DNA of 46,433 bases, taken from positions 1 to 46,433 of IMG/VR virus record IMGVR_UViG_3300047202_000007; one strand, 5' to 3'. Source of the DNA: a virus. Below, piece after piece: positions 1 to 46,433 of the stretch. The position numbers and the translations under genes were made by a program. The first letter of the stretch is position 1; the number at the start of each line of letters is the position of its first letter. The notes under the pieces are model-generated. The model made no database searches. It had not been told where the DNA came from and saw only the letters and a list, made by a program, of their open reading frames with translations.

Positions 1-25
1 CGATTGTATATATCAAGTTGAGTAT
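1..25. repeat. Left copy of 25-bp terminal direct repeat (circular overlap)
   Basis: These 25 bases are identical to positions 46409-46433. Joining the ends restores an open reading frame, so this is most simply the overlap left when a circular or circularly permuted genome was assembled. It lies inside the exonuclease gene and so is unlikely to be a biological terminal repeat. Confidence 0.93.
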
Positions 26-58
26 TGTTCTAAATGTTTTAATGTGTTGAAAGGATAA
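1..58 (+). CDS. 3' end of the exonuclease gene that begins at 45939
   Basis: Reading from base 2 in the frame set by the right-edge gene gives the last residues, ending CSKCFNVLKG and a TAA at 56-58. Bases 1-25 repeat the right end of the window, so the unique addition is ten codons and the whole protein is about 175 residues. A metallophosphoesterase gene starts 3 bases later. See the entry at 45939 for function. Confidence 0.85.
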   Translation, partial: DCIYQVEYCSKCFNVLKG

Positions 59-61
59 AAA

Positions 62-757
62 ATGGCAAGAGTGTTAGTTATCGGCGACCTGCATCTTCCT
101 TATAGTCGTAAAGGATATTTGCAGTTTTGTAAAGACATCTACAAGAAATATAATTGTAATACAACATTATTTATCGGAGACGTAGTTGACCTTCATTCAA
201 TTTCATTTCATCCAAAACATCCTGACCTGCCCAACGCATCAGAAGAATTAGCATTGGCAACACAGGAAGTAACAAAGTGGAAACACGCCTTTCCCAAAGC
301 AAGGATTTGTATTGGCAACCACGATGCTCGTCCACTTAGGCTGGCTCAAAGTGTCAATATACCTGAAAGTCTATTAAAGGACTTTAATGAGATTTGGGGA
401 ACACCAACTTGGAAGTGGGCGTGGGAGTGGATTATTGATGATGTGTGTTACATTCACGGCACGGACTGTGGTGGAGAATATCCTGCCTTTACTAAGATGC
501 GTAATACAGGTATGAGCCACGTCTTAGGCCACACACACGCTCAAGCGGGCATTAAGTGGCTTGCCAGTCCTAAGAGTAGGGTATTTGGTATGGACATCGG
601 GTGTGGCATAGACGATAACTCAATGGCGTTTGCTTATGCTAAGTTTGCCCGAAGAAGGTCTATCATCAGTTGTGGTGTTGTAATCAATGGTATCCCGTAT
701 CACGAAGTCTGCCCAATTGGACTTCACGAACGTTACCACGATTCAAGAAGCCTATAA
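62..757 (+). CDS. Calcineurin-like metallophosphoesterase
   Basis: A 231-residue protein with the ordered metal-binding motifs of the calcineurin-like phosphoesterase fold: GDLH (residues 8-11), GD (39-40), GNHD (85-88), an isolated histidine near 132, and GHTH (156-159). Such enzymes hydrolyse phosphomonoesters or phosphodiesters with two metal ions; the substrate cannot be read from sequence. The ATG follows AAAGGAT at good spacing and lies 3 bases after the stop of the junction-spanning exonuclease. It closes the rightward operon, which also carries an RNA ligase about 1.2 kb upstream across the junction, so a role in RNA or nucleotide end-processing is possible. Its 3' end overlaps the convergent holin-like gene by 6 bases. 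Confidence 0.88.
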   Translation: MARVLVIGDLHLPYSRKGYLQFCKDIYKKYNCNTTLFIGDVVDLHSISFHPKHPDLPNASEELALATQEVTKWKHAFPKARICIGNHDARPLRLAQSVNIPESLLKDFNEIWGTPTWKWAWEWIIDDVCYIHGTDCGGEYPAFTKMRNTGMSHVLGHTHAQAGIKWLASPKSRVFGMDIGCGIDDNSMAFAYAKFARRRSIISCGVVINGIPYHEVCPIGLHERYHDSRSL

Positions 758-943
758 AATTTTAGCTTTGATAATAAGAAAAATCAGCCCCACTGATTCT
801 GTTATAAGAGCAGTTAAAAGGGCTGCTGTTGCCACCCAATGATGCTGCAAATGATTTTTAAGGTTCTCAATTACAGTATCTAATTTAGTCTCAACACACA
901 CTAACCGTTCTTTAATGGTTGGGTCTTTACCTTTGCCACTCAT
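752..943 (-). CDS. Small coiled-coil plus transmembrane protein, candidate holin (XhlA-like layout)
   Basis: A 63-residue protein with a charged N-terminal helix with coiled-coil character (about 10-33), then one hydrophobic segment (about 36-58) and a short basic tail. This is the layout of XhlA/haemolysin-type phage membrane proteins that help lysis, and its place at the end of the late operon fits. A strong TAGGAG site precedes the ATG. No endolysin gene lies beside it. The holin call rests on architecture and position only. Confidence 0.5.
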   Translation of the reverse strand: MSGKGKDPTIKERLVCVETKLDTVIENLKNHLQHHWVATAALLTALITESVGLIFLIIKAKIL

Positions 944-986
944 CGAAGTTCTCCTATGTGGATTGTCTTGTTTCTCATCTTGTTAA

Positions 987-3900
987 TTATTTACTGGCTG
1001 ACAAATTAGCTTCTTTCAAGATTTCTCTGCGGGCTAATTCTTTAGCTGCTTCAATTTCCTCAGTTAATCGGGTAAGTTTCTGTTCCTGTGTAGCAGTTGC
1101 CCAACCTTCTTTATCAGAAAGTAATGTAACTCTATCAGCAATATGACCAGCAGCAAGCTCTTGATACTTCTTAAATCGCTCATCATTCAAATAAAATCGA
1201 CTTCCTATATTCCGTGAAACAGCAGGATTAGGAACTTTAGATTGTTTTAGAATCCTGCTCACGTCGTTGGGCAAATCAAGATATTTAGGTTTCACAGTAA
1301 TCTCAACATCTCGTTCACTTCTCTCAAACTTGGCCTGTTGTTCCCAATCGGCAATCTCTTTATATTGCTGAGTTAGTTTCTTCTGTTGGTTAGGGCCAAG
1401 TTCATCCCAATTCTTTCCATATTCAATCTGAGCCGCCTTCTCTTGGGCTTTCTGCATTGAAATAGAAGCAGCTTCGGGATAAATCTGAGCATTAGCTGAG
1501 AGAACATCAGCTACACCAGTTGACATAACCGTTCCCCAACCTGCATCCAAAGCTGCGTCAAACATATCCGAAGTAAACTGTGGAAGAACAGCTTTCAACA
1601 ATTCTCTTGCACCCAAAAACAAAGCTTTATCAACTTTTGTTTTGGTTAAAAGTTCACCTACTTTTGCAACAGGTTCTCCTGCAAGTCCCTTATGCATCTT
1701 GGCATATTCTTCCCAATCGGGAGTTTCCCAAATCTTCTCTCCTTGAAAATTACGGCCAGTAAAAACTTCAACACCTACGCCCAATAAAGCAGTTTCCCTT
1801 GACTTGGCATATTGTTCAAGTGTTCTTAGTCTTGGGGCTTCCTTCGTAACACCGGCCTGATTTCTATAATGACCTGTAATTAACCGAGCAAGACTTCGAT
1901 AAAATTGAGTATCACCACCACCTAAATCATAGTGAGCATCCCCAATTACAGTAGTCCCCCACTTAGTTGATGTTGGGTCATACGAAGAAGTAATCAATGG
2001 CGAACCATCTTTCTTTCTTGCCCATTCAAACTTCTTTGCAAGATACTGTCCCATAGTTGCTGTTAAAGCCGAAATCAAAAAGAGTTTTCCAATTTCGGTT
2101 GCAACTAAACCAGCAGCATACTTACGGCTGCCAACATTAGCAATAAGAGTATAAGGTCGCTTTACTCTTGAAGCGGTCATAGAAGGACTGAACAAAACAA
2201 AGTTAGCTGCCTGTTGTATGGCTATACCAGTTGCAGTTTTAGCCCTGAGAATTTTCATAAACGTATTGATAGTGTTGGCATAGTTTACTTTATACTTGTA
2301 AAGTTTATCTCCTGAAATTCCTTCTTTCTGCCAATGAGCAATTTGAGTATCCCACAATCCCTGCATAAACTGATTGCAAGAAACAATCATTGACCGTTCA
2401 GAAGCAAGATACCATCGTGCCATTCCTCTAACCGGCGTAAGAACAAGTTTCTTCAAGGGGGTCTTTTTTAAACCCACTGTTAGCAACTTCTGTAACACTG
2501 GACGACCATAAGCAAACTGTTCAGGAGCAAGTTCCTTTCCTGCCACAGTTGCAAAAGGAGCTTCGGAAAGAAAATTTACTCCGTGTTCTCTGGCGTCATT
2601 GTGATTGGGATTGGCCTTTGTTAAGTTAGAAATTCTCTCCGCAAACCCCTCACTAACATAAGACCGCAAAGCAGCATAACCACCTTTAACATATTTAATT
2701 GGATGTCTTGCAGCAAAAGAAGAAGCCTGTCTAAAGAACTGAACATCATAAGCAAATGGAAGTTTGAAAAACTGAACCCCCATTTTAACATAATCCCACG
2801 CATTAAATGGCTTCAAATCCTGTTGCTTATAATACATTTCAGCAGCAGTTTTTTTTCCTAACACATCTTGAAGATATTGAAATTGTGAATCTTGAAGTAT
2901 TTTACCATTACGCCAATCAACAATAGCTTCTCTCGTATTAACTATGTCAAAAGCGTCAGTATGAACATCAAGGTTTTTCTGGAAAAGTAGTTCCCACTCC
3001 TTACCCGACAACTCAGGAGGAGTAATCTCAGGAACATTAGCAGCTTCCTTCATCCCTGACAACGCAATCGTCTGAGCTTCTTCTGGTTTAGCACCGGCTT
3101 CAAGATTCCAGAACAGTAAATCTTTATACTGGCCTGCTTGTTTTGCTCTTAATTCTTTTAAGGCTGGTTCAGCAACGGTCTTTCGCAAATCCTGAACGCT
3201 ATCAAGTTGACCAGAAATCTTTTCTTGAATCATTTGAATGTCTGGTTCTTCCTCTGGAATTTCTTTTAAAATAAATTCTTTAATGGCTGATTCTTTATAG
3301 CCAAACATTTGACCAAGCTTCCGCCATTGCCCTTCAAAATCTTTTGTAGATTCCCCCCAAGCAACTCTAAAATAGCCTTCATCTTTCTCTATTCGTAAAT
3401 TAGGAAATCCTTTTTTCCCCTCTAATTTATTATAAATTTCTTGAGCAGAAGTTTCCTCTTTAAACTCAGCATCAAAATACCCCGCCTTTCGTTTTCCACC
3501 AATAGGAATAGCTATAACTGGCCCCGCATAAGTGTCAAATACTGGAGCATTTTTAGCTAATTCAGGATTTTCTAATTTTGCCCCCATTGATTCAATTGTT
3601 GGTTCAACTTCTTTTGCCCTTTTTATAACTTCGGTCAGAGGAACATCAGTTACTTTTTCAGCAACTCCCTTCAATGATAAAGCATCTAATTCTTTCTGGC
3701 CCTCAAGACCATACCTAAAATCTTCTCTCCTTCCTTCAACCTGTTTTGCTTTCTCAGCTATTGTAGCCGCTTCCTCACGCCCTACAAATCGTCCAGTTGA
3801 AGTAGTAAACCCTTCCTCTGCACCCCCCTCAGTCATTTCCCACACAGCTTGACTGGTTTTACTTTTTTGAATTTCCTCCATAAGAATAGTTGGATGTGTT

Positions 3901-4835
3901 AATCCCTCCAAAACAGTTCCATCCTTTAAACGGTAAGCAGCATTGGCAATAGTCTCTGGCCCAACGGGTTTAACTTCGGGAACTTCTTTTCTCCCCCCCA
4001 ATAATTCTAAAGCAGGAGCTATAAGTGCTTGAGTAACAATTTCAGTAGGCGTTCCTCCTTCTACAGCAGTAATACCACCCATAGCGGCTGACTGTGGAGC
4101 AGAGCGAGCCGCAAACCTACTGACCTTACTTAATATGCCCTCACCTGGGATAGATTTTTCCAACTCCTTGCCAAATGTTCCTGCCCCCCCAAATAATGCA
4201 TACATTCCTGCACCGTGTCCAGGCTTTCCACCACTTGCCTCATTTACTATTTCCCAATGAAAAATTTCAGGAGCACCAGCGAAAAGTTTTCTGGATAACA
4301 TTAACTGGCCAATAAATGCCCCTACTCCTGCTGTTACATCAATGCCGGTTTCTTTTACTTTTTGCCAAAGAGTTGAAGCAGTTTCAGGAGAAGGAACGGC
4401 AAACTTGGGCGTTAATTTATCTGCCTGATGCAATGTTCTTACTTTTGCAGTTTGCATCAATTCATTCATTTGACCAATTCTGGCCTTTAAAATAGCATCG
4501 CGTTTTTCTATTGGAATTTCATCTATTGGTATCCCTTCATAGGGGATAGACTTATAAGTTCCACTTACTTTCTGTTCTTGAATAATTTGAGTAGCATTTA
4601 TTAAATCAGATGTCTCTCCAAACATTCCACTTTTAGTTTGCACTGATGTTAAAAAATTAGCTACACCTTGATTCCACAATTGCTTAAAAAGTCGTCCAAT
4701 GGGCCCAGGTCTATCTTGACTATCTAAATGCTTCGCACCCAAGTCAGAAATATCAGTTTCGGTTGTAGCCCCTAAGTCAGATATATCGGAAGAAACTTCT
4801 GTTGCTCCTAAATCGGATAAGTCATATTTAACCAT
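987..4835 (-). CDS. Large internal virion / ejection protein with polyvalent-protein-type C-terminal region
   Basis: A 1282-residue protein, the largest in the genome, encoded late in the structural operon. The N terminus carries three tandem heptapeptides, D(L/I)SDLGA, at 5-11, 17-23 and 28-34. The C-terminal half contains stretches such as LFSPSMTASR and DPTSTKWGTTVIGDAHYDL, which from memory resemble the conserved end of large polyvalent or ejected proteins of podo-like phages. Several alanine/glycine-rich hydrophobic segments could insert into membranes. I see no lysozyme or transglycosylase motif. Likely packaged in the capsid and ejected with DNA (inference). The start overlaps the stop of the preceding gene and follows AAAGGAAA. 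Confidence 0.7.
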   Translation of the reverse strand: MVKYDLSDLGATEVSSDISDLGATTETDISDLGAKHLDSQDRPGPIGRLFKQLWNQGVANFLTSVQTKSGMFGETSDLINATQIIQEQKVSGTYKSIPYEGIPIDEIPIEKRDAILKARIGQMNELMQTAKVRTLHQADKLTPKFAVPSPETASTLWQKVKETGIDVTAGVGAFIGQLMLSRKLFAGAPEIFHWEIVNEASGGKPGHGAGMYALFGGAGTFGKELEKSIPGEGILSKVSRFAARSAPQSAAMGGITAVEGGTPTEIVTQALIAPALELLGGRKEVPEVKPVGPETIANAAYRLKDGTVLEGLTHPTILMEEIQKSKTSQAVWEMTEGGAEEGFTTSTGRFVGREEAATIAEKAKQVEGRREDFRYGLEGQKELDALSLKGVAEKVTDVPLTEVIKRAKEVEPTIESMGAKLENPELAKNAPVFDTYAGPVIAIPIGGKRKAGYFDAEFKEETSAQEIYNKLEGKKGFPNLRIEKDEGYFRVAWGESTKDFEGQWRKLGQMFGYKESAIKEFILKEIPEEEPDIQMIQEKISGQLDSVQDLRKTVAEPALKELRAKQAGQYKDLLFWNLEAGAKPEEAQTIALSGMKEAANVPEITPPELSGKEWELLFQKNLDVHTDAFDIVNTREAIVDWRNGKILQDSQFQYLQDVLGKKTAAEMYYKQQDLKPFNAWDYVKMGVQFFKLPFAYDVQFFRQASSFAARHPIKYVKGGYAALRSYVSEGFAERISNLTKANPNHNDAREHGVNFLSEAPFATVAGKELAPEQFAYGRPVLQKLLTVGLKKTPLKKLVLTPVRGMARWYLASERSMIVSCNQFMQGLWDTQIAHWQKEGISGDKLYKYKVNYANTINTFMKILRAKTATGIAIQQAANFVLFSPSMTASRVKRPYTLIANVGSRKYAAGLVATEIGKLFLISALTATMGQYLAKKFEWARKKDGSPLITSSYDPTSTKWGTTVIGDAHYDLGGGDTQFYRSLARLITGHYRNQAGVTKEAPRLRTLEQYAKSRETALLGVGVEVFTGRNFQGEKIWETPDWEEYAKMHKGLAGEPVAKVGELLTKTKVDKALFLGARELLKAVLPQFTSDMFDAALDAGWGTVMSTGVADVLSANAQIYPEAASISMQKAQEKAAQIEYGKNWDELGPNQQKKLTQQYKEIADWEQQAKFERSERDVEITVKPKYLDLPNDVSRILKQSKVPNPAVSRNIGSRFYLNDERFKKYQELAAGHIADRVTLLSDKEGWATATQEQKLTRLTEEIEAAKELARREILKEANLSASK

Positions 4836-5707
4836 TATATTCGTTTTCCTTTTGTTCGTTTAATAGCTTCATCAACTTTATCAGAAGGAACATTCCATAT
4901 TTTACCATCTTCGGCCTGTATTCTAACAACCTTAGCCACAGCCGGTAAAGAGGTTTTAGCGACAGTTGACACGGTTGTAAACTTACTGTCTATCTGCTTA
5001 ACAACACCAGGAAGTTGAGACTCTGCATCAGGGCCAAATTTAGAAATCAAATCATTTATTGCTTCACTCCTGTCAAGATATTTTCCAGTGTTAAGATTTG
5101 CAGTGATTTCACCAAGATTCTTTTGAACATAGGCTGGAGTAAATACAGATTCTCTTTTTCCTATTGTGGGGATATGAATTGGGTCATCAGATTCAGCGAG
5201 AAGTTTGTTTCTCAAAACCTGCTTTTCATTAGGAGTTAGTTTTTCCTCTTTCTTAATTATATTAAAATTATCTTGAAGTTTTTGATTCCAAGCAGTTATC
5301 TTAGAGGTTCTAATAATATGTTCTTGATAAGCCAGCTGTTGAAGAATTGGGTCGCCATCCTGCATCTTACCCTTCTCGTCAGCAACAAAGCCAGCATTAG
5401 CAAGGTCTTTGTGTAACTCCGCAATGGACATAGCTTTATAGGCATCCATTCGCTGTGAGATTTCTTCTTCCTGATTTACTTTGTCATCTTGAGCCGTAGG
5501 AACTGACCTGCTGAATAAATCCAACTGACCACCAGTTGTTGACGGATAATAAGTATCAGTTCGCCCACCCCCTTGTGGAACATCAATCATCCCACCTGGT
5601 CGCATAATATAACCTTGTCCTTCTGGAAGTGCAGACCCAGGAAGTCCCGTATCTTTTTGGAATGTTTCCTGAATAAAGGGGTCAGTTTGAGAATTATAAC
5701 GTGCCAT
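4835..5707 (-). CDS. Hypothetical structural or internal virion protein
   Basis: A 290-residue soluble protein with a Gly/Pro-rich N terminus (about 20-65) and a helical, charged middle. It shares one base with the start of the 1282-residue ejection-type protein, so the two are translationally coupled. That pairing suggests a second internal or ejected virion protein, but no family is recognised. The start follows TAGGAG. Confidence 0.6.
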   Translation of the reverse strand: MARYNSQTDPFIQETFQKDTGLPGSALPEGQGYIMRPGGMIDVPQGGGRTDTYYPSTTGGQLDLFSRSVPTAQDDKVNQEEEISQRMDAYKAMSIAELHKDLANAGFVADEKGKMQDGDPILQQLAYQEHIIRTSKITAWNQKLQDNFNIIKKEEKLTPNEKQVLRNKLLAESDDPIHIPTIGKRESVFTPAYVQKNLGEITANLNTGKYLDRSEAINDLISKFGPDAESQLPGVVKQIDSKFTTVSTVAKTSLPAVAKVVRIQAEDGKIWNVPSDKVDEAIKRTKGKRI

Positions 5708-5716
5708 ACCATACTC

Positions 5717-5833
5717 CTATTTAGTAGATATTTGCCTCGAACCTATTGTGTCAATTTCATAATACAACCCAAGTGTTTCTGCGATTGTTTTGGGTTTCGG
5801 TTCGTCTGATATACAATTTTCCTTTAAGCCCAA
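5717..5833 (-). CDS. Possible 38-residue small protein (TTG start)
   Basis: The gap between the fibre-like gene and the next structural gene holds an open frame of plausible composition, with KPKTIAETLGLYYEID in the middle. The only usable start in frame is a TTG overlapping the upstream stop, and it lacks a clear ribosome binding site. It may be real, or leader sequence for the next gene. Confidence 0.3.
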   Translation of the reverse strand: MGLKENCISDEPKPKTIAETLGLYYEIDTIGSRQISTK

Positions 5834-8190
5834 TAAGGTATATAAACTATTGTTCCATCTGATTTCTTTATAGGCATCCAACCAGCGTTTGCCGTCAATA
5901 AGTTAGCATCTTTCGCCACGATTGCAACTGTTCCCGTGCTGTTTGCTGTTATTGCGGTTGAGGTCTGATGATAAGCTGCGATGGAGTCGGTTGTAGCGGT
6001 AATGGTAGTTGACGCCAATATAGCCCCGACTACATCAAGGGCAACGGTCGGTGAAACTGTTGAACCAATACGAGTGTTTCCGGCGAGAATGTTATAACTG
6101 CCTGTATTCGGAGCATACAAATCATAGTTAGTATCACCGCCCGTTCCAGAGAAATATCCACCATAAACAGTAGATGTTCCTGCCGCCGAACCTACTCCGG
6201 CAAAATAACCGCCATAAGTATTTATTACAGCATCGCCAGTAGATATTGTAGGCCCGCCAGTTGACGTAAAAGCACCACCATAAACATTAAAAGTTTTTGT
6301 TCCTGTTCCGGTTATTGCGAGTGTATCCAAAAAACTTGCTACATATTGAGCACCATAGAAAGAAAAAGTAGAATTTTTAGTTGAATTTTCAGTTATAGTT
6401 CCGCCCAAACAAGTTACAAATGCTTTGCTCGCAACAAAAGTTAAGACTGGTGTTATTACTCCTGGCGTTCCATTTCCTGTTATGTTTATATCGCCACCGA
6501 TTGTAAAATCCGCGTAATCTAAAGTTAAAACTCTTACTCCGCTATTTTGGGCTGTTCCCGAAAAATCATAATTCCATATATAGGATTTCTTCAATAAAGC
6601 CCCTACGGCCAACACCGGCAATGCTGTTGAACCTGACCCGTTTATCGTTCTCGATATAAGATTCTGGTGTGTAGTAAATACAGAAGAATAAGAAAGAGCG
6701 TTAGTATCTCCATCAATCCAAATTCCTTGCTTGTCATCAGCAGCCATTGTATTGAGAAATTTGCCAACCATAGTTACATCATCGGTCGAAGTAAGTTGTT
6801 CAGCAGTTAATGTCCCAACTGTAAGCGTAAGATTATGCGAAGCGGAAGTATCACCCGCGTTAAGAACGGCATCTAAGGCATCGGGTGCTGTAGAAACTGT
6901 TTCCCACGACAATACCCCGCCGGTTGTGCATTGCAGAAATTGACTTGTAGAAGGCGGCATAGCAGTCGGTAAAGTATAAGTAGCATCTGCCGTCTGCGTT
7001 CCTGCCGTAAATAAAGTTGAGTAATTGTTTGCACCGGCAGACCACAGTTTCAATGAACCCGCAGTATTAGTTGCGGCGTCCACGCCTGAGATTAAACCAG
7101 TGAACGAGGGGGTATCAGCCACGCCAAGACCGAGCGATGTCCTGCCAGTGGCTACTACAAGACCAGTTGCCCCGCCGTCCCATTTTAATCGGTCGGTATA
7201 GGCGGTATCCCAATTTGCCGAGTTGTCCGTTATCGCGGACACTACACCGGCAGTGCCGAGGAGAAGGCCGGTTAAAGAATTTAATACTATGTTGCCATTT
7301 GTTGTAGTTCCAACTCCGGTAATAAGTGAAATGTCGCCACCCGCACCATCTTCCGATAGGCCCGAAGTTAAAATAATGTTGCCGCCCTTTTGTTGGGGGA
7401 AAAATGGAATTTGTGCATCATATTTTCCAGCCGTTAAGTTCAAACTATATCCCTGACCATCAACTCTATCGCCAGTAGATATTGTGTAATTTTGAGCGTT
7501 GGATTGAAAAGAAGTGTTATTAACCGCTAATTGAGTTCCTATGTGCCATACAGAAGCACTAAATTCTGTATCTGACGAATCCGTTATGTCCCTAACATAC
7601 AAAACGCCAGCTAAACCTTTAAGCAAAACCTGTCCCGTTAAATTTAACGAAGCAAACGTCGGACTCGCCCCCGTATGAATGTCCTGCGGCAAACTTAAAG
7701 TAATAGTTCCATCAGTATCATCAGTTACAGTAACTTGGTTGGATGTCCCCGCAATCCAACTTGCAAGATTGGCAACGGAAGCAAGTGCAGGAGTTCCATC
7801 AGTAGCAACTAATCTATTTGCAGTTAAACCACCTATGCCAGAGCCAGAACTAATTGTAAAAAATCCTTTGTCTCCGGTAGGGCCAGTTCCATAATAATAG
7901 TCATTGCCAGGAGCAGCATCATCAGCAACAAGAGCAATATCATTGATAGTCCTAAGCAAAGAAGAACTAAATGTCAGGGGAACTTCATAATCAGTTCCAG
8001 CAGCAGCCTCACCTACAACACCATCAGTGGCCTTCAACAATTCATCCATTGTATTTATAGTTAGACCACCAAACTCAGGAGAACTAACCGCAGTCAGAGG
8101 TTGAGAAGCAATCCATCGAGTTAGTTTATTGAGTTGCCTCTCAAGGTTGGGCCAATCCCCAGGAATTACATTTATTCTAAATGGAATCAT
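5824..8190 (-). CDS. Tail fibre / appendage-like structural protein
   Basis: A 788-residue protein of low-complexity beta-rich sequence dominated by Thr, Ser, Gly, Ala and Asn, typical of trimeric fibres. A helical N-terminal segment (about 12-30) may anchor it to the tail. Short repeats such as NLTG and TGTGT recur along a probable beta-helical shaft. It ends in a PIK...YIP motif that also ends the capsid-associated protein at 14036. Likely host-recognition appendage (inference). Starts with ATG in the structural operon. Confidence 0.65.
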   Translation of the reverse strand: MIPFRINVIPGDWPNLERQLNKLTRWIASQPLTAVSSPEFGGLTINTMDELLKATDGVVGEAAAGTDYEVPLTFSSSLLRTINDIALVADDAAPGNDYYYGTGPTGDKGFFTISSGSGIGGLTANRLVATDGTPALASVANLASWIAGTSNQVTVTDDTDGTITLSLPQDIHTGASPTFASLNLTGQVLLKGLAGVLYVRDITDSSDTEFSASVWHIGTQLAVNNTSFQSNAQNYTISTGDRVDGQGYSLNLTAGKYDAQIPFFPQQKGGNIILTSGLSEDGAGGDISLITGVGTTTNGNIVLNSLTGLLLGTAGVVSAITDNSANWDTAYTDRLKWDGGATGLVVATGRTSLGLGVADTPSFTGLISGVDAATNTAGSLKLWSAGANNYSTLFTAGTQTADATYTLPTAMPPSTSQFLQCTTGGVLSWETVSTAPDALDAVLNAGDTSASHNLTLTVGTLTAEQLTSTDDVTMVGKFLNTMAADDKQGIWIDGDTNALSYSSVFTTHQNLISRTINGSGSTALPVLAVGALLKKSYIWNYDFSGTAQNSGVRVLTLDYADFTIGGDINITGNGTPGVITPVLTFVASKAFVTCLGGTITENSTKNSTFSFYGAQYVASFLDTLAITGTGTKTFNVYGGAFTSTGGPTISTGDAVINTYGGYFAGVGSAAGTSTVYGGYFSGTGGDTNYDLYAPNTGSYNILAGNTRIGSTVSPTVALDVVGAILASTTITATTDSIAAYHQTSTAITANSTGTVAIVAKDANLLTANAGWMPIKKSDGTIVYIPYWA

Positions 8191-8201
8191 AATTAACCTT
8201 T

Positions 8202-8840
8202 TTATTTCTCCGGTGCACTGCGGTATCTGGCCTGTTCTTCGGCAAATGCTTTGCTCCAGTCGGGGGAAGATGACGTTCCTCCAGACTGTCCATATCTTGA
8301 TTGTATAAATTGAGAAATCTGTTGACCTTCCTGCTGCATCCTAATTAGTTTATATGGGTCAGCATATTGTGATTGACTTGGTTCTTGAAATCCGCCCATC
8401 ATTTGAGCCGTAGTAGTATAAGCTTGTTGCATTTGCATACCCCTTGCTTGTTGTGCAGCCGCAACAGCAGAAAGAGCAGACCCAAGTTTCTCATATCTAA
8501 TATCCTCGACTTCTTGAATTTGACCTTGTGCTTGGCGAGAATATCTTGAACGAACTCCAGCCGCAAGAGAACCAGAACTCATACCAGAACGAACTAATCC
8601 CGCTTGTCCAGACGCAATACCAGCTTTTTCAGCTTCGGCAATCCTTGTTCTTGCACCTGCCCCATACTCACCGCCAGTTTTATAAATATCAGCAATTTGT
8701 TGCAATTCAGGAGAAATAGGAGCAGCAGCCTCTTTTTGAGCAGCCCTCATTTCGTCAATCATTTGTTGATAACGCTCTAATGACCTACCTAAACCACCCT
8801 CAAAGCCAGTTGAACTTGGAGTATATTTTCCTTGTCCCAT
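8202..8840 (-). CDS. Hypothetical virion protein, Ala/Gln/Ser-rich, possible internal protein
   Basis: A 212-residue protein with a long alanine- and glutamine-rich helical middle (about 30-150) and a Gly/Ser-rich tail, with no cysteine. This composition is common in small internal or ejection proteins of podo-like phages, and the gene lies between the propeller and fibre genes. No family is certain. The ATG follows AAGGAAGG, which overlaps the end of a 30-codon frame upstream. Confidence 0.6.
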   Translation of the reverse strand: MGQGKYTPSSTGFEGGLGRSLERYQQMIDEMRAAQKEAAAPISPELQQIADIYKTGGEYGAGARTRIAEAEKAGIASGQAGLVRSGMSSGSLAAGVRSRYSRQAQGQIQEVEDIRYEKLGSALSAVAAAQQARGMQMQQAYTTTAQMMGGFQEPSQSQYADPYKLIRMQQEGQQISQFIQSRYGQSGGTSSSPDWSKAFAEEQARYRSAPEK

Positions 8841-8841
8841 A

Positions 8842-8934
8842 TTAACCTTCCTTTAGATAATTCATAAACTCGTCATAATTTCTTTCAAACATCCCTAAAT
8901 CCCAATGTCGCATATATTCTTGTTGATTATACAC
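8842..8934 (-). CDS. 30-residue small protein, GTG start
   Basis: An open frame fills nearly the whole gap between the propeller gene (stop at 8936) and the next gene. GTG is the start, 5 bases after AGAGGG. The product begins with YNQQEYMRHWDLG and ends NYLKEG: aromatic, charged and helical-looking. Fit to the gap, a good binding site and stop/start coupling on both sides support it; no family is known. Confidence 0.5.
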   Translation of the reverse strand: MYNQQEYMRHWDLGMFERNYDEFMNYLKEG

Positions 8935-8935
8935 A

Positions 8936-10459
8936 TTAACCCTCTTTAACGCGACCCGCTATGGTATAGCGTAATTTCACACCTTCGAGTCCCCAACTTG
9001 TATTCAACGTAGAATTTTTAAATAACAAAGCAACACTTTCCCCTGCGATTTTATCTCTTATACTCATTTGTCTCCCACCCACTGTAAATGTTCCTGAGTG
9101 AGTAGGAGTCAAAGTCCCCTCTTTAATCCCTTTTACTATGAGTTCGTTACTTTTGGCTTGATATAAATACCAAGACAATCCATCAGCATCTTCCGAAAGA
9201 ATTATTTGAATCTCCTGTATTTTTATATTTGCCCTTAATAGGGTATTTAAAGTGAGTGGGCCAAATAAAGCGTAACTGGTAATTATTGTCTCGTCATCAG
9301 ATTTTGTAGCAGAATCAAACTTTCTAACATAACCGTCTGAACAACCAACCAAAAGCCCTGAAACTTCGTCCTGATAACTGTTCATATAAAGATACGCAGT
9401 TGGAATAGGGCCGTCAAAAATATCTGGAAAAATTGAATCGGTGGCTACATCATAGACCCACGCTACCGACCACGATGCGTCGTGCATTGAGATAGAAACA
9501 TTAACTTGATTTCTGTCTCTATCAAACCCCAACACAACTCGGTCGGTTTTTCTATTGAGTTGTATAGTTTGAAACAAATTAGGAAGATGTCTTAATGATA
9601 GATTGTCAATTGCTATTCCACTGGTAGCCATTCCGTTTGGAAACTTAAAAAATCCTGTCAAACCCACAACATAGAGGTTTCCATTATTATCCCAACAGTA
9701 ACTTTCGGGACTAAAGATACCTGTCTCAGTTGATAAGTTACTTATATTCCCACCGCCAGTAGAACCACCCCTTAAAATACCAAATGAATTTGCCATTCCA
9801 AAGAGAAGATAATTGTCTTTGAATGGAATAAGGGCCACTATTGCGTCAGCTACTAACCCTGCCTCAGAAGTTTGAGAACTTATGGCCGTTTGCACATCTT
9901 CCTGTGAAGTGTCAAAATCAAGTGGGTCGCCTTGCCTTGTGGCAAACCATTGATTAGGATTATACATTGAGTTCATCCACAGTCTGCCTTCAAATAGACA
10001 CATTATGTTTGAACCACCATCTGGAAAGTCGCCAGAAGTTAATATCCAGTTTAACCAATGTGGGGGAGCATTAACTTCTGTTGGAGAGGCAATAGACGCC
10101 GTTGCCCCTTCAACTGGAAATGCCCCCGTTACAAAATCTACTGTTGTAGTTCTATAGACCAAATTCTTAGCAGTCGCCCCACTTCCAACAGTTTCTATAA
10201 AGATACCATAGGCCATTGTTCCGCCACCGTCAGTATCCTGTGATATTGTTTCTCCTGCTGTAAATGGGCCACTTGTTACTTCCCCAACAATAGAAGTAGA
10301 AGTCATATCTAATTTATGATAACCAGAATCTCCTATCGTAGCACTATAAGGTCTGCCATCACAAAACCATACCGTTTGATATGCTGAGACAGCAGCAAAC
10401 AAACCTGATATATCAAGGTCGCCAGCCGTATAACTCGCAACTGCCGTTAAACTATCCAT
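8936..10459 (-). CDS. Beta-propeller-like tail nozzle / head-tail structural protein
   Basis: A 507-residue beta-rich protein with repeated blades of the type LFEGRLWMNSM, PFKDNYLLFG, DNNGNLYVVG and LLVGCSDGYVRKFD, each starting in a turn and running into a hydrophobic strand. This resembles the propeller part of phage tail nozzle or stopper proteins (P22 gp10-like). In relatives I recall, an N-terminal segment with an ARGGQRPG motif belongs to the same polypeptide; here that segment is a separate gene at 12249. It overlaps the upstream gene by 8 bases. Confidence 0.6.
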   Translation of the reverse strand: MDSLTAVASYTAGDLDISGLFAAVSAYQTVWFCDGRPYSATIGDSGYHKLDMTSTSIVGEVTSGPFTAGETISQDTDGGGTMAYGIFIETVGSGATAKNLVYRTTTVDFVTGAFPVEGATASIASPTEVNAPPHWLNWILTSGDFPDGGSNIMCLFEGRLWMNSMYNPNQWFATRQGDPLDFDTSQEDVQTAISSQTSEAGLVADAIVALIPFKDNYLLFGMANSFGILRGGSTGGGNISNLSTETGIFSPESYCWDNNGNLYVVGLTGFFKFPNGMATSGIAIDNLSLRHLPNLFQTIQLNRKTDRVVLGFDRDRNQVNVSISMHDASWSVAWVYDVATDSIFPDIFDGPIPTAYLYMNSYQDEVSGLLVGCSDGYVRKFDSATKSDDETIITSYALFGPLTLNTLLRANIKIQEIQIILSEDADGLSWYLYQAKSNELIVKGIKEGTLTPTHSGTFTVGGRQMSIRDKIAGESVALLFKNSTLNTSWGLEGVKLRYTIAGRVKEG

Positions 10460-11276
10460 ATATTACTCCAAGTCCATCTGCATCAATGCCAACTACAATT
10501 AAACTATTATTATACCGACCACCATTTTTCATAAGTATTTCAGGATAAGTTCCCCAAAGTTGTAAATCTTTTGACCACACATCAAGTGGGTCATAAGCGA
10601 TTGGTCGAGTTATTAACCAGCCTGAAACAAGTGGTGCTAAACTTAATTCACCTGAAAATACCGAAACTCCGGCAAAACTTCCTGAGATAGAAATTATTGT
10701 TAATACAGACACATCCCCCGAACAACTTGAAATGCCTGCAATTGTTCCAGTTAAATGATAAACAACCGCAACAGTGTAAGTAGCAAATGTTAAGTCCCAA
10801 CTTGCAGACGCCCAAGTGTCTCCAGCATTGGTAGATTGTCCTCTATTCCCGTTAGAGTAACCACCTGGTGGAGTTCCAGCAGAATCTCCTCTCCAATATA
10901 AGGTAGAAGCATTGGTGGCACTTATACATATAGCATATCGTGTTCCAGAGGTCAAAGCCAACGGAGTATCAAGGACAATTTCGGGCCAAGTAGAGGGGTC
11001 AGTTGCAGTTCCAGGTGCAGATGTTCCCAAAGTAGAACCAACTATACTTCCAGAAGCCTTGTCCGCACCAGTTGGAGTAGTGGTCTGTGGTGTTCCGGTA
11101 GAATCTCTGATATGAACTGTAACAGTCCCAGGGTCGCCAGCACTACGATAAATTCTTAATCTTAAACTGTATAAATTATAGGTTGAACCAGCAACAAATG
11201 TCTGAAACCGCCAGGTATTGCCTCCAAATGCAGCCGAGACGGTGTTATTAGTTGTAAAGGAGTCTTGTAATGCCAT
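10452..11276 (-). CDS. Minor tail protein with jelly-roll-like N-terminal domain and shared C-terminal module
   Basis: A 274-residue protein. Residues 1-165 look like a beta-sandwich of the carbohydrate-binding type (alternating strands, LRLRIYRSAGDPGTVTV, ALTSGTRYAICI). The last 60 residues, with RPIAYDP, WGTYPE and GGRYNNSLIVVG, match the C-terminal part of the protein at 11653. It probably assembles on the short tail next to the propeller protein. Function inferred from position and fold. Confidence 0.55.
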   Translation of the reverse strand: MALQDSFTTNNTVSAAFGGNTWRFQTFVAGSTYNLYSLRLRIYRSAGDPGTVTVHIRDSTGTPQTTTPTGADKASGSIVGSTLGTSAPGTATDPSTWPEIVLDTPLALTSGTRYAICISATNASTLYWRGDSAGTPPGGYSNGNRGQSTNAGDTWASASWDLTFATYTVAVVYHLTGTIAGISSCSGDVSVLTIISISGSFAGVSVFSGELSLAPLVSGWLITRPIAYDPLDVWSKDLQLWGTYPEILMKNGGRYNNSLIVVGIDADGLGVIYG

Positions 11277-11277
11277 T

Positions 11278-11640
11278 TTATGTAAGAGTTATACTCATAT
11301 CTCCAGTATCAAACTGAGCAGTATCACCAGTTCCTATTGCTTGTGATGACCCCAATTCTCCAGAACCTAAGAAATTAGCTGAACCATCAAATAAAGCAAA
11401 ATGAGTTATCGTTCCCCAAGACCCCGACGCAGTGGCAAATGTTATGTTTGCATCATTAGAAACCGTGCTTGTAGTTCGGGCAAAATCACTTGAACTAACT
11501 CTTGCATATCCATTACCAGATGGTTCGGCTATCGTCGCCCCATCTTCTCCTGGGTCTGCCGTGCTTAAAGCTACCTCAAAGGGCATTTCGGCCAGTAATG
11601 CGTCTAATAATAAAGCTTCGGCATAATCACCTAAACTCAT
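11278..11640 (-). CDS. Small phage structural protein (YAE...LLD...DPGEDG family)
   Basis: A 120-residue protein with a pattern I recognise from a widespread family of small phage virion proteins: MxLxxYAE followed by LLDALL, then TADPGEDG, GYARV, and SWGTITHFALFD before a beta-rich end. These are usually annotated as tail or structural proteins without known role. It lies between two proteins that share a C-terminal module. Confidence 0.6.
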   Translation of the reverse strand: MSLGDYAEALLLDALLAEMPFEVALSTADPGEDGATIAEPSGNGYARVSSSDFARTTSTVSNDANITFATASGSWGTITHFALFDGSANFLGSGELGSSQAIGTGDTAQFDTGDMSITLT

Positions 11641-11652
11641 TTTATATCTCCA

Positions 11653-12246
11653 TTAACTAATATAAATAATCCCATCACCGTCTAATTCACCAACTACTAC
11701 AACATTGTTTTTGTAACGTCCACCACCTCTAACTTCTATTAAAGGATAATCTCCCCAAACACCATCTTCCCAAGACCAATCTAAGGTTGGGTCATAAGTA
11801 AATGGGTCTCCATTTATTTCATTTGGGCGAGAAGTAACAAAAGATGCAGGTATATATGATTCCGTTGCAAGTGTTACTTCCTCCTGTCCAACTATTTCCC
11901 ATTCCGTTTCGGAAATTAATCTAAGTTCAACTAAATATACACTATGGCCAGGTTTAATGTATGTTGAATCGACAACAAAAGTATATTTATAAGTATCCTC
12001 ATCAGTAGTAGTATATTCTACTAAAGTAACTATTCCGTCATCGCCTATATTAGGAGGGCCAGGTGCTCCGAGTATAAGTTGGTCAATCTCAGTCTGTGTC
12101 CACAAATACTTAAAAACTGTAACCCCGCCTATTGTCCCACCACTACATATTGCCTCCGTTCCAGTAACAGGGTCTGTATTTCGGTCGCAAGTAATAACTA
12201 CATTATCATTAGGTTTCCAATGAACAGAAGATATAGTAAAAGACAT
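11653..12246 (-). CDS. Minor tail protein with C-terminal module shared with the protein at 10452
   Basis: The start chosen is the ATG at 12246, 5 bases after GGAG, giving 197 residues; an earlier in-frame ATG at 12279 lies inside the upstream gene. The N-terminal 130 residues are beta-rich. The end, with FTYDPTLDW, WGDYPLIEV and GGRYKNNVVVVG, parallels the C-terminal 60 residues of the protein at 10452. A duplicated assembly or docking module is likely. Confidence 0.55.
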   Translation of the reverse strand: MSFTISSVHWKPNDNVVITCDRNTDPVTGTEAICSGGTIGGVTVFKYLWTQTEIDQLILGAPGPPNIGDDGIVTLVEYTTTDEDTYKYTFVVDSTYIKPGHSVYLVELRLISETEWEIVGQEEVTLATESYIPASFVTSRPNEINGDPFTYDPTLDWSWEDGVWGDYPLIEVRGGGRYKNNVVVVGELDGDGIIYIS

Positions 12247-12248
12247 AG

Positions 12249-12512
12249 TTACTCCGGCGTAATATACGTATTGGTGCAAAGCACAATCTTTAAAATTGGT
12301 TTCTCTGACCCAACCTGTTCCGCAAACACTTTAGACATTCCAGGTCTTTGACCACCCCTTGCTCTGTTCTCCTCTACATCCTTCACTCTGCAATTAGCAA
12401 TCAAAGGAGTAGTTAAAGGAATCTGGTCTTTGTAGGCCATAGCATCGTTCAAACCTTTGAACGGGAAAAACAATTGCAGTTCACCCGCTTCGTTTGTGTT
12501 CTTATCAGCCAT
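12249..12512 (-). CDS. Short protein resembling the N-terminal piece of a tail nozzle protein
   Basis: An 87-residue protein with PFKGLNDAMAYKDQIPLTTP and RARGGQRPGMSK (about residues 50-61). I associate this signature with the first 100 residues of much longer propeller-type phage proteins; here the frame stops early. The propeller is encoded about 1.8 kb downstream, after three other genes. Either the ancestral gene was split by insertion of modules, or the split form is natural. It overlaps the end of the HNH gene by 8 bases. Confidence 0.55.
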   Translation of the reverse strand: MADKNTNEAGELQLFFPFKGLNDAMAYKDQIPLTTPLIANCRVKDVEENRARGGQRPGMSKVFAEQVGSEKPILKIVLCTNTYITPE

Positions 12513-13038
12513 ATTTTATCCTGTGTTCTTCTAAATATCTGTAAATCTTTACAAGCAATTCAGCATTATTTTCAACCGTGCCAACTAAAAAATTACATCT
12601 GTTGCAAAGAAGTTTTCTTAATTTCCCAGTCTTATGGTTGTGGTCAATAAACAAACGTCTGCCATCTCTATTTATTCCACCACACAAATAACAAACTCCA
12701 TTTTGTTTATCAAAATTTTCATCATAAAAACTCAACAAAGATTTACCATAATTTTTCTTATAGTCCGAATCTCTTTGAGTTTCTTTGTGGGTTGCCATAT
12801 ATTCTCTGTGGTTCTTATTTATTTTGTTTCTATTATTTTCTTTATACCTTATTTGTTGTAATCTATGTTTAGTAGGATTTTTCTTTTCCCAATCCCGCTT
12901 CCACTTACTTACTTTTTCAAGGTGTTCTTTATTCCACTTTTGTTTCAAACACCTTTTAGAGCAGTATTTATTATTGTTAGAATTTGGTAAATATACTTTA
13001 TTACAATTCAAACAAATTTTAGACCGGAATTGGGCCAT
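12505..13038 (-). CDS. HNH endonuclease of the recombination endonuclease VII type, inserted in the structural operon
   Basis: About 177 residues from the ATG at 13038 (an ATG at 13047 is also possible). The N terminus is a small zinc finger (CLNCNK...YCSKRC), followed by a lysine-rich linker and a C-terminal nuclease domain with CYLCGG, FIDHNHKTGKLRKLLC and NRCN, the Endo VII layout with DHxH catalytic residues. It overlaps the adaptor gene upstream by 20 bases and the nozzle fragment downstream by 8. Free-standing homing-type nucleases often invade structural operons, so this is probably a mobile gene, not a virion part. Confidence 0.85.
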   Translation of the reverse strand: MAQFRSKICLNCNKVYLPNSNNNKYCSKRCLKQKWNKEHLEKVSKWKRDWEKKNPTKHRLQQIRYKENNRNKINKNHREYMATHKETQRDSDYKKNYGKSLLSFYDENFDKQNGVCYLCGGINRDGRRLFIDHNHKTGKLRKLLCNRCNFLVGTVENNAELLVKIYRYLEEHRIKYG

Positions 13039-13771
13039 ACCCACCATAACTCATTGTGTTGCCATAAATGCTGTGTAACGTCGGCCAATTCATATTATTG
13101 CTGGAATCACCTGCCATATTTCCAACGGTTTTCGGTGCACGAATAGCGTTTTCCTTCAACGCTTGCGGCATAAACACTTGGAATAGTTGATTCGTATGAA
13201 CACTCTTAGAACCTTCCTCATCAAATAGTTCAACTTCGGCAAGACAAAACTCTCTCAAAACGTGAGATAGATTTGCAGGACAATAAGGAATGTCATCATC
13301 CCCTACCAAACTTTTGGGAAGGACTTTCATTTCATAGTTATATGACAAATTAACGTGAGGTGTGGGGTAAAAATGAACTGTATACCGAAGTCCCTTTTGT
13401 TCACTAAACTCCGTATGGAAAGCATAGAACAGGGGAATCCCTTGTCTTGGGTAGAAAGACTGATATTGCCAAAATCTATCCATAGGAACTTCAACAGGAT
13501 TTACCCATCCCATATATGGAAACAATTTAAATGGAGTTCTTAAAACGGAATACTCATCAGGAAGTTCATAAACATATTTGCCAGCATCCACTTTCAAAAC
13601 TCGGTGTTGTGAAAGAAATTCCCAATCAAGGGACATAAACTTTCTGTATGCGTCGTTTACCCGCCTCTTAGCATCAGTTAAATCATCACCTGTAGGACTT
13701 CTACTCTTGCCACGATACGCAGAAACGTCAGCAAACAAATCACTAAATTTGTAGGTCAAAGTAGATTCCAT
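13019..13771 (-). CDS. Head-tail adaptor-like protein
   Basis: A 250-residue protein with the pattern RVNDAYRKFMSLDWEFL (about 37-53) followed by a strand and YELPDEYSVLRTPF, which I know from adaptor proteins encoded downstream of capsid genes in many podo- and siphophages. The gene order capsid, decoration, adaptor, nozzle supports this. It probably joins the portal to the tail. The start follows AAGGAG. Confidence 0.6.
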   Translation of the reverse strand: MESTLTYKFSDLFADVSAYRGKSRSPTGDDLTDAKRRVNDAYRKFMSLDWEFLSQHRVLKVDAGKYVYELPDEYSVLRTPFKLFPYMGWVNPVEVPMDRFWQYQSFYPRQGIPLFYAFHTEFSEQKGLRYTVHFYPTPHVNLSYNYEMKVLPKSLVGDDDIPYCPANLSHVLREFCLAEVELFDEEGSKSVHTNQLFQVFMPQALKENAIRAPKTVGNMAGDSSNNMNWPTLHSIYGNTMSYGGYGPIPV

Positions 13772-13773
13772 TT

Positions 13774-13935
13774 CTACTCCTTTTTCTCTTCTACTTTTTC
13801 AGGTTCTTTATATTCCTGAACTGATTTTAGTATGTCAATTGTGCCGTTAAGATTACTAATACCACCTGCTTTTAGAGCAATATCAACCAACTGATGCAAT
13901 GCCTTCTTACCCTCATCATCTACTATAATAACCAT
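13774..13935 (-). CDS. Small hypothetical protein
   Basis: A 53-residue protein from the ATG at 13935, which follows GGAG at 7-8 bases; the longer frame from 13980 starts in a stem-loop and has no binding site. It begins MVIIVDDEGKKALHQLVDIA and ends in a Glu/Lys-rich tail. Position suggests a small head or connector protein; no family recognised. Confidence 0.55.
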   Translation of the reverse strand: MVIIVDDEGKKALHQLVDIALKAGGISNLNGTIDILKSVQEYKEPEKVEEKKE

Positions 13936-13959
13936 TTCATTTCTCCAAAAAGTCGGACA

Positions 13960-13985
13960 GGAGGGCAGTTTCCTTACCACCCTCC
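13960..13985 (-). terminator. Stem-loop after the capsid genes, weak terminator or processing site
   Basis: GGAGGG at 13960-13965 pairs with CCCTCC at 13980-13985 around a 14-base loop. On the transcribed (minus) strand a run of five T follows about 8 bases later, so termination would be partial at best. It separates the capsid/decoration genes from the connector and tail genes. Confidence 0.35.
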
Positions 13986-14035
13986 ATATCCGTTTTCTTT
14001 ACTCGGAGAACCTCCAATGTTCACCCGAACAAACC

Positions 14036-14752
14036 TTACGACACAGTTCCATAAGCAGGAATGTAATACGTTGTTGAACCAATCTTAATTGGAATCCCTT
14101 TTATTGTTCCCGCAAAAGATGTTTTAGTTGCAATACCCAAAGTTCCCTCAGCATCAACAGAGAACAAATTAGAGAAACCGTAGTCTGTTGCATCCTTTCG
14201 GAATCGAAGTGCGGCAGTAATAGCAGAGTTTATTGTTCCTCTTGTTCGCACCTGAACACCATACTCCGTTGTTGCAGCAAGACCTTCTCTATTCAAAGCA
14301 ACGTCAAGACCACCAAATTCAGTTTTGGCAGTTGCGGCCAAGTCCTGAGCATCGACCATCAACGCTATTGCAGTAGTCGTTGTGCTTCCATCCTTTAGAG
14401 AAATACTAATGTTGTTACTAAGTTCACCAAGAATACCACCATCCCTGTTGTTTACATTAGCGTTCAGACCTCTAAATTTAAATACTGCACCATTCTCAGT
14501 GTAATTGCTTCCACTAATACGAAGCAGTGCATCGTCCGCACCAGCCGTAACTACTTCACCACTTTCCTTACTTCCAAGAATACCAACGCCCCAACTTCGA
14601 GGGCCAGTTGCCCCATCACCTTTCAGGACGTTGGATACGTCTATCAATAATCCATAAGCATCACCGTCGGTCTTACCACTTCGGCCCATCACTAATAGAC
14701 TGTCGCACTCGGAATCTTCTTTTTCAGCTACATAACTAAACTTCAAACCCAT
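14036..14752 (-). CDS. Capsid-associated / decoration-like protein
   Basis: A 238-residue protein directly downstream of the major capsid gene, rich in Gly, Thr and Ala with many short beta strands (GDAYGLLIDVSNVLKGDGATG, GGLDVALNREG). The C terminus, PIKIGSTTYYIPAYG, is the PIK...YIP type also seen at the end of the fibre-like protein at 5824. Position suggests capsid decoration or a head fibre; composition suggests a fibre-like trimer. The start follows AAAGGAG. Confidence 0.5.
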   Translation of the reverse strand: MGLKFSYVAEKEDSECDSLLVMGRSGKTDGDAYGLLIDVSNVLKGDGATGPRSWGVGILGSKESGEVVTAGADDALLRISGSNYTENGAVFKFRGLNANVNNRDGGILGELSNNISISLKDGSTTTTAIALMVDAQDLAATAKTEFGGLDVALNREGLAATTEYGVQVRTRGTINSAITAALRFRKDATDYGFSNLFSVDAEGTLGIATKTSFAGTIKGIPIKIGSTTYYIPAYGTVS

Positions 14753-14770
14753 AATAATTCTCCTTTCTAA

Positions 14771-15901
14771 TTAACTCGTATAGCACAGACCCTGACTTCG
14801 GCGGTCTTTGCATAGCAACTGGCAGCTTAAGTCAACATTGATAGCCGCCACGTTTCCGCCGCTATCGGGCAGAATTATGGGTGAGTGTTCGTAAAATTCA
14901 TCACCACGAAGAACCATTGTCTTAAACTCATTGTGGTTGATGAAATAGATAGGATGCACACCAGTTATGGCCGCAGCTGCAAGACTATCCAATTGAGGAA
15001 CTCGCTCTATTGGCGTGCTATTAAATGCTGTCTGGCCGAAAAACTTGCCCATATCGTAACCAAACGCCTGACCTATATTGTGTCTCCTAACACACATATC
15101 ATACACTATATTTGTCTTGGAATCCAAGTAAATTCGGAAATTTCCAAGTGGATTGTGTGCCTGTAAATCCTCAACAGTTCTCGGAGCACGGAAATTGGTC
15201 ATAATATAAGTAGTCGCCATACCAGCAAGCATTGAATTTACATCATCAATGAAAGTTTCAGCAACAGTTCCGGCAACCAAATCATCTACCTTATTGGTGT
15301 AAGTCTGTGTATAATTTGCCCAATACTCCTGACCCTCTACACTTCCATCAATTCCACCAACTGTGTTAATGGCAGTTCCCGCCCTATCGTGGGTATGCAC
15401 GCCGTTGTAACCACCAGTCGTTCCAATTGAAATCCAGTAAGGGACTCCTCTGAACGAACCAAACTCTGATGCTTCTGTTAAAATAGTCTGCCAACAAGCT
15501 TCCTCAAACTTATTAGCCATATCACTCTGAGACGCAATTCTACGGGTTTTCATAATGTCAACAATCTGTTGAGCATCACGATTCTCTAACGTCTCACGTC
15601 TATCCCAAAGCCAATGTGTAGTTAATCTGGCCCAGGGAGCAACAGCTTTCTTTATTGTATCGACCTGATTATACTGCTTGGTCGCATACATCTGTGTAAA
15701 CTCGGCTTGACCGGAAGGCTTAATCACCACTGGAAATTCCGCCCACTTACCTCCACCAAGAACCATACCTTCATTCAATACTCTATTAAGTATTGGATAA
15801 TTGGTATATTTCTGAGGAGCACCAAAAGCAAGCTTCTCAAACCAGGGTAATGTCGCTGCTATTAGGTCAAGTAGTTCACTATCGGCAACACCACCTGCCA
15901 T
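14771..15901 (-). CDS. Major capsid protein
   Basis: A 376-residue protein just downstream of the acidic scaffold-like gene, with an excellent AAGGAG site. Size, position after portal and scaffold, and content (helical N terminus, LNEGMVLGGGKWAEFPV, central FRAPRTVEDLQAHNP, then FKTMVLRGDEFYEHSPI near the end) fit an HK97-fold coat protein. The fold is not provable by eye, but no other gene here competes for the role. Confidence 0.8.
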   Translation of the reverse strand: MAGGVADSELLDLIAATLPWFEKLAFGAPQKYTNYPILNRVLNEGMVLGGGKWAEFPVVIKPSGQAEFTQMYATKQYNQVDTIKKAVAPWARLTTHWLWDRRETLENRDAQQIVDIMKTRRIASQSDMANKFEEACWQTILTEASEFGSFRGVPYWISIGTTGGYNGVHTHDRAGTAINTVGGIDGSVEGQEYWANYTQTYTNKVDDLVAGTVAETFIDDVNSMLAGMATTYIMTNFRAPRTVEDLQAHNPLGNFRIYLDSKTNIVYDMCVRRHNIGQAFGYDMGKFFGQTAFNSTPIERVPQLDSLAAAAITGVHPIYFINHNEFKTMVLRGDEFYEHSPIILPDSGGNVAAINVDLSCQLLCKDRRSQGLCYTS

Positions 15902-15919
15902 AGTTTAACTCCTTCTAAA

Positions 15920-16939
15920 TTACCAGCCAGCGTTGTCTCTCTTATCAAACCAGTCTTTAACTGCTTTTCGTGCGTTATCATCATTAGTTCCTTGCAGTTC
16001 AACTTGTTTCTTAGAGGTTGCTCGGCTGATTTGTTGTTTTTCACGTTTAGACACTTCATCAACTAACTTTTCTCTGACTTTGCGGGGATTCTTTCCCTCA
16101 TAAATGCTCATTGCTTGTTCAAGAGCTTCATCCAATGATACTTTCTGGCCATTCAACTTACCACCAGCAATAATATCATCTGCCTTTTCCCAAACATTCT
16201 GACGCATTACAAGTTCCGCTTTTGTCAGAGATTCAGTTTTACCAAATTCAGGATACTCCACTTTATCAAAGAAAGTATCAATCTTCTTATCCAGTTCTTC
16301 GCTGGAAATTAAGGTAGATTCTCGTTCCCTTACTTGAAGTGCAGTTTCCAAACTGGTAATTTTGGCATTGAGAGCATTTATAGTCTCCTGTAACTGCTTT
16401 CCTGCCTCAGAATCAAAATCTTCTGGAAGTTTAAGGGTAGATATTTTAATATCTTCCTTCTTGGATGGCTTAAATTCACTCTTAGCCTTTCTACCCAATT
16501 CTCCTAAACGCTCAGATACAGCATCAGAAGCATCGGCCAGTTTGCCAAGAACAAATTCGGCCTTTTCACCAAGTTCTAAAATCTTCTCATCAGAAACGTG
16601 ATTCCGTTTAGCGGCTTGAAGTAACCGATTGGGTAGATTAAGGTCAGTAACAGCTTTGGTAGTTTCATCTTTATCTTCCTTCTCAGGGTCAGATTCAGAC
16701 TTAACTTCAACTGTCTCCTCCTTTTTATCTTCCTTCGTTTCCTCAGCCGGTTTTTCCTCTTTTACTTCGTCTTTTTTTTCCTCTTTTGTTTCTTCAACTT
16801 CGGGAGGGTTAATAATATCCTCAACCCTTTTTACCATTTCTGTATTGATTTCTTTTTCAATCTGCTCTAATGCTTGTTCATCAGTCAAGTTGACATCTTG
16901 TTCTACAGTTTTCTTTGTTTCTTTAACTTCGTCAGACAT
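15920..16939 (-). CDS. Scaffold-like acidic coiled-coil protein
   Basis: A 339-residue, highly charged protein. Residues 1-95 are almost only Glu, Lys, Thr and Val; the centre (about 165-200) is predicted helical with ALNAKITSLETAL; the C terminus is basic and helical. This is typical of a capsid assembly scaffold, and it lies immediately before the capsid gene. Residues are probably removed or released before packaging. The start follows AAAGGA. Confidence 0.75.
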   Translation of the reverse strand: MSDEVKETKKTVEQDVNLTDEQALEQIEKEINTEMVKRVEDIINPPEVEETKEEKKDEVKEEKPAEETKEDKKEETVEVKSESDPEKEDKDETTKAVTDLNLPNRLLQAAKRNHVSDEKILELGEKAEFVLGKLADASDAVSERLGELGRKAKSEFKPSKKEDIKISTLKLPEDFDSEAGKQLQETINALNAKITSLETALQVRERESTLISSEELDKKIDTFFDKVEYPEFGKTESLTKAELVMRQNVWEKADDIIAGGKLNGQKVSLDEALEQAMSIYEGKNPRKVREKLVDEVSKREKQQISRATSKKQVELQGTNDDNARKAVKDWFDKRDNAGW

Positions 16940-16981
16940 TTTGAATTTCCTTTCAGCTTCCTGCTCCGCAGGGTAGGTGAA

Positions 16982-17659
16982 TTACCGCAAATCCGTTGCG
17001 GTTAAACTAATATGGTTGTTATTTAAAACTTCAAGTATCTTTTGGGAGGGAACTATAAAAGAAACATCGTCCCCGCCCATAACTACAATACCAATAAGTA
17101 AGTTCTTATAATATACTCCACCGCCCGAACAACCGTGAAAAACTTTCATAGTAGAAAAAATAAATTCTGTATTTAACCCAAGAAACATTCGGTCAAAATG
17201 ATTCTTATAAACCTTTCCATAGAAAACCGAATTATCCCACACTCCTTTGGCGTTTCCCACATTATAAATTTTATCACCTTTAATCAAATCATTAGAATCA
17301 CCAAAGACCGAAAACTCAGAGGTTTTAATAGGCAAATAAAATACAGCAAAATCGGAAACACTATCCTGATACCAATGATAAATATAAAATTTTCGGCCAT
17401 CTTGCAAGGCAATTCGTAAAAAATCTGCTCCTTCAACACAATGCCCTGCCGTAACTACAAGACCATTGGGACTTATAATAACACCACTTCCAATCCAGAT
17501 AGAAGGCCCAAAAAACCCTTTTGAATTAAACCCTTCAATAACAATGTTATGTCGGACGTTTTCACTAACAACATTATGCGTAACAATGGCGTTAGATACT
17601 TGATAACAACCTACCCAAATCAGCAACATTGCTAAAACAAGCAATACTTTATTTCTCAT
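16982..17659 (-). CDS. Trypsin-like serine protease with N-terminal signal/anchor
   Basis: Start chosen at the ATG at 17659, preceded by AAGGG, giving 225 residues. Residues 1-18 form a signal or anchor (KVLLVLAMLLIWVGC) whose cysteine 18 is only a poor lipobox. The S1 triad is visible: H73 in TAGHC, D103 in SDFAV and S178 in HGCSGGG, where Cys replaces the usual Asn or Asp before the serine. The gene lies between portal and scaffold, where tailed phages often encode the prohead protease, but those are usually of other families and lack a signal. It may mature the capsid, or be exported. A stem-loop (16984-17002) overlaps its stop codon. Confidence 0.8.
   Translation of the reverse strand: MRNKVLLVLAMLLIWVGCYQVSNAIVTHNVVSENVRHNIVIEGFNSKGFFGPSIWIGSGVIISPNGLVVTAGHCVEGADFLRIALQDGRKFYIYHWYQDSVSDFAVFYLPIKTSEFSVFGDSNDLIKGDKIYNVGNAKGVWDNSVFYGKVYKNHFDRMFLGLNTEFIFSTMKVFHGCSGGGVYYKNLLIGIVVMGGDDVSFIVPSQKILEVLNNNHISLTATDLR
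16984..17002 (-). other. Stem-loop overlapping the protease stop codon
   Basis: ACCGCAA at 16984-16990 pairs perfectly with TTGCGGT at 16996-17002 around a 5-base loop. No T-run follows on the minus strand, so an mRNA processing or stabilising hairpin ahead of the scaffold and capsid genes is more likely than a terminator. Confidence 0.4.
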
Positions 17660-18014
17660 TTTTAATGGCCCTTGCTTTTTCGTGAATTTCTTTTTGCCTA
17701 TCATTGTATTTGGAGCTATCTGACAATGTTACCATACCCTTTTCGGCCAATACTCGTTTTAAATGACCTGGATTCCGTATTTTCATTCGTCCAAGTTTAT
17801 CAAATTCATCAGTTGGGTGTTTTTCTCGCCACTTTTTCTGCTGTGGGCCTAACAAACCCAACTCTTGTGAATAAAACTCCTGAGAGTCTCCCTTCGGAAT
17901 ACCTAATGCAGCAACCCACCACATATCCTGTCCACATTCAGGACATTTTCTGCCATTAGAATCTTCCGACTCTATCTCAAGACAACAATTGCGGCATTGA
18001 TAATGCTGAATCAT
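17649..18014 (-). CDS. Small zinc-finger protein of the structural operon
   Basis: From the ATG at 18014, overlapping the previous stop as TAATG, this gives 121 residues. The N terminus has two cysteine pairs, YQCRNC and CPECG (about residues 7-27), forming a zinc ribbon. The rest is charged and helical. It lies between portal and protease genes; role unknown. Its end overlaps the protease start by 11 bases. Confidence 0.6.
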   Translation of the reverse strand: MIQHYQCRNCCLEIESEDSNGRKCPECGQDMWWVAALGIPKGDSQEFYSQELGLLGPQQKKWREKHPTDEFDKLGRMKIRNPGHLKRVLAEKGMVTLSDSSKYNDRQKEIHEKARAIKNEK

Positions 18015-18388
18015 TAGGTCTGAGTCCCAAAAACAACTGTTTCCCACGTCGGCAATACATCATCAGTAGCATTTCTAACATAAACTACGCCCGAAGGACA
18101 AAAATATGAGGAAGTTCCTGCCCGAATCAAAAGTCTTTCGTGATAAGTAGAAACATAATCAGTGTCCACTCCCAAATCCTCAGTAATTGCCCTAATTAGG
18201 ATTCCTCGTATTGTATCCACAGCCCCAACATTCAATGCTTCTGGAGTATTGGTTGCCTCTAAGGTCTGAGATTCTATATGAATAGCAACCTCCGGTGCTA
18301 CTGCATCAATAAAACAATCCTTAATCTCAGTTCCTTTGCCAAGCCCATCAATACTAACAGAAATACTTACTTCCACTTTCGCAGCCAT
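18014..18388 (-). CDS. Hypothetical structural-module protein
   Basis: A 124-residue protein with alternating strands and short helices and no clear family. It begins AAKVEVSISVSIDGLGKG and has a central helix TIRGILIRAITEDLG. Translational coupling to the zinc-finger gene and location after the portal suggest a minor head protein. Confidence 0.5.
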   Translation of the reverse strand: MAAKVEVSISVSIDGLGKGTEIKDCFIDAVAPEVAIHIESQTLEATNTPEALNVGAVDTIRGILIRAITEDLGVDTDYVSTYHERLLIRAGTSSYFCPSGVVYVRNATDDVLPTWETVVFGTQT

Positions 18389-18397
18389 ATTGTTCTC

Positions 18398-18655
18398 CTA
18401 CCTTCGTGTTCCTTCACGTTTTTGTCTTTGATAAACGGCTTTCTTAGCCAATGGGTCAGACTCCAATTCCATAGAACTATATTTACCAGTAGCCATTTTT
18501 GATTTCTCTTGTTTACCATCCATTACTTGTTTTGCGGCCTTAGTCGCACCAACGTCAGCTTCCTTAGTAGCTTTCTTAGTAGCTTCTGCAAAAGTCATTC
18601 CTTGTCCCATATATTTCTCAAGGAGTTGACTATACCTAAGTTGTGTAGCAGCCAT
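18398..18655 (-). CDS. Hypothetical basic protein
   Basis: An 85-residue, lysine-rich helical protein with the central repeat-like TKKATKEADVGATKAAKQ. Its ATG overlaps the stop of the preceding 59-residue gene. The two small basic proteins lie directly after the portal and could bind DNA or the portal, but no function is established. Confidence 0.5.
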   Translation of the reverse strand: MAATQLRYSQLLEKYMGQGMTFAEATKKATKEADVGATKAAKQVMDGKQEKSKMATGKYSSMELESDPLAKKAVYQRQKREGTRR

Positions 18656-18834
18656 TATTTCTTCTCCTTCATTTTTCGTAATGTCTTTGCCCGTTCTCTT
18701 AATCTCGGATTTCTTGATTTACCTGCCTTCGACATTGCAATAGCAATGGCTTGTTTTTGTGATTTTCCGGCGTGCATTTCAGTTTTAATGTTTGAACTTA
18801 TTGCTTCCTTACTTGAACCTGATTTTAATGGCAT
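18655..18834 (-). CDS. Small basic protein of the MPLKxGSSKxxISxNIKTEM family
   Basis: A 59-residue protein. The start [20 protein letters not shown] and the following [18 protein letters not shown] match a small family found widely in phage structural modules near the portal, of unknown function (DUF6496-like in my recollection). The strongly basic tail ends KMKEKK. It is coupled to the next gene by TAATG. Confidence 0.75.
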
Positions 18835-18845
18835 TTTATTTGTTC

Positions 18846-20612
18846 CTATATATTATTTGTGTTTACTGGACTTGGCGTTTCACCACCAGTCCTATTTATC
18901 TGTTGCATTGCGTTTAAATCACGACTTGCTCCACTTGCCCCCGCTTGGTCGCCAACACCACCAACAGGTAATTTTTGAGGTAACTGTTGATAAGGCCCAA
19001 GTGATTGTGTCCCACTGGTTACAGTCTTATAAATTTCGTCTATTTCAGAGTCGGTTAAATCCATATCTCTACACACAGCCTTCACAAGATTAGGCACATC
19101 TAACATAGCTCCCTGCATAGCAGCTAACTGCATTGTAGGCAGAATCAAACCCGTAGTTATCTCCATTAATCGTCTTGTTCTCAAGGTTGGATTCATTCGC
19201 TGCATTGAGTAAGGTTCAACGTCAAAATTATAGTCCCAAAAATCTCCTTCTCTTGTATCAGCAGTAACTTTTACAGGAATCTCACCAATTCCAGAAACTC
19301 GTTTAGAAACTGTAATGTCCATCAAAGGGTCAGTAAAAACATAATAAGACATCTTATGAAGAATGTTTCGGACTAATGTGTGAACAGCATCGACCATATC
19401 ATCCACAATCGCCATAGAATTTGCTTGCAGCATTTGTTCTTGGCCCAATGTAGGCGATTGAGCTTTTAGACCAGACATTAAATTAAGATTACTTCCCTGT
19501 TCACTGTAATTATTTTTTAACCACTCAACCCATTGATAAGCAGCGTCAACCGTTCCACCAAACTCTACTTCTTTTATTGTATTGATGTCATCAACTTTAA
19601 CTGAATCACCATCCTTAGAATTGACAATACTGGTTGCATCGTCAGCAGCATTTCCCTGATAAGCAAGAACCTTTTTAGACCTATTGGCTTGACGAGCCAT
19701 CTTGCGGGCCATTATGTTAATCAGATAATGGAGGTCTAAGTTAATAAATAACGGAGCAACTGGAATTATACTCTCAGGAAAAGTAGAAAGAGATAAAGTA
19801 TCATAAGGGCCGCTTATAGGCCCATTATAGTCAACTACTTTCAATACTTCTGTTCCTTGTCCTTCTTCTGGTATAGTAATTACAATGTTCTCACTTGGAA
19901 TCCAAACCTCAGCCAGTTTCACATAAGGTTTAATTGTTTCAATTTTCTTTCCACGCCTATCCTCAGAAATCTTTTTGGCTGAAAGTTTGTCAGACTCAGT
20001 ATAAGCCCTTTGAAGATGCTCTATATTTCTAAACCCATTTTGCGGGTTGGAAATATAATCATAGGGAACATAAAACCAGTTTCCCTCAAAATCTACTTCG
20101 TCTCTACGTCTTGCAGAAATGTCAAAGAAGTAATCTTCTGGATAAATTATATCACAGAAAATCTGTCCTGAATCGTGTGTGTATCCATAAGCATCTTTAA
20201 TCTGTGGCCCACCTGCACAAATTCCAGTCTTTACAATGCCCATATATGTAAGAGCATTAAGAACTGCTTCTCTCAAAGTGCCACCAAGTTTTATTTTTTC
20301 AACCAAATGATTCAAAGTTAATCTAAGGGTTTCAGCATAGGGGGCCAATTGAATAACTCTTGGGCGAACCATTGCTCTTGGATTTTTTGAAACTAATAAA
20401 GGAAGTAAGATATTTATAGCCCTCGCAACCATATTCAGTGGTCTGCGAGTTCGTGTCTCGGAAGAATACCAACCATTAGAATACTCTGCAAGGATTTCCT
20501 GTTGTTTCATCAAGGGGGCTTCGATTTGTTTTTGGCATTGTTTTATGGCTTCTTGTAATGTCCCAACCATAGAAACATTGCCTTTTCTATCAAGAGTTCT
20601 ATTCTCTGGCAT
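18846..20612 (-). CDS. Portal protein
   Basis: A 588-residue protein one base downstream of the large terminase, of portal size. It has an N-terminal helical region with [19 protein letters not shown], a wing domain with beta strands ([23 protein letters not shown]), a long helical stem region ([20 protein letters not shown]), and a Gln/Pro/Gly-rich tail. The dodecameric portal forms the DNA entry channel and docks the terminase. Identification rests on position, size and layout. Confidence 0.8.
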
Positions 20613-20613
20613 T

Positions 20614-22605
20614 TTACCAACCGGCCTTTATCTCTTTTGGGTCGCCCCAAGTTTCAGATTTCTCGGCTTCCTTTTGCTTTCGTTGTAACTGTCTCCACGC
20701 AAAACTTCCCCAGGGTATTTTGTTATCTGAAACTTTCTTCATTGAACCCTGGTCTTTAAGAGCCAAACAACACAAAGCCAACCCTATCACCCTGTCTCCG
20801 TGTCGCTTTCGTGCACCCGAAGCCAAATCCTGAATCTCAGAAGAATCCACTTCTCCTGATTCATAAAATACATAGTTATCTAACTCATTGACAATTTCTT
20901 CATTTCGTATGATAACAAAAGGATTTTCCTTTTTTGTTTTCAAACTCTCTTTCAAAGCAGCTTGCAAAAGACTCATTACAAACTCTTTTTCAGTTCGACC
21001 ACTGTGCCAACCATATTTATTCAAACTTCTCCGTGATTTAGTCAGTTCAGTTCGTTGGGTATAAACAAGACTTAAACCACGTTCAATCACTCTCTTGCTA
21101 AAGTTTGCCCCTTGTCCGCCGTTATTTTCAAAAATCAAATAGGCTTCGCCAGTTCCACCACCTATCCATTTACAAAGAGCAACTACTAAATCAGCAAATT
21201 CCTCTGGTGATTTGTCAGAACAAACATACTCTCCAACATTCTCTCCAGTATTTACATCTACTACTTCGGCAGTTGAATTAGAAGCACCAGTCCCAAAGCC
21301 TACGTCCACGCCCACAATATAGTTGTGAAGTTGACTTGGGCGAAGTATTTCTTTGTCTTTAAATAAATCACCCCACCACTTTAATCCTCTATGACCACAA
21401 TTTTGTTTGAAGGATATGGATTCTATTTTCTTTTTATTTGTATTAAAGTCCAATTCTCCTTCATACTTAAATCGTTTGACAAATTCTGTCCTAATGCGAG
21501 TATTTATAACAGAATCAAAAAACATATCAGATGCTCCTGTAGGAGACATCCACACATTAGAACAGAACTCACGATATGTATTGGAACGTTCTTCTCGCCT
21601 ATCGTGCCAGGGACTTCGTAAATCCCCAGGAATACGTTCACACCCATCTGCTACAAATTGTGGGTAAGTGGATTTCCAATTTTCAATTTTAAAAGAACTA
21701 TTTATATTAACCTGATTACAAAACTCAGGATACTTGTCTATGTAATACTGCTTATCTACTATTTCAATCTTGTCTATCTCAGGACTTTTATACAACCCCT
21801 TAGATTTCAAGGGATGTTTAAACCAGGGCATTGTTACAATTTTGATTCCTGGTTTTTTGAGCATCTTGGCGAAAGGATGGCCGCTACCAAACCAGTGAGT
21901 CGAATTAAACACAATACAATTACTAACGTCCCAAACACTACCTGCAATACTCTCAGCGATAGGAGCATCGACACGGCCAAACTCGTCAAGCAGAACAGCA
22001 GTAGCACGACCGCCTGCTCCGAAATTCTCATTAGTAGCCTCACCATCTATTAAACTTTCAATTGTTTTGTTTCTAAATTTACAATGACTTCGTTCAATTT
22101 CAAATCTGTGTTTCATCCATAGAGGAAGATACTTTATAGTCTGGTCAATTTTAGCAAATAAAGATTTAGTTGTTCCACTCTTATCAACATATTCTTCTTT
22201 CTGAGAACCAATCAGAAAAGAACAATTAGGAACTAATAGTGTATAAAGAGTCAGAAATTTAATAATTGTCTCAGTTGCACCTTCCTCACGACTCTTATTA
22301 ACACCCAAATCCTGACCTTTATCTATGCAATCTTTTAGTGCTTGAACTAAGAGTCTCTCAGAAGGATATAAAATAAAAGGTGTAATAGCCATTCCTCTTG
22401 TGGCTTCTCTTGCTTCGTATATAAAAAAACAAGTATCATAAGCTAACTCTGGATTGTCAAAGAGTATTTTTAAGAATACATCTTGTGCAGATTTATCTTC
22501 TGCTAACCAAGAGTGCAATTCTTTTCTAAAAACCAAATTAGACAGAATTTCCTTCGGAACTACTTGAAGTAGTTTTTGTGGATTATCTAACAACTGGTTC
22601 TGCAT
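20614..22605 (-). CDS. terL: Terminase large subunit
   Basis: A 663-residue packaging ATPase-nuclease. The N-terminal ATPase has a deviant Walker A, KSREEGATE (104-112), and a Walker B VLLDE (204-208). The C-terminal RNase H-like nuclease has GVDVGFG with D434 and a late HGDRVIG carrying another acidic residue. It overlaps the small subunit gene by 23 bases. Which packaging mode it uses cannot be read here, though the circularising assembly is compatible with headful packaging. Confidence 0.9.
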   Translation of the reverse strand: MQNQLLDNPQKLLQVVPKEILSNLVFRKELHSWLAEDKSAQDVFLKILFDNPELAYDTCFFIYEAREATRGMAITPFILYPSERLLVQALKDCIDKGQDLGVNKSREEGATETIIKFLTLYTLLVPNCSFLIGSQKEEYVDKSGTTKSLFAKIDQTIKYLPLWMKHRFEIERSHCKFRNKTIESLIDGEATNENFGAGGRATAVLLDEFGRVDAPIAESIAGSVWDVSNCIVFNSTHWFGSGHPFAKMLKKPGIKIVTMPWFKHPLKSKGLYKSPEIDKIEIVDKQYYIDKYPEFCNQVNINSSFKIENWKSTYPQFVADGCERIPGDLRSPWHDRREERSNTYREFCSNVWMSPTGASDMFFDSVINTRIRTEFVKRFKYEGELDFNTNKKKIESISFKQNCGHRGLKWWGDLFKDKEILRPSQLHNYIVGVDVGFGTGASNSTAEVVDVNTGENVGEYVCSDKSPEEFADLVVALCKWIGGGTGEAYLIFENNGGQGANFSKRVIERGLSLVYTQRTELTKSRRSLNKYGWHSGRTEKEFVMSLLQAALKESLKTKKENPFVIIRNEEIVNELDNYVFYESGEVDSSEIQDLASGARKRHGDRVIGLALCCLALKDQGSMKKVSDNKIPWGSFAWRQLQRKQKEAEKSETWGDPKEIKAGW

Positions 22606-23272
22606 CTATTATTTTTGACTCTATTTGCTTTACCTGTTTAGCGTGTTCTAAGAATTTATTAACAAAATCATCAATTACTTTTATCTCGTCTAATCCAGTA
22701 ATCTGAATGTTTCTATTCTCAGTTACTTCTAAACGTTTTGCATCCTTCCAGTCATCCTTCTCACGGTTAAGAAGAATAAACTTTAATAACTCACCATTAG
22801 GAGGCTGGTGTCTGTGAAATACTGTAACTTTCTTAGAACAGCCAGGCGTTTTTTCCCCTTCCTCAGCATCTAAAATTTTTTCCTCGCCATTCTCATCAGT
22901 TGTTACAATATATTCTTCTTTTACTTCATCATAGTCATAACCCCAAGCTGCCCTTAACATTTGGCCCAAAGTTATGGCATTTGCAGCTTCGTGGCCTATC
23001 TTGGCAGCTTCAAAAAAAGAGGCATATTTCTGTGTCCAACCCCTAACACAGATTTCTGATACCCCAAGAACTACACCAATATCACCATAAGTGAAGCCAG
23101 CAGCTATTAGTTTAGCAGCCATCTCTGCTAATCTTACGTCCCAATGGGCATCTTGTCGAACCTTGTAAGTTCGTTCTTTATCTAAATAATGCCCCTTAGT
23201 TCGTTTCTTTGCAGGATGTTTTATTTCTTCGGGGTGTTCGGCCAAGTATTTTATTGTCTGTTCAGTATCCAT
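22583..23272 (-). CDS. terS: Terminase small subunit (HTH protein)
   Basis: A 229-residue protein, first gene of the leftward operon. A helix-turn-helix lies at about 57-80 (AAGFTYGDIGVVLGVSEICV), followed by a helical oligomerisation region and a C-terminal tail that probably contacts the large subunit. Its binding site AAGGAC is inside a short palindrome at 23274-23286 that could partly hide it. Confidence 0.8.
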   Translation of the reverse strand: MDTEQTIKYLAEHPEEIKHPAKKRTKGHYLDKERTYKVRQDAHWDVRLAEMAAKLIAAGFTYGDIGVVLGVSEICVRGWTQKYASFFEAAKIGHEAANAITLGQMLRAAWGYDYDEVKEEYIVTTDENGEEKILDAEEGEKTPGCSKKVTVFHRHQPPNGELLKFILLNREKDDWKDAKRLEVTENRNIQITGLDEIKVIDDFVNKFLEHAKQVKQIESKIIDAEPVVR

Positions 23273-23678
23273 AAGTCCTTATAGGACAATAAGTTCTGGC
23301 AGCTTCGGGTTATGTGGCCCTCAATTTAGCTGCCTACTTATATAGCGTTCAAACGAGTGTCCTTTCAATTAAGAAACCGTTTCTCAGTTTGCCGCTTAGA
23401 ATCTGGTATTGGTATATTATATCTTACTTACTATCTAAGCTTACCTTCGGTCGCGTCCCTCGCTCCCTCGTAAGCATCTTACCCCATCATCATCCCTGAT
23501 GCTTCCCAAAAACATTGAGGTATATAGGGGTAATGGATACCTTTTGTTCGTAAAAATCCGATGTTTTTTGAAGAAAAATTTAAATTTATTATTTTCCACT
23601 TTTTAATGAACAAATCCTGACTTCCAGCGTATATCGTATTACCACTCACTATGGGTGATTACTAAGAAAGGAAAAACT
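23273..23678. promoter_or_regulatory. Divergent intergenic region between late (left) and early (right) arms
   Basis: About 400 bases without a credible gene. A rightward sigma70-like site is possible: TTGCCG (23389-23394), 18 bases, TATATT (23413-23418). Two competing hairpins share the segment AAGC: GCTTAC (23439-23444) with GTAAGC (23470-23475), and AAGCATC (23472-23478) with GATGCTT (23498-23504). An A/T tract fills 23565-23605. The palindrome GTCCT-TAT-AGGAC (23274-23286) overlaps the terminase binding site. Promoters for both arms are expected here; exact sites are uncertain. Confidence 0.45.
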
Positions 23679-23957
23679 GTGCAAGACGAACTCAAGACAA
23701 AAGTTGCAAATGACCACACGATGTTTGGCGACCCAATCCCAGGGTCAAAGTATTATAGGACTTTCTGTTGGTCTTGTGGCGAACCAATGAGAGTTCTTAT
23801 GATACAAATTAACAATCCAGTTTATTGTGAAGTTTGTTCCGAACATAAGTTGGGATACGACCAAAAATGGATGGATTTGAAAGAATTAAACAATTGGCCT
23901 GATGGAGACGAGGGGATTCACACTGAAAGCATTAAGAAAATAAGAAGGAAATTCTAA
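23679..23957 (+). CDS. Small zinc-ribbon protein
   Basis: The start chosen is the GTG at 23679, 6 bases after AAAGGA, giving 92 residues; an upstream GTG lacks a binding site. Cysteine pairs CWSCG and CEVC (about residues 29-52) form a zinc ribbon. It opens the rightward operon, one base ahead of another Cys-rich gene. Function unknown. Confidence 0.6.
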   Translation: MQDELKTKVANDHTMFGDPIPGSKYYRTFCWSCGEPMRVLMIQINNPVYCEVCSEHKLGYDQKWMDLKELNNWPDGDEGIHTESIKKIRRKF

Positions 23958-24100
23958 TGAATGATTTCTGCCGAGAATGTTGTGGTGGTGATAAAGAAGA
24001 AGTTAAGAATTGTGATGACAAGAATTGTCCCTTTTATAGAGACAGACGAACTAATTTAGACTGGCAGAACAAAAGAAAAAATGAACCTAAGTTATCTTAA
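23957..24100 (+). CDS. 47-residue Cys-rich protein
   Basis: ATG overlaps the previous stop by one base and the frame ends 20 bases inside the DNA polymerase gene. The sequence begins MNDFCRECCGG and continues to NCPFYRDRR, with five cysteines that could bind zinc. Similar short CRECC proteins precede replication genes in many phages, but no function is known. Confidence 0.65.
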   Translation: MNDFCRECCGGDKEEVKNCDDKNCPFYRDRRTNLDWQNKRKNEPKLS

Positions 24101-25916
24101 AACTTATCAAGAAGTTCAAGATTGGTTACAGGGGAAAGACCTGTCTGTTGTAGCTTTTGATACGGAAACAGACGGGTTGCGGTTTGGCTCACCAATAGTA
24201 GGTATCTCTCTTTGTAACGGAACAGATGCCTGTTATATAAATTTGTTCAACAATCTTGAATATCATAGAATTTTACTATTGATTTGGAAAGAATTTGACA
24301 TAGGCTTTGATAGTTCAGGTGGTAAGAGCATTTTGATTGGACATAATCTTTCTTATGACCTAAAAGTATTAAAATTCTACAATATCGAACCACATTGTTA
24401 TTTATATGATACTATGGTTGCTGCCCACTTGCTCAATGAAAATGCCAAATGTGGATTAAAGGATTTGATGAAAAGAAAACTCAAGTGGACAGATGTAAAA
24501 GAATGGAAAGAGGTTGCACCTTTGGGGTATGATTCAAAAGAGTTTCAGGAATATGGCATAAAGGATGTTATTGCTACCTGGAAACTCTACGAGTTAACAA
24601 AACCCCTTTTAGCCAAAGGAGGATTCGACAACCTATTCTACAATATAGAAATGCCTTTTCAGAGAGTTATAGTAGATTTGGAGACTAATGGAATAGGTGT
24701 TGACCAAGATTATCTTGAGGATTTGGACGACACTCTGACCGCCGAGAGAGTTATTTTAGAAGAAAAATGTGTCCTATCTCTCGGAATGAAAATGTTAAGA
24801 GAGAAAAATCTCTTTGGGTTTGAAGTCGTTTCTTCTCCTATCAATCTTAACAGTTCAAAACAGTTGCTTGATATTATACAGAACAAACTTAAAATAAAAC
24901 TTCCTTATACTACAAAGAAAGGTAATCCATCAACTAAAAGTGAATGTTTAAAAGTAATTAGAACCAAACATCCGTTCATTGACCTTCTTCTTCAATATCG
25001 TAAAGTAGAAAAACTACACAATACCTTTATAGAACCCCTGTGGGGACAAATTGATTCTGATAGTCGTGTGCGTTCCTCTGTAAATGACGCCATTCCTCGA
25101 ACTGGACGTTTATCATACTCTAATCCAAATAATCAACAACTTCCATCATCAAAGAAAAAAGACATTTATGGAGTTCGTAAAATATACAGGGCCAAAGAAG
25201 GTTATGTATTTGTTCAAGGTGATTGGTCAGGACAGGAATTAAGGGGTTGTGCTCACGTTTCGGGCGACCAGAATATGATTCAAGCCTTCCTTGCTGACAA
25301 AGACCTGCATTTAGCAACAGCAAATGAATGGCTTAAATTGGAGATACCCAATGAACACTTATTCAAAACCCATCCCGCTTATAAAAATGTTGCTGCGAAA
25401 TACGAAAAGGAGAGAGACAGAGGCAAAAACGGAGTTAATTTCCCGATTGTTTACGGAACAACGGCCAAAGGTATCGCACTCAGGCAGGGAATTGATGAAG
25501 AAATGGCTTTGGCAGGAATTGAGGCTTTCTTTACACTATACCCAGACGTTAGAAAAGCAGTAAAACAATGCCGAAAGGATTTATTTGCACACAACTGCGT
25601 TGTTACTATGCTTGGTAGAAAACGCCGGTTTTGGGAAATCAATGATAAAGCAATACGCCAAGCCTTTAATTTTCTTATTCAGGGATTCTTTGCAGATGTT
25701 CTTAGAATTGCAATGGTTAATATAAGACAACTTTTTCTTGACCATCCTGAATGGGATGCTAAATTAGTTTTAACGGTTCACGATAGTATTACGGCAGAAT
25801 GCCCTAAAGAATGTGCCGAAGTTGTATCAAAGGAAATGCAACACGTTATGGAAACAAGTTACAAACTTTCTATTCCGTTACCTGCTGATATGTGTATAAG
25901 TGAGACTCTTAAATGA
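24081..25916 (+). CDS. Family A DNA polymerase with 3'-5' exonuclease
   Basis: A 611-residue replicative polymerase. Proofreading domain: Exo I AFDTETDG (D27, E29), Exo II GHNLSYDLK (88-95), Exo III YGIKD (158-162). Polymerase domain: SNPNNQQLP (347-355), motif A DWSGQELR (381-388), motif B RGKNGVNFPIVYG (447-459), motif C VHDS (566-569). Motif C has Ser in place of the usual Glu of HDE, and motif A has DWSGQE instead of DYSQIE. There is no 5'-3' exonuclease domain. It is the main replication enzyme of the phage. Confidence 0.95.
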   Translation: MNLSYLKTYQEVQDWLQGKDLSVVAFDTETDGLRFGSPIVGISLCNGTDACYINLFNNLEYHRILLLIWKEFDIGFDSSGGKSILIGHNLSYDLKVLKFYNIEPHCYLYDTMVAAHLLNENAKCGLKDLMKRKLKWTDVKEWKEVAPLGYDSKEFQEYGIKDVIATWKLYELTKPLLAKGGFDNLFYNIEMPFQRVIVDLETNGIGVDQDYLEDLDDTLTAERVILEEKCVLSLGMKMLREKNLFGFEVVSSPINLNSSKQLLDIIQNKLKIKLPYTTKKGNPSTKSECLKVIRTKHPFIDLLLQYRKVEKLHNTFIEPLWGQIDSDSRVRSSVNDAIPRTGRLSYSNPNNQQLPSSKKKDIYGVRKIYRAKEGYVFVQGDWSGQELRGCAHVSGDQNMIQAFLADKDLHLATANEWLKLEIPNEHLFKTHPAYKNVAAKYEKERDRGKNGVNFPIVYGTTAKGIALRQGIDEEMALAGIEAFFTLYPDVRKAVKQCRKDLFAHNCVVTMLGRKRRFWEINDKAIRQAFNFLIQGFFADVLRIAMVNIRQLFLDHPEWDAKLVLTVHDSITAECPKECAEVVSKEMQHVMETSYKLSIPLPADMCISETLK

Positions 25917-26209
25917 TTTATTTTTGGTTAGTTATAATTTGGGTTATAAATCAAGTAACTTGGTGGAATATATTCTATGGAGAAACCATTCTAATAGAAT
26001 TATATATTCGCTACCATATCACTTCCTCTAAGAAATACAAAAGATTTAGAGGTTGTTGTGTTGCCTTCTTTGCTCAAACTTTGTGGTTTGTTATCTTTTT
26101 AAAGTCTGAGCAATATCTTTTATTAGCATTGACACTAATAGACGCTTGCATTTGGTGCAGAGGAGTTTTTAGGAACTGGCCTAAAAAGAGAGGACGTAGA
26201 AAGAAATGA
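25913..26209 (+). CDS. Small membrane protein
   Basis: A 98-residue protein with two or three hydrophobic segments (about 2-22, 48-65, 69-85) and a very basic C terminus (KKRGRRKK). Its ATG overlaps the polymerase stop (ATGA). No family recognised; an inner-membrane location is likely. Confidence 0.6.
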   Translation: MIYFWLVIIWVINQVTWWNIFYGETILIELYIRYHITSSKKYKRFRGCCVAFFAQTLWFVIFLKSEQYLLLALTLIDACIWCRGVFRNWPKKRGRRKK

Positions 26210-26469
26210 ACATACTTGAAAAATTAACCGTATTTAAGAACGCCTTGGAGGAAGAATATGTTGGAGACGCCATAAGGGTTGCCGTAATGTGGGACGATTC
26301 AATAAGACTTCTTTCAATTGGAGTTGAACATCCGTTATATATTTCATTCATTTGCGATATGCGGTTTCTTCCAAAACGTAATTATGATATTATTTTATCT
26401 AATTTGTATGACCAATTTAAACACGACTTAGATGTTGTTAATGAAAGGGTGCGTGAAAACTATGAGTAA
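26206..26469 (+). CDS. Hypothetical protein
   Basis: An 87-residue soluble protein coupled by ATGA to the membrane protein gene. It contains alternating strands (AIRVAVMWDDSIRLLSIGVE) and a C-terminal helix. No recognised family. Confidence 0.55.
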   Translation: MNILEKLTVFKNALEEEYVGDAIRVAVMWDDSIRLLSIGVEHPLYISFICDMRFLPKRNYDIILSNLYDQFKHDLDVVNERVRENYE

Positions 26470-26647
26470 AAGCCTTACAATCAAGGATATAGCCTGTATC
26501 CTCTTGCATACAAAACCATTTCAGACAGGCGATGAACTACGAGAGTGGACTAATGTAAAGGAATCATTTCTTGAAGTAATTAAAGAGCTTTATCCAAACG
26601 ACCCTGAACTAATTGAGCAGTTTAAGAAATTTGTAGAGGATGAATAA
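26462..26647 (+). CDS. Hypothetical small helical protein
   Basis: From the ATG at 26462, overlapping the previous stop by 8 bases, this gives 61 residues beginning MSKSLTIKDIACILLHTKPF. The longer frame from 26432 lies wholly inside the upstream gene. Acidic and helical; function unknown. Confidence 0.55.
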   Translation: MSKSLTIKDIACILLHTKPFQTGDELREWTNVKESFLEVIKELYPNDPELIEQFKKFVEDE

Positions 26648-26928
26648 TGCCATATATAAAACCTGAAAAACGAAAGAACATCATTAACTGTTTAGAGGAT
26701 TTAAATTTAGAAACAATTGGGGATATAAATTTTACCATCACATACTTATTACACGGTTGTTTAAAAGTAATTGTTATGAGAATGGGAAAGATTTCATATC
26801 AAGATATAAATGAACTGATTGGTGTTCTTGAATGTGCCAAACTTGAACTCTATCGCCAGATTGCCGCACCTTATGAAGATATTAAAAAGAAAGAGAATGG
26901 CCCTGTATCGGAGCTTGACTCCAAATGA
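26647..26928 (+). CDS. Hypothetical protein
   Basis: A 93-residue helical protein starting MPYIKPEKRKNIINCLEDL. It includes YLLHGCLKVIVMRMGKISYQ and then INELIGVLECAKLELYRQIAAPYED-like helix content. Such proteins are frequent in phage early regions and I cannot name a function. Coupled to the HNH gene by ATGA. Confidence 0.6.
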   Translation: MPYIKPEKRKNIINCLEDLNLETIGDINFTITYLLHGCLKVIVMRMGKISYQDINELIGVLECAKLELYRQIAAPYEDIKKKENGPVSELDSK

Positions 26929-27293
26929 CTTGTCTAAATTGCAATAAAGAGTTTATTGGAAGAAAGAAAAAATACTGTTCAAAAAAATGTAGTAAACAAA
27001 ATTTTCATAGGCGACATCCCGAAAAACAACTGGAATATCAACACTCAAAGAAAATAGGCATTGAAACTTACAAACTTGCAAGAGGTTGTGATAAGTGTGG
27101 TTATATCAAATGTGCAGCAGCTTTAGACTTTCATCATATAAATCCAAGTAAAAAGAAATTTGGTATCAACCAAGTCAACTGGTCAAATTCTAATCGGGTC
27201 AAGTTGGAATTAAAGAAGTGTATTTTATTATGTAAAAATTGTCATTCTGAACTTCATTATAAGGAATCCAATGAAAATCCCAAGAAACTCTAA
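26925..27293 (+). CDS. HNH endonuclease with N-terminal zinc finger
   Basis: A 122-residue nuclease. An N-terminal finger (CLNCNK...YCSKKC, residues 3-23) closely resembles that of the nuclease at 12505. The HNH core is CDKC, LDFHHINPSKK and CKNCHSELH. Free-standing HNH genes of this size are usually homing or mobile elements in phage genomes; here it is embedded between replication genes with overlaps on both sides. Confidence 0.85.
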   Translation: MTCLNCNKEFIGRKKKYCSKKCSKQNFHRRHPEKQLEYQHSKKIGIETYKLARGCDKCGYIKCAAALDFHHINPSKKKFGINQVNWSNSNRVKLELKKCILLCKNCHSELHYKESNENPKKL

Positions 27294-27498
27294 ATGTTGG
27301 TGTGGGTCAGGTAAAAAGTATAAGAACTGTCATTTTCTGACAGATATGAGAGAAGTTTGGGAAAAACAACCTACGCCGCAGGAAGTTGATTATTTAAAGC
27401 GACAGACAACTTACTTTACCAAAAAGTATGAAAGGTTGACTAATGGCACATCAGTTAAAAAAGACACTGGAAAACCTGACGGAACTATACGGGCCTAA
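27271..27498 (+). CDS. SEC-C motif protein
   Basis: A 75-residue protein whose N terminus carries CWCGSGKKYKNCH (residues 9-21), the zinc-binding SEC-C motif also found at the end of SecA. The rest is basic and helical. Its last 56 bases overlap the RecA gene. Phage SEC-C proteins lack a known role; binding to nucleic acid or ribosome-associated partners is possible. Confidence 0.75.
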   Translation: MKIPRNSKCWCGSGKKYKNCHFLTDMREVWEKQPTPQEVDYLKRQTTYFTKKYERLTNGTSVKKDTGKPDGTIRA

Positions 27499-28228
27499 CA
27501 CCGTGTTCAAGTTAGGTGAGGCTCTTAATCTGTGTCTTGACTGGCAATCATCTGGAATCCCTCAAATTGACCTAATAATGGGGGGTGGCTTCCCTAAAGG
27601 TCGCATAGTTGAAATCTTTGGGCCAGAGGGGTCAGGCAAGACTACTTTAGCCCTCTGTGTGGCAGCGAAGGCCCAAGAAACGGATTCTGTGGCATACATT
27701 GATATTGAACACGCAATCAATCCTCAGTGGGCTGCAAAACTTGGAGTCAAAATAAATGACCTATTTTTTGCTCAACCCTCTTATGGAGAGGAAGCTCTTG
27801 ACATAGTGGAGAAACTTATTGAAACTGAACAATTCGGCGTTATCATTGTGGACTCAGTAGCCGCCTTAGTTCCCAAAGTAGAATTAGAGGGTGAAGCAGG
27901 TGAAGCCCACGTTGGGTTACACGCCCGCCTAATGAGTCAGTTTATGCGACGTCTAACAGCAAAGTTAGCTAACTCTAAGACTTGTTTGATATTTATCAAT
28001 CAAATCAGGATGAAGATAGGAACGTATGGAAATCCCGAAACTACCTGTGGCGGATTGGCCCTAAAGTATTATGCCTCTATACGACTTAACTTACGGAAGA
28101 AAAAGAACTTAGAAGAAAAACAAATCCCAATGGCAGTTGTTATCAAATCTGTTTGTATTAAAAATAAGGTGTCTGACCCATTCAGGGAAGCAGAATTTGA
28201 AATCTGGTTTGATGGGAAAGTAAAATGA
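27443..28228 (+). CDS. RecA-like recombinase
   Basis: A 261-residue recombinase core. Walker A GPEGSGKTT (60-68), catalytic Glu in YIDIEHA (E89), Walker B VIIVDS (D137), then a long loop and FINQIRMKIG. It lacks the C-terminal domain of the 350-residue bacterial RecA. It should assemble on single-stranded DNA for recombination-dependent replication or repair. The start lies inside the SEC-C gene. Confidence 0.93.
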   Translation: MAHQLKKTLENLTELYGPNTVFKLGEALNLCLDWQSSGIPQIDLIMGGGFPKGRIVEIFGPEGSGKTTLALCVAAKAQETDSVAYIDIEHAINPQWAAKLGVKINDLFFAQPSYGEEALDIVEKLIETEQFGVIIVDSVAALVPKVELEGEAGEAHVGLHARLMSQFMRRLTAKLANSKTCLIFINQIRMKIGTYGNPETTCGGLALKYYASIRLNLRKKKNLEEKQIPMAVVIKSVCIKNKVSDPFREAEFEIWFDGKVK

Positions 28229-28464
28229 AACTAATCAGATTCATAGTGGCGTGGTTTAGAATACCGAAAGGGCCTTATTGTTACTCAAACACTTGGAAAC
28301 CCTTTCCAGGTAAGGTTTTACGATGGCAACCTGATAAATATAAAATATGCCCCTACTGGAAGAAAAAGCACAGAAGTCATTGGGCACGGTGCACTTATTT
28401 AAATTTAACCAAAGATGTTTTACTTGATGACCAATGTAAGTGTTGTGGTATCAAGGACTTATAG
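28225..28464 (+). CDS. Cys-rich phage protein
   Basis: A 79-residue protein with PKGPYCYS, KICPYWKKK and the terminal QCKCCGIKD, a pattern seen in small zinc-binding phage proteins linked to early genes. It overlaps the RecA stop by ATGA. Function unknown. Confidence 0.6.
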   Translation: MKLIRFIVAWFRIPKGPYCYSNTWKPFPGKVLRWQPDKYKICPYWKKKHRSHWARCTYLNLTKDVLLDDQCKCCGIKDL

Positions 28465-28479
28465 AAAGGCAGGTCTAAA

Positions 28480-28542
28480 ATGTGTTGGTTGATATTATTT
28501 ATACTAATAGTAATTTTTATTGCCTATATTAACTGGATGTAA
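28480..28542 (+). CDS. 20-residue membrane peptide
   Basis: An ATG after AAAGGCAGG opens a frame of 20 codons, MCWLILFILIVIFIAYINWM, almost entirely hydrophobic. It would form one transmembrane helix. Tiny membrane peptides of this kind recur through this arm (29154, 30596, 31969, 43623). Confidence 0.5.
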   Translation: MCWLILFILIVIFIAYINWM

Positions 28543-28714
28543 ATTTTTCAAAAATCAGTAAAAAATTTCGGAGGCAGTAACAATGCGTAAGTCCTTAAAA
28601 CAAAAGAAGTTACAAAAATCCCGCACCTATAAAAATCCTCTTGATGAGTTAATGAACTATCTATTTGGAAAGAAGCAGAAATTTTCCAAAAACTGATAAT
28701 AATTTTCGGAGAGG
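28541..28714 (+). repeat. Two imperfect direct repeats flanking a small gene
   Basis: Copy 1 at 28541-28574 and copy 2 at 28679-28714 share the order AAATTTT(T/C)CAAAAA, a short variable part, then AATTT(T)CGGAG(A)GG. Copy 1 supplies the binding site of the gene at 28583; copy 2 ends with a similar site but no start codon follows. A duplicated leader, perhaps of a lost second gene, is the simplest view. Confidence 0.45.
28583..28696 (+). CDS. 37-residue basic protein
   Basis: ATG 8 bases after CGGAGG. The product starts MRKSLKQKKLQKSRTYK and ends in KKQKFSKN, with a hydrophobic LDELMNYLFG helix between. Strongly basic, perhaps nucleic-acid binding. Flanked by the direct repeats. Confidence 0.55.
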   Translation: MRKSLKQKKLQKSRTYKNPLDELMNYLFGKKQKFSKN

Positions 28715-28741
28715 ATAATACCACCGCTTCTTCCTTATCTA

Positions 28742-28769
28742 CTGCGGGCTACCTCCCCCCTTCCCGCAG
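28742..28769 (+). other. GC-rich stem-loop
   Basis: CTGCGGG (28742-28748) pairs with CCCGCAG (28763-28769) around a C-rich 14-base loop. There is no T-run after it, so it is not an obvious terminator. It stands out in AT-rich surroundings. Confidence 0.4.
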
Positions 28770-28815
28770 GCACGTCCGATAACATATAACCCTTTATTGT
28801 ATCAATACTTATGAT

Positions 28816-28828
28816 AGGCAGGATGCCT
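28816..28828 (+). other. GGCA-GGA-TGCC hairpin, copy 1
   Basis: AGGCA and TGCCT pair around a GGA loop. Two related hairpins occur at 29083 and 38733. The loop sequence CA(R)GGATG is like the CsrA/RsmA target, so translational control is possible. Confidence 0.4.
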
Positions 28829-28861
28829 GATACACCCCTGCATTTATTCTTGATTTTCTTT

Positions 28862-28890
28862 TTGGCTTGCGGCTGTCTATATCTTATACT
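28862..28890 (+). promoter_or_regulatory. Sigma70-like promoter
   Basis: TTGGCT at 28862-28867 and TATACT at 28885-28890 are separated by 17 bases. Transcription would start near 28897, just ahead of a perfect inverted repeat and the gene at 28941. It could drive the acidic protein and the following small genes. Confidence 0.55.
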
Positions 28891-28907
28891 CTGCTTAGAA
28901 CGAAACG

Positions 28908-28924
28908 TTCAGTTATCAACTGAA
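28908..28924 (+). promoter_or_regulatory. Inverted repeat in the 5' leader (operator or mRNA hairpin)
   Basis: TTCAGTT and AACTGAA form a perfect 7-base dyad around ATC. It lies about 18 bases after the -10 box and before the AAGGGGGG binding site, suitable for a repressor site or a leader hairpin. Confidence 0.4.
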
Positions 28925-28940
28925 TAAGGGGGGCTTGCAG

Positions 28941-29084
28941 ATGCCAAACGATGCTGAAAACTTAGGCCTAAAGTGTTCGGACTTGAACTGGATAGGAGAC
29001 ATACTCGACGATTTAGAGCTTGAGGATATTATCTCCTCCTTAGAGAATCAGGAATTAAGTATGTCTTTGTATTATGGGGATTAA
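28941..29084 (+). CDS. 47-residue acidic protein
   Basis: ATG after AAGGGGGG. The product is strongly acidic in its centre (LDDLELEDIISSLE) and ends SLYYGD. Acidic small early proteins can mimic DNA or bind host enzymes, but there is no direct evidence here. Its stop codon lies in hairpin copy 2. It follows the best promoter candidate of the region. Confidence 0.6.
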   Translation: MPNDAENLGLKCSDLNWIGDILDDLELEDIISSLENQELSMSLYYGD

Positions 29085-29098
29085 GGCAAGGATGCCTT
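29083..29098 (+). other. GGCA-AGGA-TGCC hairpin, copy 2
   Basis: AAGGCA (29083-29088) pairs with TGCCTT (29093-29098) around AGGA. It overlaps the stop codon of the acidic protein gene. This copy fits the CsrA-type loop best. Confidence 0.45.
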
Positions 29099-29153
29099 GT
29101 TATCATAAGTCAAGTAACAACAAACATTTACAACATAAAAGCGGGGGTCTAAA

Positions 29154-29258
29154 ATGAATGTTGTATATGATATTCTGATAATTAGTGGGGTTTTAATTTT
29201 ACTGGCTGATATTGTGGCTGTCGGGTGGCTGCTCATAACAGCCGGACAGTATAGTTAA
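29154..29258 (+). CDS. 34-residue membrane peptide
   Basis: ATG after GGGGGTCTAAA. One long hydrophobic helix (about residues 5-29) with few charges: ILIISGVLILLADIVAVGWL. Likely a single-pass membrane peptide; function unknown. Confidence 0.5.
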   Translation: MNVVYDILIISGVLILLADIVAVGWLLITAGQYS

Positions 29259-29341
29259 CAAACACTAATATCCCCTATATCACAAGCTGTATGGTTTATA
29301 ATGACTATATAGCTTTTTTTATTTGTATCATCCTTAGAATG

Positions 29342-29422
29342 TATAACGTCTATATAGTTTGATACCGGCTATAACGTTTGTAACAAGTATAACGAATAAT
29401 ACTGTCTGTAACATCTGTAACA
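29342..29422 (+). repeat. Iteron-like array of TRTAACR heptamers
   Basis: Six direct copies of T(A/G)TAAC(A/G) start at 29342, 29370, 29379, 29388, 29407 and 29416, with steps of 28, 9, 9, 19 and 9 bases. Related 9-base units continue on both sides from about 29288 to 29442. Direct repeats in phase are typical of initiator or regulator binding sites. This may mark an origin or a control region; nothing else proves it. Confidence 0.45.
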
Positions 29423-29556
29423 CTTATGCCAAGTTTATCGACGACTGCTGATTATCGGACTAATCCCCTGCTATATAGATAAATGAACGAACATAATCTA
29501 TATGGCCTGCCAAAAACACTATAAGCAAAAAAGTTTTTACTATAAGCATTTTTAAT

Positions 29557-29584
29557 TTGCATTTTGGCGTTTATGTGTTATACT
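29557..29584 (+). promoter_or_regulatory. Sigma70-like promoter
   Basis: TTGCAT (29557-29562), 16 bases, TATACT (29579-29584). The start point would be near 29591. Two direct copies of ACTATAAGCA lie just upstream. A weak 24-codon frame begins at 29606. Confidence 0.5.
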
Positions 29585-29658
29585 TTACGCGGAAGGGCAG
29601 GGCAGATGAAAAGCCAAAAAGCCCAACAACAAAAAGTTAAGATTTTTTCAGATTTAAT

Positions 29659-29686
29659 TTGCTTTTTCCTAAATGTGTAGTATGCT
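29659..29686 (+). promoter_or_regulatory. Sigma70-like promoter ahead of structured RNA region
   Basis: TTGCTT (29659-29664), 16 bases, TATGCT (29681-29686), the same layout as the site about 100 bases upstream. Transcription would start near 29693, at the beginning of the structured region that includes a pseudoknot and the tRNA-like element. Confidence 0.5.
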
Positions 29687-29692
29687 TTATAT

Positions 29693-29842
29693 GGCAGGGC
29701 GGAGTGGCTGCAAGCATAGCTTGAAAGACAGTTGGCCTATACAGCTTCCGAAGTCCTGTCGGCATAATAAGAATATGGTGGCTAAAACACAAGCCACAAA
29801 ATCGCTCGCAAAGCCGGTATAAACGAGCTAAAATAACCGGCT
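29693..29842 (+). ncRNA. Candidate structured RNA with H-type pseudoknot
   Basis: After the promoter the transcript can fold in several ways. A hairpin pairs GTGGCT (29778-29783) with AGCCAC (29792-29797). Then an H-type pseudoknot forms: GCTCG (29804-29808) with CGAGC (29824-29828), and AGCCGGT (29812-29818) with ACCGGCT (29836-29842), with A-rich loops. The two stems interleave correctly. A 43-codon frame from 29691 crosses the same bases but looks non-coding. No known riboswitch or ribozyme class fits. It could be the leader of the tRNA-like element or a separate RNA. Confidence 0.4.
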
Positions 29843-29869
29843 GCAATTATCCTGATTCTTTGAAATTTT

Positions 29870-29965
29870 GGCCGGTTCGTCTAAGAGTAAAGCTTGTTGC
29901 GTATAAGCTTTTAAGGATGCAGGGTGTTCAGCCCTAAGATATAGGTGCAAATCCTATACCGGCTA
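29870..29965 (+). tRNA. Atypical tRNA-Glu(UUC)-like element with a hairpin in the D-loop
   Basis: A cloverleaf can be drawn: acceptor GGCCGGT/ACCGGCT, T8, D-stem GTCT/GGAT, anticodon stem AGGG/CCCT with loop TGTTCAG (anticodon TTC), and T-arm ATAGG-TGCAAAT-CCTAT. Departures from a normal tRNA: about 23 extra bases in the D-loop that form their own hairpin (AAAGCTT 29889-29895 with AAGCTTT 29905-29911), G instead of U at position 33, a C-A mismatch closing the anticodon stem, and no encoded CCA. It may be a decayed tRNA gene, a tRNA mimic, or an unusual but working tRNA. Confidence 0.5.
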
Positions 29966-30019
29966 TTGTGTTCTTTTACAAGTTAAAGCGTTTAATAACC
30001 TTTCTGAAAGGGTAGCAAA

Positions 30020-30325
30020 ATGGCTATTGAACAAGTAAAAAGCGTTCTGGCAAATCCGGCAGTAAAACCGGCCATTGTGAAACCGGCTGCTGTGAATTTG
30101 CTCGAAAGTAAGGCAGACCGATTTTATCGGCTGGCCGACAAGCGGCTGAATAACGCCCTTGACAAAATCCGGCTTATTGGCAATTTGTCCGGTGCAGGTT
30201 ACGAATCCACAGCCGAACAAGTGGATTTTATCGAATCCTGCTTATCGGCTGCCGTCGTGGACGTTATCAATTCGCTTCGCAAGGTGCGGATTGCAAAAGC
30301 CACGTTCACACTACCGAAAGCATAA
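30020..30325 (+). CDS. Hypothetical protein after the tRNA-like element
   Basis: A 101-residue protein with AAGGG before the ATG. The N-terminal part is Val/Pro/Ala-rich (NPAVKPAIVKPAAVNLL), then a helical, basic region (KADRFYRLADKRLNNALDKI). Its codon choice is richer in G and C than nearby genes, which may mean strong expression or a different origin. Function unknown; a strong stem-loop follows. Confidence 0.65.
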   Translation: MAIEQVKSVLANPAVKPAIVKPAAVNLLESKADRFYRLADKRLNNALDKIRLIGNLSGAGYESTAEQVDFIESCLSAAVVDVINSLRKVRIAKATFTLPKA

Positions 30326-30342
30326 CGGTCGGCAATCCCACA

Positions 30343-30374
30343 ATACAGGGGGGGATATAAAATCCCCCTTGTAT
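30343..30374 (+). terminator. Strong stem-loop after the 30020 gene
   Basis: ATACA plus a G-run plus AT (30343-30356) pairs with AT, C-run, TTGTAT (30362-30374) around a 5-base loop. It is stable but has no T-run, so it may protect mRNA 3' ends instead of ending transcription. A similar GGGGGAT/ATCCCCC hairpin follows the gene at 32295. Confidence 0.45.
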
Positions 30375-30417
30375 AGTTATTATGTATAAACATTAAATCA
30401 ATTAAGGGGGATTGACG

Positions 30418-30582
30418 ATGAAACCAGAATTAGAAGTGGCGAGATTAGCAGGGCAATTAGGATGGTATGTTTTACTCGGCGGTCTTTTGGATTGTGATAT
30501 ACCAGAGTCAAAGAATATCGGATGGGCTATAAGACGAGCCAAAAAAGCATATCCCCGCAGGAAAATAACTGTTTGCAAATAG
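30418..30582 (+). CDS. 54-residue hypothetical protein
   Basis: ATG 7 bases after AAGGGGG. The product has a hydrophobic centre (QLGWYVLLGGLLDCDIP) and a basic tail (RRAKKAYPRRK). No family is recognised. Spacing and binding site support it. Confidence 0.6.
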   Translation: MKPELEVARLAGQLGWYVLLGGLLDCDIPESKNIGWAIRRAKKAYPRRKITVCK

Positions 30583-30595
30583 GCAAGGGTTAAAA

Positions 30596-30667
30596 ATGGC
30601 AAGTGGATTTGTAATAGCTATTATAGTTTTGGTGTTGGTTATGTTGGACTATCTGAAAATAATCTAA
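30596..30667 (+). CDS. 23-residue membrane peptide
   Basis: ATG after AAGGG. The frame encodes MASGFVIAIIVLVLVMLDYL and three more residues, a single hydrophobic helix. One of the recurring tiny membrane peptides in this arm. Confidence 0.5.
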   Translation: MASGFVIAIIVLVLVMLDYLKII

Positions 30668-30677
30668 GGAATTAGCT

Positions 30678-30971
30678 ATGATGAAAAACGCCGTTTACGA
30701 CAGCTTAGATATATCAGCAGAGAGAGAAGCAAAAAGCTTGTATATAATGAACGAAAAACAGCGTTCAAAATTAACAAAACAAGAGATTTTACAGAACCTC
30801 AAAAAGTTAACACCAGAACAATGTGCAATTTTAGCCACTATGATTAAAAATCATCACGCAAGATGCAGAGCAGATTTTACCCTGAATCCTAAGCGTATAA
30901 GAATAGAATCGCTTTGTGTAGAATTAGAGATAATGAGCATACACGATTTTAGGATTGCAAAGAGGAGTTAA
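30678..30971 (+). CDS. Hypothetical helical protein
   Basis: A 97-residue protein, mostly helical and basic, with KLTKQEILQNLKKLTPEQC in the middle. Two consecutive ATG codons at the start leave the first residue uncertain. No recognised family; perhaps a small DNA-binding or regulatory protein. Confidence 0.6.
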   Translation: MMKNAVYDSLDISAEREAKSLYIMNEKQRSKLTKQEILQNLKKLTPEQCAILATMIKNHHARCRADFTLNPKRIRIESLCVELEIMSIHDFRIAKRS

Positions 30972-30972
30972 A

Positions 30973-31152
30973 ATGAGTAAAGAATGGCGAAAATCAGCAA
31001 CAAAATTAACACCCCAAATGAAAGTAAATAGATGCAGAATGGCCTTAAAAGAGATTATTCAGTATTTTGATAATAGGCAAATGCTTACAGAAGATGAAGA
31101 ATCTCTGTATAATTATTGTAAAAGACAATACTTTCTAACCGCAGGAGGTTAA
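30973..31152 (+). CDS. 59-residue hypothetical protein
   Basis: Starts at the ATG at 30973, right after AGAGGAG; the upstream TTG in frame is not needed. Basic helical sequence with KVNRCRMALKEIIQYF. Function unknown. Confidence 0.6.
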   Translation: MSKEWRKSATKLTPQMKVNRCRMALKEIIQYFDNRQMLTEDEESLYNYCKRQYFLTAGG

Positions 31153-31153
31153 A

Positions 31154-31324
31154 ATGCGAAAAATAGTGTGTGTAAATTGTAAGTGTCAAAGCCATTGTAA
31201 AATCAAAGGAAACGATGATAGACCACAACAAGAAAATGCTGATTGGTGTTATATAGCAAAGCCAATCAAGTCAAAGCATTATTGCTCTAAATTAACATCA
31301 ATAACGGGAAGATTAGCACCATAA
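31154..31324 (+). CDS. 56-residue zinc-binding-type protein
   Basis: ATG after GCAGGAGG. Cysteine pattern CVNCKCQSHC (6-15), then WCY and YCSK. Likely a small zinc-binding protein. Its stop directly abuts the next ATG. Function unknown. Confidence 0.6.
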   Translation: MRKIVCVNCKCQSHCKIKGNDDRPQQENADWCYIAKPIKSKHYCSKLTSITGRLAP

Positions 31325-31555
31325 ATGAAGATAGGTGATAAAGTTATTTATGTTGGCGATAATTCCCCTTATTTAAAAGGGGAAACTGGTATTGTAATAG
31401 ATTTTTATTCCAGTGAGTATGGTCGTGAAGATTTGCCTTGCTGCCACGTTCAGTTTAATGACCACTTATATCGTGGCGTTTATCTAAAAAATGTAAAATT
31501 GCTTTCTAAGCAGTTAGATTTTAGCTTTACGGAGAACAAAAATGTTAACTCCTAA
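31325..31555 (+). CDS. SH3/KOW-like small protein 1 with C-terminal QLDFSF motif
   Basis: A 76-residue protein starting MKIGDKVIYVG, an SH3/KOW-type opening, with G-x-x-G-I-V-I strand pattern near residues 19-26. QLDFSF lies at 63-68, followed by a longer tail than its relatives. It is the first of ten such paralogues in this arm. The motif resembles the clamp-binding hexapeptide QLxLxL. Function inferred, not shown. Confidence 0.7.
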   Translation: MKIGDKVIYVGDNSPYLKGETGIVIDFYSSEYGREDLPCCHVQFNDHLYRGVYLKNVKLLSKQLDFSFTENKNVNS

Positions 31556-31772
31556 AAATATGTTGTGTATATCCTGCCCTTACTGGCACAGGGCTTTTGG
31601 TTGCCACGCTGTAAACAAGGTTTGCGAATTGCCGTCATTAAAGAATCCACCACGATTAGTTTTGACGGCTGTGGATATAAGTAAACTTCTCGATGATTGC
31701 TGTAAATTAACACCAGTTGAAAATGCAGACAGCTTAAACTTACAACCACTTGTAAATGAATTTGGAGAATAA
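31542..31772 (+). CDS. Cys-rich hypothetical protein
   Basis: A 76-residue protein starting MLTPKNMLCISCPYWHRAFGC, with further cysteines near the middle (CELP, CCKL) that may bind metal. It overlaps the preceding SH3-like gene by 14 bases. Function unknown. Confidence 0.6.
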   Translation: MLTPKNMLCISCPYWHRAFGCHAVNKVCELPSLKNPPRLVLTAVDISKLLDDCCKLTPVENADSLNLQPLVNEFGE

Positions 31773-31774
31773 CG

Positions 31775-31972
31775 ATGTTGACTTGTGCTGAATGTAAGCA
31801 TTGGAGACGGAAGGAAAGTTTAATGGACAATAGAACAAGGACGGATGCACTGTGCAAATGTGCCAAAATAGATAGTTATTACAACTCTGATAAACCACGA
31901 TTAGCAGTTGGTGTGCATAACAATTTATATACTTGTGCTTTGTTTAGCTGTTGTTTAGGAGAAAAACGATGA
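31775..31972 (+). CDS. 65-residue Cys-rich protein
   Basis: Begins MLTCAECKHWRRKES and ends with CALFSCCLGEKR; at least seven cysteines. The CxxC-H-W pattern is common in small zinc proteins of phages. Its stop overlaps the next small membrane peptide. Confidence 0.6.
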   Translation: MLTCAECKHWRRKESLMDNRTRTDALCKCAKIDSYYNSDKPRLAVGVHNNLYTCALFSCCLGEKR

Positions 31973-32040
31973 CACTTAAAATCTGCATATCTGCTTTGAT
32001 ATTTATTGTAACTTCTGTATATTGGCTGAAACGTAGATGA
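31969..32040 (+). CDS. 23-residue membrane peptide
   Basis: ATG overlaps the previous stop and its TGA overlaps the next ATG. Sequence MTLKICISALIFIVTSVYWL and a basic end. One transmembrane helix. Dense overlap on both sides supports translation. Confidence 0.5.
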   Translation: MTLKICISALIFIVTSVYWLKRR

Positions 32041-32255
32041 GATTTATAGCAGGACAGCGTGTTAAATATACAGAAACGGAAAGTCCACGTCTTATAGGGA
32101 AATCAGGAACAGTTTTCTCCTCACAAATAGAAGCTGATAATGTATATGTCGCATTTGATGGTATTCTTTATAGTTTTGTCCACCCTGCTTCGGGGGTTTA
32201 TCCTGAAAATATAGAATTGCTATCAAGACAGTTAGATTTTGCGTTTAAAGAATAG
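32037..32255 (+). CDS. SH3/KOW-like small protein 2 with C-terminal QLDFAF motif
   Basis: A 72-residue relative of the 31325 protein. It opens with AGQRVKYTE and has a glycine-rich turn (LIGKSGTVF); the tail is SRQLDFAFKE, so serine of the motif is alanine. Codons for the motif differ from the other copies while the peptide is kept. A terminator-like hairpin overlaps its stop codon. Confidence 0.7.
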   Translation: MRFIAGQRVKYTETESPRLIGKSGTVFSSQIEADNVYVAFDGILYSFVHPASGVYPENIELLSRQLDFAFKE

Positions 32256-32277
32256 TGTGTAACTATTCAGATTTTTT
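32250..32277 (+). terminator. Intrinsic terminator or attenuator
   Basis: GAATAGT (32250-32256) pairs perfectly with ACTATTC (32262-32268) around 5 bases, followed by AGA and six T (32272-32277). It overlaps the end of the SH3-like gene. Since genes continue on the same strand 18 bases later, it may set their level and not stop all transcription. Confidence 0.6.
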
Positions 32278-32294
32278 AGTTGGAGGTAGCACAA

Positions 32295-32516
32295 ATGGCA
32301 AGTATTAACGTAACAGGTTCAGCGTCCACAAAGAAGCTCAAAAGCTTCAAGCGTGGTCGCGTGTTCGTGAAAGGCAGCAATTCCTATGTGCTGGCAATTC
32401 ACGGCAGTGGTGATTCAATTCACCGGCTGAAAAACGTTGCAAAGGCAGCGATTGTTACCAAAGCCGAACTTGCAACCCTGAATTTCAAGAACAGCCCTGC
32501 AACGATGCTTGACTAA
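32295..32516 (+). CDS. Small basic protein, paralogue of the 38445 protein
   Basis: Starts at the ATG at 32295 after TTGGAGG, giving 73 residues. It begins MASINVTGSASTKKLKSFKR; the end, with TKAELATLNFKNSPA, matches the end of the 38445 protein (TAAELASLNFKKSSPA). The middle SNSYVLAIHGS parallels DNDYVLYVGK there. Both are beta-rich and flanked downstream by hairpins. Well-translated layout; function unknown. Confidence 0.65.
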   Translation: MASINVTGSASTKKLKSFKRGRVFVKGSNSYVLAIHGSGDSIHRLKNVAKAAIVTKAELATLNFKNSPATMLD

Positions 32517-32529
32517 AAACAAACGTTTA

Positions 32530-32550
32530 GGGGGATAACGTAAATCCCCC
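32530..32550 (+). other. GGGGGAT/ATCCCCC stem-loop
   Basis: Seven perfect base pairs around a 7-base loop, directly after the 32295 gene and 10 bases before the next ATG. No T-run. It resembles the hairpin at 30343 and may stabilise the upstream message. Confidence 0.45.
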
Positions 32551-32559
32551 ACTGATATT

Positions 32560-32805
32560 ATGTATAAAATAGGCCAAAAAGTAAAGATAAAGTTTGGTTG
32601 GTTTGGTAATCGGCAAAGAACACCATTCCATTATTACGACGGTATGATAGGGACAATAAAAACCATTGTGGACTGCAATTCTACAACCAAAGAACTTGGC
32701 TGGGATTACCAAGTAGAGATACCTGGTTATACCGAAGGCTGTTATTTCCCTGAGTGTGGTCTTAGTTTAGTAAACCAACAATTAGACTTCTCTTTTACGG
32801 AGTAA
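32560..32805 (+). CDS. SH3/KOW-like small protein 3 with C-terminal QLDFSF motif
   Basis: An 81-residue paralogue with MYKIGQKVKIKFG at the start, a central GMIGTIKTI turn and NQQLDFSFTE at the end. The first 30 bases are identical to those of the 35940 gene, so these two copies diverged recently or exchanged sequence. No good binding site precedes the ATG. Confidence 0.7.
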   Translation: MYKIGQKVKIKFGWFGNRQRTPFHYYDGMIGTIKTIVDCNSTTKELGWDYQVEIPGYTEGCYFPECGLSLVNQQLDFSFTE

Positions 32806-32809
32806 TTGT

Positions 32810-34249
32810 ATGAGAGCAGATGATGTAAGATTGCCTTTGTGTGTATCAGAGGAAATACAGAAAATCTGTGATGATTTGGATATTAAACTTCCCCGCAAAG
32901 CAAACATTACATTTGTAACGGGCGACGATTCATTTGGAGAAAACCGCCAACTTAAATGCTTAGATGCTGCGGGTTTAATAAAAGCCATAAATCACTTTAG
33001 ATATCCTGTTCGCAGAATAGATTCTATATCTGAATTACACGCACTTTATGAGGACGGACAATTAGACCCTCTATTTAAAGCTGATAGTGCAAAAATTGTT
33101 AAAGGTGATGCATATAATTTGCTGTGTAAGGGGTTTCAGCTTGTAAAAGCTGGACGACTAATAAAGAAGCTATGCCCTGATTTGGACGATGAAATTGTAG
33201 AAAAGTTTTCGTCAAGCATCATAAAAAGTACAACAATATCTATCGTTGACACAGTAACTAAAGTCTATAGGACAGACCCCCCACACAGTTGTATGAATGG
33301 GCGTTCAATGGAGTTTTATGAGAAAAATGGTGTAAAAGTTGTAATTGCCCATTATCAGAAAAAACTGGTTGCCAGAGCTTTGTTGTGGCCAGCAATTAGC
33401 TTTGCTCGTTATAATAAAAAGTTGCCTTTGATGGACAGAGTTTTTGATGCCGATGGACGATTTGCACACTTGATAGACTTGTTTGCTCAGTCAAATAGTA
33501 TTGTAAGAAGAAGAGGACAACAACACTTTAGGTTTAATGATGAAGATTTCGATGCCCGAATAGAATTTCCACTTGATGATTATAAAGTGGAATTTGTTCC
33601 ATTTTTAGACACTATGAATTATGCTATCAAAGAAGATAAAATTGTAACCCTCTACAATTATCACAAAGAAGGGGCTATAGGGTTGTCGTCTGGTGAAAAC
33701 CCTTTTAACCTGCCGATGGTGTTTTCTAAGTATTTAAACAAGGAGTTGCCAAAAAAGCACGCCATAAGATTAGAATATATTGATGATTGGGGAATACCAG
33801 AGGATTGCTACAATTTAGACGCTGGAAACTACTTAAAGAAGGATTGTTTAGCGTGTGCAACGTGCAACAATTGGTTCTATAAACAAGATTCACATCTACA
33901 CACATCTGTTGTAAGAAAGCCAATTTGTGGTGGGTGTGGTAAAGAAATACAGGCAGGGACTTACAAAGGATTGTATGCCCCCGAAAGTGATATTTTAATA
34001 GTCCACAAAAAGCGAGTTTATAAGAATGATGAAGTGTTGGTTTGTAATAGAGATGAACCTTTGCTTATAACTGATGACGGAGTTTACTTAGACACTTTAA
34101 GTCCTCGCAAATCACGATGGGTTTGTGTAAATGAAGAACAACACGAAGAAAGTGGTTCACTGAAAGCTTCTATAATTTCTGGAAACTGGATAGAAATTGA
34201 AGAAGAACCAGCTTATTACAGAGATACATACACAGGAAAACTATTCTAA
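32810..34249 (+). CDS. Unrecognised 479-residue protein with zinc ribbon
   Basis: A large soluble protein with no family I can name. Visible features: PPHSCMNG (about 155-162), a central block with RALLWPAISF and SNSIVRRRGQQHF, then a four-cysteine region CLACATCNNW and ICGGCGKEI (about 345-380). It ends next to the peptidase gene, and the ATG of that gene overlaps its stop. The zinc ribbon may bind nucleic acid or protein. The two genes may act together. Confidence 0.65.
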   Translation: MRADDVRLPLCVSEEIQKICDDLDIKLPRKANITFVTGDDSFGENRQLKCLDAAGLIKAINHFRYPVRRIDSISELHALYEDGQLDPLFKADSAKIVKGDAYNLLCKGFQLVKAGRLIKKLCPDLDDEIVEKFSSSIIKSTTISIVDTVTKVYRTDPPHSCMNGRSMEFYEKNGVKVVIAHYQKKLVARALLWPAISFARYNKKLPLMDRVFDADGRFAHLIDLFAQSNSIVRRRGQQHFRFNDEDFDARIEFPLDDYKVEFVPFLDTMNYAIKEDKIVTLYNYHKEGAIGLSSGENPFNLPMVFSKYLNKELPKKHAIRLEYIDDWGIPEDCYNLDAGNYLKKDCLACATCNNWFYKQDSHLHTSVVRKPICGGCGKEIQAGTYKGLYAPESDILIVHKKRVYKNDEVLVCNRDEPLLITDDGVYLDTLSPRKSRWVCVNEEQHEESGSLKASIISGNWIEIEEEPAYYRDTYTGKLF

Positions 34250-35523
34250 TGAAAAAACGCCTAATAAAAGTGTTGTCAATACCGTCCACCTCAAAGAATA
34301 CACATCTTATGACTAATTACATTCTTGAGCGAATGAACGGCAAGCCTTTAGAATGTATGGTGGATGAATCTGGCAATATCTTTATAACCAAAGGTGTATC
34401 AGAAACTTATCCGTGTATAACAGCACATTTAGACACTGTTCACGGGTGGGGAAATATTGTAGTTGTTGAAAAAGATGGTGCTTTAAGTAGTCCAGCAGGA
34501 ATAGGCGGAGATGACAAATGCGGAATTTTTATCTGCCTTGAATTACTGGATAAACTGCCCATTCTCAAGGTTGCATTTTTTCAAGGGGAAGAAGTTGGTT
34601 GCACCGGAAGCAGAGCGTGTGATTTAGAATGGTTCAAGAATTGTAGGTATATTATAGGAATAGACCGGCGAGGCAACTCTGATTTCATATCCTCATTTTG
34701 GGGTGAAAAAACTGCCAGTAAGCATTTTAAGAAAACAATTGCTCAAGTTTTACAACAGTATGAATACTCTGCTTCAATTGGTTTAATAACAGATTCTCTT
34801 AAATTAGCCGAAAGAAAAGTGGGAATTTCCTGCTGTAACATCTCTTGCGGATACTATAATCCTCACTGTAACGATGAAAGTGTAGTTATAAAAGATGTAT
34901 TTAAAGCGTTGAACCTAACTGCTGACTTAATAGCTGTTTTAGGGGATGAAGTTTATTCCCACGCCTATACAACTAAGACTTACACGACCTATACTAATAA
35001 CAAAGATTGGAGTAAATGGGGACAATGTGCCAAGTGTAAAAGCTGGAAAGATAACACAGTTTGGTTAGTAGGTGTAGGATTGGTATGCCCTGAATGTTTG
35101 CGGAATCCTCTTAATCAGAAGAAGTTACCATTGTCGTCAACTGAACCAGCAAACAAGTGTGATATTTGTCCTTTTAAAGACAAACTTTATGGCACTTGCC
35201 TTGCAACTGATAAAGATAAATGCCTGAAAGAAGATGAGGAGAAAAATCCCTGTATAAACTGTAATCACATAAGAGGCTTTTCAGAAGCGTGTAAGAATTG
35301 CACCGAAGAAATTACTTGTGATGTAAGTGGTTGTCCAAAGTGTATAGGATTTAATGTTTGCAATAAACCACAAGCAAGAGCAACCAGAATAAAGCAGATG
35401 CACCACGAAAAAGATGGTGAAATAAATTGTGATGAGTGTAGGGCTGAACAATTCTTTCAACCTGAATGGTGTGAAGATTGCCGCCTTGACCCTAAAAAGC
35501 CAACACCGGAGTTTATGGAATGA
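34249..35523 (+). CDS. M20-type metallopeptidase with Cys-rich C-terminal domain
   Basis: A 424-residue protein. Residues 1-240 look like an M20/M28-type di-zinc aminopeptidase: AHLDTV (H60, D62), GIGGDDKCG (D88/D89), GEEVGCTGS (catalytic and ligand E114, E115), GIDRRG (D139) and NPHCNDES carrying a further histidine. The remaining 180 residues hold many cysteine pairs (CAKCKSW, CPECL, CDICPF, CINC, CKNC), several zinc ribbons. Phages seldom encode such peptidases. It may cut a host or phage peptide; the Cys-rich part may choose the target. Substrate unknown. Confidence 0.75.
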   Translation: MKKRLIKVLSIPSTSKNTHLMTNYILERMNGKPLECMVDESGNIFITKGVSETYPCITAHLDTVHGWGNIVVVEKDGALSSPAGIGGDDKCGIFICLELLDKLPILKVAFFQGEEVGCTGSRACDLEWFKNCRYIIGIDRRGNSDFISSFWGEKTASKHFKKTIAQVLQQYEYSASIGLITDSLKLAERKVGISCCNISCGYYNPHCNDESVVIKDVFKALNLTADLIAVLGDEVYSHAYTTKTYTTYTNNKDWSKWGQCAKCKSWKDNTVWLVGVGLVCPECLRNPLNQKKLPLSSTEPANKCDICPFKDKLYGTCLATDKDKCLKEDEEKNPCINCNHIRGFSEACKNCTEEITCDVSGCPKCIGFNVCNKPQARATRIKQMHHEKDGEINCDECRAEQFFQPEWCEDCRLDPKKPTPEFME

Positions 35524-35726
35524 AAATAGGAGATAAAGTAAAATATGTTGGGAACGATGAGGGTCGAGGGTTTAATTCAGAATTGGTGGGATTAGTAGGA
35601 AAAATTGTGGATATTGAAGGCGACCAAGCCCACGTCGATACTCTTACACTTTTAGGAAAAATGCCATTTTTATACAACCTTAAAATAATAAACAATCAAT
35701 TGGACTTTAGCTTCACAAATGCTTAA
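35520..35726 (+). CDS. SH3/KOW-like small protein 4 with C-terminal QLDFSF motif
   Basis: A 68-residue paralogue: MKIGDKVKYVG, then LVGLVGKIVDIEGD, and NNQLDFSFTNA as the last residues. Its ATG overlaps the peptidase stop. First of three family members in tandem (35520, 35719, 35940), each overlapping the next. Confidence 0.72.
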   Translation: MKIGDKVKYVGNDEGRGFNSELVGLVGKIVDIEGDQAHVDTLTLLGKMPFLYNLKIINNQLDFSFTNA

Positions 35727-35952
35727 AGTTGGTGATAAAATCCGCATCATACGAAATGCCAGTGATTACAAAGGTATGTATGGCAAAGTAGGCCAAATAA
35801 AAGAAATTCGGGGAATGAATTTTATATTAGACATTTTAAATCCTTGGGGAAATTATTGTATATTAAGTTCAATAACACAAGATAGAAATGATTGGTGGGA
35901 AAAAGTTACCAACCAACAAATGGACTTTAGTTTTACAGAATGTATAAAATAG
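35719..35952 (+). CDS. SH3/KOW-like small protein 5 with C-terminal QMDFSF motif
   Basis: A 77-residue paralogue: MLKVGDKIRIIRN, a GKVGQIKEI turn, and NQQMDFSFTE before the tail CIK. Second of the tandem trio; overlaps its neighbours by 8 and 13 bases. Confidence 0.72.
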   Translation: MLKVGDKIRIIRNASDYKGMYGKVGQIKEIRGMNFILDILNPWGNYCILSSITQDRNDWWEKVTNQQMDFSFTECIK

Positions 35953-36173
35953 GCCAAAAAGTAAAGATACTTTCCGATGCGTGGTTTGACGGTAAAATAA
36001 ATGTTAATTCAATAGACACAGGAAAAATAGGAGTAATCACACACATTGCAGATAGAATTTATTCAGGAGGCAACTTTAAATATACTATAATAGTTGGAAC
36101 AAATCGCAACGCCTTTAGAGATTGTGATATTCAGGCAATACAGCAACAGTTAGATTTTTCATTTAAGGAGTAA
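35940..36173 (+). CDS. SH3/KOW-like small protein 6 with C-terminal QLDFSF motif
   Basis: A 77-residue paralogue: MYKIGQKVKILSD, GKIGVITHI, and QQQLDFSFKE at the very end. Its first 30 bases equal those of the 32560 gene, while the rest differs, a sign of recent exchange or duplication. Confidence 0.72.
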   Translation: MYKIGQKVKILSDAWFDGKINVNSIDTGKIGVITHIADRIYSGGNFKYTIIVGTNRNAFRDCDIQAIQQQLDFSFKE

Positions 36174-36174
36174 A

Positions 36175-36318
36175 ATGAATAACGAAAGATATTATGAATT
36201 GTTGATGAAATTGTATAACGAATCCGATAGTAAACAAAATTATTTGTTTAGCAGATTGATTCTACTTATTGCAGAAAAAGCTTTAGACGACAGCATTACG
36301 GAAGGAAGTATCGAATGA
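36175..36318 (+). CDS. 47-residue helical protein
   Basis: ATG after TAAGGAG. Sequence MNNERYYELLMKLYNESDSK, then a hydrophobic helix FSRLILLIAEKALDD. Its stop overlaps the nuclease start (ATGA). Function unknown; perhaps a small partner of the nuclease. Confidence 0.6.
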   Translation: MNNERYYELLMKLYNESDSKQNYLFSRLILLIAEKALDDSITEGSIE

Positions 36319-37160
36319 AACTAACTAACCGATATGGCTATCCAGAAGCGTTTGTTAAGATGGCTGAACGTCATTTATTCCAGCCAAAAGAAGGTAGAAT
36401 AGGCGTAACTGCTCTTATAAAATCACCACAGATTAGACGATTAACGATTGACAAATGGGACAATCTTGTGGTTGATGTCGATGACCTATTCACCGGAATT
36501 TTGGGAAGTTGTTTTCACAAAGGATTAGAATTAAATGTTGGTGCAGAACATAAAGCCGAACAAAAATGGGAACACAACGTAGATGGTATAGTAGTGGTAG
36601 GCAAAGCCGATTTGTCTAATGGCGGAATTGAGGACTACAAACTGCTTTCCGCCTGGTCGTGGGTATTCGGTGAAGATAAGGACTGGATTGAACAGCTTAA
36701 TTCTCTTAATTGGCTGAGAATAAAGTCAGGCTTTGACCCTGCTAAATTCTTAAAGGTTCACGCATTTGTAAAAGATTGGTCAGCTTATCAGGCAAAGCGG
36801 GATAAAGATTACCCACAGACGAGATACATAAATTATGATGTGCCTATTTGGGCCTTTGATGAAACAGAACACTTTATAAGACAAAGAGTTTCTTTACATC
36901 AGAATCTCAAATATACTTGCTCTGATGCAGACAAATGGATTAAACTTGAGAAGTGGGCTGTAAAACATCAGGGAAAAGATAAGGCAGATAGATTGCTGGA
37001 TACAGCTATCGAAGCTGAGAAATACATAATGCAACGTAATTGGGTAAATGATTATGCCACTGGAAAGATTACCATTACACAAAGAAAATCTCAACCTAAA
37101 AATTGCTTAGATTATTGCCTTTGCCGTTCAGTTTGCCCCTTCGCTTTAGGACTAAAATAG
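36315..37160 (+). CDS. PD-(D/E)XK nuclease, RecB/Cas4-like, with C-terminal cysteine cluster
   Basis: A 281-residue protein. FHKGLE (H68), GKADL with D99, and IEDYK (E106 to K109) are in the order of the RecB-type nuclease core, followed by EQLNSLNWL. Four cysteines close to the end (264, 268, 270, 274) recall the iron-sulphur clusters of Cas4 and AddB exonucleases. Likely 5'-3' or 3'-5' end-processing of DNA for recombination with the RecA, NinB and NinG homologues. Not a CRISPR gene here: no array is present. Confidence 0.8.
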   Translation: MKLTNRYGYPEAFVKMAERHLFQPKEGRIGVTALIKSPQIRRLTIDKWDNLVVDVDDLFTGILGSCFHKGLELNVGAEHKAEQKWEHNVDGIVVVGKADLSNGGIEDYKLLSAWSWVFGEDKDWIEQLNSLNWLRIKSGFDPAKFLKVHAFVKDWSAYQAKRDKDYPQTRYINYDVPIWAFDETEHFIRQRVSLHQNLKYTCSDADKWIKLEKWAVKHQGKDKADRLLDTAIEAEKYIMQRNWVNDYATGKITITQRKSQPKNCLDYCLCRSVCPFALGLK

Positions 37161-37168
37161 GAGTTTAG

Positions 37169-37393
37169 ATGCTTAAAGCAGGTGATAGAGTTTTGATTAG
37201 AGAAGGACACCTTGCTGGTCGAAAGTGGCCTTACAAAAATGGGAAAAAAGCTACAATTAAGTCTATCGAAGATTATGGAGAGTATGATTGTTCTATAAAA
37301 GTTGATGGTGATTATCTTATATACCGTTGGAATTTGATTGACCTTATACCATTACAACCTCAAATGGACTTTAGTTTTTCGGGGGTTCTATGA
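37169..37393 (+). CDS. SH3/KOW-like small protein 7 with C-terminal QMDFSF motif
   Basis: A 74-residue paralogue: MLKAGDRVLIREG, then WPYKNGKKATIKSI, and PQMDFSFSGVL at the end. Resembles the 40900 member in LAGRKWPYKNG versus RGGGKWPDRNG. Overlaps the next Cys-rich gene. Confidence 0.7.
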   Translation: MLKAGDRVLIREGHLAGRKWPYKNGKKATIKSIEDYGEYDCSIKVDGDYLIYRWNLIDLIPLQPQMDFSFSGVL

Positions 37394-37530
37394 TAATTAA
37401 AGAAGTAAACTGCTATGAATGTGGTGAAGTAATCATCATAACTAAACAAGAAACTGCTGATTTAATAGAGTTGGGCGTAGATATTCTTTGTCCATTGTGT
37501 GAGGAAATATATGGTGAAGGTCGGGGATAA
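37390..37530 (+). CDS. 46-residue zinc-ribbon protein
   Basis: ATG overlaps the previous stop. Cysteines C8 and C11 (CYEC) and C34, C37 (CPLC) are placed as in a zinc ribbon. Overlaps the start of the next SH3-like gene by 20 bases. Function unknown. Confidence 0.6.
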   Translation: MIIKEVNCYECGEVIIITKQETADLIELGVDILCPLCEEIYGEGRG

Positions 37531-37774
37531 AATAAAGATAACAACTGATGTAGAAGTTTTGGAAGGTTATTCTATAAATCCTGTAGATGCACGCTCTATG
37601 GCAGGAAAAATATGCAAGGTGAGGGCATTATTTAACCGCTCTCCTGATTCTATAGCTTATCCAGATTTCATTCAGACTGACATTGGTTGTGGCAATGGTA
37701 ATTTTTGGTGGTTACACAATGAACGTGGTTACACAAAGCTAAATTCTCAAATGGATTTCAGTTTCAATGCTTAA
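37511..37774 (+). CDS. SH3/KOW-like small protein 8 with C-terminal QMDFSF motif
   Basis: Starts at the ATG at 37511 after GAGG, giving 87 residues: MVKVGDKIKITTD, a central MAGKICKVRAL, and NSQMDFSFNA as the last ten residues. Paralogue with the largest insert between the glycine turn and the end motif. Confidence 0.7.
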   Translation: MVKVGDKIKITTDVEVLEGYSINPVDARSMAGKICKVRALFNRSPDSIAYPDFIQTDIGCGNGNFWWLHNERGYTKLNSQMDFSFNA

Positions 37775-38168
37775 AAATCAATATAAATTTAGCGGAATAT
37801 ACAAAGATGGCAAAGCTATTCCTGATAAACCTGCCGAAGTAGTTGCCTTTTTCAAATCTCAATTGGGTCGTTTTGAAGCAACCTTTGAGAAAGAATCAGA
37901 GGATATTGTTCAAAGGCAAAGGGGTTATTTCTATGGCGTGGTTGTGCCTACCATAGCAAAAGTAACTGGTTACACAGAAGAAGAAGTTGTAGGCGTTACC
38001 AAAAAGCGACACTTGACAGCAAATAAGGGACTGAAAACCGAGTATGTTAGGTCTGAGACTACTCTAACAAAAGAAGAATTTGCTAAATTTATTGACTTAG
38101 TAATTAAGGACGCAGCTAACTGTGGAATCATAATTCCTGAGCCTTCATATAGGAAGCCTGATGTTTAA
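37767..38168 (+). CDS. NinB-like recombination protein
   Basis: A 133-residue protein. RQRGYFYGVVVPTIAKVTGY (about 51-70) and EYVRSETTLTKEEFAKFID near the end match the phage NinB-like family, single-strand DNA-binding recombination accessory proteins (lambda Orf type). The final ...IIIPEPS is also usual. It lies among SH3-like genes and near the nuclease; it probably aids loading of recombinase. Confidence 0.7.
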   Translation: MLKNQYKFSGIYKDGKAIPDKPAEVVAFFKSQLGRFEATFEKESEDIVQRQRGYFYGVVVPTIAKVTGYTEEEVVGVTKKRHLTANKGLKTEYVRSETTLTKEEFAKFIDLVIKDAANCGIIIPEPSYRKPDV

Positions 38169-38400
38169 GATTGGTGATAAAATAGTTATACTTAACTGCC
38201 ACTTTTCGGGTGGTAGCCAGCAACCAACTCCGATTGGCCATTTGGCAATTATTGACGATAAAGTAATTGATAGTGATAAATTAGAATGTGGATGGGATTG
38301 GGTAGTAACTGATGCTGGCGGCGGAACGTGGTATCTTGCCAGCAATGAAATGCGTTTATTAAACTCACAAATGGATTTTAGTTTCACTCCGGCGAAATGA
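38161..38400 (+). CDS. SH3/KOW-like small protein 9 with C-terminal QMDFSF motif
   Basis: A 79-residue paralogue: MFKIGDKIVILNC at the start, a central IGHLAIIDDKV, and NSQMDFSFTPAK at the end. Overlaps the NinB-like gene by 8 bases. Confidence 0.7.
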   Translation: MFKIGDKIVILNCHFSGGSQQPTPIGHLAIIDDKVIDSDKLECGWDWVVTDAGGGTWYLASNEMRLLNSQMDFSFTPAK

Positions 38401-38444
38401 AAATGTCAGCGTCGGAAAGTAAGGTATAGAAAGGAGACTTACAA

Positions 38445-38705
38445 ATGAGTAACGTAACAATTACAGTTACAAGGGCAACACCAGTGGTTAAAACAACTTC
38501 AAGAGGAACAATCCTCACCACAGGAGATAATGATTATGTCCTGTATGTTGGCAAGGATGGAAACGTGAATAAGGCCGCATTGGTCAATGTTAGGACTGGC
38601 GAGGCCATTCACACACTAAAAATAGTTGCTTCGGCTGATAGAGTTACTGCTGCTGAGCTTGCTTCACTGAATTTCAAAAAGAGTAGCCCCGCTGTTGAGT
38701 ATTAA
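38445..38705 (+). CDS. Small protein, paralogue of the 32295 protein
   Basis: An 86-residue beta-rich protein: MSNVTITVTRATPVVKTTSR, then DNDYVLYVGKDGN, GEAIHTLKIV and TAAELASLNFKKSSPAVEY. The centre and end align with the 32295 protein. Strong binding site (AAAGGAG). Two hairpins follow. Function unknown; the layout suggests good expression. Confidence 0.65.
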   Translation: MSNVTITVTRATPVVKTTSRGTILTTGDNDYVLYVGKDGNVNKAALVNVRTGEAIHTLKIVASADRVTAAELASLNFKKSSPAVEY

Positions 38706-38723
38706 CCTTTAGGTAGCAAGGTT
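38704..38723 (+). other. Stem-loop after the 38445 gene
   Basis: AACCTT (38704-38709) pairs with AAGGTT (38718-38723) around 8 bases. No T-run follows. It is followed 9 bases later by the third GGCA-GGA-TGCC hairpin. Confidence 0.35.
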
Positions 38724-38732
38724 GCGACGAAT

Positions 38733-38746
38733 GGGCAGGGATGCCC
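38733..38746 (+). other. GGGCA-GGGA-TGCCC hairpin, copy 3
   Basis: GGGCA and TGCCC pair around GGGA, about 20 bases before the ATG at 38766. Similar to the hairpins at 28816 and 29083, with the same CA(R)GGATG core in the loop. Confidence 0.4.
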
Positions 38747-38765
38747 CTTGAGAAAGGAGATTAAA

Positions 38766-38990
38766 ATGAAGAGCAAATATGTTGTAAAAAACTTTACAGG
38801 AGCTTTGTTCAAAAATGAGAAAAAGACTACTGAAAAACAACCGGACTTTCAGGGAAATGTATCAATCAACAATGTAACATATCGTCTATCGGCGTGGAAA
38901 AAGACAGGACAGAAGGGAACTTTTTTATCACTGGCAGTTTCAGAGTTTAAACCAGCCGAAAAAGCAGGTGCAGGAGACCTCGGATTTTAA
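38766..38990 (+). CDS. Small phage protein of the xGSLFKNxKK type
   Basis: Starts at the ATG at 38766 after AAAGGAG, 74 residues. FTGALFKNEKKTTEKQPDFQG and YRLSAWKKTGQKGTFLSLAV match a small beta-barrel-like family common near phage replication genes (DUF736-like in my memory). A role in single-strand DNA binding is possible but unproven. Confidence 0.65.
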   Translation: MKSKYVVKNFTGALFKNEKKTTEKQPDFQGNVSINNVTYRLSAWKKTGQKGTFLSLAVSEFKPAEKAGAGDLGF

Positions 38991-39000
38991 GGGTTACAAT

Positions 39001-39165
39001 ATGAAAGTATGGCTTGTTCTTTACTATGACCAAGACTGGTATCGCTGTGTTGAAGGAGTTTATGATTCTTACCTAATGGCATTAACAGTAAAAAATTCCC
39101 TTGCCCCAACCGATGAATGTCGTGAACCTTTTGAAATTGAGTGTCACAATGTCCAACAAATGTGA
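39001..39165 (+). CDS. 54-residue hypothetical protein
   Basis: From the ATG at 39001. Begins MKVWLVLYYDQDWYRCVEGV and resembles short beta-strand proteins with aromatic residues. Overlaps the DnaT-like gene by 17 bases. Function unknown. Confidence 0.55.
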   Translation: MKVWLVLYYDQDWYRCVEGVYDSYLMALTVKNSLAPTDECREPFEIECHNVQQM

Positions 39166-39436
39166 TAAATGCCCCTATAAAGTAATGGCTGCTTTTGTCC
39201 GACCAACTATAGATGAGCTTCGTGCTTATGCCAAAGAGATTGGCTTTCAACCATTTGATGCGGAACATTTCTATTGGTATCACGAACAAACAGGTTGGGT
39301 AGATAAAGGCGGTCGGCCATACGTCAACTGGAAAGGAATTGTGCAGGTATGGTTCAGGGGAGCTATGCAACGAGGCAATGTTGCGGAAGCTGGTAAGTCG
39401 TTTAAAGACAGATACTTGGAGAATGAAACAACTTAA
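39149..39436 (+). CDS. DnaT/replication-initiator C-terminal-type protein
   Basis: Starts at the ATG at 39149, 95 residues. A CDKCPY pair opens it. The rest, with TIDELRAYAKEIGF, FYWYHEQTGWVDKG and VNWKGIVQVWFRG, is the module found at the end of phage replication initiators and DnaT, which helps load the replicative helicase. It lies close upstream of the DnaB-type helicase gene, in line with that role. Confidence 0.7.
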   Translation: MSNKCDKCPYKVMAAFVRPTIDELRAYAKEIGFQPFDAEHFYWYHEQTGWVDKGGRPYVNWKGIVQVWFRGAMQRGNVAEAGKSFKDRYLENETT

Positions 39437-39890
39437 CTTGACACAAGGTCAGTTTGCTTTGGTGGATGATAACTCCTTCGATTGGTTAAATCAATGGAAG
39501 TGGTATGCTGGCTGGAACAAATGCACACAATCTTTCTATGCTCAACGAGGCATTAGAAGAAATGGAAAAACTCTAATTATTAGAATGGCCCGTGTAATAA
39601 TGGGGCTGCAACCAAGTAATAAATATGAAGTTGACCATAGAAATCATAATACCCTTGATAATCAGAGGCACAACTTAAGGGCGGTTACACATCGTGGAAA
39701 TCAATGCAATCGACGAAATACCAAAGGCTATTGTTGGATTTCGGCAAGAAGTTCTTATCTTGTAAGGATTCAATCAAACAAAAGAAAGATTCACGTTGGA
39801 TATTATAAAACAAAAGAAGAAGCTCAAAATGCCTACCAAAAGGCTAAATCAATTTATCATCAGATAGAGCAGGTTGGATGCAGAGATTAA
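39423..39890 (+). CDS. HNH endonuclease with AP2-type DNA-binding domain
   Basis: From the ATG at 39423, 155 residues. The N terminus LNLTQGQFALVDDNSFDWL, HNH core EVDHRNHNTLDNQRHNLR, and C-terminal AP2-like GYYKTKEEAQNAYQKA are typical of free-standing HNH-AP2 homing nucleases. It is wedged between the DnaT-like and helicase genes with overlaps on both sides, so it probably invaded the replication operon. Confidence 0.88.
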   Translation: MKQLNLTQGQFALVDDNSFDWLNQWKWYAGWNKCTQSFYAQRGIRRNGKTLIIRMARVIMGLQPSNKYEVDHRNHNTLDNQRHNLRAVTHRGNQCNRRNTKGYCWISARSSYLVRIQSNKRKIHVGYYKTKEEAQNAYQKAKSIYHQIEQVGCRD

Positions 39891-40711
39891 AAAACAATCT
39901 TGCTGATATTAAAATAGCTCAAGGCGTAGGAGTTTCTACTGGCTTTCCACAGCTTGACGAAGTAACTAATGGCTTTCAGAAAGGCGAGTTAACTCTTATA
40001 GCTGGCCGCCCCTCGATGGGAAAGACAGCCATTATGATTGACCTTGCTATGACTGCTGCCGAACACCACAACACAGGAATCTTCTCTTTAGAAATGGGCA
40101 GGGACTCGTTAGTAACACGGATGATTGCCAACAAACAGAATGTAACTTATAAGTCTTTAATCAGGGGTGAGGTAACTCTGAATGATGATACTAAGAATTA
40201 TCTGGAATCACTTAATTTATATATTGATGACCGTCCTGGCATTACTTCTGCTGATATTATACAAACTGTGCAAGAGGCAAGCCCAAAATTGGACATCGTG
40301 TTCATCGACTATTTACAGTTGGTGCGTCCACCTATTGCTAAAAGACAGAGATATGAAGAAGTTGACAAGATTACCGAGCATATCCGCAATATGGCAAAGA
40401 TTCTCAATGTAGCAGTTGTAATCACTTGTCAACTCAATAGAGCTACCGACCAACGTGAAAAGCACGAACCAAGATTATCCGACCTCCGTGAAAGTGGGGG
40501 AATTGAACAAGTCTGTGATAAAATTCTATTGTTATATCGTCCATCATATTACAGTATTTATGAAACAAATCAAAAAACTGACGATGATTCAGAAGCCTGG
40601 ATTATAGTTGCTAAGCAGAGAAATGGTGAAACTGGTAGAATCCCTATTGTATGGATTGGGGAATCAATGGCTTTTAAAGCAGTCAATTTTAAGTTAGAGG
40701 AGCAATTTTAA
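39878..40711 (+). CDS. DnaB-type replicative helicase (ATPase domain)
   Basis: A 277-residue SF4 helicase. Walker A GRPSMGKT (43-50), EMGRDSL, Walker B IVFIDYLQLVRP, and LSDLRESGGIEQ with the arginine-finger region, then QRNGETGRIP. The N-terminal domain of bacterial DnaB is absent, so only the motor is encoded. It should unwind the fork with the Toprim primase at 41142 and the polymerase. Confidence 0.93.
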   Translation: MQRLKNNLADIKIAQGVGVSTGFPQLDEVTNGFQKGELTLIAGRPSMGKTAIMIDLAMTAAEHHNTGIFSLEMGRDSLVTRMIANKQNVTYKSLIRGEVTLNDDTKNYLESLNLYIDDRPGITSADIIQTVQEASPKLDIVFIDYLQLVRPPIAKRQRYEEVDKITEHIRNMAKILNVAVVITCQLNRATDQREKHEPRLSDLRESGGIEQVCDKILLLYRPSYYSIYETNQKTDDDSEAWIIVAKQRNGETGRIPIVWIGESMAFKAVNFKLEEQF

Positions 40712-40884
40712 TGCGATATAAAATAAAACACAAAGATAGGGTAACGACTTCGGTTTCAATCACTAAGTCTGGGGTAGTTAAAAATGTAGATAGAAGTTAT
40801 AAACCCCCGCGTTTCAGAGTAGTTTTTGACGATGGAACTTGGAATTGGTATGATGAATATGAGTTGTCAAAGGCAAGAAAATAA
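40711..40884 (+). CDS. 57-residue SH3-like protein without end motif
   Basis: ATG overlaps the helicase stop, after AGAGGAG. Sequence begins MRYKIKHKDRVTTSVSITK and has RFRVVFDDGTWNWYDEYEL, resembling a Tudor/SH3 strand pattern. It lacks QxDFSF, so it is not counted as one of the ten. Confidence 0.6.
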   Translation: MRYKIKHKDRVTTSVSITKSGVVKNVDRSYKPPRFRVVFDDGTWNWYDEYELSKARK

Positions 40885-40899
40885 CTTGGAGGAACAGTT

Positions 40900-41139
40900 T
40901 TGAAAGTCGGCGACAAAGTAGAAGTAGTTGATGGAAGATTACGCGGTGGCGGAAAGTGGCCTGACAGAAATGGACAGGTCGGAATAATTTATGATGCGGA
41001 TTTTGAACACACAAAGTTAGTTGGCTATAAATATATAGTTAGTTTTGCTGAGGAACAGAAGGGCTCTAACCTTGCTGCATTTGATGAATCTGAAATACGG
41101 CCACTAAACCCACAAATGGATTTTGCTTTTACGGAGTAA
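40900..41139 (+). CDS. SH3/KOW-like small protein 10 with C-terminal QMDFAF motif
   Basis: The start is TTG at 40900, 7 bases after TTGGAGG. A 79-residue paralogue: KVGDKVEVVDGRLRGGGKWP, NGQVGIIYD, and NPQMDFAFTE at the very end. It lies between helicase and primase genes, which links the family to the replisome. Confidence 0.72.
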   Translation: MKVGDKVEVVDGRLRGGGKWPDRNGQVGIIYDADFEHTKLVGYKYIVSFAEEQKGSNLAAFDESEIRPLNPQMDFAFTE

Positions 41140-41141
41140 CT

Positions 41142-42035
41142 ATGATTCCATATCCCTATCAATCTTTGAAATTAGCAAGAGAAGATTCACAACATTGGTG
41201 GTTTCATTGTGTTTTTCATCGGGGAGATAATGAACCCTCTATGGTTGTCAATAAGACTGAACCCTATAAATTATTTTTTAGGTGTTGGGCGTGTGGTGAA
41301 AATGGAAATGCTAAGTCTTTTGCTGTCAAATACTTAGGACACGACCCTAAACTTATAGATTCACAGATAGAACCTTGTTCAGATGCAATTACTATCTTGA
41401 AAGAAAGATATAAAGTGAATTGGGAAACTAAAAGAGGTTGCCCACTTGAACACATTCCTGATGAAGAACAACAACTTGCTTTCAGAGTAGGGATTTCAGT
41501 TGAGACAATCAGAAAATTTGGAATCGGTTGGAAAGATTATAAATTTCTAATTCCTATGTATGACGAACAGGGAATCTGTGGAATAGCTGTAAGGTCTTAT
41601 GAGTTTGATAATAAAAAAGGATGGATTTGTAAGAAACGCTGTATCAAAGGAAGTAAGCACGGATGGTTTTTTCCTAAAAGTGATTACTCGGCAGACAAAC
41701 CATTCTTTATAGCAGAGGGATGGTCTGATACTGCTGTGCTGATAGAAATGGGATTTCAGGCAATGGGAAGATTTAATGCGGTACATACTGAATGGAACGC
41801 AATGTGTTCCGATAATCCTAATGTATATATAATCTCGGACACAGACGAATGTGGAATAAAAGGCAGCAAGAAATTGCAACAGTTAATTGGCGGGAAAATT
41901 ATATATCCTCCTGAATATACGCCCAAATGTGGATTTGGCACAGGGCCAACAAGATGTCATTACAAAGATATTCGTGAATTTTTCTTGGCTGTTGGGCCAG
42001 AAAGGTGTAAACAATGGCTCGAAAAGCAACTGTAA
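41142..42035 (+). CDS. Toprim DNA primase
   Basis: A 297-residue protein. A zinc site at the N terminus (C23, H26, C48, C51) resembles the DnaG-type CHC2 finger. The Toprim part has the invariant Glu in IAEGWSD (E192) and the acidic pair in ISDTDECG (D233, D235). It is shorter than bacterial DnaG and has no helicase domain, so it should work with the separate DnaB-type helicase. Confidence 0.88.
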   Translation: MIPYPYQSLKLAREDSQHWWFHCVFHRGDNEPSMVVNKTEPYKLFFRCWACGENGNAKSFAVKYLGHDPKLIDSQIEPCSDAITILKERYKVNWETKRGCPLEHIPDEEQQLAFRVGISVETIRKFGIGWKDYKFLIPMYDEQGICGIAVRSYEFDNKKGWICKKRCIKGSKHGWFFPKSDYSADKPFFIAEGWSDTAVLIEMGFQAMGRFNAVHTEWNAMCSDNPNVYIISDTDECGIKGSKKLQQLIGGKIIYPPEYTPKCGFGTGPTRCHYKDIREFFLAVGPERCKQWLEKQL

Positions 42036-42298
42036 AACTACCTGAATTACAGAGGGATGAATGTATCTGCGTAGTATGGACAGACGACCGCACTCGCTCA
42101 GATTGGATGAGTGAAAGTGAAATGGCTGAATTAACCCTGCCTGAAATTAAATCTTTAGGATTCTTTCACGGCATAGTCAATGGTGGGTTGTATATCAAAC
42201 ACAACTACTGTATAGCAGATAAAGAAGCAGATGGAACAATCATTCCTTTGGGGTGGATTAAAAGAATTGTGAGGTTGAAACTGAATGAGAAACCTTAG
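42014..42298 (+). CDS. Hypothetical small protein
   Basis: A 94-residue protein starting MARKATVKLPELQRDECICV; beta strands and WTDDRTRSDWMSESE suggest an OB- or SH3-like module but nothing firm. It overlaps both the primase and NinG-like genes, so it is co-translated with them. Confidence 0.55.
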   Translation: MARKATVKLPELQRDECICVVWTDDRTRSDWMSESEMAELTLPEIKSLGFFHGIVNGGLYIKHNYCIADKEADGTIIPLGWIKRIVRLKLNEKP

Positions 42299-42716
42299 TA
42301 TAAAATCTTTACGAAGAAAGCTTAAAAAGATATTCAGCGAATACATAAGACGGCAATATACCCACTGTGTAACCTGTGGCAAACCCTTGCATTGGAAACA
42401 GGGGCACGCTGGACACTACATAGAAGTAGGCAGTGCTACACAAGGAACAGAGTATGAAGAAAGGAACGTGGCGTTACAGTGCCCTTACTGTAACACGTTC
42501 TGCGAAGGAAAGAAGGCTGAATACACTTTGTTTATGATTGACAAATATGGGCCAGGAATTGTAGAAGAATTGGTCAAGCAAAGCAAATGGTCTTTAACGA
42601 GGTTCGCTGAACACTTAGCTGCGGGAGAGCCGGACTTCTATGGAGATTTTTCTATATCGGAAGCATATTATTTTCTAATCAATTATTATACTAAAAAGTT
42701 GGAGGCTTTAAAATGA
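42285..42716 (+). CDS. NinG/Rap-like Holliday junction nuclease
   Basis: A 143-residue protein. LRRKLKKIFSEYIRR, CVTCGKPLHWKQGHAGHYIE, NVALQCPYCNTFCEGKKAEY and YGPGIVEELV match the NinG/Rap family, zinc-binding structure-specific nucleases that resolve recombination intermediates. With RecA, NinB and the RecB-like nuclease this completes a recombination set. Confidence 0.87.
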   Translation: MRNLSIKSLRRKLKKIFSEYIRRQYTHCVTCGKPLHWKQGHAGHYIEVGSATQGTEYEERNVALQCPYCNTFCEGKKAEYTLFMIDKYGPGIVEELVKQSKWSLTRFAEHLAAGEPDFYGDFSISEAYYFLINYYTKKLEALK

Positions 42717-43198
42717 TTGACGATTTTTGGGAAACTAAACATTCTGACATAAGTTGGTGGTTTTTACTAATTAGTATCATTGTTATTATGGGGATTGCAA
42801 TTTTACTTGGTGGCTGTTTACCTTCTCATACATCCCCTATCCCGTCGCCGAGTCCTGCTACCGGCTCGGCGGCATTGATTAAAATGGTTGACCAGAATTG
42901 GCTGGTTACATTAGGAATACTATTGTGTGCCGTTGGTGTTATGACAGGCTTAAATGGCTCTACTAAATTTATGGGTTGGATAGGCGGAGGTTTGACAGTA
43001 ATTGCACTGGCAAGTCTTACAGCGGCCTTATTTGCTCTATTAGCAGACTATTCACTCTACATAATAATTCTTCTTGGAACGCTGATTGTGATAGGATTTA
43101 TAGCATTTTTCCACACAGCCGCCGACCTTAACGGAGACGGAAAGATAAATTGGAATGACGTAAAAGCAGTATTCAAGTGGAAAGGAAAAGTAAAATGA
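42713..43198 (+). CDS. Membrane protein with lipobox-like site and dockerin/EF-hand-like tail
   Basis: A 161-residue protein. A first hydrophobic segment (about 15-34) ends in LLGGC with Cys 35, compatible with a lipoprotein signal. A Ser/Pro linker follows, then three more membrane segments (about 60-125). The soluble tail has DLNGDGKINWND (138-149), the spacing of a calcium-binding EF-hand or dockerin loop. It is unusual for a phage membrane protein. Role unknown; it heads a cluster of small membrane proteins and might be envelope- or lysis-related. Confidence 0.65.
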   Translation: MIDDFWETKHSDISWWFLLISIIVIMGIAILLGGCLPSHTSPIPSPSPATGSAALIKMVDQNWLVTLGILLCAVGVMTGLNGSTKFMGWIGGGLTVIALASLTAALFALLADYSLYIIILLGTLIVIGFIAFFHTAADLNGDGKINWNDVKAVFKWKGKVK

Positions 43199-43407
43199 AG
43201 AATTTTGTTGGGACATTTGTTATAACGGTAGAAGATGAAGTCGAAGCAATAGTAATTGCAAAAGAAATGGGAAAAAAATTAGGAGAGTTAACCAATTCTA
43301 AAATTCCAGAAGGAATTGAAATTGGCCCACCTGGAGAACCTCGCTTTTGGGTTAGTTCAGAGGGCGGAATCTTATTTAAAAATAAGAAAGGAACATACCG
43401 TGATTAG
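43195..43407 (+). CDS. Hypothetical soluble protein
   Basis: Starts at the ATG at 43195, overlapping the previous stop by ATGA, 70 residues. Begins MKNFVGTFVITVEDEVEAIV; helical middle, then PRFWVSSEGGILF. No family recognised. Confidence 0.55.
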   Translation: MKNFVGTFVITVEDEVEAIVIAKEMGKKLGELTNSKIPEGIEIGPPGEPRFWVSSEGGILFKNKKGTYRD

Positions 43408-43621
43408 TCCCTGGATAATTAGATTTATAGATTTCTTTACAGCAGTATCCACCTTACTCGTGATGTGGAAAGCTCCTACTAATCGCAATTGGTGGGCACT
43501 CTATATTGTATCATCAATGGCATTTGTGGGCTTGATGTTATACAAAGGAGTGTGGTTTTGGGCCATAACGGGAGTAATTCTTATTGTAATAGGTTGGCGA
43601 AACTATGTGGGAAAAACTTAA
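43400..43621 (+). CDS. Small membrane protein, GTG start
   Basis: GTG at 43400, 7 bases after AAAGGA, gives 73 residues with three hydrophobic segments (about 8-25, 32-48, 50-67). The longer frame on the left runs inside the preceding gene. Could be a holin or other membrane protein; only topology is visible. Confidence 0.55.
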   Translation: MISPWIIRFIDFFTAVSTLLVMWKAPTNRNWWALYIVSSMAFVGLMLYKGVWFWAITGVILIVIGWRNYVGKT

Positions 43622-43622
43622 T

Positions 43623-43700
43623 ATGTTCAAGATTTACTGTGTGTATCTTTTAATCTGTGGTATCTTAGCTTGTATTGCAGTGTGGAGGATTTATGGGTAA
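43623..43700 (+). CDS. 25-residue membrane peptide
   Basis: ATG just after the previous stop; MFKIYCVYLLICGILACIAV and a basic end. One hydrophobic helix. It overlaps the next gene by 8 bases. Confidence 0.5.
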   Translation: MFKIYCVYLLICGILACIAVWRIYG

Positions 43701-43836
43701 GGGAAGTAACCGCCGTCCTATGCAGATAAGTCAAAAGGAATATGACCTGCGGTGGGAATACGGCAAGGGTAAGATAACATTGGAAGAATTTAATAAGTGT
43801 ATGGAAGAACTACGCAATGAGAAGAAGAAAACCTAA
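43693..43836 (+). CDS. 47-residue protein of the MGKGSNRRP type
   Basis: Starts after GGAGG. MGKGSNRRPMQISQKEYDLR and WEYGKGKITLEEFNK match a short family frequent in phage early regions. Charged, helical; function unknown. Confidence 0.65.
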   Translation: MGKGSNRRPMQISQKEYDLRWEYGKGKITLEEFNKCMEELRNEKKKT

Positions 43837-43966
43837 ATGTATCTGTGGTGATTCGGGGTATTTAGATGACCAGTTTAGAACCCGACGTGGAAAGACAATC
43901 ATAATTAGAACAAGATGTGCTTTGTGTCATCCATATAGGAGAACCAAACTCAATGAGAAAATGTGA
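43817..43966 (+). CDS. 49-residue zinc-ribbon protein
   Basis: Overlaps both neighbours. Cys pairs CICG (8-11) and CALC (34-37) form a ribbon, with basic residues between (RTRRGKTIIIRTR). Function unknown. Confidence 0.55.
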   Translation: MRRRKPKCICGDSGYLDDQFRTRRGKTIIIRTRCALCHPYRRTKLNEKM

Positions 43967-44300
43967 AGCTTGTTTAATTGAAAAGCCTCTTGTAAATTTC
44001 CACAAATCAAAAAATTCTACCAAAGGATACAAATATGTCTGTAAACTTTGCAGAAGTGTTCAGGAAAAAAAGAGAAATATTTTAATCAACTGTATTAAAT
44101 ATGGGATTTCAGTTGAAGATTATTTATTAGGAACATCAGAAAATTGCCCAATTTGTAATAAAAGAAAAGCAAAAACATTTGACCACGACCATAAGACTGG
44201 AAAATTTAGAGGATTGCTTTGTATAGGGTGTAATGCTAAAATTGGTTGGTTAGAAAATTATCTTCCATCAATAATTAAATATATTGGAGAAATTAAATGA
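43953..44300 (+). CDS. HNH endonuclease of the recombination endonuclease VII type
   Basis: From the ATG at 43953, 115 residues. An N-terminal zinc site (CEACLIEKPL...CKLC) is followed by CPICNKRKAKTFDHDHKTG and RGLLCIGCN, the Endo VII core with DHDH. It resembles the nuclease inserted in the structural arm at 12505. Likely a homing-type gene. Confidence 0.85.
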   Translation: MRKCEACLIEKPLVNFHKSKNSTKGYKYVCKLCRSVQEKKRNILINCIKYGISVEDYLLGTSENCPICNKRKAKTFDHDHKTGKFRGLLCIGCNAKIGWLENYLPSIIKYIGEIK

Positions 44301-45205
44301 TACCTGCTTATGGAAAAGTTTGGAATCTCGGTCATAAAGCTATCATTGACCTGTTCAAAGATGAAGTAATAATTCAGGAAAAGATTGATGGTTCACAGTT
44401 TTCCTTTGGTATTATTGAAGGAGAATTACAATGCCGAAGTCATCATCAGAGCCTACAGCTTGACCAACCGCCTAAGTTATTTAAAGAAGCAATCGAATAT
44501 GTAGTTTCTATTCAAGACAAATTAGAATCAGGGTTGACTTACAGAGGAGAGGTTCTACAGAAACCAAAACACAATACTTTGAAATATGACAGAGTTCCTA
44601 AACACAATATAATTATCTTTGACATTGATAAAGGAATCGAAAATTATTTTGGGTATGATTGGGTCGAAGCCCACGCTTTCCTATTAGATTTAGAGATTGT
44701 CCCTTTGTTGGCAATAATAAAACAAAATGATTTAGATGCTTTTAAAACACATCATCAGCAAAATTTAAAAGAACTGCTTGAATCCGAATCTATTCTTGGG
44801 GGAACAACTATTGAAGGTGTGGTTATTAAAAACTACCACAGGTTTGGTATAGATGGCCACTGTTTAATGGGCAAATATGTATCAGAAAAATTTAAGGAAT
44901 TGAATAAGTCTAATCCTGACCACAGCAAAAGAAGTTTTATAGAAGAACTAACAGCTAAATATACTTCGGAGGCACGTTGGGAAAAGGCTGTTCAACACCT
45001 TAAGGAACAATCCCTTTTATCCAATGAACCTAAAGACATTGCCCTCTTACTTCCTGAGATAGATAGAGACGTAATGGAAGAATGTGGCGAAGAAATTAAA
45101 GAAGCTTTATTTCAGTATTGGTGGAGAGAAATCAAACGTGGAATAGCTAAAGGATTTCCAGAGTGGTATAAAAATAAATTAGCGGAAAAACAATTCGGAG
45201 GTTAA
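44297..45205 (+). CDS. RNA ligase (Rnl2/DRB0094-like)
   Basis: A 302-residue nucleotidyltransferase. Motif I EKIDGSQ with Lys 29 as the adenylated residue, motif III-like IIIFDID, motif IV EGVVIKN and motif V MGKYVSEKFKE are in order. A C-terminal helical domain follows. Phage RNA ligases repair tRNAs cut by host anticodon nucleases. No polynucleotide kinase is visible; the metallophosphoesterase at 62 may supply end-processing (inference). Confidence 0.85.
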   Translation: MIPAYGKVWNLGHKAIIDLFKDEVIIQEKIDGSQFSFGIIEGELQCRSHHQSLQLDQPPKLFKEAIEYVVSIQDKLESGLTYRGEVLQKPKHNTLKYDRVPKHNIIIFDIDKGIENYFGYDWVEAHAFLLDLEIVPLLAIIKQNDLDAFKTHHQQNLKELLESESILGGTTIEGVVIKNYHRFGIDGHCLMGKYVSEKFKELNKSNPDHSKRSFIEELTAKYTSEARWEKAVQHLKEQSLLSNEPKDIALLLPEIDRDVMEECGEEIKEALFQYWWREIKRGIAKGFPEWYKNKLAEKQFGG

Positions 45206-45206
45206 T

Positions 45207-45542
45207 ATGCCAGAAGGAATAAAAAATGACCAAGAAAAAGTTAGAACTGATTTACTGCCGCCAGAGTTTTGTCTTGCTGTTTCTGAGATACTAACCTTTG
45301 GAGCAAAGAAATATGCCGATGAAAACTGGCGGGCAGGAATAAGCTATAAGCGAGTTATTGGGGCTGTTCTTCGCCATTTATATACTTGGATGGTTGGTAA
45401 AGACAATGATAATGAAAGTGGTAAATCTCATCTTTGGCACGCCGCTTGTAATCTATGTTTCTTAATAACATACGAGGAACATAGAGAACTTTATTCTAAA
45501 TTTGACGACAGGTGGAAATATGAAGATATACATAAGCCATAG
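45207..45542 (+). CDS. dATP/dGTP diphosphohydrolase-like protein
   Basis: A 111-residue helical protein with FGAKKYADENW, RVIGAVLRHLYTW and HLWHAACNLCFL, which match the all-alpha family of phage dATP/dGTP diphosphohydrolases (MazG-like fold). It would hydrolyse dNTPs and adjust pools, next to a deoxyribosyltransferase-like gene. No PurZ homologue is present, so Z-DNA synthesis is unlikely. Confidence 0.75.
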   Translation: MPEGIKNDQEKVRTDLLPPEFCLAVSEILTFGAKKYADENWRAGISYKRVIGAVLRHLYTWMVGKDNDNESGKSHLWHAACNLCFLITYEEHRELYSKFDDRWKYEDIHKP

Positions 45543-45942
45543 TATAAGAGGAAAGTGGGGAAACACTGCTACTAAAGAGCAAATGGCAGTTAATTGTAAG
45601 CGAGCTAACCTGTTTGCTAAGGGGTTAAGAAAAGAACTGCCTGACCTTTATGTTCATTTACCCGCTGACTTTGAGGAATGGGTAGGAATGGCGTGGGCCT
45701 GTGAGATAATTTCAGAGGAACAGATTCTAAGGGTTGATTGCGAAATTATTTCTACCTGCAATGGGATGATTGTCTTTGCTCCTGATGACCACATAAGTAA
45801 AGGTATGCAAATAGAAATTGACTGGTGTAAGTCCCATAACATTCCCTATCTTTTGCTAAATGCTCAAACATTGGCTATCAAGTATCAGTTAGACATCAGT
45901 GAACTGGATATTATAAAAGACTGGTTGGAGAGTTTAAAATGA
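45520..45942 (+). CDS. Nucleoside 2-deoxyribosyltransferase-like protein
   Basis: From the ATG at 45520, 140 residues. KIYISHSIRGKWG opens the Rossmann-like fold and CNGMIVFAPDDHISKGMQIE carries the S-G-x-x-x-E signature of the deoxyribosyltransferase family. It should exchange bases on deoxynucleosides, or act on another nucleoside. Overlaps both neighbours. Confidence 0.7.
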   Translation: MKIYISHSIRGKWGNTATKEQMAVNCKRANLFAKGLRKELPDLYVHLPADFEEWVGMAWACEIISEEQILRVDCEIISTCNGMIVFAPDDHISKGMQIEIDWCKSHNIPYLLLNAQTLAIKYQLDISELDIIKDWLESLK

Positions 45943-46433
45943 AAGACCTAATGGTAGATATTGAAACTCTTGACACTTCATCTACTGCTGTAATAACACA
46001 AATAGGAGCTTGTTTTTTCGATAGATATACAGGAGAAGTTGGAGATAAATTTTTAGAGAATATATCTATTCAGTCGTGCGTGGATATGGGGTTAACTATA
46101 AACGGTAACACTATTGAATGGTGGTTTAAACAACCCAATCGAAGTTGGCTTGAAAATCCCAAAGGTCTTGAAACCGTTTTGAATAATTTCAGACAATTTA
46201 GTTTTAAGAAGTATAACTTTGTTTGGTCGCACTCCTCTTTTGATATACCTATAATTGCAAATGCTTATTATGTAATGGGACAATCATTTCCCTTCAATTA
46301 TCGGTCAGTAAGAGACATAAGAACTCTTGTTGATTTAGCTGGTTTAACAGGCCAAATAAAAGCAAAAACAACGGGGGAAAAAGATGAAAAGACTCACAAT
46401 GGACTTGACGATTGTATATATCAAGTTGAGTAT
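45939..46433 (+). CDS. 3'-5' exonuclease (DnaQ/RNase T-like), runs across the circular junction
   Basis: 165 codons lie in the window and ten more follow from base 26 to a TAA at 56-58 after joining the ends, about 175 residues in all. MVDIETLDTSS gives the Exo I D-x-E, WSHSSFDIPI the Exo II Asp, and KTHNGLDDC the Exo III His/Asp, the DEDDh layout. It may trim DNA or RNA 3' ends, alongside the RNA ligase. ATG overlaps the preceding stop. Confidence 0.88.
   Translation, partial: MKDLMVDIETLDTSSTAVITQIGACFFDRYTGEVGDKFLENISIQSCVDMGLTINGNTIEWWFKQPNRSWLENPKGLETVLNNFRQFSFKKYNFVWSHSSFDIPIIANAYYVMGQSFPFNYRSVRDIRTLVDLAGLTGQIKAKTTGEKDEKTHNGLDDCIYQVEY
46409..46433. repeat. Right copy of 25-bp terminal direct repeat (circular overlap)
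   Basis: Identical to positions 1-25. It lies in the coding sequence of the exonuclease, whose frame continues correctly from base 26 of the window. Confidence 0.93.

Follow-up and report, generated by a model that had tools for sequence, protein, structure and literature searches.

Why should ten small neighbouring genes of one uncultivated phage, whose products differ so widely in their middle parts, all end in the same six residues? The genes lie in the window, which is the whole 46,433-nt stretch of DNA analysed here. Both window ends carry identical 25 nt as a terminal repeat, and an exonuclease ORF becomes continuous when the ends are joined; the contig therefore represents an effectively complete circular phage genome of about 46.4 kb. 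All ten proteins listed in the initial annotation are present at their starts, with lengths of 68-87 aa. Their genes are interleaved with those for RecA, exonuclease, NinB, SSB, DnaB and DnaG, which agrees with their proposed location between recombination and replication genes. The features are as follows, genes marked as context being those that surround the set.

24081..25916, + strand: phage family A (PolA-type) DNA polymerase, 611 aa
27443..28228, + strand: RecA-like recombinase (context)
31325..31555, + strand: paralogue 1, 76 aa, tail QLDFSF followed by TENKNVNS; AlphaFold model
32037..32255, + strand: paralogue 2, 72 aa, tail QLDFAF followed by KE
32560..32805, + strand: paralogue 3, 81 aa, tail QLDFSF followed by TE
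35520..35726, + strand: paralogue 4, 68 aa, tail QLDFSF followed by TNA
35719..35952, + strand: paralogue 5, 77 aa, tail QMDFSF followed by TECIK
35940..36173, + strand: paralogue 6, 77 aa, tail QLDFSF followed by KE
36315..37160, + strand: exonuclease, PHROG 2139 (context)
37169..37393, + strand: paralogue 7, 74 aa, tail QMDFSF followed by SGVL
37511..37774, + strand: paralogue 8, 87 aa (91 aa from an alternative GTG start at 37499 in the same frame), tail QMDFSF followed by NA
37767..38168, + strand: NinB/Orf-like recombination mediator (context)
38161..38400, + strand: paralogue 9, 79 aa, tail QMDFSF followed by TPAK; AlphaFold model
38748..38990, + strand: single-strand DNA binding protein with C-terminal end GDLGF (context)
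39878..40711, + strand: DnaB-type helicase (context)
40711..40884, + strand: possible SH3-like neighbour, 57 aa, basic (pI 10), without the tail; weak PHROG matches (2827, E 0.003)
40900..41139, + strand: paralogue 10, 79 aa, start codon TTG, tail QMDFAF followed by TE
41142..42035, + strand: DnaG-like primase (context)

The tail-less protein at 40711..40884 can serve as a weak internal control for the ten tailed paralogues.

Each of the ten proteins opens with an (I/V/A)G(D/Q)(K/R)(V/I) strand, as initially described, and carries Q(L/M)DF(S/A)F, which ends 2-8 residues ahead of the stop and thus within the 13 C-terminal residues originally proposed. Identity is 85% in the peptide and 18% (pairwise mean) in the middle of the proteins. 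Gln, Asp and both Phe residues are invariant (10/10), position 2 is divided between Leu and Met (five each) and position 5 is Ser or Ala. In several copies TE comes next; because the GGAG ribosome-binding site of the following gene (ACGGAGTAA) accounts for these residues in part, they were left out of the motif. When all six frames of the window were scanned with Q[LMI]D[FLYW]x[FLYW], the ten copies were accompanied by a single unrelated match, QLDWFY, a different peptide in a short frame antisense to a long gene. When the window was randomised 100 times (Markov-1), similar peptides had a mean and a maximum count of 0, and amino-acid composition predicts about 7e-5 copies in the ten proteins.

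The peptide is kept while its codons vary in the way first noticed (CAA/CAG, TTA/TTG/ATG, GAT/GAC, TTT/TTC, AGC/AGT/TCT/TCA/GCG/GCT). This synonymous variation supports selection at the protein level, and on the same ground a DNA- or RNA-level signal was rejected. In the tail the nonsynonymous and synonymous proportions are 0.13 and 1.18, in the N-terminal strand 0.32 and 0.73; with synonymous sites saturated, their ratio is indicative only.

AlphaFold, Foldseek and profile comparisons support the heads as divergent SH3-like barrels. A five-strand barrel is predicted by AlphaFold for paralogues 1 and 9, and Foldseek with paralogue 1 yielded PDB matches at TM about 0.5-0.6 and small viral proteins at TMt up to 0.79. 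The proteins had been called SH3/KOW-like; the SH3-like part of this name stands on structure and profile, whereas KOW is weakly supported, the best match to Pfam PF00467 (15.8 bits, E=0.013) lying below the curated cut-off of 22.3. In the model of paralogue 1, the barrel has pLDDT mostly about 90 and its last strand ends at residue 59; the tail follows at 63-68 as coil, with pLDDT about 65. In paralogue 9 the last strand ends at residue 66 and the tail, again coil, occupies 70-75. Further, profile matches to PsaE and YorP end at or before profile position 69, the motif being at about 71-76, and PHROG family alignments also stop before it. Burial of the peptide in its own fold, which would speak against docking, is seen in neither model. 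Taken together, the two models and the alignments suggest that the peptide is an appended coil-like tail beyond a complete barrel, probably reachable from outside the fold. This anatomy suggests one common docking address for ten different heads.

What might this address be? The hexameric clamp-binding motif of bacteria is defined as Q-phi-x-(L/M)-x-(F/L), best as QLxLxF, with slight preference for Asp at position 3 and frequent placement in C-terminal tails (PMC11139829). The match to this hexapeptide, proposed in the initial annotation, holds at positions 1 (Gln, 10/10), 2 (a large aliphatic residue, Leu 5 and Met 5), 3, 5 and 6 (Phe, 10/10), and fails at position 4, where all ten copies have Phe instead of Leu or Met. 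This counts against the clamp reading, as the known ligands reviewed have Leu or Met only at this position and Phe weakens the E. coli peptide (PMC11139829). Nevertheless, Phe at position 4 is natural in MutS motifs: the one of B. subtilis reads QLSFF (PMC8034640), and among 37 MutS genes sampled, 7 of the 23 recognisable motifs have it. The overall pattern supports the peptide as a presumed docking tail similar to the clamp-binding hexapeptide.

The phage genome itself gave no match to DnaN-type or gp45-type clamp domains (PF00712, PF02768 or PF02916), and its PolA-type polymerase contains no clamp-binding-like peptide that we could find. The motif is found near the C terminus of none of the other phage proteins, including polymerase and primase, an observation that counts against the clamp reading. 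The same is true of the search for relatives: no tailed relative was recovered from IMG/VR, which was scanned by profile and pattern, or from GTDB-representative genomes, and the case consequently rests on one genome. Two IMG/VR scans returned 58 pattern matches and 102 matches, respectively, with none confirmed. The single confirmed match of a third scan is a protein that spans at least 825 aa and contains several KxGDKV-like segments, of which one matches the query; the Q(L/M)DF(S/A)F peptide is absent from its locus. DNA patterns of tail plus stop hit 4 viral and 20 genome stretches, which we rejected as chance-like and mostly in short or wrong frames, except for the beta subunit of a ribonucleotide reductase (RNR) in L005, and a second tail pattern hit 21 stretches with no comparable small tailed protein. 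A tblastn search of phages with the ten proteins joined into one query gave no convincing match (best E=0.01, paralogue 2 only). A second contig has an identical PolA and ends short of the tail block. Searches for the nearest phages via PolA, TerL, RecA, exonuclease, DnaB and a 479-aa protein gave distant homologues or nothing, and for this reason no host was assigned.

Several other explanations of the tail have to be weighed. It might dock on another common hub, encoded by phage or host, such as SSB, DnaB, a polymerase or RNA polymerase, with the heads acting as adaptors or inhibitors. A constant tail with variable heads fits this equally well, the genes are intermixed with those of phage replication and recombination, and Phe at position 4 is atypical of E. 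coli-type clamp ligands. However, an invariant Gln followed by Leu/Met and Asp, with a small residue and Phe at positions 5 and 6, is the clamp-ligand pattern, and we identified no hub that offers a cognate pocket; we regard such a hub as possible rather than probable. Alternatively, the tail could be an oligomerisation strand: its L/M-F-F face would pair with a neighbouring paralogue's barrel, and the ten proteins would form strand-swapped hetero-oligomers. SH3-like barrels of the Sm/Hfq family form rings, the tail has an alternating hydrophobic pattern, and its pLDDT (about 65-70 across the two models) is intermediate, not very low, and too high to exclude ordering upon oligomerisation. On the other hand, the receiving barrel surface is not conserved (18% identity), strand pairing needs no invariant Gln or Asp, and small SH3-like domains without the tail are common in phages, all of which makes oligomerisation through the tail unlikely.

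Recent duplication would leave the tail without selected function, its shared ends being residual or homogenised by recombination. Paralogues 3 and 6 do have 5' ends identical over 30 nt, and there are further partial DNA matches between the copies; the C-terminal part of paralogue 2 has its nearest match in paralogue 1. Yet the tail peptide is kept although its codons differ to saturation at synonymous sites, hence recent copying or conversion fails to explain the tail and we find it very unlikely. Even more improbable is mimicry of the C-terminal docking tail of class I RNR beta, by which the ten proteins would compete for the alpha subunit. The idea comes from the phage RNR beta in L005, which bears C-terminal QMDFSFLE, but this protein was found by the motif search itself, where a few chance matches are expected at such pattern length, and Gln is no feature of RNR beta tails. 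Mimicry was set aside because two related RNR beta tails, NALSGFEL and VSKFSEESL, are without the motif.

We thus return to the host clamp. At roughly even odds (probability about 0.5), the ten proteins are a phage-specific SH3-like expansion with one appended motif, the likeliest partner of which is the ligand cleft of host DnaN. The tail Gln would enter the Gln pocket of this cleft, Leu/Met its shallow subsite, and Phe4 together with Phe6 the hydrophobic pocket. Tails would then occupy the site that host polymerases and repair factors use and place SH3 heads at replicating DNA. Lacking a recognisable clamp, the phage would in this way station several kinds of SH3 head on the clamps of the infected host. 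We infer both the binding and the dominance of either competition or recruitment. It is conceivable, and we offer it tentatively, that the ten proteins are adaptors which replace a phage clamp, with a constant tail for the host clamp and divergent heads that each bring different cargo or evict different clients.

If the tails bind DnaN, the phage would multiplex control of the host sliding clamp by repeating a single short linear motif on many heads, for which no precedent was found in the literature searched. The tails would then also be natural peptides for the clamp cleft, notable for the unusual Phe at position 4 and of interest for antibacterials aimed at the clamp. In addition, they would offer a simple way to test how host clamps are handled by a phage that has a PolA-type polymerase but no clamp gene. 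If the tails instead dock on some other protein, this layout still indicates a hub of phage replication that is yet to be recognised.

Known systems share parts of this arrangement. B. subtilis SPbeta YorP (PDB 2heq) and PsaE-type barrels resemble the heads as SH3-like barrels by Foldseek and weak profile match, but the match stops ahead of the QLDFSF tail and their functions are unrelated or unknown. Twort gp168 is a phage protein that acts on the host clamp, although it binds the DNA channel and not the ligand cleft (PMC11139829). Caulobacter SocB, likened here by description only, is a small protein reported to bind DnaN via a clamp-binding motif and to block elongation (PMC9690074); unlike our set, it is a bacterial toxin of a TA pair encoded by a single gene. 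Pol IV, Hda, Pol III epsilon and MutS expose a short Gln-led motif of the hexameric form (PMC11139829, PMC8034640), some MutS motifs with the same Phe at position 4, whereas in our case the combination of this Phe with hexameric spacing is unusual and the carriers are phage SH3-like proteins rather than polymerases or repair enzymes. T4 has its own trimeric clamp, gp45, and its tailed proteins are unrelated, while here we see ten SH3 paralogues and found no clamp gene; still, the closest known analogue is T4 gp43, gp55 and gp33, different phage proteins that dock on one clamp by short hydrophobic/acidic peptides at their C termini, which are highly similar and can replace one another (PMC2988020).

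The Q(L/M)DF(S/A)F peptide occurs exactly ten times in a six-frame scan of the whole window, always on the + strand, and in 10/10 copies a stop codon follows 2-8 residues later. No copy arose in 100 trials with randomised sequence of matched dinucleotide make-up. The ten genes that carry it (starts 31325, 32037, 32560, 35520, 35719, 35940, 37169, 37511, 38161 and 40900) are the same ten that the initial annotation had named. Mean pairwise identity among the aligned proteins is 85% in this C-terminal tail and 55% in the first ten columns, compared with 18% in between. The tail codons show many synonymous and few nonsynonymous differences (pN 0.13 vs a saturated pS of 1.18). The peptide is thus kept while synonymous codon positions differ widely, which bears out the earlier claim that selection acts on the protein; conservation of the tail is at protein level and does not reflect recent copying. 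Partial sharing of DNA between paralogues is nevertheless present elsewhere: at their 5' ends, 32560 and 35940 have the same 30 nucleotides. At the ends of two of the genes, 40900-41139 and 32560-32805, the motif is followed by ACGGAGTAA (Thr-Glu-stop), within which lies GGAG, the following gene's ribosome-binding site. This overlap may explain the repeated TE ending; Shine-Dalgarno-like GGAG sequences are found at many genes of the window.

AlphaFold models were built for 31325 and 38161 with the ten-row alignment. Both are predicted as five-strand barrels, the first with mean pLDDT 84 and its last strand at residues 57-59, the second less certain (mean pLDDT 77, last strand 64-66). The motif follows the last strand as coil, at residues 63-68 and 70-75 respectively, with pLDDT of about 65-70 in both models. 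Foldseek matches the 31325 model to SH3-like folds, including PsaE, PetP and YorP of the B. subtilis phage SPbeta, and to numerous small phage proteins (57-90 aa) that are uncharacterised. The likeness to YorP and PsaE is one of the SH3-like barrel: when the family profile is compared with PDB sequences, their alignment ends at profile position 69, just before the motif, and the weak PHROG matches of the ten paralogues likewise end before it. Because barrels, profile and PHROG alignments all stop short of the motif, the tail most likely represents an extension of an already complete domain. Of the original SH3/KOW-like label, the models and Foldseek uphold the SH3-like fold, whereas the nucleic-acid-binding role of a KOW domain is not indicated by the sequence. 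The isoelectric points of the ten proteins range from acidic to mildly basic (4.7-8.8). Their neighbour at 40711, a strongly basic protein (57 aa, pI 10) that lacks the tail, appears to be SH3-like, from weak PHROG matches only.

The resemblance of the tail to the clamp-binding hexapeptide, also suggested at the outset, holds at five positions and fails at one. The hexameric motif is defined as Q, an aliphatic residue, any residue (with slight preference for Asp), Leu/Met, any residue and Phe/Leu, and QLxLxF is among its strongest forms (PMC11139829). The phage tail departs from this definition in having Phe at position 4; a Phe placed there weakened an E. coli-derived peptide (PMC11139829). 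The MutS clamp motif of B. subtilis is, however, QLSFF (PMC8034640). In a sample of 37 MutS genes, mostly from Bacillota (loci L062-L069 and L081-L109), a simple pattern called a recognisable clamp motif in 23, and in seven of these position 4 is Phe, as in QLSFF, QLTFF, QLEFF, QLAFF and QASFDL. Judged by these motifs and that of B. subtilis, the departure is within natural variation for some hosts. Phe at position 4, often present in Bacillota MutS clamp motifs, is left out of consensus definitions based on E. coli.

The window carries an identical 25-nt direct repeat at its ends (1-25 and 46409-46433). When it is joined on this repeat, the frame of a DnaQ-like exonuclease at 45939 closes and the next gene follows directly; in effect, then, the window holds the whole of a circular phage genome (46,408 bp). 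It encodes:

family A DNA polymerase
RecA
exonuclease
NinB-like mediator
SSB
DnaB-type helicase
DnaG-like primase
RNA ligase

A clamp domain of the DnaN or T4 type was not detected in this effectively complete genome, though a very divergent clamp could escape detection. Three further genes were noted, the first two in the same block as the ten paralogues and the third among the replication genes:

32280-32516 (+), small protein, one of a second paralogous pair
38445-38705 (+), small protein, the other member of that pair
34249-35523 (+), M28/M42-type peptidase (PHROG 4191) with Cys-rich C-terminal part

The pair has a common C-terminal segment, AELA(T/S)LNFK(N/K)S, and neither member has a PHROG match.

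With the patterns used, no tailed relative of the ten paralogues was found in IMG/VR and 84,980 representative genomes. Protein searches for the nearest phages, and hence for the host, returned distant phages only, and the sole near-identical DNA is a short contig with the same polymerase. Two other IMG/VR phage loci are worth mentioning. L061 encodes (2-2479), upstream of structural-looking genes, a protein, 825 aa long or more, in which several KxGDKV-type SH3-like segments stand in tandem before a lysine-rich tail. In L005, a ribonucleotide reductase beta gene (831-1889, - strand) ends in QMDFSFLE; the tails of two related beta subunits differ.

We favour the reading that the tails dock on the cleft of the host sliding clamp, DnaN, and give it a probability of about one half. 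The five fitting positions accord with it and the Phe at position 4 is its weak point. The same conserved peptide might instead address some hub other than DnaN, which we consider rather unlikely. That the tail is an oligomerisation strand seems quite improbable. If docking on DnaN is correct, a single address on ten heads of dissimilar surface would serve either to displace host clients from the clamp or to recruit different activities there.

That a small protein with a clamp-binding motif can halt replication is seen with SocB (PMC9690074). Twort gp168 is an example of phage attack on the clamp, but via another site (PMC11139829). The closest precedent for several phage proteins with one clamp-docking C-terminus is found in T4, whose polymerase gp43, sigma-like gp55 and co-activator gp33 have common, interchangeable clamp-binding C-termini (PMC2988020); unlike the present phage, in which no clamp was detected, T4 encodes its own.
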